A stretch of 64,000 nt of DNA, from contig NZ_LCTZ01000002.1 in the NCBI RefSeq assembly GCF_001413955.1, positions 2,032,501 to 2,096,500 on the forward strand, given 5' to 3'. Each line of letters starts with the position of its first letter. Within the stretch, counting starts at the first letter, position 1. Made by a program: the position numbers and the translations under genes. The stretch is from Flagellimonas eckloniae (GTDB lineage Bacteria; Bacteroidota; Bacteroidia; Flavobacteriales; Flavobacteriaceae). Below are positions 1 through 64,000 of the stretch, piece by piece. Below the pieces are notes generated by a model that saw nothing but the letters and a program-made list of their open reading frames with translations, made no database searches and was not told where the DNA came from.

Positions 1-286
1 TGATAGGTTGGGCAATTATTCAGAGTATCCGGAGCATTGGGAGAAGAACTCTGTCATTAACCTTGTACATCTTTTAGGTGATAAAAAACTAAAATTTCTC
101 TTCGATTGTGGTGTGGATGATTTCTTTTATGAAGACAATAAAAGATTGCATAAAAAATTAATCGAACGTAAGATTCCCCACGATTATATTGAACGGCCCG
201 GTAGACATGATGGCCCATATTGGAGCAATTCCATTATCTATCAAATGCTGTTTTTTAAAGAGTTTTTTACCCAGGAAACCAAATAA
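1..286 (+). CDS. Esterase, putative alpha/beta hydrolase (5'-truncated)
   Basis: Only the last ~95 residues are present; the frame is open to the left edge (first full codon at base 2), so the start lies outside the window. The fragment resembles the C-terminus of PF00756-type esterases (esterase D / feruloyl esterase-like). It has a conserved segment beginning DCGVDDFF, which in this family follows the strand carrying the catalytic Asp, and GRHDGPYWSNSI, the usual site of the catalytic His. It stops 1 base before the ATG of the GH97 gene, so the two are almost certainly co-transcribed. I infer deacylation of the glycan handled by the downstream enzymes. Exact substrate, length and signal peptide cannot be judged from this fragment. 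Confidence 0.7.
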   Translation, partial: DRLGNYSEYPEHWEKNSVINLVHLLGDKKLKFLFDCGVDDFFYEDNKRLHKKLIERKIPHDYIERPGRHDGPYWSNSIIYQMLFFKEFFTQETK

Positions 287-287
287 C

Positions 288-2270
288 ATGAATTGTAGAG
301 CAACACTTATTGGAAGTTTACTGATTTCCATGATTTTTTTTAGTTGTAATAAACTAGAAGTCATTCAGGTAAAATCACCTGATGGAAAGAAAGTATTCAC
401 ACTTTTCCCCAACAAGGAAAATGGTATTGATTTTTCTGTTCAATACAACAACCATGAAGTGTTATTGCCTTCTACATTGGAGCTTGTTTCAAAAGAAATT
501 TCCTTTTCTGGGGATGTATCTATCCTAAAGATTGAAAATTCCAGCGTAGAAAATGTCTGGAACTCCAATTTTAGTGAGCTAAACATAATCCCTGATAATT
601 ACAATCAACTAAAAGTTTACTTACAAATAGAAGATGCCAAGCTCAATATTATTTGTAGGGCCTATAATGAGGGTATTTCTTACGCTTATGAAGTTCCCGA
701 GCAAAACGATATCACCGAGATAGGGTTGGATGAAAACATTCATTACAACTTTAACGATAATTACCCGGTTTGGTCCACCCCAAAACGCGAAAAAGGGACT
801 CTAACAGCTCAAGGCGAATATAAAAAAATACCATTGACAGAATTGGAGGAAGGTAGCGAACGCCCTCTTTTAATTGATATGGGAGATAGCCTAAAGGTTG
901 CTTTAGCCGAAGCAAAGCTGGTCGATTATGCCCGTTTAAGTTTCAATAAGGGTACATCTTCCCAATACAGCATTTTATCCACATTAGATGGTAAAATGGG
1001 AGAACAAAAACAAGATACCATAAGTGGCGCAATTATTTCTGAAAGAATAAAAGAAGGGACAAAAGTTCATAAAAAATTACCCTTTCAGTCTCCTTGGCGT
1101 GTGGTTATGATGGCAGAAAACGAAGGTAAGTTGCTCGAAAACAACTACATTATCCAAAACCTAAACGATCCTGTAGCAATTAAAGATGTCTCTTGGATTA
1201 CACCTGGAAAGGTACTTAGGGAAACCACATTAACTACGGATGGTGGATTTGCGGCTATCGATTTTGTGGCTAGCCATAATATGCAATATGTACATTTTGA
1301 TGCCGGTTGGTACGGAAATGAAATGGACAATTCATCTGATGCAACAACTATTACTCTAGATCCAAAACGATCAAAAGGTCCTTTTGATATTGAGGCTATT
1401 TGCAAATATGCCAACGAAAAAGGGGTAAAAGTAATGTTGTATGTAAACCGTAGAGCTTTAGAAAAACAATTGGATGAGGTGCTACCACTTTATAAAAAAT
1501 GGGGAGTAGCAGGTATTAAATATGGTTTTGTACGAGTTGGAGATCAAGATGCAACGGCCTGGTTGCACGAAGCTGTTAAAAAAACTGCCGAGCATGGTAT
1601 GATCATAGACGTACATGACGAGTACAGGCCAACCGGTTTCTCTAGAACCTACCCTAATTTTTTGACCCAGGAAGGCATTCGTGGCGATGAGGAAACTGTT
1701 CCCAATGCCCATACCTTAATAACCATGTATACAAGAATGTTGGCTGGAGCAGCAGACAATACTGTATGTTACTATAACAACCGTGTAAGCGAAATGGGAT
1801 CACATGCTTCACAATTGGCAAAAACGGTTTGCCTTTTTAGTCCGTTGCAATTTTTGTATTGGTATGATAAGCCTGCAGCTTCTCCCGAAAAAGCAGATGG
1901 TTTGTGGGGCGATACCAAACACATTGGTATCGAACCAGAATTGGAATTCTTTGATGCCGTACCCACCACTTGGGATGAAACAAAAGTATTACATGCCGAA
2001 ATAGGCGAAATAGGAGTCATTGCACGAAGAAAAGGAGCGCAATGGTACGTTGGAGGGATTAATGGTGAAACTGCCCGATCCTTGAAAATTGACTTCTCAT
2101 TTTTAGATACCAATGAAAACTATAGTGCAAAACTATATACGGATGATGAAACTATTAATACCAGAACCCGTGTAAAGATTGAACAACTGGATGTTGATAG
2201 TTCATTTATACTGAATTTAGACCTTAAAGCAAATAATGGTTTCGCAATTCAAATAATCCCCAATAGCTAA
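288..2270 (+). CDS. Glycoside hydrolase family 97 lipoprotein
   Basis: A 660-residue protein with a clear lipoprotein signal (lipobox Cys20), hence probably surface or periplasmic. ATG 288 is chosen because it creates this signal and follows the upstream stop; an in-frame ATG at 189 would overlap the esterase by about 100 bases. N-terminal GH97 beta-sandwich, then the TIM barrel with HFDAGWYG, GIKYGF (Gly413), VHDEYRPTG (His443, Asp444, Glu445) and RGDEE (Glu468, Glu469), then a C-terminal beta domain. GH97 holds inverting alpha-glucosidases (SusB type, Glu base, Gly at the other site) and retaining alpha-galactosidases (Asp nucleophile in KVDF). Here the KVDF Asp is Gly, as in inverting members, while the SusB base position appears to be Asp. 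Specificity is unassigned. Seven bases separate it from the next gene. Confidence 0.92.
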   Translation: MNCRATLIGSLLISMIFFSCNKLEVIQVKSPDGKKVFTLFPNKENGIDFSVQYNNHEVLLPSTLELVSKEISFSGDVSILKIENSSVENVWNSNFSELNIIPDNYNQLKVYLQIEDAKLNIICRAYNEGISYAYEVPEQNDITEIGLDENIHYNFNDNYPVWSTPKREKGTLTAQGEYKKIPLTELEEGSERPLLIDMGDSLKVALAEAKLVDYARLSFNKGTSSQYSILSTLDGKMGEQKQDTISGAIISERIKEGTKVHKKLPFQSPWRVVMMAENEGKLLENNYIIQNLNDPVAIKDVSWITPGKVLRETTLTTDGGFAAIDFVASHNMQYVHFDAGWYGNEMDNSSDATTITLDPKRSKGPFDIEAICKYANEKGVKVMLYVNRRALEKQLDEVLPLYKKWGVAGIKYGFVRVGDQDATAWLHEAVKKTAEHGMIIDVHDEYRPTGFSRTYPNFLTQEGIRGDEETVPNAHTLITMYTRMLAGAADNTVCYYNNRVSEMGSHASQLAKTVCLFSPLQFLYWYDKPAASPEKADGLWGDTKHIGIEPELEFFDAVPTTWDETKVLHAEIGEIGVIARRKGAQWYVGGINGETARSLKIDFSFLDTNENYSAKLYTDDETINTRTRVKIEQLDVDSSFILNLDLKANNGFAIQIIPNS

Positions 2271-2277
2271 ACTGTAG

Positions 2278-5100
2278 ATGAATCCAATAAAAAGGAAAAT
2301 GTCATTGAAAGTATTTCTAACTCCATTGTTGTGGTTTTTTTTGTGCTATCCAGCTCTGGGCCAGCATGGGGAACATCCTAGGATCTATATCAAGGATCAA
2401 TCCAGAAGTGATTTTATAAAATCGATTGAAACTGTCTCTTGGAAAAAAGCTTTTGTTGAAGAAAAGAAAGAACGATTGGCCAAGTACATCGAACTATGGG
2501 AAGAAGACCCGGAATGGTTAGTGTCACGTTTACAAATGAATTGGAATACCAAGCACAACAAAGTATTTCTAAATGAAGGCGACTTCTCCCATTCTGAAGG
2601 GACTGCACCAGTGCCCACTGTCCGTTTTTCAGGCTCTCGTGATTGGGCAACGGATTACAAATCTCCCAAATTAGAAGATATAATTCCATATTCGGATGAC
2701 CCCAAGGGTATATATCTCGAAAGAAAAGATAATCAAAAAAAGGAATGGGTAGCACCATCAGAAACAGGAAATATTATTGAAAAAATCAATGATAGAATAC
2801 TAGAGTTAGTGTCAGATGCAGCTTTTCTATATTGGGTTACCGGAGAGAAAAAATATGCTGATTTCGCATCACCTGTATTCTTTACCTATATTGATGGCAT
2901 GTATCATAGGGAAGCTCCCATTGATATAGAAAATTCTGGCCAACAACGAATATCAGGCTTGGCGACCTTTGAAGTAATTCACGAGCGCATCGTAGTTTCA
3001 CTAGTAACCAGCTATGATTTTCTCCACGACTATTTTAAAGACAAAAACAAGAATCTAGATAATACCATCACTGTTTTTCAACGATGGGGTGACCAAATTA
3101 TAGTCAACGGTATTCCTGATAACAACTGGAACCTTTTCCAAGCTCGTTTCTTAACCTATATCGCCTTGGTACTTGATGACAACAGTAGCTATAAAAATAA
3201 AAAGGGAAGGGAATATTTTTTAAAACACACTTTTGACGTTTCCACGGAGCGTCAATTGGCATTAAAGGAATCCCTTTTAGTATATGACGCTGAAAATGGA
3301 ATCTGGCCCGAATCTGCCTCCTATTCAGTGCATGTGATTACGACACTATTACGTATTATAACCTTATTGGACAATGCTACCAACACCAATGAACTTGCTA
3401 CTTATCCGATTGTGGAAAAAGCCGTATTCGCAGCTTTTCAATACCTCTTTCCTTCAGGTTATATAGTAGGTTTTGGTGATTCAAAGCATAGTATCCTTCC
3501 CCCTGAAAATTTTGAGCTATTACTGGCCAATTATAAAAAGTACGGTACCAGTGAAAAAGGGAAAATCATATCAACACTATTGAATGAACTAATTTCCAAT
3601 GGACAATACACTAGAGAAGCAAGCAATTATTTTGAATTGTTTTTTTATGTAGATGCTTTAGAAAAAGACAGTTTATCCAACCAAGGCGAAACCTTGGAAA
3701 AACTAACATCACCAACCTTCTATGCACCAAATGTGAGCTTGTTCAATCAAAGAATGGGTAGTGATGATAATTCTGTAATGGTATCTACCTTTGGGTCTTT
3801 TGGCAACCATGCCCATGCCAACGGGATCGCTATAGAACTGTTCGCTAACAACTACGTTTTAGGGCCAGATATGGGCAGAGGGCCAAGCTATTGGCATCCG
3901 CATCACAGGGAATATTTCTCTAGATTCCCGGCACACAATACGGTAATTGTGGATGGAATCTCGGATTATTATGCTATGCGGTCTTACCATCCCTTTAAAC
4001 TAGATTATAGTTTTCCCAAATCCGAGGAAAACGCAACATTTGATAAAGTCACCTTTTCCAAAGTTTCCTTTCTAGAACCTAAAACGATTTCCAAACAACA
4101 ACGATTTACAGCTATCGTAAAGTCACCTACCGAAAAACCCTATGTAGTTGATGTATTTCGTTCCAAAAGGCAACAAGAAGGCAAGCAAAAACACGAATAC
4201 TTCTATCATAATCTTGGTCAGTCATTAACATTTAAAAGCAGTAAAGGAAAAGAATTCGCTTTGAGCCTCACCGATCAATTAAGTAGTAAACTGGGCGATG
4301 CTAAAGGTTACGACTACTTTAAGGACAAAAAGAAATTTGTCACTTCAGATGATATCCAGGCATTTTTTCGCATCACCGAGAAGAACCAACCTGATAATTT
4401 GATGAAGGTTTGGATCAAAGGAGACGAGAAACAGCAAATCTATTCCGTAAATGGGCCACCATCCAAAGCTATCACAAGTGGTACTGCACCAAAAGAATTG
4501 ATAAATGAGCCTTTGCCCGCGTTTATCATCAAAAGAGAAAAAGCAGCTTGGGAGAATCCGTTTGCTTTGGTATTCAATCCTTACATTGAAGGAAATGAAA
4601 ACCCCATTTCCAATGTTGCATTTTCCACGATAGAAAAATATCCAACCACACAGCTTATAGAAGTAGAACTAAAGGATAAAAAAACGGTGGACCACATTAC
4701 CTTAAACGCTTCGGTCAGTGATATTGCCGAACGGAAATATTTTTATCAAAAAGGGTTGGTTTCCATAATTCGTAAACTCAAAGAAAGTAACGAGATAAGA
4801 TTCTTGTTCCTTTCAGGAATGGAAAAGTTTGAATATCACGATTGGAGTATCATTACATCCGTTGAGGCTGCGACAGTTTCCATAGAACTAACAGAAGAAG
4901 GATATCAAATAGAAAATGACAAACCTGTGACTATTGGTATTCCTATTGGAAAAGATAGAAAAATGGCGGAATTGCAATTGTTTGAAGACGGAAAACTAGT
5001 ATCAAGCAGAAAGGCTGTTGTTAGTAGGTCCAACCCAAATAAAATGAAAATCAAGTTATCAAAAGCATACAGCAATGCCAAGTTATTGCTAAAAGAATAA
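2278..5100 (+). CDS. Heparinase II/III-superfamily protein, HxHxN variant (paralogue 1)
   Basis: 940 residues with an N-terminal Sec signal (ending near ALGQ). The N-terminal ~420 residues look like an alpha/alpha toroid (including PDNNWNLFQAR); the C-terminal half carries the heparinase II/III beta-sandwich with GNHAHANGI (Asn510, His511, His513, Asn515) and FPAHNTVIVDG. These folds occur in polysaccharide lyases that beta-eliminate uronic-acid glycans and in related dehydratases described from marine flavobacteria. The residue that is Asp in the common HxHxD motif is Asn here. A close full-length paralogue is encoded at 18,808. I cannot assign a PL family. The substrate is probably a hexuronate-containing, possibly sulfated glycan, judging from KduI/KduD, the sulfatase and fucosidase nearby. 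Confidence 0.8.
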   Translation: MNPIKRKMSLKVFLTPLLWFFLCYPALGQHGEHPRIYIKDQSRSDFIKSIETVSWKKAFVEEKKERLAKYIELWEEDPEWLVSRLQMNWNTKHNKVFLNEGDFSHSEGTAPVPTVRFSGSRDWATDYKSPKLEDIIPYSDDPKGIYLERKDNQKKEWVAPSETGNIIEKINDRILELVSDAAFLYWVTGEKKYADFASPVFFTYIDGMYHREAPIDIENSGQQRISGLATFEVIHERIVVSLVTSYDFLHDYFKDKNKNLDNTITVFQRWGDQIIVNGIPDNNWNLFQARFLTYIALVLDDNSSYKNKKGREYFLKHTFDVSTERQLALKESLLVYDAENGIWPESASYSVHVITTLLRIITLLDNATNTNELATYPIVEKAVFAAFQYLFPSGYIVGFGDSKHSILPPENFELLLANYKKYGTSEKGKIISTLLNELISNGQYTREASNYFELFFYVDALEKDSLSNQGETLEKLTSPTFYAPNVSLFNQRMGSDDNSVMVSTFGSFGNHAHANGIAIELFANNYVLGPDMGRGPSYWHPHHREYFSRFPAHNTVIVDGISDYYAMRSYHPFKLDYSFPKSEENATFDKVTFSKVSFLEPKTISKQQRFTAIVKSPTEKPYVVDVFRSKRQQEGKQKHEYFYHNLGQSLTFKSSKGKEFALSLTDQLSSKLGDAKGYDYFKDKKKFVTSDDIQAFFRITEKNQPDNLMKVWIKGDEKQQIYSVNGPPSKAITSGTAPKELINEPLPAFIIKREKAAWENPFALVFNPYIEGNENPISNVAFSTIEKYPTTQLIEVELKDKKTVDHITLNASVSDIAERKYFYQKGLVSIIRKLKESNEIRFLFLSGMEKFEYHDWSIITSVEAATVSIELTEEGYQIENDKPVTIGIPIGKDRKMAELQLFEDGKLVSSRKAVVSRSNPNKMKIKLSKAYSNAKLLLKE

Positions 5101-5128
5101 GACAAAACCAAACAAATTAAACACAGCA

Positions 5129-7099
5129 ATGATGAAAAAAATAACAACATTACTACTACTATTTCTTTTGGCTTCGTACCAAAGTCCAGCACAAATATCA
5201 ACCAAAAAAGAAAAATTATCTGATGATGAACGGATGGCTTGGTGGCGAGATGCCAAGTTTGGAATGTTCATTCATTGGGGAGCATACTCTATTATTGGAG
5301 GCGAACGTGGAACAAAAATTGCCGGAGGAGGTGCCGAATGGGCCATGGACAAGCTAGATTTTACTGTTGAGGATTACGAAAAATTTCCTGAAATGTTTAA
5401 TCCAGTACTATTTGATGCCGATGCGTGGGTCTCTATGGCCAAGGATGCCGGCATGAAGTATATTGTAATTACTTCTAAACACCATGAAGGTTTTGGATTG
5501 TGGGATTCCAAAGTGTCAGATTACGATATAATGGATAGAGCTCCTTTTAAACGTGATATTATAAAAGAATTATCGGAAGCTTGTAAAAAACAAGGCATCA
5601 AGTTTTGTTTTTACTATTCCATTGTAGATTGGCACCATCCGCAGGCGCAAGGAAACTTATATCCAAATTACAACATCGCTCAGCATGACGACCCATCGGT
5701 GGTGAATCCAGAATTCCCAGAGTACTTTAACAACTATATGAAACCTCAGGTAAAGGAGTTATTGACCAATTACGGGGACATTGGCGTAGTGTGGTTTGAT
5801 GGTGATTGGATTTCAGATTATACCACTGAAATGGGAAAAGAATTGTACAGTTTTATTCGTGATATTCAACCAAACACCATTATCAACAACAGAGTTGATA
5901 AAGGAAGAAACGGTATGGAAGGGATGGACAAAGAAGGCAATTTTGCAGGAGATTTTGGGACACCAGAGCAAGAAATTCCGGATACAGGAATTGATTCTGA
6001 TTGGGAAGCATGTATGACCATGAACGGGTCATGGGGATACAAACCAGCCGATAATAATTGGAAAAGCAGTGAAGATTTAATTCAGAAATTAGTGGACATC
6101 GTATCTAAAGGAGGAAACTTTTTATTGAACATAGGCCCTGATGGTTATGGCAGATTTCCAGCAGAGAGTATTCGCCGTTTAAAAGCCATGGGAGAGTGGA
6201 CCAAAAAAAATGGAGAAGCCATTTATGGGGTATCTGCAAGTCCTGTTGAAAAACCAAAATGGGGGCGTTATACTAAAAAAGGCAATGTTGTCTATGTACA
6301 TGTTTTTGATTGGCCAAAAAGTGGAATCCTTACCCTAAATAAAAAATTTAAGGTTAAAAAAGCATCATTGTTAACAGGTTCCAAGGCTATATTGAAAACA
6401 ACGGCAACATCTAGAGGGGCCATTATAGAGTTACCCATGTTGCCCCCAGACATCCCAGTTACAGTTATAAAAGTACAATTGGAACCAACAGATTGGGCTA
6501 ATCTTGGTAGATATGAAAAGGCCAATAAAAAGCTTATGAAATCCTCAAAAAATGTAAAAGCTGTTTTTATGGGAAATTCTATTACCCAAGGATGGGTAAA
6601 AGCTAATCCAGATTTTTTTACTCAAAATAATTTTATTGGTAGAGGCATTAGCGGTCAAACCACATCACAAATGGTAGCACGTTTTAAACAAGATGTCATT
6701 GACTTAAATCCCAATGTTGTAACTATTCTTGCAGGAACCAATGATATTGCAGGAAATAGAGGATTGATTACAGTACCAGAAATTGCGAAGAATATTTCCA
6801 CAATGGCAGAAATGGCAAAAAAACATAACATTAAGGTAGTTTTAGCTTCGGTTTTACCAGCGAGTAGTTATTCTTGGAGTCCTTCCATAGCGCCTGTTGA
6901 AAAAATTACTGAACTCAACGGGCTCATTAAAAACTATGCCCAGGCTAATAATTTGGTGTATTTAGATTACTATTCAAAAATGGTTAACGATAAAAAAGGA
7001 TTAAAAAAAGAATTAGGTAGAGATACTGTTCACCCTAATGCAGAAGGCTATAATGTAATGGGTCCTTTGGTCAAAGAAGCCATTGAAAAAGCTTTATAG
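5129..7099 (+). CDS. GH29 alpha-L-fucosidase fused to a C-terminal SGNH/GDSL esterase
   Basis: 656 residues with a signal peptide (cleavage near SPAQ). Residues ~35-355 form a GH29 barrel: WWRDAKFGMFIHWGAYS, SKHHEGFGLW and VVWFDGDW, where Asp224 matches the family nucleophile. A GH29-type beta domain spans ~365-450. Residues ~475-655 are a complete SGNH hydrolase: GNSIT (Ser484; GNS replaces GDS, common in Bacteroidota), Gly block, GTND (Asn538) and DTVHP (Asp632, His635). The product should therefore remove alpha-L-fucose and an acyl group from the same exported polypeptide. It is the fourth gene in the plus-strand series, 28 bases after the heparinase-like gene. ATG 5132 is an equally good start. 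The fucosidase call is firm at family level; the esterase substrate is unknown. Confidence 0.9.
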   Translation: MMKKITTLLLLFLLASYQSPAQISTKKEKLSDDERMAWWRDAKFGMFIHWGAYSIIGGERGTKIAGGGAEWAMDKLDFTVEDYEKFPEMFNPVLFDADAWVSMAKDAGMKYIVITSKHHEGFGLWDSKVSDYDIMDRAPFKRDIIKELSEACKKQGIKFCFYYSIVDWHHPQAQGNLYPNYNIAQHDDPSVVNPEFPEYFNNYMKPQVKELLTNYGDIGVVWFDGDWISDYTTEMGKELYSFIRDIQPNTIINNRVDKGRNGMEGMDKEGNFAGDFGTPEQEIPDTGIDSDWEACMTMNGSWGYKPADNNWKSSEDLIQKLVDIVSKGGNFLLNIGPDGYGRFPAESIRRLKAMGEWTKKNGEAIYGVSASPVEKPKWGRYTKKGNVVYVHVFDWPKSGILTLNKKFKVKKASLLTGSKAILKTTATSRGAIIELPMLPPDIPVTVIKVQLEPTDWANLGRYEKANKKLMKSSKNVKAVFMGNSITQGWVKANPDFFTQNNFIGRGISGQTTSQMVARFKQDVIDLNPNVVTILAGTNDIAGNRGLITVPEIAKNISTMAEMAKKHNIKVVLASVLPASSYSWSPSIAPVEKITELNGLIKNYAQANNLVYLDYYSKMVNDKKGLKKELGRDTVHPNAEGYNVMGPLVKEAIEKAL

Positions 7100-7193
7100 A
7101 AGACGTAGTTTCAGATGTAAAGAACCTTTTTTGGAGCAATTAAAGCTTTAAAAATATTTCACATATTTTGAAATCAATTCACCATCACTTCCA

Positions 7194-7230
7194 ATAAACC
7201 ATAATTTATAGATAATGAATTATGGTTTAT
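7194..7230. repeat. AT-rich inverted repeat between GH29 and the next lyase-like gene
   Basis: Perfect 13-bp arms (7194-7206 and 7218-7230) flank an 11-base spacer. Within the arms, AACCATAATT and AATTATGGTT lie 21 bp apart centre to centre. A similar pair with the same 11-base gap occurs at 27,621-27,651. It could be an operator or a weak terminator; there is no GC-rich stem or clear T-tract. The 240-base gap holds no gene. Confidence 0.45.
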
Positions 7231-7339
7231 AATCTTTTCTAAGAAATAGCCCTATAATTGAGCAATCAATCGAGATGTCTCCTAAATATTCTGAAGAACA
7301 GCTATTTATGGAGTATGAATCTACACTATTTTTTTAAAA

Positions 7340-9640
7340 ATGAAATTGAGGATACTACTTACCATTTGCGTGTTTTCTGTCTTTGTTACAAATGCACAAG
7401 AGCGAAAATATCTTTTATATACTAACGAAAATATCTCGCGCCTAAAGGAGCAAATAAAGAACAGTGAATCCATAAAAAATCAGTGGAATGAACAGTACAA
7501 AAAGGCTAAGAGCTTACTTAAAAAAGATAAACTAAAGTCAGGGGATTGTCTCCTATTAGGATTGGTCTATAGAATGACCGGTGATGAAAAGTTTGCACGT
7601 AAAACAAAAGAGGTTCTTCTTAATTATACATCTAGAAAAACTTGGGAAGGCAAGGCGTTATTGGGAAGGACCCCCCCATGGCAAGGTGGATTGGGCACCT
7701 CCCACACCAGCTATGATATTGCAATGGGGTTCGACTGTATTTATAGCTATCTATCAGAAACAGAGCAGCAACAAATTGCTCAAGATATTATTCGATTGGG
7801 AATCAATCCTGCAAGAGAAGATTGGTTAAACCCAGATACCAGTTATCACACATTTGATACTATGGGACACAACTGGTGGAGTGCTTGCGTTTATATGGCA
7901 GGCTTTGCTTCTTTAGCCGTGAGGGACGAAATACCCGAAGCAATAAAATGGGCAAAGGATATTGAGGAATCGGCAATTGAATGGATTAATTTTTCTGGGA
8001 GCGTACTACAAAACAAACCATCTACTTTTGACAGGGATGGCGGGTTTTATGAAAGTATTAATTATGCTTCTTATGCAACATCACAATACTTATTATTTTT
8101 AAATGGGTTTAGTAATGTATGGCCTGACGAACCTATCTATAAATCTCCCATTTTAGATAAGGTAGGTGACTTTTTTATGAATACAACATATTATGTTGAA
8201 GGTAAAAGAAATTTGGCGGTCAATTTTGGTGATTCTAATATTAGAGCCAATGGTGGTCGCATACTAACCTTGCTCTGGAACTTGGGTTATCAAAATAAAC
8301 AATATGCATGGTATATCAATCATGCAAATACTATTGAATCAGGAAACTCTAATTCGCCAGTTGCTTTAGCATTAAGACCAGACTTGCCTTCTCTTGATTC
8401 CAATTATTTACCAAATAGACCTAAATCCCATCTTTACCAAGACATGGGTTGGGCCACAATGCGTAATTCATGGGACAATAATGCAACTATGTTAGCTGTA
8501 AAATCAGGATTTTCTTGGAATCATGCCCATGCCGATGCAGGATCCTATATTTTATTCCACAATGGGAAAAATCTAATCATAGATTCAGGGAATGCCAGTT
8601 ATTTGAATCCATTATATACCGAATACTATTGCCAGAGTGAGGCACACAATGTAGTTTTCTTTGATGGAAAAGCCCAAAACAGAAATGACCCCTATTTTGG
8701 AGTGGTCAATTCTGGTTCACTACACAACCTAATTGAAGGGGAAGATTTTAAATACCTATTAGCCAATGCAACAGGCCCTTATTCACAAATTTTGGCTCGT
8801 AATTACCGAAGTTTTATTTGGGTTGGAGATGTTATTCTGGTTATTGATGATTTGTTGGCACACGAACCTGGGCAATTTGAATGGTTACTACATTATAATG
8901 GGGAGTCCGAATTAAAAGGAGGTATAGATCTTACCATTACAGATGAAGATGCCAAAGTTCTAGTTCGTCCTCTTTATCCGGAAACTTTTCCTCCAGGGGG
9001 AGAACGACCTCATGACTTCCCCGAACACATGCGTTTAACCGAAAAATTGGGCTATGAAGACCATCATCCTGAAAATAGGGAACCCTATTGGTCCATCAGT
9101 CATTTTGAAAAAACGGCAAGAACAAAGTTTATTTCCGCCATTATATTGGAAAATGAGAAGAACAAAAACAACCTTCCAGTTATAGAACGTTTTGACGGCA
9201 AAGATTTTTTAGGAGTTTCCATAACACAAAATGGTAAAACCACGGAAATGTACTTCAATCTATTGGCAGATGGGCGATTAAAACACAGAAATAGCGCCAA
9301 TACCATGAATGGTTGGGAAACTGATGCCTACCTGACGGTATTAAAATTTGATGAAGGTGTAGATAAAACAAACCTTAACGATATCAAGGAATTATTTGTT
9401 GGTCATGGTAGTTATTTAAGGAGGGACAATCAAGTTTTAACCCATGCACTTTCAAAATACACAACCTTAATTGAAGATTTTGGAACAAACCCAAAAGTGA
9501 CTTTTCAAGGGCAATTCAATACCAAATTTCGGTTCCACACTCCGAAAGGGGATACAAAAGCACTAGTAAATGGTGCTGTTAAAAATGGCCAATTCAATCC
9601 ATCTAACAATTTACTTTTAATACAGCTGACCAAAAAATAG
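7340..9640 (+). CDS. Heparinase II/III-family polysaccharide lyase-like protein
   Basis: 766 residues with a Sec signal ending at TNAQ. The first ~350 residues are the alpha-helical toroid (DTMGHNWWSACVYMAG, DRDGGFYESINYASYAT). The following beta-sandwich carries the canonical NHAHADAGS motif (Asn394, His395, His397, Asp399) and EAHNVVFFDG. The HxHxD motif is intact, unlike in the two large paralogues of this locus. Members of the superfamily cleave uronate-containing polysaccharides (alginate, heparinoids, ulvan and others) by beta-elimination; family and substrate cannot be fixed by eye. It follows a 240-base gap, so it may start a transcription unit, and ends 4 bases before the next lyase-like gene. 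Confidence 0.85.
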   Translation: MKLRILLTICVFSVFVTNAQERKYLLYTNENISRLKEQIKNSESIKNQWNEQYKKAKSLLKKDKLKSGDCLLLGLVYRMTGDEKFARKTKEVLLNYTSRKTWEGKALLGRTPPWQGGLGTSHTSYDIAMGFDCIYSYLSETEQQQIAQDIIRLGINPAREDWLNPDTSYHTFDTMGHNWWSACVYMAGFASLAVRDEIPEAIKWAKDIEESAIEWINFSGSVLQNKPSTFDRDGGFYESINYASYATSQYLLFLNGFSNVWPDEPIYKSPILDKVGDFFMNTTYYVEGKRNLAVNFGDSNIRANGGRILTLLWNLGYQNKQYAWYINHANTIESGNSNSPVALALRPDLPSLDSNYLPNRPKSHLYQDMGWATMRNSWDNNATMLAVKSGFSWNHAHADAGSYILFHNGKNLIIDSGNASYLNPLYTEYYCQSEAHNVVFFDGKAQNRNDPYFGVVNSGSLHNLIEGEDFKYLLANATGPYSQILARNYRSFIWVGDVILVIDDLLAHEPGQFEWLLHYNGESELKGGIDLTITDEDAKVLVRPLYPETFPPGGERPHDFPEHMRLTEKLGYEDHHPENREPYWSISHFEKTARTKFISAIILENEKNKNNLPVIERFDGKDFLGVSITQNGKTTEMYFNLLADGRLKHRNSANTMNGWETDAYLTVLKFDEGVDKTNLNDIKELFVGHGSYLRRDNQVLTHALSKYTTLIEDFGTNPKVTFQGQFNTKFRFHTPKGDTKALVNGAVKNGQFNPSNNLLLIQLTKK

Positions 9641-9644
9641 CAAC

Positions 9645-11612
9645 ATGAGGAACAAATGGGGTAAAATAATTTGTATCGTCCTTGGAAACCTAATATTGGC
9701 AACCATACTATTAAGCTGTATCAAGCTAGACAAGGATCTTCTGGATATCAATAAATATTTCGCTTCTGCCACAAAAGATATTATTTACCCTTCCAGTGAG
9801 CAAATCGAAATGCTAAAAGCAGTGTTGCCCAAAGAAGCGTTTCAACCCGCACCGCCCATTTCAGATAGAACATATTGGAATAAGATTGCTGCCATGGCAT
9901 CTGGCAAAAATTATCTAAAACTTGCGCTTTCCGAATTGGATGAAAAACCTGAGGTACCTATTGCAGATTCCATTTACAGAAGAGCCAATCTTGAAGGAAA
10001 CAGAGGAATTTATAAACCTAGGTATTATAGAACCATGGAACGGTTGGAACATTTTATTCTCGCCGAATGTATTGAAAACAAGGGAAGGTTTCTATCGCAA
10101 ATAAACACCTACCTAAATGCGATCATGGATATGAAATCATGGTTGCACCCAAACCATGATGACAATGAAAATGGAGTTTTGGAAGGCAGACGTGTCTCCA
10201 TAGATCTTGGCGCTAGAAGATTTGGTTCTGATTTGGCTTTGGCCCAAGTTTTAGTGGGAGAAAAGCTGTCGAAGAATGTAAATGAAAAAATTACAGAGCA
10301 GCTAAAATGGCGCATTGTGGATACGTATTTAACCTCATGTAAAAAGAACGATATAAACAATAGATGGATCAAGAGTACAAGCAATTGGAATTCGGTGTGC
10401 ACAAGTGGATCTATGTTTGTTGCCATTGCAACGTCTACTAATGAGGATGAAAGACTGGAAGCAGTGGGCTCTGCACTTAATAGCATGAAACATTACCTAT
10501 CCGGTTTTGGCGAAGATGGTTATTGTTCTGAAGGGGCAGGATATTGGAATTATGGTTTTGGGCACTATCTCTATTTGGCTCAAATTTTACATGATTATAC
10601 CGATGGCAGAATTAACCTATTCGATGCTGGTAATCCTGAAAAATTGAAGAATGTGGGCAACTTCCCAGAAACTTACCAAATTCACACGGGTATTTGTGCA
10701 CCATTTTCCGATGGTGTTTCCAAGGTTTCGAATGATGGTGGTTTTGCTTATAATATGTCGGCAAGAAAATATGGGGCAGGTATGCCTGTAGATTCTGGAA
10801 AACGAAAAACCCATGATTCGTTTTCAGCAGCTTTTCAATTAATTGAATGGGAGTATGAAGCTTTGGTGGATAAAACTAAAAAGGATGTTCAACCAGCATC
10901 CGAGTTACAGGATTACACTTATTTTGATGATGTTGGGATGGTAATTTCTCGTGGCAAGCAGAACATTCCATTATCCATAGCCATTAAGGCTGGACATAAT
11001 TCGGAAAACCATAACCACAGTGATGTGGGAACATATACCATTGTGCTGGATGACCAAATCATGTCTGGAGATATTGGAGCCCCATCTTACATTGCCGGGG
11101 CATTTGCTCCTGATAACCCGGCGCGAAGCTCGTGGGGCCATCCAGTGCCAAGAATCAATCATACACTCCAATCCAATGGTAGGGAATTTGAGGGAACAAT
11201 AACAGCTACCAAGTTCACAGAAAATCTAGACAGAGTAGTGATGGATATAAAATCAGCCTATGAGGTTCCATCACTAACAAAGTTGATTAGAACCATGGAA
11301 AATGATAAGTCTGGTGTGGGTGCTGTTTCCATAATAGATGAGTTTTCCTCAACAGAGGCGGTTGCATTTGGAACAGCAATAATGACACTATCCGAATATG
11401 AAATCATTAATGCAAATACAGTCGTCTTACACGAGGGAAATCAAAAATTAAAAGCAGCAGTTTCTAGTGACACAGGAGCTTTAAAAATTAGGGATGAGCT
11501 TGTACCTGTCAAACATTTAAGAGAAGGTGCCCCTGCATACAGAATTGGAGTTGATTTTACAGAACCAATCAAAGAAGGTTCAATTACGGTCAAATACACG
11601 CCGATTTTATAA
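9645..11612 (+). CDS. Heparinase II/III-family lyase-like lipoprotein
   Basis: 655 residues with a lipoprotein signal (Cys25). A helical N-terminal part includes STSNWNSVCTSG and GFGEDGYCSEGAGYWNYGFG, both reminiscent of toroid lyases. The beta-sandwich has NHNHSDVGTYTIVLDD (His456, His458, Asp460), the HNHxDxG form frequent in heparinase II/III-type Bacteroidota proteins. It is tightly coupled to the preceding lyase (4-base gap), and different architectures suggest sequential endo/exo roles. The substrate is unknown, with a uronate-containing glycan inferred from context. A 129-base gap follows. Confidence 0.82.
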   Translation: MRNKWGKIICIVLGNLILATILLSCIKLDKDLLDINKYFASATKDIIYPSSEQIEMLKAVLPKEAFQPAPPISDRTYWNKIAAMASGKNYLKLALSELDEKPEVPIADSIYRRANLEGNRGIYKPRYYRTMERLEHFILAECIENKGRFLSQINTYLNAIMDMKSWLHPNHDDNENGVLEGRRVSIDLGARRFGSDLALAQVLVGEKLSKNVNEKITEQLKWRIVDTYLTSCKKNDINNRWIKSTSNWNSVCTSGSMFVAIATSTNEDERLEAVGSALNSMKHYLSGFGEDGYCSEGAGYWNYGFGHYLYLAQILHDYTDGRINLFDAGNPEKLKNVGNFPETYQIHTGICAPFSDGVSKVSNDGGFAYNMSARKYGAGMPVDSGKRKTHDSFSAAFQLIEWEYEALVDKTKKDVQPASELQDYTYFDDVGMVISRGKQNIPLSIAIKAGHNSENHNHSDVGTYTIVLDDQIMSGDIGAPSYIAGAFAPDNPARSSWGHPVPRINHTLQSNGREFEGTITATKFTENLDRVVMDIKSAYEVPSLTKLIRTMENDKSGVGAVSIIDEFSSTEAVAFGTAIMTLSEYEIINANTVVLHEGNQKLKAAVSSDTGALKIRDELVPVKHLREGAPAYRIGVDFTEPIKEGSITVKYTPIL

Positions 11613-11741
11613 ATATTTAGAGGAATAAACCATTTACCAGTAATGATCAATGATTAAAATGGTCTCTTTATCGCAAATAGGTTATTACTTGGATAAAGCC
11701 GAATTAAAAGGCAAAGGAATAAACAAAAAAACATTCAAATC

Positions 11742-13853
11742 ATGAAATACCCAATAATCCTATTATTTCTGATTTCTTTACTTGGTTGTAATGAAAAACC
11801 AATTGATATAACTATTTATGCCGACCAAAATATTCAAGATGAGGTAAGCTATGGCATTGAAAAGATAAACACTCAACTAGCCAAAAATGAAGGTAAGATT
11901 CGGTTCTCCAGTAATGAAAAGGAGGCTGATATCGTTCTCGTTATTGTCCCCCAGAAAGATTTAGATTCGGAGAAAAACGATGGATTTGACTTGATTAAGT
12001 CAGGTGATGGTTACAAAATTTCATCTGAATGTAACCGAGGACTACTCTATGGTTTATTGCATATTGAAGAGCAATTATCTAATGGTAAAAATTGGGGGAA
12101 TCTTGAAGCTAAATCCGTAACTGCACATCATGACTTTAGAGCTATCAAATTCAACTTGCCATGGTATTCTTACCGCAGTGGAGAAAACCTTTCAGTACAC
12201 ACCGAGACTTGTAAAGACTTGAAATTCTGGGAAACATTTCTGGATATGATGGTTGAAAATAAATTCAATGCCCTTACACTTTGGAACATGCATCCCTATA
12301 TGTATATGGTTAAATCTACTTCGTTTCCAAAGGCATCACCTTTCAATGATGAAGAAATGGCAGAATGGGAGACGTTCTGGAAGCATCTTTTCAAGATGGC
12401 AAAAGACCGAGGTATTGATACTTACATTGTCAACTGGAATATCTTCCTACCGGAGGAGTTTGCGAAAGAATATAATGTTGGGAGTTACTCTTCTGAAAAA
12501 GGAAAAAATCACTTTGGAGAGGGAGAAAACAATCAGGACGTAGAAGATTACACGCGTGAGGTAGTGACCCAGACAATCAATACGTATGAAGACCTAACAG
12601 GTATCGGAATTACTCTGGGTGAGCGCATGGGAGGAATGACATCCAAAGAAAGGAGTGATTGGGCCAATAGAACAATGATAGCTGGCTTAAAGGCAGCAAA
12701 CCGAAAGGCAAGGCTCATATATAGGGCACCACTTTCTGCGGGTAAAGAAAATAGTGGAACGGTCAGCACTTCAGCGGAGAAATTGACACGAAATGCAGTG
12801 GAAAATATGGGAATGGATGATGATGTCTGGATTGAATTTAAGTTCAACTGGTCTCATGCCCATTCTTCTCCAAAGTTGTCGATCGTCCATGGCGGAATGT
12901 TAACAGACACATACTGGGAGCCGTATTCCGAAAAGTACAAAGCAGTTTGGACTATGAGGAATGAAGATTTCTTCGTGATGCGTTGGGGAGACCCAGATTT
13001 TATCAGGGAATTTTTGGATTTGAATAGTCAAAAATATGTTGGAGGTTGCATAATTGGTTCAGAAACTTACATTCCGGCAAAGGATTTTATAACAAAAGAA
13101 GAATACCGTACATGGGATTACGCTTTTCAAAGGCAGTGGCTTTTTTATAAGGTATGGGGAAATCTTTTGTACGACCGACAAACCTCGGATGACTATTTCT
13201 CCATGGCATTCGCCGATAAGTTTGGTTTAGATGATGGTACGGAACTAGTAGAGGCTTGGAAACTGGCTTCAAAGAACCCGAACCGTCTTGCCTCCTTTTT
13301 TGGAAGTACCTGGGATGCAACTATTTATTCAGAGGGGTTTAAAACAAATAACGGAAAGTTCATTGATATTGATAAGTTCATCTCCCGCAATGTTCTGGAT
13401 TCTACCTATGTGAATATTCGTGATTTTGTTGTTGGTAACTATGATAAAGAAACTCAAGTTAATCCACTGGAATTAGCTGAAAAAACAGAAAATCAGTCTG
13501 CAAGAATATTGGAAATTTTAAAGGCCCAAAGAAAAAATGAAGTTTCCGCAGACTTGGAAATTGAATTGACAGATCTTGAATTTTGGGCTAACTACGGACA
13601 TTATTTTGCTTCAAAAATACGGGCTGGTGTAGCCTTGGAAAGTTTCAGGACAGGCAAAGATGTTGAAGGACAAACCAAGGCAGTTGAGATTCTTGAAAAT
13701 GGGAAAATATATTGGAACAACATGGTAGAGTTGGTTGAAAGGTATAACGTAGCGGTAATGCCTCATCAATTTGACAAGGAGTTTTCCTGGAGAGAACACC
13801 TTACAGATATAGATAAAGATATTATTATAGCAAAAAATGCTTCAGTTCAATAA
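11742..13853 (+). CDS. GH67-like (alpha-glucuronidase-like) lipoprotein
   Basis: 703 residues with a lipoprotein signal (Cys16). An N-terminal alpha/beta domain (~20-125) resembles the hexosaminidase/GH67 N-domain, followed by a TIM-barrel region (ALTLWNMHPYMYM, YIVNWNIFLP, GIGITLGERMGG) and an alpha-helical C-terminal part. The order and several segments recall alpha-glucuronidases of GH67 and related unassigned families. The conserved acidic residues near GITLGERM suggest an active glycosidase, but I cannot match the GH67 catalytic set with certainty. An alpha-glucuronidase would fit a uronate-rich substrate. The stop codon overlaps by 17 bases a short frame encoding a second copy of the same C-terminal segment. 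Confidence 0.62.
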   Translation: MKYPIILLFLISLLGCNEKPIDITIYADQNIQDEVSYGIEKINTQLAKNEGKIRFSSNEKEADIVLVIVPQKDLDSEKNDGFDLIKSGDGYKISSECNRGLLYGLLHIEEQLSNGKNWGNLEAKSVTAHHDFRAIKFNLPWYSYRSGENLSVHTETCKDLKFWETFLDMMVENKFNALTLWNMHPYMYMVKSTSFPKASPFNDEEMAEWETFWKHLFKMAKDRGIDTYIVNWNIFLPEEFAKEYNVGSYSSEKGKNHFGEGENNQDVEDYTREVVTQTINTYEDLTGIGITLGERMGGMTSKERSDWANRTMIAGLKAANRKARLIYRAPLSAGKENSGTVSTSAEKLTRNAVENMGMDDDVWIEFKFNWSHAHSSPKLSIVHGGMLTDTYWEPYSEKYKAVWTMRNEDFFVMRWGDPDFIREFLDLNSQKYVGGCIIGSETYIPAKDFITKEEYRTWDYAFQRQWLFYKVWGNLLYDRQTSDDYFSMAFADKFGLDDGTELVEAWKLASKNPNRLASFFGSTWDATIYSEGFKTNNGKFIDIDKFISRNVLDSTYVNIRDFVVGNYDKETQVNPLELAEKTENQSARILEILKAQRKNEVSADLEIELTDLEFWANYGHYFASKIRAGVALESFRTGKDVEGQTKAVEILENGKIYWNNMVELVERYNVAVMPHQFDKEFSWREHLTDIDKDIIIAKNASVQ

Positions 13854-14088
13854 AACTTGTCATAATTGGGCAACTCAGTTAGCCTTATATAGGAAAACAA
13901 AAAATAAGAACTATCAGAATAAAACGGTCTCCCAACTATTGAAAGCAAGAGACTATTGGAAAAAGTATACTGAAACGGCGATGCTTCAAAACATCAATCC
14001 GATTTGGACCAACAGGGTAGGACATGTGGATTGGATGAAAGCGATTGATTTTGCCGATTTGAATGTAACTATTGCAGGTAAAGACTAA
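13837..14088 (+). pseudogene. Duplicated C-terminal remnant of the GH67-like gene
   Basis: An 83-codon frame overlaps the end of the GH67-like gene in another frame. Its product from about residue 9 onward parallels the last ~70 residues of that protein: LLKARDYWKKY against ILENGKIYWNNM, VDWMKAIDFADLNVTIAGK against FSWREHLTDIDKDIIIAK, with matching spacing. The simplest reading is that a tandem paralogue collapsed by deletion and left only its 3' end. Alternatives are a frameshift adding a second C-terminal repeat to the upstream protein, or a short translated protein from ATG 13,837. The following GH141-like gene starts 9 bases after its stop. Confidence 0.55.
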
Positions 14089-14097
14089 ACTAAAATT

Positions 14098-16230
14098 ATG
14101 AAATACATATTAATATTGATCGCCGGATTGGCCTTTATAGTATCGTCTTGCGATAATGATAGGTATCCATCCAATGAAATAGCTTTCTACGTCTCACCAG
14201 ATGGTAGCGACTCCCAAAACGGAACAAGTATTCAAAGTCCATTTGCCACTTTAGAAAAAGTACGCAACACCATAAGGGAAATCAAACAGAAAGGAGAACT
14301 TAATAAACCTGTGAACGTATACCTTCAAGGAGGTACTTACCAGCTTTCTAAACCTTTCGTTCTAAGCGCTGAAGATTCTGGAACTGAGGAATTTCCGATT
14401 ACTTACCGTGCTCATGAAAATGAAAAGCCAATACTTAGTGGTGGACTACAGATTAGTGAATGGACAAAAGCCGAACTTAATGGTCATAGTGTGCTGGTTT
14501 CAGATGTTTCCAAAATTAAAGGATATGCCCCGTTTGAACAGTTATGGGTAAACAGCCATCGTGCAATTCAAGCAAGAACTCCTAATAGTGGTTATTTAAA
14601 GGTGCCAATGAATCAGGGAGCTGACACTAAGGAAGTAAGGCGACGCAGCACTTATGATTTTTTATACACTGAAGAAGATGAACATTACTTAGAAGGCGTA
14701 GATGATGGAGTGGCCGTGGTATTTAACAAATGGTTAGAGTATCATATGCCCATTGACAGGATTGATAGACAAAACAAAAAGATTGTCTCAACAAAAAAAA
14801 GTGGTAGGGCCATTGAAGCAGATGACGATTACTATCTAGAGGGAGGTCGTGTTATGCTGGATAAGCCGGGTGAATGGTATCTAGACAGACAGGATAAAAA
14901 ACTGTACTATTTTCCGTTGGAGGGAGAGACGGAGGTTGTGGCAACAATTCCTTCATTGATCAATGTGCTTCGCTTAGAAGGTGATGCAGCTAACAATAAA
15001 TTGGTTGAACATGTTCAGTTTAAAGGATTGACTTTTAGTCATACCACTTGGATTTTACCCAGAGATGTTGAAGAATCCGGTTATGGACAAGCTGACATTA
15101 GAATGGATGGGGCCGTGTTTTTAACGGGTGCAAAAAATTGTCTTTTTGAGGAATGTGAAGTTACAGCTATTGGCAACTATGGAATTGAAATTTCACTTGG
15201 ATGTTCAAATAACAGAATTCTGGGATGTGACATTCACGATTTGGGGGCTGGTGGGTTTTTAATCGGTCCTAAAATACGTCCAAAAGGAAAAGTCGCAGCT
15301 GAAGATATTGGAGGAGAATTACCTCCCGTATTGGAAAAACCAACCGATGCAACCAGTAATAATGAAATAGCAGATTGTCGTATTTACGATGGCGGTAAAT
15401 ACTTTCATTGCGCCGTTGGTATTTGGATAGGACAAAGCCCAGATAACCACATCCATCATAACGAAATCTATGATTTTTATTATTCTGGAATTTCCACCGG
15501 ATGGACTTGGGGCTACGGGCCAGCACTTGCTACTGGCAATATTTTTGAATACAATCATATTCATCATATCGGTAAGCTAACGAATGGCGATGGTTCTGTA
15601 CTTAGTGATTTGGGCGGTATTTATACTTTAGGAAATCAAACAGGAACCATTATTCGCAATAATGAATTTCATGATATCTGGGCTGGAAAATATGGAGGTT
15701 GGGCCATTTATTGTGACGAGGGCACCACCAACATACTGGTTGAAAATAATCTGGCCTATCGTTGTCGCCATGCTTGTTTTAATCAGCACTATGGTAAGGA
15801 CAATATTGTTAGTAATAATATTTTCGCTTTTGCCGATACTAGTGTCATCATGATGGCAAAAATTCAACCACATACGGCGTATATATTAAAGAATAATATT
15901 TTGCTCAGTGATGGCACACCTATTTATGCTGGGGGTTATGAGTATATGGTGGAACAAAGAGATGGTTTTGTGGCCGATAGCAATTTGGTATGGTCAACAA
16001 CTGGTAAGGTTTTGGGTGCGCAGAACCGTTTTCCAAGCCGGATTTACGAACCTAACGAAGCAGTTATGAGTTGGGAAGAGTGGAAAACACTTGGTAATGA
16101 CCAAAATTCTATAATTGCAGATCCTGGCTTTGCAGATTCTGAAAACGGAGATTTTAGTTTACCGGATGACAGTCCTGCATTGAAAATAGGCTTCAAACCA
16201 TTTCCACTCGGTCAAACAGGGCCTCGATAA
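14098..16230 (+). CDS. Right-handed beta-helix glycosidase, GH141-like lipoprotein
   Basis: 710 residues, lipoprotein signal with Cys18. It begins with the FYVSPDGSDSQNGT and FATLEKVRNTIRE pattern typical of large beta-helix glycosidases, then an inserted beta domain (~120-290), then a parallel beta-helix with many short turns (CLFEECEVTAIGNYGIEIS, NHIHHNEIYDFYYSGIS, YNHIHHIGKLTNGDGSVLSD). Length and architecture match GH141, whose characterised members include an alpha-L-fucosidase from pectin (RG-II) degradation and a xylanase. A fucosidase role would complement the GH29 enzyme, but that is inference. Family confidence is moderate; other beta-helix families (GH120-like) are possible. It stops 30 bases before the FAD-oxidoreductase gene. 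Confidence 0.7.
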   Translation: MKYILILIAGLAFIVSSCDNDRYPSNEIAFYVSPDGSDSQNGTSIQSPFATLEKVRNTIREIKQKGELNKPVNVYLQGGTYQLSKPFVLSAEDSGTEEFPITYRAHENEKPILSGGLQISEWTKAELNGHSVLVSDVSKIKGYAPFEQLWVNSHRAIQARTPNSGYLKVPMNQGADTKEVRRRSTYDFLYTEEDEHYLEGVDDGVAVVFNKWLEYHMPIDRIDRQNKKIVSTKKSGRAIEADDDYYLEGGRVMLDKPGEWYLDRQDKKLYYFPLEGETEVVATIPSLINVLRLEGDAANNKLVEHVQFKGLTFSHTTWILPRDVEESGYGQADIRMDGAVFLTGAKNCLFEECEVTAIGNYGIEISLGCSNNRILGCDIHDLGAGGFLIGPKIRPKGKVAAEDIGGELPPVLEKPTDATSNNEIADCRIYDGGKYFHCAVGIWIGQSPDNHIHHNEIYDFYYSGISTGWTWGYGPALATGNIFEYNHIHHIGKLTNGDGSVLSDLGGIYTLGNQTGTIIRNNEFHDIWAGKYGGWAIYCDEGTTNILVENNLAYRCRHACFNQHYGKDNIVSNNIFAFADTSVIMMAKIQPHTAYILKNNILLSDGTPIYAGGYEYMVEQRDGFVADSNLVWSTTGKVLGAQNRFPSRIYEPNEAVMSWEEWKTLGNDQNSIIADPGFADSENGDFSLPDDSPALKIGFKPFPLGQTGPR

Positions 16231-16260
16231 TTTTGCTAGGATTTATAAACTATACGGATA

Positions 16261-17967
16261 ATGAAAAAACCAATACATATTGTGAAAATTAAACTCAATC
16301 AAATAATAGTATTTGTTTTGTTCTCATTTTTATTGCAATTAGGGTGCGCTCCATCTGAAAAAAAAGAATCCCTTGATGCAGATGTTATCATCTATGGCGG
16401 AACTTCAGCAGCAATTGCTACTGCAGTACAATTAAAACGAATGGACAAATCCGTTTTAATAGTTTGTCCTGAAAAACATATTGGAGGTCTGTCAACAAGC
16501 GGACTTGGATTTACGGATTTGGGCAATAAAAGTGTTATTGGAGGGATTTCAAAAGAATTTTATCAACGTGTCTATGAGCATTATCAGGATAAAAGCGCCT
16601 GGAATTGGCAACCAAGGAATGAATATGGTAATGAAGGTCAAGGAACTACCGCTATTGATGATAGTTTAAAAACCATGTGGACTTTTGAACCACATGTTGC
16701 GGAAAAAATCTTTGAAAATATGGTCAAAGAGAATAAGATCAAGGTACTTCGCAACAAATGGCTCAATAGAGAATCAGGAGTTGAACTAAAAGATGGCAAA
16801 ATTATATCCATTACCATGCTGGATGGTGAAAAATACAAAGGAAAGGTCTTTATAGACGCCACTTACGAAGGTGATTTGATGGCAGCAGCCAAAGTAAATT
16901 ATCATGTGGGTCGTGAAGCGAATAGTGTTTACAATGAACAATGGAATGGGGTTCAAAAAGGCGAGTATCACCACAGTCACAATTTTCAACAACTAAATAT
17001 CAGTCCGTATGTAATTCCTGGAGATTCCACTAGCGGGGTACTTCCTAGAATCTCAACTGAAAATCCCGGTGAAAATGGAACTGGAGACCATCGTGTACAG
17101 GCCTATAATTATCGCTTATGTACCACCAATGCTGAAGGAAATATTGTTCCCTTTGAAAAACCGGAAAATTATGACCCTGCACAATATGAGCTGTTGAGAC
17201 GTATTTTTAGAGGGGGAAGAACATCCATGTTCGGTGGAGGAAAAATACCCAATAAAAAAAGGGATGTAAATAATGTAGGTCCCTTTAGTTCAGATAATAT
17301 TGGGATGAATTATGAATACCCAGAAGCATCCTATGAAAAAAGAAAAGAAATTCTAGATGAACATATAAGTTATCACAAAGGATTACTCTATTTCTGGGGA
17401 CATGATGAAAGTGTTCCAGAACGATTAAGGGTAAATATCAAAAAGTGGGGACTTGCCAAAGATGAATTTATAGATAACAATCATTGGCCTTATCAGATTT
17501 ACGTTCGCGAAGCTAGGCGTATGGTTGGTGATTTTGTAATGACCGAAAATGAAATCCTGGGAAAAAAGGAAGTAACTAAACCAATTGGCATGGGTTCATA
17601 TACCATGGACTCCCACAATGTACAACGTTATATTACTAAAGAGGGGTATGTTCAAAATGAAGGAGATTTGGGTGTTGACGCAGACGCCTCTTATCAAATC
17701 CATTTAGGCACCATACTACCAAAAAAGGAAGAATGTAAAAATCTAATTGTGCCCGTTGCTGTTTCCAGTTCCCATATAGCTTATGGTTCAATCCGTATGG
17801 AACCGGTTTTTATGATTCTTGGTCAAAGTGCCGGAACCTTGGCAGGAATGGCGCTTGAGGAAGATAAGAGTATGTATGATATTCCTTTTGAATCATTGAG
17901 TAGGCAACTCCGGGAAGATGGTCAAATTTTAGAATACGAGCCACAGCTAGAAAAAATTTCGGAATGA
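16261..17967 (+). CDS. FAD-dependent oxidoreductase (PF12831-like) lipoprotein
   Basis: 568 residues with lipoprotein signal (lipobox LQLGC, Cys29). The N-terminal dinucleotide fold reads ADVIIYGGTSAAIATAVQLKR, followed by HIGGLSTSGLGFTDLG, as in the FAD_oxidored group often found in Bacteroidota polysaccharide loci. Towards the C-terminus, GQSAGTLAGMAL is the second FAD-contacting segment. Sugar oxidation in the envelope is a reasonable guess; electron acceptor and substrate are unknown. It overlaps the next gene by 4 bases (ATGA), so translation of flavoprotein and SGNH hydrolase is coupled, suggesting consecutive action. Confidence 0.8.
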   Translation: MKKPIHIVKIKLNQIIVFVLFSFLLQLGCAPSEKKESLDADVIIYGGTSAAIATAVQLKRMDKSVLIVCPEKHIGGLSTSGLGFTDLGNKSVIGGISKEFYQRVYEHYQDKSAWNWQPRNEYGNEGQGTTAIDDSLKTMWTFEPHVAEKIFENMVKENKIKVLRNKWLNRESGVELKDGKIISITMLDGEKYKGKVFIDATYEGDLMAAAKVNYHVGREANSVYNEQWNGVQKGEYHHSHNFQQLNISPYVIPGDSTSGVLPRISTENPGENGTGDHRVQAYNYRLCTTNAEGNIVPFEKPENYDPAQYELLRRIFRGGRTSMFGGGKIPNKKRDVNNVGPFSSDNIGMNYEYPEASYEKRKEILDEHISYHKGLLYFWGHDESVPERLRVNIKKWGLAKDEFIDNNHWPYQIYVREARRMVGDFVMTENEILGKKEVTKPIGMGSYTMDSHNVQRYITKEGYVQNEGDLGVDADASYQIHLGTILPKKEECKNLIVPVAVSSSHIAYGSIRMEPVFMILGQSAGTLAGMALEEDKSMYDIPFESLSRQLREDGQILEYEPQLEKISE

Positions 17968-18692
17968 AACAGAAAACATGCATTCTTCTTTTTTTTGTAG
18001 GTTTCCTTGGCATTTCAAACATACATGCGCAAGTTGTAAATGCTGGTGTAGGTGGCAATAGCACAGTAAATCTATTGAAACGTTTAGATACTGATGTTTT
18101 GCAACAAGCACCAGATTTGGTCATTTTAATGGTGGGTACCAATGATATGTTGAATTCCAAAAAGATGATTCCCTATAAAACTTATGAGGATAATCTGCAG
18201 AAGATCGTTCAAAAAATAAGTGATAAAGGGGCTGCAATATTGTTGATATCACCACCACCAGTAGATTCGGTTTACCTCTTTGAAAGACATGATAGGAAAA
18301 TGTTTACTGAAGTGCCCAATGTAAAATTAGATACCGTGCGGCAAATAACGGTTAGGATTGCGAAAAAACACGAATTGAAACATTTAGATCTGTATAAGGT
18401 TTTCAGTGAAATGAATCTCCCCAAACATAATAAAGATTTGTTTTTCAGAAACTCAATGAACAGTAAAGTTCGGGATGGGGTACACCCTACAGTTTTAGGC
18501 TATCACTTTATTGGAGAATTGGTATTTCATTGTTTAAAGGAAAACAAATTATTGAAAGCAGGAAAGAAAATTGTGTGTTTTGGGGATTCCATAACCAACG
18601 GAGCTGGCACAAAAAATAAAGGCACCAGTGTTGGTGATAATTATCCCGCTGTACTTTCTAGATTGATACTTGAATATTTTGAAGATGAATAG
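17964..18692 (+). CDS. Secreted SGNH/GDSL hydrolase with circularly permuted catalytic blocks
   Basis: 242 residues with a signal peptide (cleavage around HAQ, residues 21-23). All four SGNH blocks are present but rotated: block II NAGVGGN (26-32), block III GTND (58-61, Asn60) and block V DGVHPTVLGY (Asp171, His174) come first, while block I FGDSITNG with Ser209 lies near the C-terminus. In ordinary SGNH hydrolases block I is at the N-terminus and is followed directly by block II. Joining the C-terminal GDSIT segment (to YFEDE) to VVNAGVGGNST would recreate the usual order, so this looks like a circular permutation that keeps a full Ser-Gly-Asn-His/Asp site. Probable role: periplasmic deacylation of locus oligosaccharides, translationally coupled to the FAD oxidoreductase. 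The permutation is directly visible; activity is inferred. Confidence 0.85.
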   Translation: MKQKTCILLFFVGFLGISNIHAQVVNAGVGGNSTVNLLKRLDTDVLQQAPDLVILMVGTNDMLNSKKMIPYKTYEDNLQKIVQKISDKGAAILLISPPPVDSVYLFERHDRKMFTEVPNVKLDTVRQITVRIAKKHELKHLDLYKVFSEMNLPKHNKDLFFRNSMNSKVRDGVHPTVLGYHFIGELVFHCLKENKLLKAGKKIVCFGDSITNGAGTKNKGTSVGDNYPAVLSRLILEYFEDE

Positions 18693-18807
18693 TGGATTAT
18701 AAGCGGTAACAAATCAAACTAGACTTCAATAAAATTTAAATTATAGTGAATAAAAAAAATCATTTACAACCAATCAGGCCCTAGGTAATTTATAACAAAC
18801 GCAAGGT

Positions 18808-21552
18808 ATGATGAAAAAACTTATAGCAATCACCATTTTTATTTTTATGGGAAGTGCATCTTATGCTCAAAAAAGCAATACTATCCCATTACCAAAAAAT
18901 CTTGAGCAGGGATACCCCCGTTTGTACATTTCCCAAAAAGGCAAAAAAGATTTAGAAAAGACCATAAAAAAAGAAGCTTGGGCACAAGAAGTACTTTCTG
19001 GAATTCACAAGCGTATTGATGAACATGTAGAGCGTCATGCAACAAATCCAGAATGGATGGTCTCCCGCCTTATGATGTACTGGAAAACAAAAGCCACCAA
19101 CGTTTACATTAATGGTATTAATTATTCGCATGCCGACGGTGAAGCACCCGTTCCTACAGTTCGCTTTACAGGGTCTCGCGATTATACCACCAATTATGCC
19201 ATGCCAGATTTAGAAGACATTCTTCCATACATGGATGACGAGCGGGGACTTTATCTTCGTAACAAGACCAAGGAAGGAAATCCGTTGGAGTGGGTAGACC
19301 AGTCTAAAACCGGAGGGCAAATTCATCGGCATAACCAAAAGATTATGGGGTTGGCCCGTGACGCAGCATTTTTGTATTGGCTTGAAGAAGATGAACGTTT
19401 TGCAAAGTTTGCCTTCGATATTTTTGATACCTACATGATGGGCATGTACTATCGAAATGAGCCCATTGATTTGCTCAATGGGCATATTCAAACCTTGGTT
19501 GGGTTGGAGTGTTTTCAGGTTATTCACGAAAGCACTTTAATTTATGCATCTGAACTTTATGACTTTTTGCATCAATACATCGAACTAAACCACCCAGATA
19601 AAATTGAAACCTATGATATAACCATAAAAAAGTGGACCGACCAGATTATTAAAAATGGAGTCCCTCAAAATAACTGGAATCTCCATCAGGCAAAAATCAT
19701 CCTTAAAGCAGCTATGGTTTTACGGGACAACAAATTCTATGAAGATGAAAAAGGACGCGAGTATTATATCAATTATATTTTGAATGTCACATCACCAAGA
19801 CAGTGGTCAATGACTAAATTCATGGACTATGGATATGATAAAAGCAATGGGGTTTGGGCAGAGTGTCCAGGGTATTCATTTGGGGTAACAAGAGATTTGA
19901 CTCACTTTATCAATGATTTTGACAATACGTTTGATCATAACATTCTGCCTTACATGCCAGTAATGAAAAAGGCTGTTAGCGTATTACCTCAATATCTCTT
20001 TCCTAATGGGCAGACCGTCGCTTTTGGAGACAGCAATTATGGATCGCTAAGTACGGGAGCCATAAGCGATATGATTCGTACAGCACAAAAGAATAATGAC
20101 CAAGCATTGGAAAAAGAGTTTACTGGGCTATATCGTTTATTTAATCAAGATGCTCAACAATCAAATCGTAGTAGAAAGCCTAAATCTGATATAGGTTCAT
20201 TCTTTGCAAGTAAACCATTGGAGCTCAACGCTAAGTATGGAAAAGGGAATTTAAGTGATTATATCACGCAAACCTTCTATGCACCAAACGTGAGTTGGCA
20301 TGTGCAGCGCATAGGTGAAGGTAAAAACGGTATGATGGTTTCATTGAATGGCTCACTTGGTAATCACATGCACGCCAATGGCATCAATATGGAATTGTAT
20401 GGAAAAGGTTTTGTACAAGGAGCCGACCCTGGAAAAGGAGCAGGTTACCTTCAGCCAATTTATCTCGAGTACTATTCGCAATTCCCAGCGCACAATACAG
20501 TTATGGTAGATGGTGCCTCTTCCTATACCGAAATGTTAAGTTATCATGCCTTTGATTTAATAGCAGAATACCCAAAATCCGGGCAAAAGGAGGGCTACTA
20601 TCCAAATATCACCTATTCAGATGTCTTTTTTTTAGAACCAGAAACCCAAAGTGACCAAAATCGATTGGTTAGCACGGTAAAAACAGGCGAAACCTCAGGA
20701 TATTATATTGATGTATTTCGTTCCCGTAAAAAACGAAAAGGAGATAAATTTCACGATTACTACTACCACAATTTAGGGCAATCCATGAAGGTTATGGATG
20801 CTAGCGGAAGTCCTTTAATGTTATCCCCAACTGAAGAAATGGGCTTTGCAGGGGGGCATTTGTATGCCTTGGATTATATGTGGGACAAAAAATCGAAACG
20901 TACCTCTGAAGATTATCAAGTGGAGTGGAAAATAGATTTCCCTGAAGGAAAAGAAGATGTGTTTATGAACCTATGGATGAAAGGCACGGATGGGCGTGAG
21001 GTATTCTCCATTAAGTCACCACCAAATAAAGCGTTTCGAGGTAATCATGGGTTACCTTATGAGGTAGACAAACAACCCTACCTAACATTTACTGCCCGTC
21101 AACATGGAGAGGCTTGGGAACACCCCTTCATTTCGGTGTATGAACCTTTTACCTCCAGCGAGGGAAAAAGTATTTCATCTATTGAAGGATTTGATGATGA
21201 TAATGGCAATAAAGCTTTTGCCGGACTACACATTACCCATAAATCCGGAAGGCAAGATTTTATCTTTTCATCAGAGGGAGCTAAAACAGCAAGTTTTGAA
21301 AACATGTCCACCAATGGAACTTATGCGCTGATAGGGAATGAAAAAAATGGTGATTTTGTTCTGTTTTTAGGAAATGGGACCCAGCTTGAAGCCAATGGCA
21401 TTTCAATAGCTACAGAGATAAAAGGCAATGTTGTTTTGGAGAAAAAGGAAGATAAAATTTTATTGCATAATCAGGTTCCCGTAGTTATTTCGGATAAAAA
21501 TCATGAAAAGAAATATGATGCTGGGGAAATCAGGGAAATCATATTAAACTAA
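18808..21552 (+). CDS. Heparinase II/III-superfamily protein, HxHxN variant (paralogue 2)
   Basis: 914 residues, Sec signal ending at SYAQ. It aligns along its length with the 940-residue protein at 2278: PEWMVSRLMMYWKTK, SHADGEAPVPTVRFTGSRD, PQNNWNLHQAK, TFYAPNVSWHVQR, NHMHANGI (His520, His522, Asn524), FPAHNTVMVDG, YYIDVFRSRKK and YYHNLGQSM. Asn again replaces the usual Asp of HxHxD, so the change defines this subfamily. Paralogues at both ends of the locus suggest two related eliminase or dehydratase steps on different linkages or chain lengths. PL family not assignable by inspection. It follows a 115-base gap and precedes GH28 by 30 bases. Confidence 0.8.
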   Translation: MMKKLIAITIFIFMGSASYAQKSNTIPLPKNLEQGYPRLYISQKGKKDLEKTIKKEAWAQEVLSGIHKRIDEHVERHATNPEWMVSRLMMYWKTKATNVYINGINYSHADGEAPVPTVRFTGSRDYTTNYAMPDLEDILPYMDDERGLYLRNKTKEGNPLEWVDQSKTGGQIHRHNQKIMGLARDAAFLYWLEEDERFAKFAFDIFDTYMMGMYYRNEPIDLLNGHIQTLVGLECFQVIHESTLIYASELYDFLHQYIELNHPDKIETYDITIKKWTDQIIKNGVPQNNWNLHQAKIILKAAMVLRDNKFYEDEKGREYYINYILNVTSPRQWSMTKFMDYGYDKSNGVWAECPGYSFGVTRDLTHFINDFDNTFDHNILPYMPVMKKAVSVLPQYLFPNGQTVAFGDSNYGSLSTGAISDMIRTAQKNNDQALEKEFTGLYRLFNQDAQQSNRSRKPKSDIGSFFASKPLELNAKYGKGNLSDYITQTFYAPNVSWHVQRIGEGKNGMMVSLNGSLGNHMHANGINMELYGKGFVQGADPGKGAGYLQPIYLEYYSQFPAHNTVMVDGASSYTEMLSYHAFDLIAEYPKSGQKEGYYPNITYSDVFFLEPETQSDQNRLVSTVKTGETSGYYIDVFRSRKKRKGDKFHDYYYHNLGQSMKVMDASGSPLMLSPTEEMGFAGGHLYALDYMWDKKSKRTSEDYQVEWKIDFPEGKEDVFMNLWMKGTDGREVFSIKSPPNKAFRGNHGLPYEVDKQPYLTFTARQHGEAWEHPFISVYEPFTSSEGKSISSIEGFDDDNGNKAFAGLHITHKSGRQDFIFSSEGAKTASFENMSTNGTYALIGNEKNGDFVLFLGNGTQLEANGISIATEIKGNVVLEKKEDKILLHNQVPVVISDKNHEKKYDAGEIREIILN

Positions 21553-21582
21553 ATAGGTTTTAACCAAAAAAATGAAAGTCTT

Positions 21583-23112
21583 ATGAATCTCATTCTAAAA
21601 CCTAATCTAAGTAAAGTAGCTGTAACTTTAGTTACAGGAATATGTATTCTGTTTTCATGTAAGAAAGAAACACAAAAAGGAAATACTTCACATCATGTTA
21701 AAGTATATCCTGCTCCTGACGGTATAGAACTTTCACAAGACTTTAAAGTAGCGGTTGAGGGCAAAGAAGTACCGGTTTACAACTTCAAAATTCCAGCACG
21801 TGAACCAATTCCACGTCTCAACCATTCACGAAGCGAATTTGGACTGGCCTCATTTGCGTCATTTGATATGAACGAGAGAACAGAGGTGAAAGTAACCTAT
21901 CCCGAAGTCGTAAATTCGGTGAAAATATTACCAACTTCGTTTGGAATAGAACCAACCATTGAAGGCAATACAATTTCATTTACAGTAGAAACCCCAGGTA
22001 ATTTAACCCTAGAAATAAATGGCGATTGGTATGAATCCTTACACATTTTTGCAAACCCTTTTGAGGACAATATTCCAGACCCTAATGATCCTAACATTAT
22101 ATATTTTGGACCTGGAGTCCATGATGTTAAAAGTGTAAAGGTTAAAGATAACACCACGGTTTATATAGCAGGTGGAGCTTATATAAAAGCTGGAATGGAT
22201 TCTGAAGAGAAAGAAGTTGAATTACGAGGTAGAAAAAGAAATCCACCAACTTTTTTTATAGAAGGAAACCATATTACCATCCGAGGTAGGGGAATTATTG
22301 ATCAATCTGCCATACCTAGACCGAAAAGACGATACACCATATTTGCCCAAAAATCCAATGATGTAAACCTTGAAGGGGTAATTATAAGGGACCCTAGCCA
22401 TTGGACAATACCGTTGCAAGCCTCTGATAACATACATGTTGATAATATTAAAATACTGGGTTGGCGAGGAAATTCTGATGGTGTGGATATTTCTAACAGC
22501 CGAGATGTACTGGTTGAAAATTGCTTTTTCAGGACATTGGATGATGCTGTGGTTGTAAAATCATTTGAAGGTCGCGGAAAAGTAAAAAATATTCATGCCC
22601 GCAAGTGTGTAATTTGGAACGAATTGGCACATTCGCTGAGTATTGGCGCTGAAGTTCGAGAGAATGTTAGTAACGTTTTATTTGAGGATTGTGATGTAAT
22701 CCATGATGTGGGACGTGAAACGGCACTGCGTGTTTACCATTGCGATGATGCCGTTATTAGCGATATAACTTTTCAAAACATTAGAATAGAGGAAGCTCGT
22801 AGATTAATTTCTGTTTGGATAGGTAAAACCCGTTGGACAGAAACTGAAGAGCGTGGCAATGTTCGAAATGTAACTTTCAAAGATATAATGGCCGTTTCTG
22901 CACCTATTGATACCACACTTACCGGATTTCAAGATGGGTCTGATTGGAAACCATACATCATTAGGAATCATGCAAGCATGGAGTTGACCGGATATGATGA
23001 AACGCACACTATAGAGGGAATAGTTTTTGACAATGTTGTATTGGATGGCAAAAAGGTGATAAAAGAGCAAGTAACGATTAACGAATTTGTGAATAAGATT
23101 GAAATCAAGTAA
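21583..23112 (+). CDS. GH28-like beta-helix glycosidase lipoprotein
   Basis: 509 residues, lipoprotein signal with Cys26. After an N-terminal beta domain (~35-165) comes a beta-helix with the GH28 series of motifs: NSDGVDI (Asp299, Asp302; family NTDGxD), DDAVVVKS (Asp320, Asp321), AHSLSIGAE (His350; family GHGxSIGS) and ALRVYHC (Arg383). The Lys of the family RIK motif is not visible, so subsite binding probably differs from classical polygalacturonases. GH28 members act on galacturonate and rhamnogalacturonan with inversion. Here an exo-type activity on a uronate or related sugar is inferred from context. A 189-base gap with no recognisable feature separates it from the sulfatase. Confidence 0.78.
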   Translation: MNLILKPNLSKVAVTLVTGICILFSCKKETQKGNTSHHVKVYPAPDGIELSQDFKVAVEGKEVPVYNFKIPAREPIPRLNHSRSEFGLASFASFDMNERTEVKVTYPEVVNSVKILPTSFGIEPTIEGNTISFTVETPGNLTLEINGDWYESLHIFANPFEDNIPDPNDPNIIYFGPGVHDVKSVKVKDNTTVYIAGGAYIKAGMDSEEKEVELRGRKRNPPTFFIEGNHITIRGRGIIDQSAIPRPKRRYTIFAQKSNDVNLEGVIIRDPSHWTIPLQASDNIHVDNIKILGWRGNSDGVDISNSRDVLVENCFFRTLDDAVVVKSFEGRGKVKNIHARKCVIWNELAHSLSIGAEVRENVSNVLFEDCDVIHDVGRETALRVYHCDDAVISDITFQNIRIEEARRLISVWIGKTRWTETEERGNVRNVTFKDIMAVSAPIDTTLTGFQDGSDWKPYIIRNHASMELTGYDETHTIEGIVFDNVVLDGKKVIKEQVTINEFVNKIEIK

Positions 23113-23301
23113 CCCATAATTTAGAAGTAAGTCAATGATGAAAGCCTATAAATTTCACAACCTAAATTCATTATCCGCTAAAGGCGTTTGACATGTATAA
23201 ATCCAGGTACAAAAAGGAAAAAAATCAATCCGAAAACCCTATAAAACAATAATACAGCCCATGAAAGATGAACTGGGATATGAAACCTTTTACCAAAAAC
23301 C

Positions 23302-25140
23302 ATGAATGCTTTAGAAATGAAAAAATATGCTATGAAGGTTAACGTTTGTGTAATTTTTTCGCTCATCGTCCTAGGTGCTTGCAAAGAAGAAAAAACGACA
23401 AGGAATGATAGCAAACCCAACGTCATTTTAATCTTGGTGGATGATCAAGGATATGGAGATATTGCGGCCTTGGGCAATCCTAATATAAAAACACCAAATA
23501 TAGATGCCCTGCATGCCAAAAGTGTCCGGTTCACCGATTACCATGTTAGTCCTACCTGTGCCCCAACCAGAGCAGCTTTGCTTACCGGACATCATTCCAA
23601 TAGAACGGGCGTCTGGCATACAGTAAATGGCCGTTCCCTACTACTGGAACGTGAAACCACAATGGCGGACATCTTTAAAGAAAATGGTTATGCTACCGGA
23701 ATCTTCGGAAAATGGCATTTGGGTGACAACTATCCATTTAGACCCCAAGATAAAGGGTTTGATGAAGTATTGGTACATGGAGGTGGAGGTATTGAACAAA
23801 CCATGGACTTTTTTGACAATGATTACTTTGATGATACCTACTTACACAATGGCAAACTGGAAAAATTCAAGGGGTACTGCACGGATATTTGGTTTTCAGA
23901 AGCAATCAAATTTATTGAGGGAAATAAAGAAAAACCGTTTTTCTGTTACCTTTCCACAAATACTGCCCACTCGCCCTATTTTGTGGAAGACAAGTATACG
24001 GACCCCTACAGAAACAATGAAAAAATACATCACCCCGCATTTTATGGAATGATTGCCAATATTGATGAAAACCTTGGACAGTTGGAAGCTTATTTAAACG
24101 AGGTTGGTCTCATGGACAACACCATCCTAATTTTTACAACGGATAATGGAACCGCTCAGGGAGCAAAGGTAGAGGGACATCGATTGGATGGTTTTGTTTC
24201 CAAAGGATTTAATGCCGGAATGCGAGGAATAAAAGCAAGTAAATACGAAGGAGGACATCGTGTTCCTCTATTTATGCATTGGAAGAATGGTAATATTTCA
24301 ACAGGAAAAGACATTGATGAATTGACAGCACATTATGATATTCTTCCAACCTTAGTTGATTTGTGCAATCTAAATATTGACCCACAAACAAAGTTTGATG
24401 GTAAAAGTTTGGTTCCGTTGATTAATGGAGATAATCAGGATTTTAAGGATAGAATTGTTATTACCAATTCGCAAAGAACAGAAATTCCAGAACCCTGGAG
24501 AAGAACATCCCTCATGCAAGGAAATTGGCGGCTAATTGATGGTGTGGAACTGTACAATCTAAAAACAGATCCAGAGCAACGAACCAATATTGCCGACGCC
24601 CATCCTGAAAAAATCAGAGAATTTAAGGATGCCTATAATCAATGGTGGGAGGAAATATCCCCAAGTTATAAAGATCAGCCCTATATAATTATAGGTCATG
24701 AAGCCGAAAATCCGACAAAACTGTACTGTCATGATTGGCATACAGATGCGGAGGCAAGTCCCTGGCATCAGCGACATATACGTCAAGGATATAAAGACAA
24801 CGGTTATTGGATGTTGAAAGTTGCTGAAAATGGAACGTATAGCATTAAACTGCGTCGCTGGCCAGAAGAAACGCATTTAGCCCTGAATGCAAAAGCCCCT
24901 ATACGCCCTGCAATTCCTGGTACCAGTGTTAGCGAAAGTAAAAAAAGTAAAGCATTGCATATTCAGCAAGCCAGAATTGAAATTCAAAACATTATGCTTT
25001 CCAAAACTGTAGACCCAAATGCAGAATTTGTTGAATTTACAGTCAAACTAAAAGCGGGAAATACTAATCTTCAAACGTGGTTTGTATTGGAAGACAAAAC
25101 CGAACTGGGTGCTTATTTTGCAGAAATTAAAAAGTTATAG
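23302..25140 (+). CDS. Formylglycine-dependent sulfatase (S1 family) lipoprotein
   Basis: 612 residues. The lipobox LGAC (Cys27) follows an extended signal; ATG 23,317 is an alternative start. Family features: NVILILVDDQGYGD (metal-binding Asp pair), CAPTRAALLTG with Cys86 as the residue converted to formylglycine (C-x-P-x-R), GKWHLGD and FTTDNG (second metal site), and KASKYEGGHRVPLFMHW. About 130 residues follow the core sulfatase domain and form an extra C-terminal beta-rich region containing CHDWHTDAEASPWHQ. It hydrolyses a sugar sulfate ester, so the glycan attacked here probably carries sulfate, consistent with a marine source. It needs an anaerobic-type or FGE-type maturase, not encoded in the window. 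Its stop is 52 bases before the GH3 start chosen here. Confidence 0.93.
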   Translation: MNALEMKKYAMKVNVCVIFSLIVLGACKEEKTTRNDSKPNVILILVDDQGYGDIAALGNPNIKTPNIDALHAKSVRFTDYHVSPTCAPTRAALLTGHHSNRTGVWHTVNGRSLLLERETTMADIFKENGYATGIFGKWHLGDNYPFRPQDKGFDEVLVHGGGGIEQTMDFFDNDYFDDTYLHNGKLEKFKGYCTDIWFSEAIKFIEGNKEKPFFCYLSTNTAHSPYFVEDKYTDPYRNNEKIHHPAFYGMIANIDENLGQLEAYLNEVGLMDNTILIFTTDNGTAQGAKVEGHRLDGFVSKGFNAGMRGIKASKYEGGHRVPLFMHWKNGNISTGKDIDELTAHYDILPTLVDLCNLNIDPQTKFDGKSLVPLINGDNQDFKDRIVITNSQRTEIPEPWRRTSLMQGNWRLIDGVELYNLKTDPEQRTNIADAHPEKIREFKDAYNQWWEEISPSYKDQPYIIIGHEAENPTKLYCHDWHTDAEASPWHQRHIRQGYKDNGYWMLKVAENGTYSIKLRRWPEETHLALNAKAPIRPAIPGTSVSESKKSKALHIQQARIEIQNIMLSKTVDPNAEFVEFTVKLKAGNTNLQTWFVLEDKTELGAYFAEIKKL

Positions 25141-25192
25141 TGCCAGCAAATACTATTTTAAATTGTTTAATATCAAAAGAACGTATCATTAT

Positions 25193-27607
25193 ATGACCAG
25201 CAAAAAAATAACATTGCTTTTAACTAGTTTTTTTCTTTTATCCCTTGGAAATGAAACGGAAAAAACTACTAAAATCTATCATAAAGACTGGATCGATTTT
25301 AATAAAAATGGAAAAAAGGACATTTATGAAGATCCATCACAAACTATAGAATCCCGTGTTTCGGATCTTATATCTCAAATGACCCTAAATGAAAAAACCT
25401 GTCAAATGGCCACCCTTTATGGGTATGCCAGGGTGCTGGAGGATGAATTGCCCACGGCAGCTTGGAAATCAAAAATTTGGAAAGATGGTATTGGCAATAT
25501 TGATGAACATTTAAACACCATTTGGAACCAGGAAAAGACGCATACAACATATTCTTATCCCTTTAGCACGCATGCTGAAGCCATCAATACCGTTCAAAAA
25601 TGGTTTGTTGAAGAAACGCGTCTCGGTATTCCCGTGGATTTTACCAACGAAGGAATACATGGTCTTTGTCATAAAAAAGCCACTCCCCTCCCCGCGCCGA
25701 TTGGCATTGGTAGTACTTGGAACAAGGAATTAGTTTATAGAGCAGGCCAAATAGCTGGCAGGGAAGCCAAAGCTTTGGGGTATACCAATGTATATGCTCC
25801 AATTTTGGATATTGCAAGAGACCCGCGATGGGGAAGAACGGTTGAATGCTATGGCGAAGATCCCTTTCATATTGCGGAAATGGGAAAACAGATGACTCTT
25901 GGCATCCAATCCCAAGGAGTGGCCTCGACCTTAAAGCATTTTGCTGTATACAGCGTACCAAAAGGAGCACGTGATGGTGAGGCCAGAACCGACCCACATG
26001 TAGCACCTAGAGAAATGCACCAACTTCATCTCTACCCTTTCAAACGGGTTATTCAAGAAGCCAAACCTCTCGGAATTATGAGCAGCTACAATGATTATGA
26101 CGGTATTCCGGTTACTGGAAGTCAATATTTCTTGACTGAATTATTAAGGGAACAGTATGGTTTTGAGGGCTACGTGGTTTCAGATAGTGAGGCGGTTGAA
26201 TATTTAGAATCAAAACACAATGTTGCAGAAGATTATAAGGAAGCCGTGAGACAAGTTGTTGAGGCTGGGCTCAATATCAGAACAACTTTTAGAACTCCAG
26301 AGTCTTATATAGAGCCTTTGCGCGAACTGGTTGAGGAAGGAAGGCTATCCATGAAAACTATTGATTCGCGTGTGGAGGATATTTTAAGGGTAAAGTTCAA
26401 ATTGGGTTTGTTTGATCATCCCTATGTTGAGGATACTTCGGCAGCGGACAAATTGGTCCATACAGATGCGGACAAGGATTTTGAAAGACAGATCAACCGC
26501 GAATCATTGGTGCTATTGAAAAATGAGAACAACCTGCTTCCATTGGATGTCTCTAAAACCAAAAATATTTTGGTTACAGGTCCATTGGCAAAAGAAGTCA
26601 GCTTTATGTATAGTAGATATGGTCCTGCGGAAAATCCTGCAGTTTCCATTTATGAGGGAATAAAGAACTATGGAGCTGAAAAAATTCAGGTATCCTATGA
26701 AAAAGGGTGTGATATAATAGATCCAAACTGGCCGGAATCCGAAATTATCCCCTACCCTTTGTCCAAAAAAGAACAAGCCGATATTGATGCTGCCGTTGAA
26801 AAAGCAAAACAATCTGATATTATTATTGCTGTGATGGGAGAGGATGATAAGCGGGTTGGGGAAACCATGTCACGTACAAGTCTGAATTTACCTGGTAGGC
26901 AATTACAACTTTTACAAGCCTTATATGCAACTGGAAAACCCGTGGTCATGGTTCTTATAAATGGACGCCCTCTAACTTTAAACTGGGAAAACAAATTTGT
27001 ACTAGCCATTTTGGATGCTTGGTTTCCGAGTCCAACGGCTGGTGAAATTGTTGCTGAAACCCTATTTGGAGACTATAATCCGGGAGGAAAACTTTCGGTG
27101 ACCTTTCCAAAATCCGTAGGGCAGATTCCGCTAAATTTCCCCTTTAAACCCGGTTCTCACGGGGGGCAACCAAAATCTGGCCCCAATGCAAACATCACTA
27201 CTCGGGTTATGGGTTCATTATACCCTTTTGGTCATGGCCTCAGTTATACAACTTTTGAATATTCCAATCTGGCGGTAACTCCAAAAAAGTTAAATTCACA
27301 GGCGGAAATCCAGGTTTCATTTAATGTAACGAACACGGGGAAACGTGAAGGTGATGAAATTGTGCAACTTTACATAAAAGACGAAGTAAGTAGCGTAACC
27401 ACTTATGAATCCCAACTGCGTGGATTTGAACGCGTTCATCTTTTACCCAAAGAGACAAAAACAATACGCTTTAGCTTACAGCCTGAGGATTTGGTTTTGT
27501 TGGATAAAAATATGAACTGGACCGTTGAACCAGGAACCTTCAAAGTATTGGTCGGAAGTTCTTCTGAAAACATCCATCTTAGCGATAAATTTGAGATTAT
27601 GAAATAA
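25193..27607 (+). CDS. Glycoside hydrolase family 3
   Basis: About 804 residues from ATG 25,193, which gives a signal peptide directly; the in-frame ATG at 25,082 would overlap the sulfatase and hide the signal. Three-domain GH3: (alpha/beta)8 barrel with MTLNEKTCQMATLYG, PRWGRTVECYGEDP, STLKHFAVY and GFEGYVVSDSEAV (Asp331 as nucleophile); alpha/beta sandwich (~410-640) and fibronectin-III-like C-terminus (~700-800). GH3 enzymes are mostly retaining beta-glucosidases or beta-xylosidases. The residue after SD is Ser instead of Trp/Tyr, as in many GH3 members from marine loci, suggesting a substrate other than plain glucosides. It probably acts in the periplasm on short oligosaccharides. A 106-base gap follows. 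Confidence 0.93.
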   Translation: MTSKKITLLLTSFFLLSLGNETEKTTKIYHKDWIDFNKNGKKDIYEDPSQTIESRVSDLISQMTLNEKTCQMATLYGYARVLEDELPTAAWKSKIWKDGIGNIDEHLNTIWNQEKTHTTYSYPFSTHAEAINTVQKWFVEETRLGIPVDFTNEGIHGLCHKKATPLPAPIGIGSTWNKELVYRAGQIAGREAKALGYTNVYAPILDIARDPRWGRTVECYGEDPFHIAEMGKQMTLGIQSQGVASTLKHFAVYSVPKGARDGEARTDPHVAPREMHQLHLYPFKRVIQEAKPLGIMSSYNDYDGIPVTGSQYFLTELLREQYGFEGYVVSDSEAVEYLESKHNVAEDYKEAVRQVVEAGLNIRTTFRTPESYIEPLRELVEEGRLSMKTIDSRVEDILRVKFKLGLFDHPYVEDTSAADKLVHTDADKDFERQINRESLVLLKNENNLLPLDVSKTKNILVTGPLAKEVSFMYSRYGPAENPAVSIYEGIKNYGAEKIQVSYEKGCDIIDPNWPESEIIPYPLSKKEQADIDAAVEKAKQSDIIIAVMGEDDKRVGETMSRTSLNLPGRQLQLLQALYATGKPVVMVLINGRPLTLNWENKFVLAILDAWFPSPTAGEIVAETLFGDYNPGGKLSVTFPKSVGQIPLNFPFKPGSHGGQPKSGPNANITTRVMGSLYPFGHGLSYTTFEYSNLAVTPKKLNSQAEIQVSFNVTNTGKREGDEIVQLYIKDEVSSVTTYESQLRGFERVHLLPKETKTIRFSLQPEDLVLLDKNMNWTVEPGTFKVLVGSSSENIHLSDKFEIMK

Positions 27608-27620
27608 TGCCTCTTTAATG

Positions 27621-27651
27621 AATCATCGTTTATCAAATAAGAACCATGATT
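27621..27651. repeat. Paired AACCAT-type motifs upstream of the DUF6250 gene
   Basis: AATCATCGTT (27,621-27,630) and AACCATGATT (27,642-27,651) are inverted copies with one mismatch, separated by 11 bases, the same gap as in the pair at 7197-7227. Each decamer is itself nearly palindromic. Placement in the intergenic gap ahead of the DUF6250-kduI-kduD group suggests an operator, but two sites are too few to be sure. Confidence 0.3.
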
Positions 27652-27713
27652 TATAGTCGTATTACAGACTATTTATAAAATTGCATATAGGAGTTAAAAT
27701 CCATTCATTTAAA

Positions 27714-28472
27714 ATGAAAACACGTTTAACACAAGTTTATATTTCCGTATTTCCATTATTATTTTTTGGGATGATGTTGTTTCCTTCATGTGCTCAACAC
27801 AAGAATGTCATCCAAATAAACGATACGGTTAAGGTAAGTTCAAAATTGATTCATCAGGATGATTTTGGCAGTGATTTGGATAATTGGGTCATTGAACAAA
27901 GGGAAGGTGGAAAAGCAGAAATCAAAAATGAAAAATTGGAGATTGATGATGCCTCCGGTTGCACAATGTGGTTCAACAAAAAATTAAACGGGGCCATAAT
28001 GATTGAATATGACACCTTCATCATAAAAAATGGTGGCCCAAATGACCGTGTTTCCGATATGAACTGCTTCTGGATGGCAAAAGATATGGAGCATCCAGAG
28101 AATTTATTCGAAAAATCCTTGGAACGAGGTGGTAAATTCTCAAATTACGATAGCCTTAGGCTCTACTACATGGGAGTTGGTGGACATAATAATTCAAAAA
28201 CCCGCTTTAGAAGATATGTAGGTAACGGAGAAAGGCCATTGCTTCCAGAACATGATTTTACAAACCCTAATTTTTTATTGTCACCCAATCAAGTTTATCA
28301 TATTAAAATAATTGCCTTCAACAATATTATTCAATATTATAGAAACGGTATTTTAATGGTTGATTATGATGATGAGAGTCCATATACCTCTGGTTATTTT
28401 GGTTTTAGAACTGTAAACAATCACATGACTATAGATAATTTCAAAGTATCTGAATTGATTACCAAGAATTAA
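27714..28472 (+). CDS. DUF6250-like jelly-roll lipoprotein
   Basis: About 252 residues from ATG 27,714, chosen because it gives a clean lipoprotein signal (FPSCAQ); an upstream in-frame ATG at 27,681 adds 11 unlikely residues. The mature part is an all-beta, concanavalin-like fold: DDFGSDLDNWVIEQREGG, GCTMWFNKKLNGAIMIEYDT, RRYVGNGERPLLPEHDF and GYFGFRTVNNHMTIDNFKV. I recognise the DUF6250 pattern, a family repeatedly found beside uronate-degrading enzymes; its catalytic role is unknown to me. It lies 28 bases before kduI, so a lyase or hydrolase releasing unsaturated or terminal uronate is conceivable, but this is inference. Confidence 0.6.
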   Translation: MKTRLTQVYISVFPLLFFGMMLFPSCAQHKNVIQINDTVKVSSKLIHQDDFGSDLDNWVIEQREGGKAEIKNEKLEIDDASGCTMWFNKKLNGAIMIEYDTFIIKNGGPNDRVSDMNCFWMAKDMEHPENLFEKSLERGGKFSNYDSLRLYYMGVGGHNNSKTRFRRYVGNGERPLLPEHDFTNPNFLLSPNQVYHIKIIAFNNIIQYYRNGILMVDYDDESPYTSGYFGFRTVNNHMTIDNFKVSELITKN

Positions 28473-28500
28473 TACAAACAACAAACATAAACAAATTACA

Positions 28501-29340
28501 ATGTCAACAACATATCAGACACGCTACGCTTCAAGTCCTGAAGCCGTTAAAAAATATGACACAACTGCGCTTAGAGAGGAATTTTTGATTGATGATTTAA
28601 TGACTGTTGGAGCCATTACATTTACGTACACCCATTATGACCGTTACATTGCTGGGTCGGCAGTACCTGAAAAACCTCTAAAATTAGAAACTATTGATCC
28701 TTTAAAAGCCGATTTTTTCTTGGAACGTAGAGAAATGGGGATTATAAATGTGGGAGATAGTGGAAGTATAGAGATTGATGGTACAACCCATCAAATTGGT
28801 CATAAAGATGCTTTATATATTGGTATGGGGGCCAAAGAAGTAATCTTTAAAAGCCATGACCCTAACAAACCAGCAAAATTTTATATCAACTCTGCACCTG
28901 CACATACTTCCTATCCAACAAAAAAAGTGAGTCTTGCGGAGGCCAATAAGTTGGAGCTGGGATCATTGGAAACTTCAAATGATAGAACCGTAAGTCAAAT
29001 GATCATTGGTGGCATTGTTACCACATGTCAGTTACAGATGGGAATGACAGAACTAAAAACCGGAAGTGTTTGGAATACCATGCCGGCCCACGTGCATGAT
29101 CGTAGAATGGAAGTATATTTTTATTTAGATGTTCCAGAAGGACAATCCGTTTGCCATTTTATGGGACAACCCCAGGAAACGAGACATATCTGGATGCAAA
29201 ACCATCAAGCCGTTATTTCACCTCCGTGGTCCATTCACTGTGGTTCTGGAACATCAAACTATACCTTTATTTGGGGAATGGCAGGCGAAAACATGGATTA
29301 TGGAGATATGGATACAGCCAAAATAACCGATTTAAGGTAA
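28501..29340 (+). CDS. kduI: 5-dehydro-4-deoxy-D-glucuronate isomerase
   Basis: 279 residues, no signal peptide, cytoplasmic. It converts 4-deoxy-L-threo-5-hexosulose uronate, formed spontaneously from unsaturated uronates released by lyases, to 3-deoxy-D-glycero-2,5-hexodiulosonate. The length is that of the family. The metal-site motif PAHVHDRRMEVYFYLD places His197, His199 and Glu204 one position from the E. coli KduI ligands (His196, His198, Glu203); IHCGSGTSNYTFIWGMAGEN near the C-terminus carries the remaining His. It lies 4 bases before kduD, the next enzyme of the route. Its presence is the best evidence that the locus breaks uronate linkages by beta-elimination. Confidence 0.97.
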   Translation: MSTTYQTRYASSPEAVKKYDTTALREEFLIDDLMTVGAITFTYTHYDRYIAGSAVPEKPLKLETIDPLKADFFLERREMGIINVGDSGSIEIDGTTHQIGHKDALYIGMGAKEVIFKSHDPNKPAKFYINSAPAHTSYPTKKVSLAEANKLELGSLETSNDRTVSQMIIGGIVTTCQLQMGMTELKTGSVWNTMPAHVHDRRMEVYFYLDVPEGQSVCHFMGQPQETRHIWMQNHQAVISPPWSIHCGSGTSNYTFIWGMAGENMDYGDMDTAKITDLR

Positions 29341-29344
29341 TAGT

Positions 29345-30139
29345 ATGGGAATTGAACTATTCAATCTTAGTGGAAAAGTTGCATTGGTCACCGGAAGCAC
29401 CCATGGATTGGGAATGGCAATGGCCAAAGGACTTGGGCAGGCAGGAGCAACCATTATTGTAAACGGTAATTCATCACAGCAAAAAATTGATGATGCCCTA
29501 AAGTATTACCAAGCTGAAGGCATCATAGCCCATGGATACAAATTCAATGTAACCAAGGAAGAAGAAGTGGCTGAAGCCATTCAAAAAATACAATCTGAAG
29601 TTGGGGCAATAGATATTCTGGTAAACAATGCTGGGATTATTAAGAGAACTCCCTTGGAAGAAATGGAAGTTGCGGATTTTAAGGAGGTCATCGATGTAGA
29701 TTTGGTGAGTCCTTTCATTGTTTCCAAACATGTTGTAAAAAGCATGATTGCCAGAAAACAAGGGAAAATCATCAACATTTGCTCCATGATGAGTGAGTTG
29801 GGCAGAAACACTGTTGGTGCCTATGCTGCAGCCAAAGGTGGTTTAAAGATGCTTACCCAAAACATGGCAACGGAGTGGGCAAAACACAATATTCAGGTAA
29901 ATGGGATAGGTCCAGGTTATTTTGCCACATCGCAAACCGCTCCTATCCGTGTAGACGGACATCCGTTCAATGAATTTATTGTAAATAGAACTCCGGCCGC
30001 AAAATGGGGTGACCCAAATGACTTGGGAGGAGCTGCCATATTTTTAGCTTCAAGAGCAAGTGATTTTGTAAACGGACATATTTTATATGTTGACGGAGGA
30101 ATTTTAGCAACCATAGGAAAACCATCAAACGAAAAATAA
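29345..30139 (+). CDS. kduD: 2-dehydro-3-deoxy-D-gluconate 5-dehydrogenase-type SDR
   Basis: 264 residues, cytoplasmic short-chain dehydrogenase. It carries the NAD(P) motif TGSTHGLGMA near residues 16-25, NNAG, and the catalytic Ser147-Tyr160-Lys164 in SMMSELGRNTVGAYAAAKGG. Together with KduI next to it, it should reduce the 2,5-diketo acid to 2-keto-3-deoxygluconate (KDG). SDRs of this size can also be gluconate 5-dehydrogenases; neighbourhood decides for KduD. KDG kinase and aldolase are not encoded in this window. The following lipoprotein gene starts 5 bases after its stop, implying one transcript. Confidence 0.9.
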   Translation: MGIELFNLSGKVALVTGSTHGLGMAMAKGLGQAGATIIVNGNSSQQKIDDALKYYQAEGIIAHGYKFNVTKEEEVAEAIQKIQSEVGAIDILVNNAGIIKRTPLEEMEVADFKEVIDVDLVSPFIVSKHVVKSMIARKQGKIINICSMMSELGRNTVGAYAAAKGGLKMLTQNMATEWAKHNIQVNGIGPGYFATSQTAPIRVDGHPFNEFIVNRTPAAKWGDPNDLGGAAIFLASRASDFVNGHILYVDGGILATIGKPSNEK

Positions 30140-30144
30140 GAATC

Positions 30145-31335
30145 ATGATACATTATCCAAAACTATCGCTTTTAACAGTCTTAGCACTTTTAATAGTAGG
30201 ATGTTCCGAAAAGACCCCTCCACAGTTTGTGGTAAAAAATAGTTTGGACATGGACCGTTCTTTTGAGACCGTTGAAATTAATTTAAAAGAACTTGTTGAG
30301 GATAGTGATCCAATGGTTGAGGCCTCGAAAATTTTTGCTGTCATAGATGCCGCAACAAAGAAAGAAGTGATTTCGCAAATTAGCGATAGTGACGGTGATG
30401 GCATTGATGATGTATTATTGTTTCAACCCAGTATCAAAGCAAATTCAGAAAAGATATTTGAAGTTGTTTTAAAAGAGAAAATTTTGGAAACGGATACCGA
30501 TCCGCATTGCTATTCAAGATTTGTTCCAGAACGTACTGATGACTATGCATGGGAAAACAACCGGGTTGCATTTAGAATGTTTGGACCAACCGCCCAAAAA
30601 ATGATAGAGGATAGTATCCCGGGAGGAACACTTTCCAGCGGTGTAGATGCCTGGCTCAAAAAGGTGGATTATCCCATTATCAACAAATGGTACAAAAAAG
30701 AACTGGAAACCAGTGGCAGTTATCATGAAGATGATGGTGAAGGACTTGACAACTTTCATGTTGGAGCAAGTCGCGGTGTGGGAGGCACTGCTGTTAAAGT
30801 TGATTCATCATACTATTTTTCCAAAAACTTCACTAGCTGGAAAACAATCTCCACTGGCCCAATCAGGACTAGTTTTGTTCTTGATTATGCAGATTGGGAT
30901 GCAGATGGAAATACAATATCCGAAACAAAGCACATTTCTTTGGATTATGGAAGTAATCTTTCAAGGTTTGAGATTGAATTGGCGGGAACAGATACCATTT
31001 CTGTTGGATTGACCTTGCATGAAAAAGATGGAACGACCAGCGTAGACATGGAACAAGGATGGGCAAGTTACTGGGAGCCACATGAAGGTTCAGAATTAGG
31101 ACAGGGTATTGTAATTGATGAAGGCGCAGTTGTTGGGTTTGAAAAATATGAAACCAACATCAACGATTTAAGCAATCTTTACGCCCATCTAAATACCACT
31201 AATGGCAAAGTAGTGTATTATTCAGGTTTTAGCTGGAAAGAAAGTGACCAATTCACTACAAAATCTGAGTGGAATGCATATCTATCCAATTTTGCAAAAA
31301 AAATAAACAACCCATTAGAAATTAATAAACTGTAA
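30145..31335 (+). CDS. DUF4861-like lipoprotein
   Basis: 396 residues with lipoprotein signal (Cys20). An N-terminal beta domain (~30-120, with SDSDGDGIDDVLLF, a possible Ca-binding loop) is followed by a beta-rich domain containing FVPERTDDYAWENNRVAFRMFGP, DAWLKKVDYPIINKWY, YHEDDGEGLDNFHVGASRGVGG and GWASYWEPHEGSELGQG, segments I associate with DUF4861. The many conserved Trp, His and acidic residues look like a carbohydrate enzyme active site. DUF4861 proteins are recurrent partners of pectin- and uronate-degrading enzymes, but I know no settled activity. Its position directly after kduD supports a role in releasing or trimming unsaturated uronate oligosaccharides. Confidence 0.65.
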   Translation: MIHYPKLSLLTVLALLIVGCSEKTPPQFVVKNSLDMDRSFETVEINLKELVEDSDPMVEASKIFAVIDAATKKEVISQISDSDGDGIDDVLLFQPSIKANSEKIFEVVLKEKILETDTDPHCYSRFVPERTDDYAWENNRVAFRMFGPTAQKMIEDSIPGGTLSSGVDAWLKKVDYPIINKWYKKELETSGSYHEDDGEGLDNFHVGASRGVGGTAVKVDSSYYFSKNFTSWKTISTGPIRTSFVLDYADWDADGNTISETKHISLDYGSNLSRFEIELAGTDTISVGLTLHEKDGTTSVDMEQGWASYWEPHEGSELGQGIVIDEGAVVGFEKYETNINDLSNLYAHLNTTNGKVVYYSGFSWKESDQFTTKSEWNAYLSNFAKKINNPLEINKL

Positions 31336-31449
31336 AGTTTGGGCAAGATTGAATATTAATTTTTTGATCAATCAAGATTTAGCAACAAGTGGGCATGTTT
31401 ATTTAAACCCAGTACATCATAAAGAAAAATCTTTTATTTTGAAACGACA

Positions 31450-32013
31450 ATGAAAGATTATATAGACATGGCGGAGAAAAATGGCATTAGCCTCGAGGAG
31501 CGAGGTGCATGTCAGTTTTGTGGAGCAGGAACAACTCGTGGAGTACATGAATGTATTGAAATTTTCAATCTGGGGTTTCAATTAATAAACTATACCCAGA
31601 TTGAAAATCATTTGTATAGATTTTTGAGTGTAGATGCCCATACACTTCAACATTCGGAAATTCATGGGAGATGGAACAATCATTTTCATTTAACAAGGCA
31701 GCACTTAATGCTTGATTACAAGGTTATCTGGAATTATGATTTATCACCAATACTAAGTAATTACCTGAACAAATATAAAATCAATAGAACTAATGAATTC
31801 TTAAAGCCCCCACCAATTTTACAGCGAGGGAAAATTACGACAACGGATGTTTTGAGCAACTCAAAAAGCGAAATTGAATGTCAACGAATGATTAAAAAAT
31901 GGGCTTTGGAAGTATATCAGTCTTGGAGTGACCACCATGAGTTAGTCGATACGATTGCAATAGGATTTATCAATAAAAACAAAAAACAATTAAGAATAAT
32001 AGAGCAATTATAA
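31450..32013 (+). CDS. DUF5946-like small protein
   Basis: 187 residues, no signal peptide. The N-terminus has ACQFCGAGTTRGVHEC (Cys21, Cys24 and a third Cys), suggesting a metal site, followed by LYRFLSVDAHTLQHSE and HLTRQHLMLDYKV, the pattern I associate with DUF5946. Function is unknown. It stands out in a row of exported carbohydrate enzymes because it is cytoplasmic; a 114-base gap precedes it, so it may have its own promoter. It may be a passenger gene. The downstream esterase signal peptide begins 42 bases after its stop. Confidence 0.5.
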   Translation: MKDYIDMAEKNGISLEERGACQFCGAGTTRGVHECIEIFNLGFQLINYTQIENHLYRFLSVDAHTLQHSEIHGRWNNHFHLTRQHLMLDYKVIWNYDLSPILSNYLNKYKINRTNEFLKPPPILQRGKITTTDVLSNSKSEIECQRMIKKWALEVYQSWSDHHELVDTIAIGFINKNKKQLRIIEQL

Positions 32014-32055
32014 TTGGGTAAAATGATGAATTCAATCCTAATAGAAAAAAAAATC

Positions 32056-32907
32056 ATGAAACTATTTTTGCTTGGTTTTCTTTTTTCGTTTTCACAAATG
32101 ATGTCTTCACAGAGCACAGAAAGAATTTATTTGTGGCCTGATGCAGTACCCAATGAAGAAGAGGCAAAACATGCACCAAAACAAGTGGACAACACTTCTG
32201 GAAATGTAATACGGATTACCGATGTCACTAACCCAGAGTTGCTTGTTTACGAACCAAAAACTGCAAATAACTTAGGGACTGGAATAATCGTTTGCCCTGG
32301 TGGAGGTTATGCTATATTGGCAATTGACAAGGAAGGATACGAGGTTGCCGAATGGTTGGCCGAATTAGGATATACAGCATTTGTTCTATCCTATCGTGTT
32401 CCAAATAATGAAAAGGGTGCCTTGAACGATATTCAAAGAGCCATACGAATTGTACGTGCTAACTCCGAAAAATATCATATTGGTCGGGAAAAGATAGGGG
32501 TCATCGGTTTTTCCGCAGGAGGAAACTTATGTGCAAGAGCTTCTACCAATTACACCAAGAACTCTTACGACAAAATAGATGAAATTGACAATGAGTCCCC
32601 CAAACCAGATTTTTCAATGCTCATCTATCCTGCCTATTTAGATTTAGGCGAGAACAAGAGTATCTCCCCAGAATTAAACTTGAATATTGATACCCCACCA
32701 TTTTTTATATTCGGAACAATTGATGATCGTCATGGAAACAGCGCGCTCGTAATGACAAAGGCCCTTCGGGACCATAAAAAATCGGTGGAACTGCATATGC
32801 TACCAAATGGTGGTCATGGATACGGATTGCGCAAAGGAAATCTTGCCGCTGAAACATGGCCCGTTATGGCCCAAAAATGGATGCAAAGAACAATCAACAT
32901 AAATTAA
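32056..32907 (+). CDS. Alpha/beta hydrolase, acetyl-xylan-esterase/lipase-like
   Basis: About 283 residues from ATG 32,056, chosen because it opens a signal peptide (MKLFLLGFLFSFSQMM); in-frame starts at 32,023 or 32,026 would add a polar leader. It carries the oxyanion segment CPGGGYAILA, the nucleophile elbow GFSAGG (Ser153), a C-terminal catalytic Asp in FGTIDDRHG and His in PNGGHGYG. This matches the BD-FAE/acetyl-xylan-esterase-like group of exported carbohydrate esterases in Bacteroidota. It probably removes acetyl groups from oligosaccharides of this locus. It lies 6 bases before the DUF1080 gene. Confidence 0.82.
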   Translation: MKLFLLGFLFSFSQMMSSQSTERIYLWPDAVPNEEEAKHAPKQVDNTSGNVIRITDVTNPELLVYEPKTANNLGTGIIVCPGGGYAILAIDKEGYEVAEWLAELGYTAFVLSYRVPNNEKGALNDIQRAIRIVRANSEKYHIGREKIGVIGFSAGGNLCARASTNYTKNSYDKIDEIDNESPKPDFSMLIYPAYLDLGENKSISPELNLNIDTPPFFIFGTIDDRHGNSALVMTKALRDHKKSVELHMLPNGGHGYGLRKGNLAAETWPVMAQKWMQRTININ

Positions 32908-32913
32908 TCTAAT

Positions 32914-33807
32914 ATGAAAACCAAATACATTTTTTCTGCTTTGGGAGTAATCTTTTTAGCATGTACAGCACTTAAAACTGAATCCGTTAACAAATCAATA
33001 GAAACCGATTGGGAATTATTACTGGATAAGGATTTGAGCAAATGGGACATATTTATGGGAGTTCCGCATTATTCTGTAGAATTGGAAGGATATGAGAAAG
33101 GAAATGGCATGAAAGGTACGCCCATTGGATTGGGTAAAGACCCCTTAAATGTATTTTCCGTAAAAGAAATGGACGGGGAACAGGTACTCCATATCACAGG
33201 TCAAATATATGCCGGATTGAGCACTAAATCAGAGTTTGAAAATTATCATTTTAGCACTGAATTCAAATGGGGCACCAAACAATGGGAGCCCCGATTGGAA
33301 GACAAAAGGGATAGTGGCATTTTGTACCACTGCCAAGAACCCCATGGTCAGTTTTGGAACGTATGGATGAAAGCTCCAGAAATGCAGGTTCAAGAGAGTG
33401 ATTGTGGTGATTTTCATCCTTTGGCAGGTGTAGCTATGGACATCAGAGCTTCAAAGGTTGATGAAAATGGAAAAGAATTGTGGGCCTATGACCCAAATGG
33501 CGAAATCAAGACCTTTAAAAGTGGCCCAGGCGGTAGATGTAAAAAAAGCATCAATTACGAAAAACCAAATGATGAATGGAACTTATTGGAACTCATTTGT
33601 ATTGGAGACAAAGCCTACCATATTGTAAATGGTAAAGTAGTTATGGTCTTGGAAAATTCAGTTCAATTTGATGAAGAAGGTACTCCAACTTCCCTGACAA
33701 AGGGAAAAATACAAATTCAGTCTGAAGCTGCAGAGGTGTTTTATAAAAACTTAAAAATAGCCAAGGTGGATAAACTTCCTAAGGCCTTTGCAAAGCAACT
33801 GAGATAA
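32914..33807 (+). CDS. DUF1080 (3-keto-disaccharide hydrolase-like) lipoprotein
   Basis: 297 residues, lipoprotein signal (Cys17). A single jelly-roll domain with DUF1080 hallmarks: DWELLLDKDLSKWDIF, YHFSTEFKWGTKQW, RDSGILYHCQ, EMQVQESDCGDF, GKIQIQSEAAEVFYKNLKI. Some DUF1080 proteins hydrolyse 3-keto-glycosides formed by sugar 3-dehydrogenases; the exported FAD oxidoreductase of this locus (16,261) could be a partner, although it is not a typical GMC-type sugar dehydrogenase. It is the last gene of the plus-strand series, followed by a strong hairpin terminator. Confidence 0.85.
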   Translation: MKTKYIFSALGVIFLACTALKTESVNKSIETDWELLLDKDLSKWDIFMGVPHYSVELEGYEKGNGMKGTPIGLGKDPLNVFSVKEMDGEQVLHITGQIYAGLSTKSEFENYHFSTEFKWGTKQWEPRLEDKRDSGILYHCQEPHGQFWNVWMKAPEMQVQESDCGDFHPLAGVAMDIRASKVDENGKELWAYDPNGEIKTFKSGPGGRCKKSINYEKPNDEWNLLELICIGDKAYHIVNGKVVMVLENSVQFDEEGTPTSLTKGKIQIQSEAAEVFYKNLKIAKVDKLPKAFAKQLR

Positions 33808-33849
33808 ATACTCGCAAATAATTAGGGCAAGTATACTATAATCTTTTAT

Positions 33850-33877
33850 AAGAGGCCAGGTTTGAATCTGGCCTCTT
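33850..33877. terminator. Bidirectional intrinsic terminator
   Basis: A GC-rich stem with arms AGAGGCCAG (33,851-33,859) and CTGGCCTCT (33,868-33,876), extendable by one A-T pair, encloses an 8-base loop. It lies between the convergent DUF1080 gene and the outer-membrane protein gene, with T/A-rich flanks on both sides, and so ends both the polysaccharide locus and the RND operon. Confidence 0.85.
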
Positions 33878-33905
33878 TATGAATTTATCTTTGTCCCTAG
33901 AGCAG

Positions 33906-35111
33906 CTAAAAAAAACGGGAAATAGTCAGCCGTAAAAAACTATCCTCTCTAAAATTTCCCAGAATCAATTCTTCATCCCCAATAGCGCTAAATATCCTTG
34001 CTTCTATCTCAGCCCGCCAATTGGATCCAAAGCGCCTTGATGCTTCCAAGCTAAAAATCTTACTACTGGATTCCAGATCGGCCACCCCCCCAATTAATAT
34101 AGAGGTATCCTGAATATCGTTAAACGCCAATCTACTCCCGAAGAAAATATCGTTCTGCAAAGCATTTAAAGAAAGTTCATCCCTTTCATCATACAGATAT
34201 TCGGTTAACAAACCAATATCCAATCCGTTCCCATCAATATTGCTAAAAGTATATTCTAATCCAGCAACAAGTGCCATAAAATCTTGGGCATCGGTATTTC
34301 TATAGATACTTTCCAATTTCCACAGAAAAGCGTTGTGTGTTATCTGTACATCCAATCCAGTCTGATGAATTACCGGATAAAATGACTCAATATTTCCAAA
34401 CTGGTCAAAAATGAAAAGTGGTTCACGCCCAGTACCATAAAAATGTGAAAGACCCACATCAAAAACCCCAAAATAATGCTTCCAGCGAATAGCTACATCT
34501 TGTCTCCATTCTTCAGCACCACTTTGATAGCCAATATCATCCGCATCAATAACGGTCCCAAAACGCAATCTTCCCTTCTCCCCTGGAAAAGTTCGCTTTC
34601 GATTAAAGGGCAAATAGAAAAAATCAAAAGTTCCGATTTTATTGGTGATGTAACTGTATTGCACCATTGGTTGTCCCAATTTTTCCTCGCCATCAAAGGT
34701 TTCAACGGCATCAGTCTGATTTATAATATCCACCAAATGGTTACTTTCTGCAACACCCCAGTATACTTTCTTTAACCCAACGCTAAACTCCCAGTTGTTT
34801 TTGGCCTTTTGGTAATACAGTTCACGAATATCCCAATGGGTGCGTTCATCATCACGGTCCACTCTTAAAAACCCTGTAAAATTTATACTTTCATAACCCT
34901 CATTCCATGCTACTTCGTATTCTGGGCGTATGGCAAAGGAAGGATAATGATCTAGTTGTCCAGTAAACTGTGCTTCGCTCATAAAATAGCGGTATTCTGC
35001 TTCCAATTCGAACTCAAGCTCATGGATGACCTTGGGTTTTTCTTCATTTTGAGCCCGCAGCAAGACTGCCAACATGCAAAATATAACCAAAAAAATATGT
35101 GGTCTACTCAT
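33906..35111 (-). CDS. Outer-membrane beta-barrel protein of the RND operon
   Basis: 401 residues with signal peptide (cleavage near LRAQ). Alternating hydrophobic/polar strands throughout, and a C-terminal Phe after LTISRFF, the signature of BamA-inserted barrels. Segments such as DIRELYYQKAKNNWEFSVGLKKVYWGVAESNHLVDIINQTD resemble DUF1302-like barrels that accompany MMPL/RND transporters and LolA-like proteins. It is third in a minus-strand operon after the RND pump and the lipoprotein-sorting protein. Proposed role: outer-membrane partner for export of a hydrophobic compound. It is not a TolC-type channel by sequence. Confidence 0.7.
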   Translation of the reverse strand: MSRPHIFLVIFCMLAVLLRAQNEEKPKVIHELEFELEAEYRYFMSEAQFTGQLDHYPSFAIRPEYEVAWNEGYESINFTGFLRVDRDDERTHWDIRELYYQKAKNNWEFSVGLKKVYWGVAESNHLVDIINQTDAVETFDGEEKLGQPMVQYSYITNKIGTFDFFYLPFNRKRTFPGEKGRLRFGTVIDADDIGYQSGAEEWRQDVAIRWKHYFGVFDVGLSHFYGTGREPLFIFDQFGNIESFYPVIHQTGLDVQITHNAFLWKLESIYRNTDAQDFMALVAGLEYTFSNIDGNGLDIGLLTEYLYDERDELSLNALQNDIFFGSRLAFNDIQDTSILIGGVADLESSSKIFSLEASRRFGSNWRAEIEARIFSAIGDEELILGNFREDSFLRLTISRFF

Positions 35112-35235
35112 TCTTAATCAATTGAAGTGTGGTTGAAAATCAAGGCCGAGGTATGTGCAAGCTTTACACTATCACACCTAAAAGCTAGCAATAGATATAC
35201 CCCGGCTTTGATATTATATGACAATGTGATGCAGG

Positions 35236-36018
35236 CTAACTCCCTGCCCTTTTTAATGCTACTTCGGTAAAATCCTCTTCCGCCAATTCCGCACCAAAAT
35301 TATATTCCCCAAACTTTAATAGGGTTTCTTTATTACTTTGATGGTTGACCATTTTAAATGTCGCAGCTCTCCAAAATTTGTCTTTATACAGCTTGTAATC
35401 ACTATACGTCAACGTTTTTAACAATGCGTTCTTTCTGTCATAAAATTCAATTTTCTCTAGACGGTATCCCTTGTTCTTGTTATACGTTACAATCCTCCTT
35501 GTGTAACCAGATTTAGGGTCTACAGGATCTTGCTCAACGTGTAACAAATCTCCTTCTTCTTTAAGAAATTTATATGCATATTTCTCTATCTCTTGGGAAG
35601 ACAGATCTTCGTAGGCAAACTCACTTCCCACAAAAGGGCCCGATTTGTTGTTTGATGATATTCTTTTCACCCTTTTAATAGAGGGCAGGTACAGCCATTG
35701 ATCGTCTGCCCCTATTTTGTGGGTATATGTCAAGGTTGCGGTTCCTTTTACATCTTTTGGGCTTTCAAAAACGATTAAAGATTTGTCACCATCCTCTATC
35801 AATTCCAATGTGCGATTGGTTAAAAAACGCTCACTCGTTTGTCCATTCTTATTTTTGAGTGTCATTTTTAAATCCACTATTGAGCTTCCAAATCCTTCAT
35901 CTGCTTTTTCAGCCGCTTTTGCAATCTGTAACCCCCGTTCTTCATTTGATTGTGCGTTAACACCTGTAATTGCTAGCATTAAAGCTGTTATTGGGGTAAA
36001 AAACTTTATTCTTTTCAT
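35236..36018 (-). CDS. LolA-like outer-membrane lipoprotein-sorting protein (PF17131-like)
   Basis: 260 residues with signal peptide (cleavage near VNAQ). The half-barrel LolA/LolB-like domain includes DLKMTLKNKNGQTSERFLTNR, DQWLYLPSIKRVKRISSNNKSGPFVGSEFAYEDL and VTYNKNKGYRLEKIEFYD, the recognisable core of the outer-membrane lipoprotein-sorting family that is nearly always next to HAE3-type RND proteins. It probably carries a lipid-like substrate between the pump and the outer membrane. It starts 28 bases after the pump gene ends; the outer-membrane barrel follows after a 124-base gap. Confidence 0.85.
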   Translation of the reverse strand: MKRIKFFTPITALMLAITGVNAQSNEERGLQIAKAAEKADEGFGSSIVDLKMTLKNKNGQTSERFLTNRTLELIEDGDKSLIVFESPKDVKGTATLTYTHKIGADDQWLYLPSIKRVKRISSNNKSGPFVGSEFAYEDLSSQEIEKYAYKFLKEEGDLLHVEQDPVDPKSGYTRRIVTYNKNKGYRLEKIEFYDRKNALLKTLTYSDYKLYKDKFWRAATFKMVNHQSNKETLLKFGEYNFGAELAEEDFTEVALKRAGS

Positions 36019-36046
36019 TTTGTATAATTGTTTGTGTTTGTAATTT

Positions 36047-38425
36047 TTATTTGTCCAATTGTACCTGAGCTTTGGATATTTTCACAGCCTTCTCTTTTTC
36101 TTTGCTGACCAAAATCAATAATGAAGGCAAGAGGATAAAATCAATAATTAATGCAGCTATAATAATGATTACAGTTATTCGTGCCATATAGCTATTTAGG
36201 GCAAAAGAGGAAGTGGACAATACGGTAAAACCTGCCAATAGCACTACCGTTGTTGTTACTAAGGCTTTGCCCACAGTTTCAAAGGCATAAATGATTGCTG
36301 CCTTCGCATCGTATCCCATCTCTCTTCGTGCTCTTAAAAATTTGCTCATAAAGTGAACGGTGTCGTCCACAATAATTCCCAAAGTCATTCCAAAAACAAT
36401 TACCATCCCAGTATTGATGGTTCCCTTAAGCAGGTACCAAAGACCAAATCCAACTAGGACAGGGGTAACATTTGGAATAATACTCAATAATCCCAACTTC
36501 AAATTCTTTAAGGCTATCATCAGTACTAGTGAAATAAGGATAAGTGCAATAATATTTCCCTTTACCATGCTATCAGCCTGTCTAAAACCCAGTTTGGAAA
36601 ACATTAGGGTAGGGCTTACCGCAAGGGCATGCATGGATTCTGGCGCATTGTCTTTCAACCATTTTTCCGATCTTTCGGCAAATGCTATCATTTCCGCACT
36701 AGAATTGTTTTCAAGGGTTACGGTAACTCTGGATTCTGATTTGTCCACATTTATCTGGTTGTTCAAATCCAAACCAAAGGGAAGCGAAAGTTCATACAAT
36801 AAAAGATATTGCGCAGCCTCTTCCCTATTCTTAGGAACCCTGTAAAAAGTTTCATCATCTCCATGCATAGATCGATTTACCCTCCGAGCAACTTCACTAA
36901 ATGCATTGACATGCACTACTTCTGGTTGATCTTCCAGCCAATCTTCAAATTCGGTAAGTTTTTGTAGGTATTCGGGATTATTGATTCCTCCACTTTCTCC
37001 ACTTCCAACTGATAATTCAACATTGTAAAACCCGGTTAGGTTTTCGTTTATAAAATCACTGTCTTGTCTAAATTGAACCGTCGTATCAAAATATTCAACA
37101 AATTCATCGTTAAACACATTTTTCCCTGCCAAAAAGGTCAATACAGCAATAACTACAATTGAAATTATAGTAAGCCTAACCGGTTGTTTTACAACGTACA
37201 TTCCCAACTTGGTATACCACCCCATCTTTTCTTCTCTTTGTTCACGCACTTTTTTGGATTTCCAAATTGGAAAAATGGCCATCAAGGCTGGTAAGGTGGT
37301 AGTAGAAAATAAAAAAGCCATGCACATACCAAAGGCAACGATATTTCCTAAATCCCAAAACGGTGGTACATCCCCATAATTCAGGGTCAAAAATCCAATT
37401 ACGGTTGTTAAGCTGGTAATGAATACGGGCATAAAGTTCAATCGCATGGATTCAACCAACGCCTCCTTTTTTTCCAATCCATCCTTACGAACCTTTTGAA
37501 GATAGGTGATAAGTATATGGATACTGTCCGCTACCGCCAACGTTAATATCATTGTTGGAAAAACGGCTGAAGGTGGTGTTAATTTGATTCCATTCAAGCC
37601 AATAAATCCTACCGCACTCATAATCGAGAATAGTACCACAATCAAGGTTGCAATGGTGGCAAAAATATTTCGGGTCAATACAAATGTTACGACCACAACG
37701 ATTAACAGCATCAATAGCGTAAGCATTAAATCTCGCTGTGATGCTTCAAAAAATGCAGTGTTTAATGGAACCAATCCTGTTGTATAGACATCAAATTGAG
37801 GGTGGCTTTCCTTAAATTTGGATATCATTTCTCGGGTAGCTATCGTTACCTCAGGAATTTCTGCAGCACTATTTTCACCAGGTAAACGTACCGTAACATT
37901 TATGGCGGTTACACTTCCTTCCTCATTTATAATCCTATGAACCAAGAGCGGTTCCTTAAGTGCTTTTTCACGGATTTCCAGAATTTCTGCATCTGTTTTA
38001 CTTGCTGAATCATAGGAAAGGTCGTCAACGTAAAGATCATCCGCATTTGCGCTTGTGTGCTGAAAATTGGTTACGGCATCTACTCGAGACGAATAAGGGG
38101 TATTCCATGCATCTGCTGTCAATTCTTCTATGGCAATGAGGTTTTCCCTAGTAAAAACATTGCCGTTTTTAGGAGCTAGGACTAAAATGATATTATCATC
38201 CTTGGTATATTTTTCCTGTAGTGCATCAAATGCCTCAAGTTCTGGATTGGATTCACTAAAAAAAACATGATAATCTCCATCAAATTCCATTTTCCCTTGG
38301 GAGCCAAGTCCCACGGCCAATAAAATGGTCAATAATAGAACAGGCCATTTATATTTAATTACAAAATTGGCCCAGTTTCTGGCAAATGCATTTGTTGCAT
38401 TCTTTGTCTTTTGGATTGCGTTCAT
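36047..38425 (-). CDS. RND superfamily exporter (HAE3/MMPL type)
   Basis: 792 residues. One N-terminal transmembrane helix (~25-43), a large periplasmic domain, five helices around 230-390, a second periplasmic domain and a C-terminal helix bundle containing FGMTLGIIVDDTVHFMSKFLRARREMG, the diagnostic RND segment with Asp pair in TM4-like position. The single-chain two-repeat layout of ~800 residues fits HAE3/MMPL-like transporters (hopanoid or lipid export) and not the ~1050-residue drug efflux class. Its expression is probably repressed by the upstream TetR protein through the operators at 38,510 and 38,571. Confidence 0.9.
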   Translation of the reverse strand: MNAIQKTKNATNAFARNWANFVIKYKWPVLLLTILLAVGLGSQGKMEFDGDYHVFFSESNPELEAFDALQEKYTKDDNIILVLAPKNGNVFTRENLIAIEELTADAWNTPYSSRVDAVTNFQHTSANADDLYVDDLSYDSASKTDAEILEIREKALKEPLLVHRIINEEGSVTAINVTVRLPGENSAAEIPEVTIATREMISKFKESHPQFDVYTTGLVPLNTAFFEASQRDLMLTLLMLLIVVVVTFVLTRNIFATIATLIVVLFSIMSAVGFIGLNGIKLTPPSAVFPTMILTLAVADSIHILITYLQKVRKDGLEKKEALVESMRLNFMPVFITSLTTVIGFLTLNYGDVPPFWDLGNIVAFGMCMAFLFSTTTLPALMAIFPIWKSKKVREQREEKMGWYTKLGMYVVKQPVRLTIISIVVIAVLTFLAGKNVFNDEFVEYFDTTVQFRQDSDFINENLTGFYNVELSVGSGESGGINNPEYLQKLTEFEDWLEDQPEVVHVNAFSEVARRVNRSMHGDDETFYRVPKNREEAAQYLLLYELSLPFGLDLNNQINVDKSESRVTVTLENNSSAEMIAFAERSEKWLKDNAPESMHALAVSPTLMFSKLGFRQADSMVKGNIIALILISLVLMIALKNLKLGLLSIIPNVTPVLVGFGLWYLLKGTINTGMVIVFGMTLGIIVDDTVHFMSKFLRARREMGYDAKAAIIYAFETVGKALVTTTVVLLAGFTVLSTSSFALNSYMARITVIIIIAALIIDFILLPSLLILVSKEKEKAVKISKAQVQLDK

Positions 38426-38509
38426 TTATTTAAGGTTTATTAATAGGTTTCTTTTTTGAGACGATTTGGATTGTTTTAATTGGACAAGGTTTTAATTATT
38501 ATTTTTTAC

Positions 38510-38527
38510 TAGTTGTCTGGTCAACTA
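38510..38527. promoter_or_regulatory. Probable TetR operator, copy 1
   Basis: TAGTTGTCTGGTCAACTA: an imperfect palindrome sharing the CTGGTCA core and outer TAG/CTA with the 38,577 site. It lies about 85 bases upstream of the RND start codon, in the gap between tetR and the pump gene. Confidence 0.65.
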
Positions 38528-38570
38528 TTGTTTTTACAGTAAATATTATTATATATTCAAAATATTGGCT

Positions 38571-38600
38571 ATTTAATAGATGACTGGTCATCTATTAAAT
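38571..38600. promoter_or_regulatory. Probable TetR operator, copy 2 (14-bp perfect arms)
   Basis: Perfect 14-bp inverted repeat (38,571-38,584 and 38,587-38,600) around a central TG; inner part TAGATGACTGGTCATCTA. It lies just downstream of the tetR stop and upstream of the pump. It is the best candidate for the main repressor site, since related sequences recur at 38,510 and 39,225. Confidence 0.75.
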
Positions 38601-38613
38601 TCATTAAAAAAAA

Positions 38614-39213
38614 TTATTTCACAATAAGCCTTCGTATCATGGCTGTAAAATTATCAACCGGGTAAGAACTATTTTGTTCCTTCATTGATACCATAGCACC
38701 CCTACCTGCATCTTCAATAAACGCAGCCAAATCAATTGCATTAATCTTGTCATCAATTTCACCAGCTTCCTGTGCTTCTCGAATTACCGAAGCAATATGC
38801 TCATTCAATGCTTCAGTCTTCTTTTGGATCGCCTTCCTAATTTCTTCATTATGCTCGGCCATTTCATTTGACAGGTTGGATGCCAAACATCCCATTTTAC
38901 AGTTAAAATGTTCCTTTACAACTTTAGTTCGGTACTCATAAAAATTCAAGATTCGTTGTTTGGGAGAAACCGATTTGTCATCAAGAATTTCCAAAGCTGG
39001 CGGACACATGATTTCAAAATACTTGCCGATAGCTTTTACCACAAAATCTTCTTTACTCTTAAAGTAGAAATAAAACGAACCCTTTGGGACACCCGCTGCC
39101 TGTACTATATCATTAACACTGGTAGCATTATACCCTTTAGACCAAAGAATTTGCATTCCTTTTTCCAAAAGAGTGTCACATTTTAATTCACCTTTAATAG
39201 TTTTAACCTCCAT
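38614..39213 (-). CDS. TetR/AcrR-family transcriptional regulator
   Basis: 199 residues. N-terminal helix-turn-helix with GYNATSVNDIVQAAGVPKGSFYFYFKSKEDFVVKAIG (residues ~29-64), nearly the family consensus; the C-terminal part is the ligand and dimer domain, containing Cys residues (CPPA, CKMGC) that might sense oxidants or thiols. It is encoded upstream of, and in the same direction as, the RND export genes; three related palindromes in the region indicate auto- and operon repression. The ligand is unknown. Confidence 0.92.
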   Translation of the reverse strand: MEVKTIKGELKCDTLLEKGMQILWSKGYNATSVNDIVQAAGVPKGSFYFYFKSKEDFVVKAIGKYFEIMCPPALEILDDKSVSPKQRILNFYEYRTKVVKEHFNCKMGCLASNLSNEMAEHNEEIRKAIQKKTEALNEHIASVIREAQEAGEIDDKINAIDLAAFIEDAGRGAMVSMKEQNSSYPVDNFTAMIRRLIVK

Positions 39214-39224
39214 CTGCCGTCAAA

Positions 39225-39242
39225 GATATGACCAGTCGTCTA
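39225..39242. promoter_or_regulatory. Probable TetR operator, copy 3 (autoregulation)
   Basis: GATATGACCAGTCGTCTA is the reverse-complement form of the TAGATGACTGGTCATCTA site, matching best in ATGACCAGTC and TCTA. It begins 12 bases upstream of the tetR start codon on the minus strand, where a repressor would block its own promoter. Confidence 0.65.
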
Positions 39243-39381
39243 GTAAAACAAAAGCCTATCGTTGTTTTTCATCAAAATTAACATTTTAAAGTAATAGTAT
39301 TAATTAAACTATTGTTTTTCAGAAATTTACATTTCCTTGTTTTTTTTATTCTCTTTTTACATTCCTCGAAATTCGATAAAA

Positions 39382-39399
39382 AAATTGGTTAACCAATTT
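39382..39399. promoter_or_regulatory. 18-bp perfect palindrome, UxuR/ExuR-like box, copy 1
   Basis: AAATTGGTTAACCAATTT, identical to the copy at 39,437 and 55 bp from it. The TTGGTnnACCAA core matches known sites of FadR-type GntR regulators that respond to hexuronates (UxuR/ExuR). The regulator is not encoded in the window. Confidence 0.7.
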
Positions 39400-39436
39400 C
39401 AGTGTTGTCACATTTATTCCCTATATTCGTTATCCA

Positions 39437-39454
39437 AAATTGGTTAACCAATTT
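39437..39454. promoter_or_regulatory. 18-bp perfect palindrome, UxuR/ExuR-like box, copy 2
   Basis: AAATTGGTTAACCAATTT, ending 15 bases before the start codon of the TIM-barrel gene. A possible Bacteroidota -7 element (TATATTCG, 39,422-39,429) lies between the two copies, so bound repressor, possibly looped, would cover the promoter of the PL6 cluster. Confidence 0.7.
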
Positions 39455-39469
39455 TTTAAACCTTTCCTT

Positions 39470-40420
39470 ATGGACTCTACCCGTAGAGATTTTGTCAAAA
39501 AAATTACTGCCTCAGCAAGCGCTGCCCCTTTCTTTACTTTCCCCTTTAATTCATGGTTACAAAGTGAAGACAGTAACAACAAACTAAACATTAGTATTTT
39601 TTCCAAACACCTTCAATTTTTGGACTATAAAACTACTGGAGAGATGGCTTCTGAAATGGGGTTTTCTGGAGTTGATTTAACCGTACGTCCTAAAGGACAC
39701 GTGCTTCCGGAATTGGTAAAAACCGACCTGCCAAAAGCCATAAATAATATAAAAACTGGTGGTTCTTCCTGTAAAATGATTACCACCAGTATTGAAAGTG
39801 TGGACAATCCTTTGGATGTGGATATCATTGAAACGGCTGCTAAATCAGGAGTTGAATTTTACCGATCACATTGGTTCAAATATCAAGAAGGCAAAACCAT
39901 GGATGCCTCTTTAGAGTTTTATCAAGAGGAAATAAAAAAACTTGGCGAACTCAATAAGCAAAACAATATTATTGGTTGTTATCAGAACCATGCTGGTACA
40001 GATGTTGGATCTGCTTTTTGGGAGATAAAAAAAATATTGGAAACAGCAGATTCCAACCATTTTGGGACTCAATATGATATTAGACATGCAATCGCCGAAG
40101 GTGGTTATTCATGGCAAAACGGTTTAAAACTTTTGCAGCCTCATATTAAAGTGATTGTTCTAAAGGATTTTAAATGGGGGAAGGTCAATGGAAAATTGAA
40201 AGCCTTAAACACCCCTATTGGAGAGGGTATGGTAGATTTTATAACCTATTTTAGGTTACTGAAAAAATATGGTCTACAACCACCCGTTTCCCTACACCTT
40301 GAATATCCGTTAGGTGGTGCCGAAAAAGGATTGTCAAAAATTACTGTAGATAAAAAAGTGGTATTTGATGCCATGAAGAAAGACCTTAACGCCGTTCAAA
40401 CTTTGTGGGAACAGGCCTAA
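39470..40420 (+). CDS. Tat-exported sugar phosphate isomerase/epimerase-like TIM barrel
   Basis: About 316 residues from ATG 39,470, chosen because it starts a twin-arginine signal (STRRDFVKK) and lies just beyond the palindrome; the in-frame start at 39,440 would sit inside the palindrome. The remainder is an AP-endonuclease-2-type TIM barrel: GFSGVDLTVRPKGHV, NNIIGCYQNHAGTDVG, HFGTQYDIRHA and PVSLHLEYPLGG, with Glu/Asp/His positions fitting a divalent metal site. Such periplasmic proteins are frequent in Bacteroidota sugar loci, with unproven activity. It is first in the cluster with PL6 and a second lyase, so conversion of a uronate or its lyase product is plausible. Confidence 0.78.
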   Translation: MDSTRRDFVKKITASASAAPFFTFPFNSWLQSEDSNNKLNISIFSKHLQFLDYKTTGEMASEMGFSGVDLTVRPKGHVLPELVKTDLPKAINNIKTGGSSCKMITTSIESVDNPLDVDIIETAAKSGVEFYRSHWFKYQEGKTMDASLEFYQEEIKKLGELNKQNNIIGCYQNHAGTDVGSAFWEIKKILETADSNHFGTQYDIRHAIAEGGYSWQNGLKLLQPHIKVIVLKDFKWGKVNGKLKALNTPIGEGMVDFITYFRLLKKYGLQPPVSLHLEYPLGGAEKGLSKITVDKKVVFDAMKKDLNAVQTLWEQA

Positions 40421-40469
40421 CTGTCTTGATAACTAATATTAACTCAATCAAAAAACACTATACCGCTTT

Positions 40470-42779
40470 ATGAAAAAACATTTAATTTTTGCACTACTCG
40501 CTTATTTGTTTATTGCCTGTAAAGAGCCTATTAACAATAGCTCAGTAAAGGTCAGCACTCCTGCAGAATTGGAAGAAGCAATTGCAAATGCCAGTCCTGG
40601 CAGTAAAATTGTTATGGCAAATGGTGTATGGAATGATTTGCAAATCCGATTTGTTGGAAAAGGAACTTCCAATAATCCAATAACTTTAAAGGCAGAAACT
40701 CCCGGTGAAGTAATTATTCAAGGAAAATCAGACTTAAAGTTTGGTGGTGAACATCTGATTGTAGACGGTCTATATTTCAAAAATGGTTATTCTCCTTCCT
40801 TCTCGGTAATTGAGTTCAAAATTGATGAAAACAAAGCCAATAATTGCCAAGTTACAAACTGCGTTATTGAGGGTTTTAATAAATTACAACGAAACCAAAC
40901 CGATTTATGGGTTCTATTTCATGGAAGGAACAATACACTAGATCATTGCTATATTGCCGGAAAATCCAATCGTGGGCCGACTGTTAGAGTGGATCTTGAC
41001 GGAAATGAAAGCATCAAAAATTATCATCAAATAGTTAATAACCATTTTGGTCCAAGACCTCCAAAAGGTGGAGCGAGCGCAGAGACCATACAAATTGGTA
41101 CAAGTTCCACTTCAATGACTCCAAGCCACACTTTGGTGGCCAACAATCTTTTTGAGCACTGTAACGGAGAGGTTGAAATCATCTCTAGCAAGGCCAATTA
41201 CAATGAATTCAGAGGCAATGTTTTTTACAAATCTGAAGGCTCTTTAGTGACAAGACATGGTAACTATTGCACTATCGATGGCAACTATTTTATAGGCGAT
41301 GAAGACAATGAGAACATAGGCGGTATTAGAATTATTGGTACGGGGCATTGGATTACAAATAACTATCTGCTAAATCTAAAAGGACAAAATTTCAGAAGTC
41401 CGCTGGCCGTAATGAACGGCATACCAAAATCTTCGTTAAATAGATACAAACAGGTAACAGATGTTGTTGTAGCCCATAATTCATGGATTAACTGCAAATC
41501 TCCATTGCAGTTTGGAGTAGGATCTAATCTTAGTCAAAAAGATGTGCTTCCCGCTTCTGAAATTCGTTCTGCGGTACCCATACGAAGTACTGTAGCCAAC
41601 AACCTTATCTATAATACAATTGGCGATGAAAGCCCCGTGGTTGCACATGATAAGATTGAGGGAATCAACTTTAAAAACAATATTATAAATAACCAAGGAA
41701 CAACATTTAATACATTGGATGGGCTAAAACCCATTTCTTTTGAAATGAACTCCTTAACCGAAAATATCATGGTTCCATCGAATGATATTCAGGAAGATGT
41801 ATTTGTTGGTTTTGAATTTGAGACTATTGATAAAGATCTATTTGGAAATTCAAGAGCGGACAAAAATGCTGTTGGAGCAGTTGTAAATAAAGATGTGGTC
41901 GATTCTAAAATTCTAGACAAATCAAAATATGGAACTGATTGGTATTCTATTAACAATACAACTGATACAAAGACCTTATCCATGGTATCACAAAATGATG
42001 ATTTAGCTTCCAAAATAGCTGAGGCTGATGAAGGAAGTATCATATCCTTGGAAGCAGGAACATATCAGATTGAAAAATCCATTCCAATTGATAAAAAGAT
42101 AACGATTCAATCCAAAGATGAAAACAACAAGGCAACCATCATTTATTCTGGTGGAGCGGAAACCCCCGCCTTTGAAATGAATCCGAAAGGAGAACTGACT
42201 CTGAGCAATCTTGCATTGAAAGGGGAAGACACCCAATATGCCTTTGCAAGCCTCAAGAAAAATATGTCGAGCCTATACAATCTTAAGGTATCAAATTGTG
42301 AAATAAGTAATTTTGATTATGTCCTGAAAGGCTATAAATTATCATTTTCAGAATATATTTCATTTGTTGGTTCTACATTGAAAAACTGTGAAAATGGAAT
42401 AGAACTATCTGCCGAAACCGATGATAAAGGTGATTATAATGCAGAAAATGTGACCATTGAGAATTGCCAATTTGATAACATACGCAAAAATGTTATAGAC
42501 TATTACCGAGGCGGGTATGACGAGTCAACGGTTGGTGGAACATTAATGGTAAGTAATAGTACTTTCTCAAATTGTGGTGCCAAGGAAGACAACGGCATTT
42601 TATTGAACACTTATGGAATAATCAATGTTGATATTTCAAAAAACACCTTTACCAATAATCCTGTTAAACTGGTTGCACTTTTATGGGGCGCCAAAAACAA
42701 TACACATTCGGATAATGAAATCCGTAATTCAGGAAAATTGGTTGTTGAGGAAAACTTAAAGTTGAAATTGATGTATTGA
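40470..42779 (+). CDS. PL6 family lyase (alginate lyase / chondroitinase-B type), two beta-helix domains
   Basis: 769 residues, lipoprotein signal (Cys17). The first beta-helix domain carries the PL6 site: NGEVEIISSK with Glu234, Glu236 and Lys241, and SLVTRHGN with Arg262. The spacing Lys-21-Arg and the Glu positions (Lys-7, Lys-5) are the same as Lys250, Arg271, Glu243 and Glu245 of chondroitinase B, i.e. general base, acid and Ca ligands. A second beta-helix (~500-769) with repeats such as NVTIENCQF resembles the two-domain alginate lyases of this family. The most probable substrate is alginate (MG or G blocks); dermatan sulfate is an alternative. Placed behind UxuR-like operators with a TIM-barrel protein and another lyase. 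Confidence 0.88.
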   Translation: MKKHLIFALLAYLFIACKEPINNSSVKVSTPAELEEAIANASPGSKIVMANGVWNDLQIRFVGKGTSNNPITLKAETPGEVIIQGKSDLKFGGEHLIVDGLYFKNGYSPSFSVIEFKIDENKANNCQVTNCVIEGFNKLQRNQTDLWVLFHGRNNTLDHCYIAGKSNRGPTVRVDLDGNESIKNYHQIVNNHFGPRPPKGGASAETIQIGTSSTSMTPSHTLVANNLFEHCNGEVEIISSKANYNEFRGNVFYKSEGSLVTRHGNYCTIDGNYFIGDEDNENIGGIRIIGTGHWITNNYLLNLKGQNFRSPLAVMNGIPKSSLNRYKQVTDVVVAHNSWINCKSPLQFGVGSNLSQKDVLPASEIRSAVPIRSTVANNLIYNTIGDESPVVAHDKIEGINFKNNIINNQGTTFNTLDGLKPISFEMNSLTENIMVPSNDIQEDVFVGFEFETIDKDLFGNSRADKNAVGAVVNKDVVDSKILDKSKYGTDWYSINNTTDTKTLSMVSQNDDLASKIAEADEGSIISLEAGTYQIEKSIPIDKKITIQSKDENNKATIIYSGGAETPAFEMNPKGELTLSNLALKGEDTQYAFASLKKNMSSLYNLKVSNCEISNFDYVLKGYKLSFSEYISFVGSTLKNCENGIELSAETDDKGDYNAENVTIENCQFDNIRKNVIDYYRGGYDESTVGGTLMVSNSTFSNCGAKEDNGILLNTYGIINVDISKNTFTNNPVKLVALLWGAKNNTHSDNEIRNSGKLVVEENLKLKLMY

Positions 42780-42817
42780 TTCAAATTTCAATCAGAAATC
42801 AAAAGTCACATATTCAT

Positions 42818-45100
42818 ATGCTTTCAAAAAATAAGATTAAACGACCTTATTCTTTAAGGTCGATGCTGGTATACTTGCTTCTTGGAGCAATGGCGCAAAC
42901 AAACGTTCTTGCCCAGGACTTTCCCAGTGATAAAGTAGTCTCGATTGAAAAACTATCCCATTATTTAAAGGATGATGTAAAAAGTCAGCTGGTAAAACAA
43001 GGTGAATTCACTACAGAGAAACTAGCGCTATACCTAAGAGCGAAGTTTTCAGAGCGTTTTTTTTATGATTGGCAAACCGTTGATGACCGATTTGTTTTGT
43101 ACAATGGAATCTATAAAAATCAAAATAGCCATAAAAATAGAGCCTTGCATCACATGGGTAAATACCAAGATTCCACACAATGGGCCCTGCCATTTAATTA
43201 TCTAAATGGGGAAGCGGTAAATGCCTATGCTTTACGCCATTTGGCAAGGCAACATAAAATGGTGGATATCGCATTTCTGTATTTTAATGATGGAAAAGAC
43301 CCAAAGTATATTTCATATTTTGAAAAGCAGATGCGCTCCCTGAACCACGCCCTTTCCATTGGTGCTTACGAAAAAATTAAAGATGGAAATGGGGTCTATG
43401 AGGTATTCAGATCTGGATACCGTATTTTAAATTGGCTCCGAATCCATACTATGTTTTTGGGTGAAAAGGAGTATTCATACCAAGATCAGTTATACACCAT
43501 AGCTACTTTGCTACAACACGGGGAACATTTGTACGAGCGCAATGCTAAATTTAATTCCGGAAATCACCAAACAAGAGGCATGTCGGCGCTCGCCATGTTA
43601 TCCATTTTACTTCGTGATTTCAAAGGAACGGACAAATGGTTTGAAAGAGCCATGAAACGGTTGGAGGAGCATCTTTTGAGAGAAATCAATGACGATGGTT
43701 TTCAATTTGAACGCTCTGTGCATTACCATATGAGTGATATCAACAATTATTTTTATGTCTATCAACTAGCTAAAATTAGTGGGATTGAGGTTGGCCTTGT
43801 TTGGGAAGAAAAATTACAATCACTGTTCACCACATTGGCTAAAATTGCATATCCCGATAAAACTGCTCCGGTGCTTCAGGACGATACCGAAATACCATGG
43901 GGAGAAAAGAATGAAATTGCCGGTGTGATGACATTGGGCTACCTGCTCTTTGAAGACCCTGAACTGGGCTACTTTGCAGATAATCATGTAGATGATAGCA
44001 TGTATTGGTTTTTACAAAAAAAGCAATTGGATCTGTTGGAAAATATAGACAAAGAAAAACCGGATTATGGTTCTTTATTATTTCCTGACACCCATTATTA
44101 TATAATGCGGCAAGGGTGGAACAAAAATGATAAGGTCATGACCATAAGCGCAGGACTAGATCCAGATAAACCAGATCATCAACATGGGGATATGTTGGGC
44201 ATACAAGCTATTGCAAATGGACAGGTGATTTTGCCAAATTATCAAGTGCGCTACTCCTTAAAGGATTTTGAACTTTTTAAGAACTCTATGGTCAAAAATG
44301 TGGCCTTAGTGGATAATGAACTCCAAGGAAAACAATGGACCTCCAACAAAGGGGGAAGTGGCTTTGGAAAATTCGCAGAACTACCAAACCCAAAAACAAT
44401 AACCTGGGAAAGCAATACTGATTTTGACCTTTTTGTTGGCAGCCATGACGGATTTGAAAATGTGGGTGTCTCTTACTCTAGGCAAGTGATTTTCGTTAAA
44501 GATGATTTATGGATCATTAAAGATAACTTTGAATCTGACGCATCACATATCTACAAACAAGTATGGCAAGGACATTATACCACAGAACAAGGAGCTAATC
44601 TCATCCGCTCCACTTTTAATGATGCAAGCGGATGTGACATTCTTCAGCTAAACCCAGCGGATAAAGTGGAGAGTTCAGGGGCACGAGGCAAGCAGTGGTC
44701 TGTAGTATCCAAAGAAAATCAGAAAAATTTCAGCTTTGCCACGGTCATTTATCCCTATAAAGGATATAGCAATCGAATAGATGAAACCAATGAAAATTTA
44801 AGCGTCGGTGACTGGAGCATCAATTCCGAAAATTGGGAACTAGAAGGAAAAAATCCAAGCACACTTTCTAAGGCTGACGCCTCATATTGTTTGAATGTTT
44901 CAAAAATTACCAAGGACGAATGGCAGATTGAATTCAATGAAATCGGTGATGTCTACATTAACATCACAAGCAATGGTATGACGATATCCAACATTGGGAA
45001 TAAAGCAATTTCCATTTCATCTGCCAGTTTTGAAATTGAGAAAGAAAAAAGAATCCTTAAACCGGGTGGTCAAGTTGTTATCCAATTTATACGTAACTGA
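42818..45100 (+). CDS. Heparinase II/III-superfamily lyase, probably uronan-specific
   Basis: About 760 residues from ATG 42,818 with a long N-region and signal ending at NVLAQ; ATG 42,863 is another possible start. Toroid part: FNSGNHQTRGMSALAMLSIL (Asn-His pair as in the catalytic centre of this fold), GFQFERSVHYHMSDINNYF. Beta-sandwich: DHQHGDMLGIQA (His454, His456, Asp458) and VLPNYQVRYS. Fold-mates include oligoalginate lyases of PL17 and PL39 and heparinoid lyases. Partnership with PL6 in a short operon makes an exo-type alginate or oligo-uronan lyase the first guess. Family number unassigned. It ends convergently, only 7 bases from the next gene's stop. Confidence 0.75.
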   Translation: MLSKNKIKRPYSLRSMLVYLLLGAMAQTNVLAQDFPSDKVVSIEKLSHYLKDDVKSQLVKQGEFTTEKLALYLRAKFSERFFYDWQTVDDRFVLYNGIYKNQNSHKNRALHHMGKYQDSTQWALPFNYLNGEAVNAYALRHLARQHKMVDIAFLYFNDGKDPKYISYFEKQMRSLNHALSIGAYEKIKDGNGVYEVFRSGYRILNWLRIHTMFLGEKEYSYQDQLYTIATLLQHGEHLYERNAKFNSGNHQTRGMSALAMLSILLRDFKGTDKWFERAMKRLEEHLLREINDDGFQFERSVHYHMSDINNYFYVYQLAKISGIEVGLVWEEKLQSLFTTLAKIAYPDKTAPVLQDDTEIPWGEKNEIAGVMTLGYLLFEDPELGYFADNHVDDSMYWFLQKKQLDLLENIDKEKPDYGSLLFPDTHYYIMRQGWNKNDKVMTISAGLDPDKPDHQHGDMLGIQAIANGQVILPNYQVRYSLKDFELFKNSMVKNVALVDNELQGKQWTSNKGGSGFGKFAELPNPKTITWESNTDFDLFVGSHDGFENVGVSYSRQVIFVKDDLWIIKDNFESDASHIYKQVWQGHYTTEQGANLIRSTFNDASGCDILQLNPADKVESSGARGKQWSVVSKENQKNFSFATVIYPYKGYSNRIDETNENLSVGDWSINSENWELEGKNPSTLSKADASYCLNVSKITKDEWQIEFNEIGDVYINITSNGMTISNIGNKAISISSASFEIEKEKRILKPGGQVVIQFIRN

Positions 45101-45107
45101 TTTTTGG

Positions 45108-46049
45108 TCATAAGAAGAAAGGAAGATTGCCCAAATCCACATTTCCTCCAGAGATAATGATTCCTATCTTTTTGTTCGTAAAGAATTCCTTTTCCTTTAA
45201 CAAGGCGGCTAAGGCAACCGCTGAAGAAGGTTCGCAAACAATTTTCATACGCTCCCAAATCAATCGCATGGACTCAACAATTTCTTTTTCCGTTACACGA
45301 ATTATTCTTTCAACATCTTCCTGAATAATCGGAAAATTTACATCTCCCAACTGGGTTTTAAGTCCATCAGCAATTGTATTCATAGCCCTATTTGATTCGA
45401 TAACGCCGCTTTGTAAAGACCGGTACGCATCATCTACTTCAAAGGGTTCACCTCCAATTACCTTACAACCATTTCCAAAGTATTTTCCTGCTAAAGCAGT
45501 ACCTGCTATTAAACCACCCCCACCTACGGGTGTAAAAATACTCTCCAAATCTGGATACTCCTCCAATAGTTCTTTTGCCGCCGTTCCCTGCCCTAAAATA
45601 ACATCCATATCGTTGGAAGGGTGCAAAAAGGTAGCTCCTTTGCTTTGCTCAATTTCCAACGCTGCAGCTTCTCTGGCTTTAAGCGTTGGTTCGCATATAA
45701 TTATTTCTCCCCCATAACCTTTTACCGCATCTTTTTTGACTTGTGGTGCATTGGAAGGCATAACAATGTATGCTTTTACTTCCAAACTTTTAGCAGCCAA
45801 AGAAAGTGCTTGGGCAAAATTACCTGAAGAATGCGTTACTACACCTTTGGTTCTCTGCTCTTTTGACAATTGCATGATTGCATTGGTCGCCCCTCTCATC
45901 TTGAATGCTCCCATTTTTTGAAAATTCTCACATTTAAAAAAAAGGGAGGCCTCAGCAATTTCATTGATCAACTTGGAACTAAGGACCGGGGTATTATGAA
46001 TGTAGGGCCCAATTCTTTTGTGAGCTTTGATAAGGTCTTTTTTATGCAT
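45108..46049 (-). CDS. PLP-dependent serine/threonine dehydratase-like enzyme (or racemase)
   Basis: 313 residues, cytoplasmic, fold-type II. The Lys for the PLP Schiff base is Lys50 in KMGAFKMRGA; phosphate-binding GGGGLIAG lies near residues 185-192; HSSGNFAQALS is the substrate loop. The length matches serine racemase, threonine/serine ammonia-lyase and 3-hydroxyaspartate dehydratase without the C-terminal ACT domain of biosynthetic IlvA. It is the last gene of the minus-strand run that begins with SusCD, behind a carboxylate transporter and a racemase. Deamination of a hydroxy-amino acid released from the imported substrate would fit, but the exact reaction cannot be told from sequence. 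Confidence 0.85.
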   Translation of the reverse strand: MHKKDLIKAHKRIGPYIHNTPVLSSKLINEIAEASLFFKCENFQKMGAFKMRGATNAIMQLSKEQRTKGVVTHSSGNFAQALSLAAKSLEVKAYIVMPSNAPQVKKDAVKGYGGEIIICEPTLKAREAAALEIEQSKGATFLHPSNDMDVILGQGTAAKELLEEYPDLESIFTPVGGGGLIAGTALAGKYFGNGCKVIGGEPFEVDDAYRSLQSGVIESNRAMNTIADGLKTQLGDVNFPIIQEDVERIIRVTEKEIVESMRLIWERMKIVCEPSSAVALAALLKEKEFFTNKKIGIIISGGNVDLGNLPFFL

Positions 46050-46117
46050 AATCTGAAGGCCTTCTAGTTTATTTTAAAACAAAGACTATAGTATAAAGAT
46101 AGGGACTCGCTTTGTTA

Positions 46118-47569
46118 TTATAGCGGCGCTTCCAAATCCCAAACCAATGGAAGTACAAAATATACCACTACAGTTAAAATTAGGATAGATATAATATTCA
46201 ACCAAAACCCTTTTTTGACCATATCATCCATTTCCAAATAGCCCGAGCCAAAAACAACAGCGTTGGGTGGTGTTGCCACAGGAAGCATAAAGGCGCAAGA
46301 TGCTGCTAGGGTAGCCCCAATCATTAAATAATAGGGATGTACACCAAGTACTGGGGCCAATGAAACCAATACCGGAAGTAATATAGCGGTAGTTGCAATA
46401 TTTGAGGTAAGCTCGGTCAAGAAATTTACAATAGCTATCAAAATAAGTAACAGCAATACAAATGGCAATGTTTCCAGTGCTGTTAATTTTCCTCCAATCC
46501 ACTCGGCCAATCCACTGGATTCAAATCCGAGGGCCAAAGCCAAACCGCCACCAAATAAGAGTAAAATTCCCCAAGGTAATTTCACGGCATCTTTCCATAG
46601 AATCAGTTTTTTATTTTTCTCACCTGAAGGAAGTAAAAAAAGTATAATTACGGAACACATGGCAATGATGGTATCGTCAATGGCTGGGATGAACTTTTTG
46701 AGCAAAAAGGACCTTGATATCCATGCAAAGGCGGTAAGCGCGAACACCGCTGACACCATTTTTTCCTCAAAAGTCATTTTACCCAATGCTTTCAGCCTTT
46801 TGGAAATCTCTTCTCTCCCACCCGGAAATTCCTTTTGTTTAAATTTAAAAGCAAAGCGTGTTAAATAGCACCAACACAAAAACAATAACAGGGCAGCAAT
46901 TGGAAAGCCCAAACCAAACCATTCGGAAAAGGTTATTTCTTTTCCAAAAGTTGTTTCCACCACCCCAGCCAAAACTAGGTTGGTCGGTGTTCCTATTAAT
47001 GTTGCTATACCCCCGATAGATGCACTATAGGCTATGGACAACATTAAAGCTTTTCCAAAAATTTTATTTTCATTTTCAACGGTTGCAGGATTATCGTTCA
47101 GTTGGGAGACAATCGCCATAGCTATTGGTAAAATTATTACGGTAGCCGCCGTATTGGAAATCCACATGGACAAAAAGGCCGTGGCTAGCATAAAACCAAG
47201 AATGATATTGATAACATTTGTACCGATAACATTGATGATTGATAATGCAATCCTTTTGTGAAGGTTCCATTTTTCAATGGCGATGGCCAAAACGAATCCA
47301 CCCATGTACAGGAAAATGTATTTATGACCGTACGAAGTCGCCGTTGTGGTGAGGTCCAATCCACCAGTCAATGGAAAAAGTATTAGCGGCAGTAAAGCGG
47401 TCACATAAATAGAAACAGCTTCGGTAACCCACCAAATTGCCACCCATGCAACAGTTGCCAACACAGCATTTGAAGAAGTATTTAGCCCTTCGGGATGAAA
47501 AAAAAACAGAATATAAAAAAAAGAAAGAGGTCCAAGAATTCGACCTATAAACTGTTTTGAAATTTGCAT
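46118..47569 (-). CDS. DASS/SLC13-family sodium:carboxylate symporter
   Basis: 483 residues with about 12 hydrophobic segments. Typical DASS features: N-terminal AVATVAWVAIWWVTEAVSIYVTALLPLILFP, SNTAATVIILPIA and the second SNT-like TELTSNIATTAILLPVL (residues forming the Na+/carboxylate sites), plus AYSASIGGIATLIGTPTNLVL. It imports dicarboxylates, or related anions such as acidic amino-acid derivatives, with sodium. It lies 2 bases downstream of the racemase-family gene. In context it may move the product of the periplasmic amidohydrolase, dipeptidase and racemase steps across the inner membrane. Confidence 0.93.
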   Translation of the reverse strand: MQISKQFIGRILGPLSFFYILFFFHPEGLNTSSNAVLATVAWVAIWWVTEAVSIYVTALLPLILFPLTGGLDLTTTATSYGHKYIFLYMGGFVLAIAIEKWNLHKRIALSIINVIGTNVINIILGFMLATAFLSMWISNTAATVIILPIAMAIVSQLNDNPATVENENKIFGKALMLSIAYSASIGGIATLIGTPTNLVLAGVVETTFGKEITFSEWFGLGFPIAALLLFLCWCYLTRFAFKFKQKEFPGGREEISKRLKALGKMTFEEKMVSAVFALTAFAWISRSFLLKKFIPAIDDTIIAMCSVIILFLLPSGEKNKKLILWKDAVKLPWGILLLFGGGLALALGFESSGLAEWIGGKLTALETLPFVLLLLILIAIVNFLTELTSNIATTAILLPVLVSLAPVLGVHPYYLMIGATLAASCAFMLPVATPPNAVVFGSGYLEMDDMVKKGFWLNIISILILTVVVYFVLPLVWDLEAPL

Positions 47570-47571
47570 AG

Positions 47572-48375
47572 TTAATTTTTTAAAATGAAATCCACCCCCG
47601 CTTTCGAATGAATTTCCGTCGTATTAAAAATAGGTACATCTAGGTCTTCTGGAAAAATCATTAGAGGAAATTCCGTGCATCCCAAAACTACACCCTCTGC
47701 TCCTTGGTCGATTGAGCTTTTGATAATGTTCAGCACATATTCCTTTGATTGTTCAACTATTTTACCGTAGGTAAGCTCCTCATGGATAATTCTGTGCAAT
47801 TCACCAATAACCTCTTGCTCTTTGGGAACTATAATTTCAATGCCATTTTCTTCAATGCGTTTAGTGATAAAAGTTTCTTCCATACTATACTTGGTTCCAA
47901 TAAAAAATACCTTCTTCAGTCCCTTTTCACGAATCTCATTTGCCGTGGCATCTGCTATATGGATTACAGGGACATCGAGGTTTTGTTGAACGGCATCAAA
48001 CACCTTGTGCGGGGTATTGGCACAAAAAAGTACTGCATTTGCGCCTGCTTTATTCAGGTTTAGACCTGCATTCACCAGCATATGTGCAATGGAATCCCAT
48101 TTATTTTCTTTTTGGAACCGATGGACTTCGGCCTGATTAAGTGTGTAAACCAACAAAGGAGGGTTTGTATTATTTCCAAAATGATTATTTACAGATTGGT
48201 TTATCATACTGTAATAATCTATTGTTGAATGCCATGAAGTTCCACCAATCAACCCCAATACGTTCATTTTTTCATTATCCGTCTCTAAACCTATCTTTTT
48301 TTCAGTTGTGTTGGTTATTGACTGTTTACATGATACATAGCCTAAAATCAAAAGGCAAAAAAAGTATTTTTTCAT
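47572..48375 (-). CDS. Aspartate/glutamate racemase-family protein with lipoprotein-type signal
   Basis: 267 residues. The core matches Asp/Glu racemases: GLIGGTSWHSTIDYYSMIN, LFCANTPHK (Cys118) and VLGCTEFPL (Cys233), the two catalytic cysteines. Unusually, the protein begins with a hydrophobic signal and a possible lipobox (GYVSC, Cys16), which would place the enzyme in the periplasm or membrane-anchored. Starting at internal Met37 would give an ordinary cytosolic 231-residue racemase, but the upstream 36 residues look like a real signal plus linker, so I keep the longer form. A periplasmic racemase or amino-acid-type isomerase before the DASS importer is a plausible step. Confidence 0.82.
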   Translation of the reverse strand: MKKYFFCLLILGYVSCKQSITNTTEKKIGLETDNEKMNVLGLIGGTSWHSTIDYYSMINQSVNNHFGNNTNPPLLVYTLNQAEVHRFQKENKWDSIAHMLVNAGLNLNKAGANAVLFCANTPHKVFDAVQQNLDVPVIHIADATANEIREKGLKKVFFIGTKYSMEETFITKRIEENGIEIIVPKEQEVIGELHRIIHEELTYGKIVEQSKEYVLNIIKSSIDQGAEGVVLGCTEFPLMIFPEDLDVPIFNTTEIHSKAGVDFILKN

Positions 48376-48449
48376 AAACCGATATTCTAAAAATGGCGTT
48401 ATAATTCTTTAACGATGGTTACCTAATTAAAACTGAAATAGTCAAGACA

Positions 48450-49340
48450 TCAATTGCCTTTCCCAAGCAGTTCAATCCATTCATTAGCATACCCTATATT
48501 TCTAACCCCATTTGAATGTGCTCTTTTTCCAATAGGCACCTCCAAATCTAAAGCATAAATATTTTTATCTGGAATATTCATTGCTTTATACGTTTTGAGT
48601 ATTGTTGCCGCCATTGGTTCTTTTACGTGGTAGGTGCCATACCAACGATCCATGGGTGTCACGCTACTTTTTGAATACCAGTCTGCTATTTTATTTTTTG
48701 CCGAATAATCCCATCCGCCAGAAAAATCAATGACTCTGGCAACAAGGTGGGTCTTTGCAATAAATGCTGACATTCCACCACCTTGGGACTGGCCTGCAAG
48801 TGCAATTTCTTGCCACCCTGGCTTACCATTTTCCAAATAACGGCTCCAATTTCCTTCTTTATCATTCTTAGAAAGGTATATTAAAAGCTTGGTAAGACGA
48901 TTTACAATAGCATCATACGGTTTATCATCGATAAGTGAAAAAATTGTATCCCCATATACCCTCCTATTTCTAAATTCTTCGGCACAATTGGAATTTTGCA
49001 CTAAATTACCCTCCTTGCATATTCGTGCTATTGCCGGAGTGTTTATGTACGAAAGATTGATTACCGAATATCCTTGTTGAATAGCCGTGTAAAACAATTG
49101 CTTTGGCCCTTTTAAAGCAATACCATTCGTTCCTGGTAAAAAAAGCAGTAGTTTTCCTTGTTTAATAGTTGGATTATAGGCTATAAAATGGGGCGTGTCC
49201 GCATTTTTAATCCTTGAATCCGTTTTTGAAGGTTTAACGTTCAAAACAATATTCGGACTGGGAAATAACGTATCCTCTTGAGCAATAGAACTGATGGGCA
49301 AAAGCCACATAAAAATCAATAAAAGAAAATAGTACTTCAT
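48450..49340 (-). CDS. Secreted alpha/beta hydrolase
   Basis: 296 residues with signal peptide (cleavage near SIAQ). Alpha/beta hydrolase features are KLLLFLPGTNG (oxyanion region) and GQSQGGGM with Ser185 as nucleophile; catalytic Asp probably in ALDLEVPIG and His in AHSNGVRN. It resembles a group of uncharacterised bacterial lipase/esterase-like proteins (BPSS1187-like) rather than any named esterase. It lies between RidA and the racemase in the amidohydrolase operon. It could cleave an ester or amide of the imported substrate. Confidence 0.72.
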   Translation of the reverse strand: MKYYFLLLIFMWLLPISSIAQEDTLFPSPNIVLNVKPSKTDSRIKNADTPHFIAYNPTIKQGKLLLFLPGTNGIALKGPKQLFYTAIQQGYSVINLSYINTPAIARICKEGNLVQNSNCAEEFRNRRVYGDTIFSLIDDKPYDAIVNRLTKLLIYLSKNDKEGNWSRYLENGKPGWQEIALAGQSQGGGMSAFIAKTHLVARVIDFSGGWDYSAKNKIADWYSKSSVTPMDRWYGTYHVKEPMAATILKTYKAMNIPDKNIYALDLEVPIGKRAHSNGVRNIGYANEWIELLGKGN

Positions 49341-49371
49341 TGCCCTTGTTCAATAGGTTAAGTTAACTTTA

Positions 49372-49848
49372 TCAAGCTTCTACCTCTACAACACATTCCA
49401 CTTCAACCGCCTGCGCTCTTGGCAATGTGGCCACACCAATAGCAGCCCTAGCATGGATTCCTTTTTCACCAAAAACCTCAACCATTAAGTCTGAAAAGCC
49501 ATTGATGACCTTGGGTTGTTCTATAAAATCAGGAGTCGAATTAACAAAAGCCAGTACTTTAACTATGCGTTTTACCTTTTTTAAATCGCCGAGCATTTCT
49601 TTAAGCACAGCTATCTGGTTAATGGCGGTCAATCGAGCTCCTTCATACCCTTTTTCTATGGAAATATCATCTCCCAATTTTCCAGTAATCTCTACCCCAT
49701 TTGCGTATCTTGGTCCTTTTCCGGCCAAGAATATAAGGTTTCCCGTTCGTACTCCATTAACATAGTTGGCCACGGGATTAGGTGCTGCGGGAAGCTCAAT
49801 ATTCAATGTTTTTAATCGGGCTTCTGGGTCATAATTTTTATCGCTCAT
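49372..49848 (-). CDS. RidA (YjgF/YER057c/UK114) family protein
   Basis: 158 residues, no signal peptide. It is slightly longer than typical RidA (~130). Motifs: YVNGVRTGNLIFLAGKGPRYANG, TAINQIAVLKEMLGDLKKVKRIVKVLAFVNSTPDF and GIHARAAIGVATLPRAQAVEVECVVEV, where the Arg of HARAAIGV corresponds to the conserved substrate Arg. RidA proteins hydrolyse reactive enamines/imines formed by PLP dehydratases such as the one encoded at 45,108 in the same operon, so the two likely act in sequence. It is separated by 2 bases from the upstream amidohydrolase. Confidence 0.92.
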   Translation of the reverse strand: MSDKNYDPEARLKTLNIELPAAPNPVANYVNGVRTGNLIFLAGKGPRYANGVEITGKLGDDISIEKGYEGARLTAINQIAVLKEMLGDLKKVKRIVKVLAFVNSTPDFIEQPKVINGFSDLMVEVFGEKGIHARAAIGVATLPRAQAVEVECVVEVEA

Positions 49849-49850
49849 TT

Positions 49851-51920
49851 TTAAGGTCGATTTGGTTTAAAGTCTGCAGCTTTCCATAATGGCTCACTTT
49901 CATAATAATTTCCATTTGTAATCACCGCTGATACTGTTCTTAAATTAGTAATATCTTCAAGAGGGTTTTTCTCTAAAATTGCAATGTCAGCTTCTTTTCC
50001 TATTTCCAAAGTTCCTGTTTCCGAATCCATTCCCATTGCCTTTGCAGGAATAATTGTAGCTGTTTTAATAGCTTCCAGAGGAGTAAGCCCACCCAACTTT
50101 TGATAGGTTTCTATCTCTAGATACAATCCAAACACAGGAACAATATTATCCGTTCCAGCCACTATTGGTATTCCAGCTTTATAGAACTGACCTAATATTT
50201 CCATGCCTTTAGTATAATCAGCCTTAGCACTTTCTGCCCTTTCAGGAGAAACTCCGCTTCTAAATCGTTTTCCCTCAAATAACTCATAAGCAATTCTTCC
50301 TATATCAGGTTCTACGACTTCCCCAGGTGTACCCTTTGGAAGGTACCTTACAACTTCCAAAGCAACAGTTGGGTCCAATACTGTTTTATGTTTTAGAAGA
50401 AATTTGATGGCTTTATCTATCCGTTCTTGACTTACATCATGGTTCCCCAAATACAGTCTACTCTGAGCTATTTTATCTACATCCGGAAAAAGTATGGACA
50501 AAATTAAAGAACGATGACTTAACATATCCATACCACCTTCAATAGCTATCTTTGCATTTCCTATGGCTCTGGGAACATGTCCTGTCACAGTCATTCCCCT
50601 CTTGTGGGCTTCATCAGAAAGTACAGGGACTATTTCTGATTCAACGGAAGAATATATTTTAATTTGTTTGTATCCATTTTTATGGTACAGTTCTACTACC
50701 TTTTTTGCCTCTTCAACAGATCTAGCCCTAATAACACCATTTCCTCTTATACCAGGCCCGTCTGTCATACCTGCCAGGAGAATATCGGGACCCATTGCTC
50801 CATCTTTTGTAATGGCATCCCTAAAGGCTGTTGCAAATTCTAACTCGTTGCCATTGTCTCTAATTGTTGTAACCCCACCTGCTAAATAAGCTGGAGCCCA
50901 TTGCACTTGATTGGAATGCGCATGCATATCCCACAAACCTGGCATCAATGTTTTGCCTTTTACATCGATTATCTTAGCTCCTTCGGGTATTTTTATGACT
51001 CCTTTTTTTCCTATTTCTTTTATCCTGCCATCCTCAATAATAAGAATCATATCTTTTTTGATATGCTCACTTAAGCCATCAAGTATATCACCCCCAACCA
51101 AAGCTATTACCGGATAATCAGGGCCCTTTAGTGCTTCGGTATAATCGGACAGCTGATCTATTTGTTCCGTAACATTTCCGGCAATAAAAGTGGGCAAGGC
51201 TTCCTCATACCCCTTTCTGATCATTTCACGAATCTGTGTATTGGCCTTTACCAGGGCAATGAGGTTCTTTGATTCATCTAACCAAACGGTTCTTCCTCCC
51301 CAGTTAATCCCTTCGGTAACATAGCGGTCTAAAACAATTTCCCCACCTTTTATGTTTATAGTATCCTTGCCTGTATGTGTAATGGATACCTCGCCTCTTG
51401 GAAGTGTAGGTATGTTTTTCTCGCCATGCTCAAAATAATAGTGATAAAGCATGATTTCTATACCCGCAGGAATATTGCTATGCAATGGAAAATAATCTGT
51501 TGTAATTTCCTTGGTTACAACATCGAAGTCTTTCTCCCAAACCGAAATCTTATCAGCAGAACGTTCCACTTTCAAAATATTGGTAGTGTCATCATTCGCT
51601 ATTCGTTGATTATTGTAATAAAAAGGAATCAAGTCCTTGGACAAACGTAATTCGGATACCACACCAGTAATTCGACCTCTTTCGTTTTCTCCTTGTAGGG
51701 ATTTTACAATGATGGAATCTTTAGTGGATGTAATACTATAGGTCTCCTCTCCAATGCTTGATTGTCGTCTGAAAACCAAAAATGCTCCTTCTTCATTGAT
51801 ATCATCCCATCGCGAAGGCTCTGAAATACAGGAGCTAAAAAGTGACAATGCTACAATTCCAAAAATGACAAATCGAGAATATATACTATTCATTTTCATG
51901 TTTTTCATTTGATTTTTCAA
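49851..51920 (-). CDS. Amidohydrolase-family lipoprotein (paralogue 1)
   Basis: 689 residues; lipoprotein signal ending SSCIS. Several Met codons (1, 5, 8, 10) are possible starts. The N-terminal ~270 residues form a beta-rich domain also present in the paralogue at 53,053. The amidohydrolase barrel follows: MPGLWDMHAHSN (HxH metal pair), KQIKIYSS (candidate carbamylated Lys), TGHVPRAIG, DMLSHRS and AGTDN (Asp), then the C-terminal beta sandwich ADIAILEKNPLED. It is most like imidazolonepropionase/prolidase-type members. It hydrolyses a C-N bond of a cyclic amide, peptide or acyl-amino acid; substrate unknown. It overlaps the FG-GAP gene by 4 bases. Confidence 0.88.
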   Translation of the reverse strand: MKNQMKNMKMNSIYSRFVIFGIVALSLFSSCISEPSRWDDINEEGAFLVFRRQSSIGEETYSITSTKDSIIVKSLQGENERGRITGVVSELRLSKDLIPFYYNNQRIANDDTTNILKVERSADKISVWEKDFDVVTKEITTDYFPLHSNIPAGIEIMLYHYYFEHGEKNIPTLPRGEVSITHTGKDTINIKGGEIVLDRYVTEGINWGGRTVWLDESKNLIALVKANTQIREMIRKGYEEALPTFIAGNVTEQIDQLSDYTEALKGPDYPVIALVGGDILDGLSEHIKKDMILIIEDGRIKEIGKKGVIKIPEGAKIIDVKGKTLMPGLWDMHAHSNQVQWAPAYLAGGVTTIRDNGNELEFATAFRDAITKDGAMGPDILLAGMTDGPGIRGNGVIRARSVEEAKKVVELYHKNGYKQIKIYSSVESEIVPVLSDEAHKRGMTVTGHVPRAIGNAKIAIEGGMDMLSHRSLILSILFPDVDKIAQSRLYLGNHDVSQERIDKAIKFLLKHKTVLDPTVALEVVRYLPKGTPGEVVEPDIGRIAYELFEGKRFRSGVSPERAESAKADYTKGMEILGQFYKAGIPIVAGTDNIVPVFGLYLEIETYQKLGGLTPLEAIKTATIIPAKAMGMDSETGTLEIGKEADIAILEKNPLEDITNLRTVSAVITNGNYYESEPLWKAADFKPNRP

Positions 51921-53038
51921 GGAAACTTAGGTGTATACCGGTTAAAATAAAAGAGATTTAGTTCATCTGAATTGCTTTCCATAATGTCAGGCTTTTTGTC
52001 CCCGTTTAAATCATGAATCGTTATGTCATAAGTATTGAATTCTTTATTGCTTAATGTATTTTTTTCCCATTTACCACCATTGTCAGTATTTATAAAAAAC
52101 GTGTTGGGAGCGGCGAAATTCCCTATTACAATATCTGTATTGCCATCCATGTTCAAATCACCTACACTTATGGAATATGATTTATCGGAACTGGAATCGA
52201 ACGTTACTTTCCTTTCGTAGGTTTGGTCCTTATTGCCAAAATAAATGACATTGGGCTCTCCAATGTTTGCGGTAACGATATCCAAGAATCCATCTTTGTC
52301 CATATCCGCTATGGCAACAGACCTTGTAATATCGGTACCTGTTCCGTAGGGTACTTTTTTTGTGAATTTCAAATTCCCATCATTGAAGTATACAAAGTTG
52401 GGTTGGTCATCTCTATTGGCCAAAACAAGATCGAGGTCACCATCACCATCCATATCGGCTACTTCTACGTCAATGGTTGAGTCTTCCTTATTTCCAAAAC
52501 CAATGGAAGTAGAAAATGTTCCAGTACCATCATTCAAACATATTTCGTTCTCACTACTTCGGTTTGTAATCAAAATGTCTATGTCGCCATCGTTGTCAAG
52601 GTCGGCTGTTACAATATTTCTTGTGTGGTCATACTTTTTTCCAAAACTAGAAGCTTTAGTAAAATTCCCTTTTCCATCATTTATAAAAATGTAATTGGGA
52701 GCCATATCATTACCAACAGCCACGTCCAGATCGCCATCATTATCAAAATCGGCTAGTTCCGTTGAATAACTGGTTTCTTGTTCATCACCCAAAATTTTTG
52801 AAACTGTAAAAATTCCTCTCCCATCATTTAAAAAAATACGGTTTTGACCCGGCCAGTGCCTTCCGTTGGCCACTAAAACATCTATATCCCCGTCGTTGTC
52901 AATATCACCCAATCCAATGGAAGCGGTGCGTTCCTTATAGGTTCCCAAAATCAACCTGCCACTGGCAAAAAAGTCTTTGGTCTGACTGTTCGCAATAAGC
53001 ATTGAAAGGGAAAACAGGAAAAATATCTTAAGTTTCAT
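51917..53038 (-). CDS. FG-GAP/VCBS-repeat seven-bladed beta-propeller, secreted
   Basis: 373 residues with signal peptide (cleavage near ANSQ). Seven tandem repeats of ~47 residues each open with a calcium loop such as DIDNDGDIDVLVAN, DFDNDGDLDVAVGN, DLDNDGDIDILITN and DMDGDGDLDLVLAN, followed by an NDGxGxFT turn: the FG-GAP pattern of integrin-type propellers. The last blades have degraded loops (DLNGDKKPDIMESN). No enzyme domain is present. Located between two amidohydrolases and translationally coupled to one, it probably serves as a binding or scaffold subunit. Possibly a surface substrate-binding protein of the SusCD system. Confidence 0.85.
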   Translation of the reverse strand: MKLKIFFLFSLSMLIANSQTKDFFASGRLILGTYKERTASIGLGDIDNDGDIDVLVANGRHWPGQNRIFLNDGRGIFTVSKILGDEQETSYSTELADFDNDGDLDVAVGNDMAPNYIFINDGKGNFTKASSFGKKYDHTRNIVTADLDNDGDIDILITNRSSENEICLNDGTGTFSTSIGFGNKEDSTIDVEVADMDGDGDLDLVLANRDDQPNFVYFNDGNLKFTKKVPYGTGTDITRSVAIADMDKDGFLDIVTANIGEPNVIYFGNKDQTYERKVTFDSSSDKSYSISVGDLNMDGNTDIVIGNFAAPNTFFINTDNGGKWEKNTLSNKEFNTYDITIHDLNGDKKPDIMESNSDELNLFYFNRYTPKFP

Positions 53039-53052
53039 AGTGTCTATTTACA

Positions 53053-55059
53053 TCAATTAAAGTGTTGAATTCCCATTGATTCGTACAATTCCTTGGCATA
53101 ATAAAGGTTTCCACCCTTCATTGTCCATTCTACATTTCTTATATCGCTAATAGTATCCACTGGATTTCCATCAATTAGAATGAGATCCGCTTTTTTACCT
53201 GCCACAATGGAGCCATATTCTTCCGATACGCCCGTAAGCTTCGCAGATGTTATTGTGGCCAGTTTTAGAACTTCTGACGCAGGAATACCCGACTTCTCGT
53301 AGAGTTCCAATTCCCGGTGGTACAAAAACCCAGGCAGGCCGTCAGTGCCTGGAACAATATCAACCCCTTTTTGGAAAAGGTCATGGACCACGTTTAGCAT
53401 ATTATCATGACTCCTTTTGTACAAAGGGGCGGTCTCCTCGTTTTTGGGAAGTCCGCCTGCATAAAATGCACGCTGGTTGATAATCGGCAACCTATTCATA
53501 ATTGTATTATAGGTAGGGCTGGGTTGTCCTTTTTGAGAAACGAACATGTTCTCGAATATAGAGATCGTAGGATCTATCAAAATGTCATTTTTTTTGAGTA
53601 AATCGACAAAATCAAGATATTCCTTGGAAGTTAAATCGAGATTGGCCCCATGTTGGGCCACCATGGTAAACCGCAAGGGCGTTCGGGTATCGATGGTATC
53701 CGACAGAAAATTAAGGAACAACATATTCATATGCTGAATTTCATCATACCCCTGGTCAATGGCCTGTGAGGCGGTCATGAAGGATGGAATGTGCCCACAT
53801 ACACGCATGCCCAGTTCATGTGCTTTATCAGCCATTGGCTTGACCCATTCCGGCTTGATTGAGCTGTACAATTTGATTTGGTCATAGCCCAAATCTTTAT
53901 ACACTTGAATTTCAGCAAGGCCTTCTTCAAGATTGTTGATCACATTGCGCTGGTTGGCATAGGGCCCCGGTCCGTCAATGATGCCACAGAAGGTCACGAT
54001 ACGCGGGCCGATAATCTCGTTGGCATTGAACTGGTCACTCAGTGTTTTGAGCTGCTTGTTGTTTGCCAAGTCGCGAACGGAGGTTATACCACCAGCCACG
54101 TGCAACAAGCCCCTGAACTTGCTGTTATGCGTATGCATATCAAACATGCCGGGCATTAAGGTCTTGCCTTCACCTTTAATGATTCGGGTATTCTCAGGTA
54201 TCTTTTTTTGTGCTGACGGACGTACGGCCTCAATGGTTTCCCCGTCAACAAAGACGTCTTGGTTGGGCAATAGCTTTCCTTCCGAGGTAAAAACATTTAC
54301 GTTTTGAATAACCACCTTGTTGATGGGTACGGTTAGTTTTTGAGTGATGTCCATCAAATAAACATCCTCAACACTGTCCTGTAGTTTTTTGAGTGCTGTT
54401 CGTTTTTCCTTGTAATCTTCACGAATCACATGCAGATTTCCAGAAATGCTGGCAACCATTTCATTGCCATCCATCCACAAATATGTAGGATTCATGTCCA
54501 ACCCTTTAATCATCAACAAATCAAGTGATATACTGTCCGAAAGTGTTTGGGGGAATATCTCAACAAGTTCTGCTAAACCTCTTGGATATAGCTCCACTTT
54601 TTTGTCGGGCGAGGTAATCAACAAGCGGGCAAGAATTTCATAGACCGCAGGGGAGCCATCATACCGAAAATAGAGTTCGCTACCATAAAAATCTCCTTGG
54701 GTGGATTCTTTCGGATTGGACCAGGTTGCAGCACTGTTTCCAGTGGAAAATTTCTCATCTACAGGTACTTTTCGGTAATTGACACCTTTTATAGTCTGTT
54801 TTGAAATAAAGTTTTGGTCGTTCAACGTAATTTTCTCCGAATACTCCGGGCCACGACCTCTATCTGTATACGTATAGTAAAATTCAAAACTGTTCTCCCC
54901 AGTTGGCCATTTTTCATATTTCCCAGCCAGATTTTCCCGAAAAACAACCTCATACAGGACTTTTTCAGAGCTGTTTACCTCAGACTTATATGCCTTTTTG
55001 CAACCAATGGCAAAAATCACAACCAAAAATGAACTGATAATACCGTTTTTCATGATCAA
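53053..55059 (-). CDS. Amidohydrolase-family lipoprotein (paralogue 2, higher GC)
   Basis: 668 residues with lipoprotein signal (FAIGC). Same two-part layout as the 49,851 protein: N-terminal beta domain, then the barrel with MPGMFDMHTHNS (HxH), DQIKLYSS (candidate Lys), CGHIPSFMT, DEIQHMN and PGTDG, then ADLILIDGNPVDT. The pair probably arose by duplication and acts on related bonds. The middle of this gene (about 53,700-54,200) is 50-58% G+C by eye against ~40% in its neighbours, which suggests acquisition or different origin of this copy. It is 45 bases downstream of the M19-like gene in the minus-strand operon. Confidence 0.88.
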   Translation of the reverse strand: MIMKNGIISSFLVVIFAIGCKKAYKSEVNSSEKVLYEVVFRENLAGKYEKWPTGENSFEFYYTYTDRGRGPEYSEKITLNDQNFISKQTIKGVNYRKVPVDEKFSTGNSAATWSNPKESTQGDFYGSELYFRYDGSPAVYEILARLLITSPDKKVELYPRGLAELVEIFPQTLSDSISLDLLMIKGLDMNPTYLWMDGNEMVASISGNLHVIREDYKEKRTALKKLQDSVEDVYLMDITQKLTVPINKVVIQNVNVFTSEGKLLPNQDVFVDGETIEAVRPSAQKKIPENTRIIKGEGKTLMPGMFDMHTHNSKFRGLLHVAGGITSVRDLANNKQLKTLSDQFNANEIIGPRIVTFCGIIDGPGPYANQRNVINNLEEGLAEIQVYKDLGYDQIKLYSSIKPEWVKPMADKAHELGMRVCGHIPSFMTASQAIDQGYDEIQHMNMLFLNFLSDTIDTRTPLRFTMVAQHGANLDLTSKEYLDFVDLLKKNDILIDPTISIFENMFVSQKGQPSPTYNTIMNRLPIINQRAFYAGGLPKNEETAPLYKRSHDNMLNVVHDLFQKGVDIVPGTDGLPGFLYHRELELYEKSGIPASEVLKLATITSAKLTGVSEEYGSIVAGKKADLILIDGNPVDTISDIRNVEWTMKGGNLYYAKELYESMGIQHFN

Positions 55060-55104
55060 ATAAAAGTGTTCTTAACTTGTATACCGATATCTAATGTGGG
55101 AGCA

Positions 55105-56259
55105 TTAGGATTTTAGGGTTTCCCGATAATACCGCAGCCAGTTCTGACCCAATATTTTTTCAATATCCCCAGTACTATACCCTCTTTTGTCCAAGACCCG
55201 TGCTACATGCAAATAGCGTTTCGGACTCTCCAATTCCGGAATCCACGGCTTCCAACGTACTTGATACGAGGGTTTAAATCGGGTTAAACGTGGTACATAC
55301 CAATTTTCTCGGGTAGCACCAGTAGCTTCCAATCCCTGAATTGCAAAATCTGCCGCTACACCTACATGATCAATTCCAGCAATCTTAACCGCATGATCAA
55401 TATGGTCCACATACGTTTCCAAAGTTGTTTTACCTCCTGGGTCAGGACCAATCATATAGCCCAAGCAGATAATACCCATCATACCTCCCTTGTCCGCCAT
55501 AGCCCTGATCTGTTCATCGGTTTTGGAACGTGGATGATTTTTATAAAGGGCTTCGCACATGGTATGATTGAAAGAAACTCCTGCTTTGCTAAATTTTATA
55601 CCATCATTGGTAGTTTGTCTTCCGCAATGGGATAAATCTACAATTATGCCCAATTCGTTCATGCGTTCAACTACCTCAACACCAAAATCTGATAACCCAG
55701 CATTGGTGCGTTCGGTACATCCGTCCCCCAAAAGATTCCGTTGATTGTAACTCAATTGTATCCAACGTGTTCCAGCATTGTAAAGTGTATCAACATTCTC
55801 CACAGATTTCTCCACCATAGTGGCATTTTGAAAGCCCAATAAAACAGCTGTCTTATTTTCTTTCTTTGCCTGAACAAAGTCTTCTGCTTCATTCGCATAT
55901 ATTAGCTTATCCCCATGCTCCTCTATCCGGTTCCTCCAATCGGCCAAGGCTTCCATGGCCACCTTTAGATTGCTTGATGGCAAAGACGCACTAAAACCGG
56001 TATAACCAGACTGCGCAAGAGCCTCAAAAGATTCTTTGTTCCAACCTCTTGGAATGATCAATCCATCTATTACTACAGCCTTTTTATAAAGCTCGTCAAT
56101 AGTACTATCCTGAAGTTTGGATAATGATGTTTCCAATAAGCTTTCCCCATTCCCTGTTGGTATTGATTCCAAGATTGAAGTTAGAGAATAGGCAATCTGT
56201 CCTGGAAACAAAAGCCCTAGGGACAACAATTTTGTAAGATTTCTACGATTTTTTTCCAA
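55105..56259 (-). CDS. M19 membrane-dipeptidase-like protein lacking several metal ligands
   Basis: 384 residues. N-terminus with Arg-Arg and a hydrophobic run (KNRRNLTKLLSLGLLFPG) looks like a Tat or Sec signal. The M19 core is clear: LSYNQRNLLGDGCTERTNAGLSDFG, IIVDLSHCGRQT (His211), VSFNHTM (His231), DHVGVAADF. However the usual N-terminal HxD ligand pair is replaced in VIDGLIIPRG (Leu67, Ile69), and the bridging Glu is Gln144 in LLGFQNAT. The enzyme may hold one metal or none, so dipeptidase activity is doubtful. Located right after SusD and before two amidohydrolases, it may still bind or cleave an amino-acid conjugate. Family call firm, function open. Confidence 0.85.
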   Translation of the reverse strand: MEKNRRNLTKLLSLGLLFPGQIAYSLTSILESIPTGNGESLLETSLSKLQDSTIDELYKKAVVIDGLIIPRGWNKESFEALAQSGYTGFSASLPSSNLKVAMEALADWRNRIEEHGDKLIYANEAEDFVQAKKENKTAVLLGFQNATMVEKSVENVDTLYNAGTRWIQLSYNQRNLLGDGCTERTNAGLSDFGVEVVERMNELGIIVDLSHCGRQTTNDGIKFSKAGVSFNHTMCEALYKNHPRSKTDEQIRAMADKGGMMGIICLGYMIGPDPGGKTTLETYVDHIDHAVKIAGIDHVGVAADFAIQGLEATGATRENWYVPRLTRFKPSYQVRWKPWIPELESPKRYLHVARVLDKRGYSTGDIEKILGQNWLRYYRETLKS

Positions 56260-56353
56260 AACTATGCGAAGTTATCATTAGCATTACTCTGTTCTTTTGA
56301 GCGAAAATCCATAGTGTCATTTATTGGATTTACATATATATAAACATTTTTGA

Positions 56354-56393
56354 AATACATTGAAGAAACTTTTAAAAGTTTCTTCAATGTATT
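56354..56393. repeat. 40-bp perfect palindrome in the susD-dipeptidase gap
   Basis: Twenty-base arms (56,354-56,373 and 56,374-56,393) are perfectly complementary without spacer. It lies 25 bases after the susD stop and 94 bases before the dipeptidase start. RNA would form a long hairpin, fitting a mRNA-stabilising or partial terminator role that raises susCD over the catabolic genes. There is no T-tract of a classical intrinsic terminator. Confidence 0.75.
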
Positions 56394-56418
56394 CTTATCA
56401 ACACTTCTATCCATGGAA

Positions 56419-57831
56419 TTAATATCCAGGATTTTGTTCGATATTCGGATTAACATCCGTTTCATTTTGTGGTATTGGTAGTATAACCGTTTCACTAGCA
56501 TATGGAATCAAACATGTTTGAGATGTACAATTGGTACGCACAACATCCATTTTCTTCCGCATTAAATCCCACAGTCTTTGTCCTTCAAATGCCAATTCCA
56601 ATCTTCTTTCCAGAAAAATGGCATCATCCAGAGCATCTCCAGTATCCGCATTATCAGCTGCTGCCGCAACTGCGCGTTGGTGCACCGCATCTAAATCATC
56701 TTGGGCTCCGGCAACATTTGTTCCTAATTCCGCCCTAGCTTCTGCTCTTATGAGATACACTTCAGCCAAACGAATAACCTTAACATTGTCAAAACCATTG
56801 ATATCTGGGTATTTAATCATCCTATATGGGGCAAATTCGCCTATGAGTAGGGGATCTTCTTCAAAAGTGCTTAATCTTGCATCTTCAGTTTCATATAAAG
56901 AAACTACATCGTTAGAAGGCAAGTAATCTCCAAATATTTCGGGCAGATATAATCCAGCCAGACCTCCACCTCCAACATTATCAGCTTCGGTCATCGATAT
57001 TTCAAAAATGGATTCCGAACTGTTATCATTGGTCCACAAATCATAATAATTAGCGTTTGAAACCAAGTTATATTCACCTGAACCTATTACATCTGTTGCC
57101 ATAGCTTCGGCATTGCTCCAATCTTCCTTGTACAAGTATACCCTTGCCAATAATGCTTTTACAGATGTTGAAGACAATGTGTTGGAATTTCCACTTCTGG
57201 AATCGCTATCCATTAATGAAATTGCCATAGTCATATCTGAAATCACCTGATTATAAACTTCGTTGACAGAATTTCTGGATGGTTCCCCAGTAGAATCAAA
57301 TTCCAATACAATTGGAACTCCCAAATGACTGGCATCGGCAGTAAATGTATAGTGCTGCGCAAAAAATCGAACCATATCGAAATAAATTAAACCTCTTAAT
57401 GCGTAAGCTTCACCTATAATATGATTCTGTTCATCTTGTACTGCATCTGGTACAACTACTTCAGAATTGATAATTGCATTTGCCCCATTTATTCCTGCAT
57501 ACATTGTGGTCCACAAACTATTTGCATCACCATCTGAAACTCTAACAATATGCTCTGCGTAATCCTCAATTCTGTTGGCCTGCGCATTTTGTTTAACATC
57601 ATCCGCCATGACATCTGGAATTAAAAGCATGTAGCGTCCATAATACTCCGAACCAGAAATTTCATTGTACAAACCTGTTATGGAAGATTCAAAGTCTTCG
57701 AGATTTGTTAAAGCCTCGGAATTCTCTACAGCTTGCTGCAGTGGAAGTTCTAAAAAAGATTCTGAGCAAGACAAAATAGTGAATGAAACTACTGTCAATA
57801 GTGCTATTATATATTTTTTCATTTCTTTCAA
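56419..57831 (-). CDS. SusD-like outer-membrane substrate-binding lipoprotein
   Basis: 470 residues with lipoprotein signal (TILSCSES, mature Cys near 22); the first Met or the one at residue 5 may be the start. Classic RagB/SusD layout: SFLELPLQQAVEN at the N-terminus, helical TPR-like part with AYALRGLIYFDMVRFFAQ, and the C-terminal LERRLELAFEGQRLWDLMR motif. It pairs with the SusC gene 3 bases upstream. Downstream genes are amide- rather than glycoside-directed, so the ligand may be a peptide-like or N-acyl compound. SusD proteins are known for such substrates too (RagB binds peptides). Confidence 0.95.
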   Translation of the reverse strand: MKEMKKYIIALLTVVSFTILSCSESFLELPLQQAVENSEALTNLEDFESSITGLYNEISGSEYYGRYMLLIPDVMADDVKQNAQANRIEDYAEHIVRVSDGDANSLWTTMYAGINGANAIINSEVVVPDAVQDEQNHIIGEAYALRGLIYFDMVRFFAQHYTFTADASHLGVPIVLEFDSTGEPSRNSVNEVYNQVISDMTMAISLMDSDSRSGNSNTLSSTSVKALLARVYLYKEDWSNAEAMATDVIGSGEYNLVSNANYYDLWTNDNSSESIFEISMTEADNVGGGGLAGLYLPEIFGDYLPSNDVVSLYETEDARLSTFEEDPLLIGEFAPYRMIKYPDINGFDNVKVIRLAEVYLIRAEARAELGTNVAGAQDDLDAVHQRAVAAAADNADTGDALDDAIFLERRLELAFEGQRLWDLMRKKMDVVRTNCTSQTCLIPYASETVILPIPQNETDVNPNIEQNPGY

Positions 57832-57834
57832 ATT

Positions 57835-60800
57835 TTAAAGTTGAATATCTAAACCAAGAGCTATTGTCTTCAGTGCTGGTGTTTGGCCAGTATAGCTACC
57901 ATTAATGGCTTGCTCAGGATCAATGTAAAGAATATCCTCTTTTACGAACGTCAGTATATTGGTTCCCCTAGCAAAAATCCTTATGGAACTTAGATTTAAT
58001 TTTGAGGTAATTTCTTCTGGGAAATCATAGGCCACAGTCAAATCTCTTAATCTTAGATAACTGCCATCATATAGCCATCTGGAGTTATTGGATTCTCCAC
58101 TGCCAGGACTACCGCCCCAAATGAATTTTGGTGCCAATGCATCCGTTTTACCAGGCACCCATCTATTGTCGTAAATGAATGTTGCCGTACTTCTTGGTGT
58201 TAACCTACCATCTGCTAGACTACCACGAGCTCTAGCATCAAATATGTGATTTCCATAAGAGTAAATAAAATTAGCGCTCAAACTGATTCCTTTGTAGGTA
58301 AGAAGTGTATTAAAACCTCCAAAAAAGTCTGGAGTTGCCGTCTTACCATCAAAAAACCGTTCAGCTTCGCTCAAATCGTTCGTAATTGTTGTTTTGGTAG
58401 CATCGGTATACCACTGTGGGTCTCCATTATCTGGATTTACGCCCGCCCAATTAAATAAATAAAACGATTGAAAATCTTGACCTACTTCCCTTCGGTATGC
58501 TCCTGAGTTAAAGTCCGACTCAAGTTTTGTGATTTCATTTTTCAAAAATGTGGTATTGAAACCAACATTCCATGAAAAATCTTCATTATTGATAACATCT
58601 ACATTTAAACTCAGTTCTAGACCAGAATTGGTCATATCACCAAAATTTTGGGTGAGATTTGTAAATCCTGTTGTACGTGAGATAGGTACATTCAATATCA
58701 AATCGGAAGATGTCCGCTTAAAATATTCCACTGTACCACTTACTTTAGAGAAAATGCTAAAATCCAGACCTATATTAAAATTTTCTTGAGTCTCCCATCC
58801 TAACTGTTCACTTTCTATCTGAGCGGGGAATCCACCAGGACTTCCGTCATAATCTTGTCCATAATTGTAAAATCCTTGATATGCATTATTGCCAATTCCC
58901 GCGTTTCCAATAACACCCCATGAACTTCTTACTTTAAGTAAATCCAAAAAAGAAATATCATTTAAGAAACTTTCATTTGATGCTACCCAACTTCCCCCTA
59001 CGGAATAAAATGTTCCCCATCTATTATCAGGTGCAAATCTTGATGACCCATCACGTCTAATGCTGGCAGAAAGAAAATATTTGTTATCATAGTTATAATT
59101 TGCCCTTGAAAATACAGACGCGAAAGTATATTCAGATTTTGAACCACTAATAGCAAATTCTGCCGATGCGCTGTTTAATGTTCTCAAGCTTTCGTTGGGA
59201 AACTGTGTCCCAGAAGCACTAAACCGTTCACTTGTCGTTTTTTGCGCCTCATAACCTGCCAATAAGCTTAGGTTGTGTGCAGACCCAAATGTTATATTGT
59301 AATCCAAAGTTTGGGTACCCACCCATGTTCTAATTGCTGTTTGTGCTTCATATGCAGAACCTCCTGCATTTCTCCCTCCTCCATATCTTGGGTTTTGGTA
59401 TCTAGATTCGTTTAGTGAAAGTAAATCGAAATTCCATTGCGAACGAAAGGTTAAATCTTTTATTGGATTTATTGATATTGCAAAATTGTCAATAACACGT
59501 ATTTGTTTGTTTTCCCATAAATCATCTCCACTTAAACTACCCACTGGGTTTGCTCCACCAAGGGGAAAATAATTGGCATGATCTCCGTTGAACCTACCCT
59601 GTTCATCATAAATGGGAATGAGTGGGGAAAGTTCCAATGAATTTTTAAAAGGATTGTTAAAAGACCCTCCATCAAAAAAGGTATTTGATGTAAGGTTGGA
59701 TACGGATATATTATTAGATACTGTTAAATAGTCCGTTGCCTTAAATTCTACATTGCTACGCGCACTTAGTCTTTTGAATCCTGACCCTATAATATAGTTT
59801 TCTTGATCAAAATAGGCTCCTGAAAAGAAGTACTTCAATTTGTCTGTTCCTCCACTTGCGCTTAGGTCATAACTCTGGGTTATTCCTGTTCTTGTAATGG
59901 CATCCAACCAATTGGTATCCGTTGGCTCCCCAGTAGTAGGATCTATCAATTGCTGAAAGGTTGCATCAAATCTAGCTTGCGCCTCTGCAGGTGTATCCCC
60001 CCTATTGATGTATCCTTCTAAATACAACTCTGTATACTGTGCTGCATTTAATGGTTTTAGGATGTTATTATATGCTTGTGAATTAAAACCAGTCAGTGCC
60101 TTAAACGTGATTTTTGGTTTTCCGGATTTCCCTGATTTTGTAGTAATCAAAATAACACCGTTCGCCCCTCTTGAACCATAAATTGCAGTTGAAGCTGCAT
60201 CTTTTAGCACGGATATGGATTCAATATCGTTAGGGTTAATGGCAGCCATTACATTTGTGCTGTTCCCATCATTATCAATGGTTCCAATACTTCCTGCTTG
60301 GATTGGAATCCCATCGATAACATACAAAGGTTCGCTGGATGCATTAATCGAACCTATACCCCTTATTCTTACTTGGGTATTTCCTCCGGGTGCGCCATCT
60401 ACTGCAGTTGCCTGCAAACCCGCCGTGCTTCCTCTTAAGGCTTGTTCAAAAGTTGAAACAGGAGCTTGTTCAAAAGTTTCGCTTTTTACGACTCCTACAG
60501 AACCTGTGATTGATTCTTTGGTTGTGGTACCATATGCCACAACAACAACTTCTTCTAAAGAAGCTACATCTTCTTTAAGTATTACATTTATTGTGGTTTG
60601 ATTACCCACCGCAATTTCTTGGGACAGCATTCCTAGATAAGAAAAAACCAATACGGCTCCATCTGAAGCATTGATACTATAATTACCATCAAAATCTGCC
60701 TGCGTACCGGTAGTGGTTCCTTTAACGAGTACATTTACCCCAGGCAAGGGCTCTCCATTGGAGTCACTGATTTTTCCACTTACAGTCTGCTGGAGGGCCA

Positions 60801-61173
60801 TTTCATTTTCCTCTAAAGAATCAATGGAAGATTCATCCGGTGTTTTTTTTACGACTACTTGCTTACCAATAATCTTGTAGCTTAGATCCGTGTTTAAAAA
60901 TGCCCTGTTCAATACAGTTGCCATTTTTGCATTTTTAAGTTTCAATGAGATTTTCTTATTGGTATTTAAAACATCATCCTTGTAAAAAAAGACATAGTTA
61001 CTCTTGCTTTGAATTTCTTCAAAAAATTCCTGCACAGAGATGTCTTTTACATCTATCTGTATTTTGTTTTGTGCCAATACAGAGTTTGCATAAACTGATG
61101 AAAGTCCAACACCGATAAACAATAGAAATATTCTCATAATCGTTAGAATTCCGACGCGTAAGGTATTTTTCAT
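57835..61173 (-). CDS. SusC-like TonB-dependent receptor with STN signalling domain
   Basis: About 1112 residues from ATG 61,173, which gives the signal peptide (ending NSVLAQ); 14 more residues upstream to 61,215 lack sense as a signal. Domains in order: STN (~37-110, IDVKDISVQEFFEEIQSKSNYVFFYKD), carboxypeptidase-like domain (TVSGKISDSNGEPLPGVNVLVKGTTTG), TonB-box region (LEEVVVVAYGT), plug (RIRGIGSINASSEPLYVIDGIPI) and the large beta-barrel. The STN domain interacts with FecR-type anti-sigma factors, so this transporter both imports and signals, activating the adjacent ECF sigma factor. It forms the outer-membrane pair with SusD directly downstream. Confidence 0.97.
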   Translation of the reverse strand: MKNTLRVGILTIMRIFLLFIGVGLSSVYANSVLAQNKIQIDVKDISVQEFFEEIQSKSNYVFFYKDDVLNTNKKISLKLKNAKMATVLNRAFLNTDLSYKIIGKQVVVKKTPDESSIDSLEENEMALQQTVSGKISDSNGEPLPGVNVLVKGTTTGTQADFDGNYSINASDGAVLVFSYLGMLSQEIAVGNQTTINVILKEDVASLEEVVVVAYGTTTKESITGSVGVVKSETFEQAPVSTFEQALRGSTAGLQATAVDGAPGGNTQVRIRGIGSINASSEPLYVIDGIPIQAGSIGTIDNDGNSTNVMAAINPNDIESISVLKDAASTAIYGSRGANGVILITTKSGKSGKPKITFKALTGFNSQAYNNILKPLNAAQYTELYLEGYINRGDTPAEAQARFDATFQQLIDPTTGEPTDTNWLDAITRTGITQSYDLSASGGTDKLKYFFSGAYFDQENYIIGSGFKRLSARSNVEFKATDYLTVSNNISVSNLTSNTFFDGGSFNNPFKNSLELSPLIPIYDEQGRFNGDHANYFPLGGANPVGSLSGDDLWENKQIRVIDNFAISINPIKDLTFRSQWNFDLLSLNESRYQNPRYGGGRNAGGSAYEAQTAIRTWVGTQTLDYNITFGSAHNLSLLAGYEAQKTTSERFSASGTQFPNESLRTLNSASAEFAISGSKSEYTFASVFSRANYNYDNKYFLSASIRRDGSSRFAPDNRWGTFYSVGGSWVASNESFLNDISFLDLLKVRSSWGVIGNAGIGNNAYQGFYNYGQDYDGSPGGFPAQIESEQLGWETQENFNIGLDFSIFSKVSGTVEYFKRTSSDLILNVPISRTTGFTNLTQNFGDMTNSGLELSLNVDVINNEDFSWNVGFNTTFLKNEITKLESDFNSGAYRREVGQDFQSFYLFNWAGVNPDNGDPQWYTDATKTTITNDLSEAERFFDGKTATPDFFGGFNTLLTYKGISLSANFIYSYGNHIFDARARGSLADGRLTPRSTATFIYDNRWVPGKTDALAPKFIWGGSPGSGESNNSRWLYDGSYLRLRDLTVAYDFPEEITSKLNLSSIRIFARGTNILTFVKEDILYIDPEQAINGSYTGQTPALKTIALGLDIQL

Positions 61174-61229
61174 ATTTTTGTTTTGGTTATTTAATGTTGC
61201 TGTACAATACAGCAATGTTGATTTTAATT

Positions 61230-61257
61230 GCCAGAAGATGTTGGAGCATCTTCTGGC
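61230..61257. terminator. Hairpin between fecR and susC
   Basis: Arms GCCAGAAGATG (61,230-61,240) and CATCTTCTGGC (61,247-61,257), loop TTGGAG. On the minus strand it follows the FecR gene and precedes SusC by about 57 bases. The T-run is better on the plus strand. A terminator or attenuator separating the low-level regulator genes from the transport genes is likely. Confidence 0.65.
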
Positions 61258-61307
61258 TTTTCACTAACTACTAACTCAAATAATTTACTTCATAGACTTT
61301 ATTGGGT

Positions 61308-62366
61308 TTAATTGATTATTATTTCATTTTCCTTGAGCTCATAATCCATGTTCGTACTCTGTTTTATGCTCTCTATTACTTTTTCTATATCCTCGTTCAA
61401 ATCCAAATAACCCGAAAAGGTTTCTGTGGTCAAGACCTCATCTTCAATGTTAACTTCAACATTGTAGTATCTTGAAATTCTTTTCATTATAAATTCAAGG
61501 TTATTTTTATTAAATACCAGAAATCCTTCTCTCCATGAGAAATAAGTATCCACATTCACCTTTTCAGAAATAATGCTTTTAGTATTCTTGTTGTAACTGG
61601 CCTTTGTTCCGGGTGATATCTTCATTTTATCCGTCTCTATTGATGAAGATGAATTATTGTGATAGCTAATTTGTACACTACCACTCTTAAGCACCGTATT
61701 TATTGAGTTCTCATCTAAGTAATTGGTGACACCAAACACAGTACCCAAAACCTCAATTTCTTGATCTTGGGATATTACGATAAAGGGTTGGCTCTTCCTA
61801 TGTGCAACCTCAAAAATCGCTTCTCCCTCAATATATACCTCTCTTTTATCTCCATTAAAAACTGCCGGGTACACCATTCTCGACCCTGAGTTTAGCCACA
61901 CCATACTACCATCTGAAAGCTCAATCTTCGATCGCTTTCCATAAGGTACAAGCAATGTATTGTATACCATCTTGGCATCCTCAGTTATCTCTTGATTTAT
62001 GGTTTTGGTAGATCCAATAGTTACATTCTGTCCCGTACTGGAATAGTGTATCGTGGTAATTTCTTCGTCTATTTTTAAGCTATCCTGTTCTCCCAACATT
62101 AAAACCACCTTATCAGATTTAGATTCCACCCCACTGGATGCATTCACAAAATCTATAATTGAGGGTGCTTTTGTGGGAGTCTCATAAAAAAGAAATCCAA
62201 CACCAACAACCAGCGCTATTGAAGCGGCTACTCCGATGAGGTATCGGGTTTTTCTTTTCCTTGATTTTCGTTTTTGTATTGAAACGAAAATTTTATCCTC
62301 CAAATCCTTTTTTTCCTCTTCCGTAATGGGTAAAAACTTTATTTTATTAGGATTTTTTTCTTTCAT
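61308..62366 (-). CDS. FecR-family anti-sigma factor
   Basis: 352 residues. A short cytoplasmic N-terminus (~1-36, basic KRKSRKRKTR) precedes one transmembrane helix (YLIGVAASIALVVGVGFLF), then a periplasmic FecR domain (VPYGKRSKIELSDGSMVWLNSGSRMVYPAVFNGDKREVYIEGEAIFEVAHR) and a C-terminal DUF4974-type STN-like domain (FLVFNKNNLEFIMKRISRYYNVEVNIED). It holds the ECF sigma inactive until the STN domain of the SusC receptor signals substrate binding. It lies between the sigma and susC genes, the standard order. Confidence 0.95.
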   Translation of the reverse strand: MKEKNPNKIKFLPITEEEKKDLEDKIFVSIQKRKSRKRKTRYLIGVAASIALVVGVGFLFYETPTKAPSIIDFVNASSGVESKSDKVVLMLGEQDSLKIDEEITTIHYSSTGQNVTIGSTKTINQEITEDAKMVYNTLLVPYGKRSKIELSDGSMVWLNSGSRMVYPAVFNGDKREVYIEGEAIFEVAHRKSQPFIVISQDQEIEVLGTVFGVTNYLDENSINTVLKSGSVQISYHNNSSSSIETDKMKISPGTKASYNKNTKSIISEKVNVDTYFSWREGFLVFNKNNLEFIMKRISRYYNVEVNIEDEVLTTETFSGYLDLNEDIEKVIESIKQSTNMDYELKENEIIIN

Positions 62367-62497
62367 ATTTTATGTTGAATAATTTGATGCTTTTTAGATT
62401 TTAACTTCAAATTCAGCATCATAAACAGTAAGGGGGAATTGGGAATTATATAGACAAATATTTTGTGTTTTTGTATTAATCAACATGACAGATGCGG

Positions 62498-63142
62498 TTA
62501 TCTCAATGTTTTTAAAGCCCTATAAATTGTAGTTCTTGCGCTCTGTACGGAAACACCCATTATCTCAGATATTTCCTCATAAGTTCTTTGCTGATTAAAT
62601 CTGAGATATAGCCCTTTTCTTTGCTTTTTAGTTAAGGTGTTCAATGCATTTGACAGCATTGCGCTCTTTTCAGAACTACGTTCGTCATTAATTATCTCTT
62701 CTTCATGTGATTTGGTATAGTTCTTCAGTGTATCGTTTAGCAGAAAATCATATTCCATGGAAACCGGAATAATTTTTCGGTGATATTTTTTATTGATTTT
62801 TCGCTTAAGCGACTTGAATAGATAATATTTTACATTATCTGTTTTTGATAGGCTCTTTCTATACTTGTATAAATCCACAAACAAATCATGAATACAATCC
62901 ATGACATAACCCCTGTCTTGCGAATGAACTATTCCATATGAAAATAATGCGTCTATATGTAGCTTGTAAAGCTCCCCAAGTGCAGTCTCATCTCCATTTT
63001 TTAAATTTTCCCATATAATTGTTTCCGAACTTTTTACAACAAACATTTTGTTCTTGCCTATTTCGGATACTAGCTCATCTAATTTTTCAGGAATGCTAAA
63101 ATTAGTATCTGAGGCAAGTGCCAGTTCACTATCTTTTTGCAT
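62498..63142 (-). CDS. ECF-type RNA polymerase sigma-70 factor
   Basis: 214 residues. Region 2 (GDETALGELYKLHIDALFSYG, DCIHDLFVDLYKYRKSL) and region 4 (ALNTLTKKQRKGLYLRFNQQRTYEEISEIMGVSVQSARTTIYRALKTLR) are clear; region 1.1 and 3 are absent, as in ECF factors of SusCD loci. The first ~32 residues are not part of the family core; Met33 (start at base 63,046) is a possible true start. It is released by the FecR protein to transcribe susCD and probably the downstream catabolic genes. Confidence 0.94.
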   Translation of the reverse strand: MQKDSELALASDTNFSIPEKLDELVSEIGKNKMFVVKSSETIIWENLKNGDETALGELYKLHIDALFSYGIVHSQDRGYVMDCIHDLFVDLYKYRKSLSKTDNVKYYLFKSLKRKINKKYHRKIIPVSMEYDFLLNDTLKNYTKSHEEEIINDERSSEKSAMLSNALNTLTKKQRKGLYLRFNQQRTYEEISEIMGVSVQSARTTIYRALKTLR

Positions 63143-63389
63143 AAATTAGAATTAAAAGGGTTAATAATTGTAGCTAGTTTCTATATATTTTAAGTAAAAT
63201 TTCTATGTTTCGTAGACAAGATTATTATATTTTCAATGAAAAATATGTTTTTCGTTAAAATACACACGAAAAATCGTTGTATCTAAAAATATACACATAA
63301 AAAATACTTTATATTAAACATATGATAATATAGATTTAATTTTTGTGCGATTTTTAAATCAAAATAAAAAGGCTAAATTCTTACGGGTT

Positions 63390-63414
63390 TTGTAGATTTT
63401 CTGAAAATCTACAA
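63390..63414. terminator. Hairpin after the metalloprotease gene
   Basis: TTGTAGATTTT (63,390-63,400) and AAAATCTACAA (63,404-63,414) with a 3-base loop, 13 bases beyond the metalloprotease stop on the minus strand. Likely transcription terminator. The rest of the 284-base gap is very AT-rich with no gene visible. Confidence 0.6.
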
Positions 63415-63426
63415 CGCAAAGAACTT

Positions 63427-64000
63427 TTAATCGAACGAGCGTCCTACGGCCTCTATTCGTGAAGTGATTATTTGACCTTCCGTAAGCAAATAACCATCTG
63501 AATTTATACCTCCCATAAGACATCTATCATTACATTCATTATGGTTCAAATTCAAGACATGTCCAATTTCATGTGCTATAGTTCTGGATAAGGACCCTCT
63601 ATTGAAATAGCTTTGACTTTCGGTCAATAATGTTTTTTCAGGAACACCGCCACCATTATGCTTATTTGTATAGGTACCCACAACACTATGGTAACCAAAA
63701 CCTGACATTGCATTCCCTTGGGAAGTATTCCCAATAAATGGAAATAAATAGATATGAAATAAGTTCTTTTCCAATTGTTCTTCCGTGCTCCTGTGCTCTG
63801 GTTGCATTAATGAGTATAAGTGTGGCAAACGTTCCGGGTCGGAATTTCCATTGGAATTCCTTACCGCATTGACTATAAAAACCAAAGATTCTTGATAGGT
63901 TTCGCCCTTAACTACGTTTTCTTCAATAATGGATTCCACATTCCAATGAACCCCAGCCTTCTCCCAAATAGAATTTAATTCGGGCATAATAGTTTTTGTA
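63427..64000 (-). CDS. Zinc metalloprotease, HExxH (5'-truncated by window edge)
   Basis: At least 190 residues; the frame is open to the right edge, and the Met at 63,987 lies inside a family-like sequence (PELNSIWEKAGVHWNVESI), so the start is outside. The zinc motif TIAHEIGHVLNLNHNECNDRCLMGG has HExGH with a third ligand His and two Cys, as in secreted matrixin/reprolysin-like (M10/M12-type) peptidases; MGG follows as the start of the Met-turn region (canonical is M near CLM). Length, signal peptide and possible propeptide are unknown. It lies upstream of the ECF sigma gene, separated by a 284-base gap, and is probably independent of the SusCD operon. Confidence 0.78.
   Translation of the reverse strand, partial: TKTIMPELNSIWEKAGVHWNVESIIEENVVKGETYQESLVFIVNAVRNSNGNSDPERLPHLYSLMQPEHRSTEEQLEKNLFHIYLFPFIGNTSQGNAMSGFGYHSVVGTYTNKHNGGGVPEKTLLTESQSYFNRGSLSRTIAHEIGHVLNLNHNECNDRCLMGGINSDGYLLTEGQIITSRIEAVGRSFD

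Follow-up and report, generated by a model that had tools for sequence, protein, structure and literature searches.

By Pfam, the window (the whole 64,000-nucleotide stretch of Flagellimonas eckloniae DNA that was analyzed) encodes GH97, GH141-type, GH28, and GH3 proteins, a sulfatase, three heparinase II/III-like proteins, a chondroitinase B-type lyase, and, at 5129-7099, a GH29 alpha-L-fucosidase that carries a linear SGNH domain as a C-terminal fusion. Among these genes, that of a FAD-dependent oxidoreductase ends with a TGA codon (17965-17967) that overlaps, as ATGA, the ATG start codon at 17964 of a gene for an SGNH hydrolase with rearranged catalytic blocks (Table 1). This overlap, as well as the 242-residue open reading frame at its coordinates and the motifs NAGVGGN, GTND, DGVHPT, and FGDSIT with Ser209, had been described by an earlier reading made from the letters of the DNA (here called the sequence-only reading), and all of them were found in the sequence. 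The motif DGVHPT spans residues 171-176, the codon of the nucleophile Ser209 lies at 18588-18590, and the chain ends 33 residues past it. The leader cleavage site, after IHA, was read by eye from the sequence rather than taken from a predictor; a hydrophobic stretch precedes block II in the displayed homologs too.

The window with the FAD oxidoreductase gene also contains a PF06439 3-keto-disaccharide hydrolase gene (32914-33807) and a gene that matches mainly DUF6250, with a below-cut-off match to PF06439 (27714-28472). An oxidative glycosidase route involving the FAD oxidoreductase and the PF06439 genes is possible.

Table 1. Features of the permuted SGNH gene and its overlapping neighbor
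Feature	Position	Strand	Basis
PF12831 FAD-dependent oxidoreductase, 568 aa, ATGA-overlapping neighbor	16261..17967	+	Pfam, 348.5 bits
Circularly permuted SGNH hydrolase, 242 aa, block order II-III-V-I	17964..18692	+	Sequence, Pfam, relatives, AlphaFold2 model, rotation scan, alignment
Leader (signal) peptide, residues 1-22	17964..18029	+	Sequence; pLDDT low over residues 1-20
Block II NAGVGGN, residues 26-32, directly behind the leader	18039..18059	+	N26 and G28 in 255/255 rows; G31 in 253/255
Block III GTND, residues 58-61, with N60	18135..18146	+	N60 in 255/255 rows
Block V DGVH, residues 171-174, with Asp171 and His174 of the putative triad	18474..18485	+	Each in 255/255 rows
Block I FGDSIT, residues 206-211, moved to the C-terminus	18579..18596	+	S209 and T211 in 255/255 rows
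C-terminal helix, residues 227-241	18642..18686	+	DSSP of the model; Y227, P228, and L231 in 252-254 of 255 rows

The SGNH domain is rotated and intact

The canonical linear order of PF13472 and PF00657 proteins (S-G-N-H) does not hold for this protein, whose block I lies at residues 206-211 of 242. In natural order, residues 22-181 matched PF13472 (Lipase_GDSL_2) with 83.9 bits over profile positions 33-177 only; as the match starts at position 33, block I is absent from its usual place. When residues 195-242 were placed before residues 23-194, the score rose to 96.7 bits and the match ran over profile positions 1-177. The PF00657 match went from 76.7 bits (35-207) to 82.6 bits (1-207), and that to 1yzf, the best match in the PDB, from 54.5 bits in two stretches to 60.1 bits in one stretch, the C-terminal GDSIT segment alone having its own match of 1.8 bits to the 1yzf N-terminus. 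In natural order, 28 PDB sequences reached E <= 0.001; rotation raised the score of 27 and slightly lowered that of 3p94 (31.5 to 30.5 bits). A control rotation at residue 100 gave 90.1 bits with PF13472, its best stretch covering profile positions 1-111 only. We also rotated the mature chain every four residues, and at 195, against a profile of linear relatives, and the score peaked at residues 195-199 (138.2 bits, profile positions 2-188 of 190), the best stretch in natural order reaching 115.0. The full-length Pfam and PDB matches and the position of the peak bear out the rotation that the sequence-only reading had proposed for a database search. The rotated motif order is beyond chance.

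Residue conservation was followed in an alignment of 255 rows, composed of 177 proteins and 78 genomic loci (see below), which are overlapping sets and not independent rows; it excludes two loci with a damaged open reading frame, one split across two frames (L052) and one without its N-terminus (L015). No row lacks N26, G28, G58, N60, R108, N166, D171, H174, G207, S209, or T211, and 253 of the 255 have G31; the features of the SGNH superfamily (the GDS serine, the block II glycine, the block III asparagine, and Asp-x-x-His of block V) are found throughout this alignment. The claim that the catalytic residues are conserved thus stands for S209, N60, D171, H174, and G31, but not for G30, a variable position with G in 170 of the 255 rows, S in 34, A in 30, and others in the rest. 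By its position in block II, G31 would be the oxyanion-hole glycine, and the conserved SGNH geometry suggests a putative Ser209-Asp171-His174 triad.

Some conserved residues lie outside the SGNH set, namely R108 (18285-18287) and N166 (18459-18461), both in 255 of 255 rows, C205 (18576-18578; 254 of 255), and the nearly invariant H109. The conservation of these four could reflect a different acyl group or a transferase, and R108, N166, and C205 perhaps have a family-specific substrate or structural role.

An AlphaFold2 model built with 41 sequences (mean pLDDT 93.4, pTM 0.87) and its Foldseek and VIA-align matches present the three-layer alpha/beta/alpha SGNH fold. The model has an N-terminal strand at residues 23-28, the block I strand at 202-207, and a last helix at 227-241, the latter two confident, with pLDDT 94-97 for the C-terminal tail; eight residues (194-201) separate the helix of block V from the strand of block I. 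Every structural neighbor listed either bears an SGNH/GDSL title or is a designed scaffold that aligns to such proteins. The alignments cover mostly model residues 18-201, with a few rows reaching 241-242, and since both programs keep the sequence order, the placement of block I rests on the pTM and on homology. The fold match by itself does not show the substrate of the esterase.

The model agrees with the sequence-only reading that the join falls at the border of blocks I and II, as the chain ends with helix 227-241 and begins with strand 23-28. This helix is the counterpart of the helix after block I in linear SGNH enzymes, and the domain is opened behind it, in the loop that leads on from the first helix to the second strand; the old ends are joined by the short linker 194-201. 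Residue conservation, the rotation scan, the full-length rotated matches, and the confident fold uphold the view of a rotated, not decayed, domain. We therefore rejected decay and chimerism, given the conserved catalytic set, the rotated full-length match, and the confident fold. The evidence supports an SGNH domain that is intact but rotated to the order G-N-H-S, and neither decay nor an assembly error.

The permuted family is uniform and patchily distributed

A first protein search gave 780 matches at E <= 0.001, and all of the best 120 were in rotated order. A second, run with a profile built from rotated relatives, yielded 2201 matches at E <= 1e-10, and 56 of the 120 listed were new. All 177 proteins from both searches (including the query and its own record) are permuted among the matches listed, with GDS after DxxH; two of them lack the strict block I pattern, and by eye they have CVGDSIT and RFGDSIT behind block V. 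The names under which the relatives were listed (GDSL-type esterase, SGNH/GDSL hydrolase, hypothetical) are unspecific and give no hint of the rotation. We also scanned genomes of 84,980 species and kept 80 loci out of at least 278 confirmed relatives, and all 80 are permuted, although these loci and the 176 listed database relatives are overlapping sets. The occurrence of the rotated gene in independent genomes refutes an assembly error.

Among the families represented are the Flavobacteriaceae, Chitinophagaceae, Sphingobacteriaceae, Cytophagaceae, Prolixibacteraceae, and Tannerellaceae, and metagenome-assembled carriers were found in the Verrucomicrobiota (L043, L047), Lentisphaerota (L050, L068), and Fibrobacterota (L045). 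Counting the own genome each time, the permuted gene was present in 2 of 60 genomes of the genus, in at least 3 of 199 of the family (one match having an internal stop codon), and in at least 3 of 296 of the phylum, the last two counts being lower bounds from a limited number of scored first-look candidates. Such a patchy spread would fit an accessory gene that moves with polysaccharide-degrading clusters. In six loci (L013, L018, L019, L020, L022, and L023), an open frame of 668-688 residues carries the permuted domain as its C-terminal portion; in the one tested with Pfam (L013, 6597-8630), the N-terminal part matches a beta-helix below the cut-off. The copy of Sphingobacterium humi (L052, 7878-8657) is split across two reading frames and is a broken or misread gene.

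A tree was computed from 46 rotated permuted domains and 40 linear domains, the former taken from 75 rotated locus sequences that omit L015, L024, and L052 (no recognized block II) as well as L017 and L026. The permuted domains form one side of a branch whose support, 91/82, falls short of the pair of values (95 and 80) for which the program awards a star. The closest full-length linear relatives, by rotated-profile score in 247 genomes of the phylum, mostly group with the acetyl xylan esterase 7ddy; a long-branched lone sequence (L133) adjoins the permuted clade, whose sister group the tree leaves without resolution. The branch that groups the permuted domains speaks for, but does not prove, a single origin of the permutation. 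As for the route, a tandem duplication followed by loss of both ends, named by the sequence-only reading, is a possibility; a motif search for a second, N-terminal block I, anchored on N26-x-G28-xxx-N32, found it in none of the 255 rows, up to 5 rows without N32 perhaps being missed.

A PF12831 flavoenzyme gene is linked to the permuted gene

The only full-length PF12831 protein in the genome is the overlapping neighbor at 16261-17967, seven other matches stopping by profile position 145 of 416. With a profile made from the FAD clusters described below, a PF12831-type gene was found as the immediate same-strand neighbor of the permuted gene in 43 of 78 loci (19 upstream, 23 downstream, and 1 on both sides), a broader linkage than the sequence-only reading could know of. 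This count leaves out L017 and L026, which the motif search missed; both are permuted, and neither is in FAD clusters 3 or 8. In another 17 of the 78 loci, a FAD match lay farther off within the locus, some of these matches being weak (123-148 bits), with one gene between it and the permuted esterase gene in five of them (L021, L030, L033, L035, and L042), and the FAD-profile match was absent from 18 of 78 loci, some of them short contigs. By protein clustering, two FAD clusters occur in 54 of 80 loci (45 in cluster 3 and 9 in cluster 8), the four members tested with Pfam being PF12831. Occurrence of the FAD gene on either side suggests that the pair is kept together despite rearrangement, and from the gene overlap and linkage we infer co-transcription of the two genes and cooperation of their products. 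Linear SGNH genes taken as a control showed FAD adjacency in 0 of 4 ORFs, too few to weigh; a fifth supposed linear ORF near the loci, L082, turned out to be a permuted protein itself, its alignment having started at its leader.

The model of the flavoenzyme (pLDDT 80.7) resembles many FAD proteins with no clear best, and no sequence relative of the oxidoreductase was found in the PDB at E <= 0.001. A relative of it, L085, carries a Golvesin_C domain. Of the 80 loci, 50 have a SusC-like and 47 a SusD-like protein cluster, labels that we base on their sequences and not on Pfam.

Discussion

An exported O-acyl esterase is the best reading of the canonical GDSIT, GTND, and DxxH motifs, the leader, and the catabolic gene neighborhood, and we infer export, activity, and the substrate on this basis. 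The protein most likely acts on carbohydrates, as an O-acyl (most simply acetyl) esterase belonging to a polysaccharide-degrading locus. For the protein at 17964-18692, we consider it highly probable that it is an exported and competent, though permuted, SGNH esterase that deacylates the glycan of its cluster in concert with the flavoenzyme. The chain would be open in the loop that leads from helix one to strand two, and a short linker would tie its former C-terminus to what used to be its first strand. Once the protein is exported, the strand of block I, now C-terminal, would fill the first-strand position and bring Ser209 to Asp171/His174; judging from conserved SGNH geometry, the N atoms of Ser209 and Gly31 and the side chain of Asn60 would form the oxyanion hole. 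The enzyme would then most likely strip small acyl groups, O-acetyl or the like, off the glycan on which the neighboring genes of the cluster act, probably working together with the product of the overlapping flavin oxidoreductase gene.

Known linear enzymes, i.e., 1yzf (an Enterococcus faecalis lipase/acylhydrolase), 7ddy (the acetyl xylan esterase AlAXEase), and 3w7v (Geobacillus Axe2), share the four blocks and the fold with this protein at about 24-31% identity over the aligned part; the 1yzf and 7ddy alignments open with block I, whereas here block I comes last. The linear SGNH domain fused to GH29 belongs to the same superfamily and gene cluster, but has the normal block order and matches profile positions 1-177. 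According to the accessible parts of the reports (PMC9487903, PMC4148444, PMC10302187), AlgX, AlgJ, WssI, and the DHHW protein PatB1 likewise have permuted SGNH cores that act on polysaccharides. Their order is H-S-G-N (or H-S-G-Y/D), cut between blocks III and V, with altered motifs such as GTSYS and DxH in AlgJ and KDS and TDHHW in PatB1. Unlike AlgX/AlgJ and PatB1 as described there, the present protein is ordered G-N-H-S, is cut between blocks I and II, and has canonical DxxH and GDSIT motifs (DGVH and FGDSIT, not DxH and GTSYS), so it falls outside the AlgX/AlgJ/DHHW group. We found no G-N-H-S order in the literature on permuted SGNH/GDSL proteins and carbohydrate esterases, in which few subscription journals were covered (including the accessible parts of PMC9487903, PMC4148444, PMC5697884, PMC3779223, PMC10302187, PMC2848206, and PMC5408684); an earlier report elsewhere is possible.

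This comparison bears on whether the protein could be an acyltransferase instead of a hydrolase, since the known permuted SGNH proteins, in the parts of the reports seen, are O-acetyltransferases or have transferase roles (PMC9487903, PMC4148444, PMC5697884, PMC10302187). We regard this as very unlikely, because those proteins differ in order and, in AlgJ, in motifs, while the present family retains canonical GDSIT, GTND, and DxxH, stands in catabolic gene surroundings, and has acetyl xylan esterases and acylhydrolases among the closest solved matches listed. It also seems very unlikely that block I serves the active site of a neighboring subunit, in a domain-swapped dimer or filament, rather than its own; a strand at the end of the chain could be swapped, but the single-chain prediction is confident over the whole mature chain (pTM 0.87), and the eight-residue link from the block V helix to the block I strand is as expected of a closed domain. 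Hardly credible is a GDSIT tail outside the active site, be it an unrelated or decoy tail on a truncated SGNH domain (a chimera) or an assembly or annotation error: without rotation only residues ~16-192 align to linear SGNH profiles and the best PDB chains, but S209, T211, and G207 are invariant in the 255 rows, relatives come from Bacteroidota and three further phyla (metagenome-assembled), rotation yields a single continuous full-length match, and the tail is modelled at pLDDT 94-97.

Beyond the exported esterase itself, we put forward tentatively, as a possibility with the odds against it, a hitherto undescribed G-N-H-S class of circularly permuted SGNH esterases with a single origin and gene transfer across Bacteroidota, Verrucomicrobiota/Lentisphaerota, and Fibrobacterota, which would form a dedicated two-enzyme module with an exported PF12831 protein, de-esterification freeing a sugar hydroxyl for oxidation by the flavoenzyme. 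The family is a naturally permuted version of a very common hydrolase fold, with one rotation throughout the examined relatives and the full canonical catalytic set. With the rotation uniform and the catalytic set intact, the family offers many natural sequences for testing chain order versus folding, export, and catalysis, and the flavoprotein gene that recurs beside it, now upstream and now downstream, points to a step in glycan breakdown.
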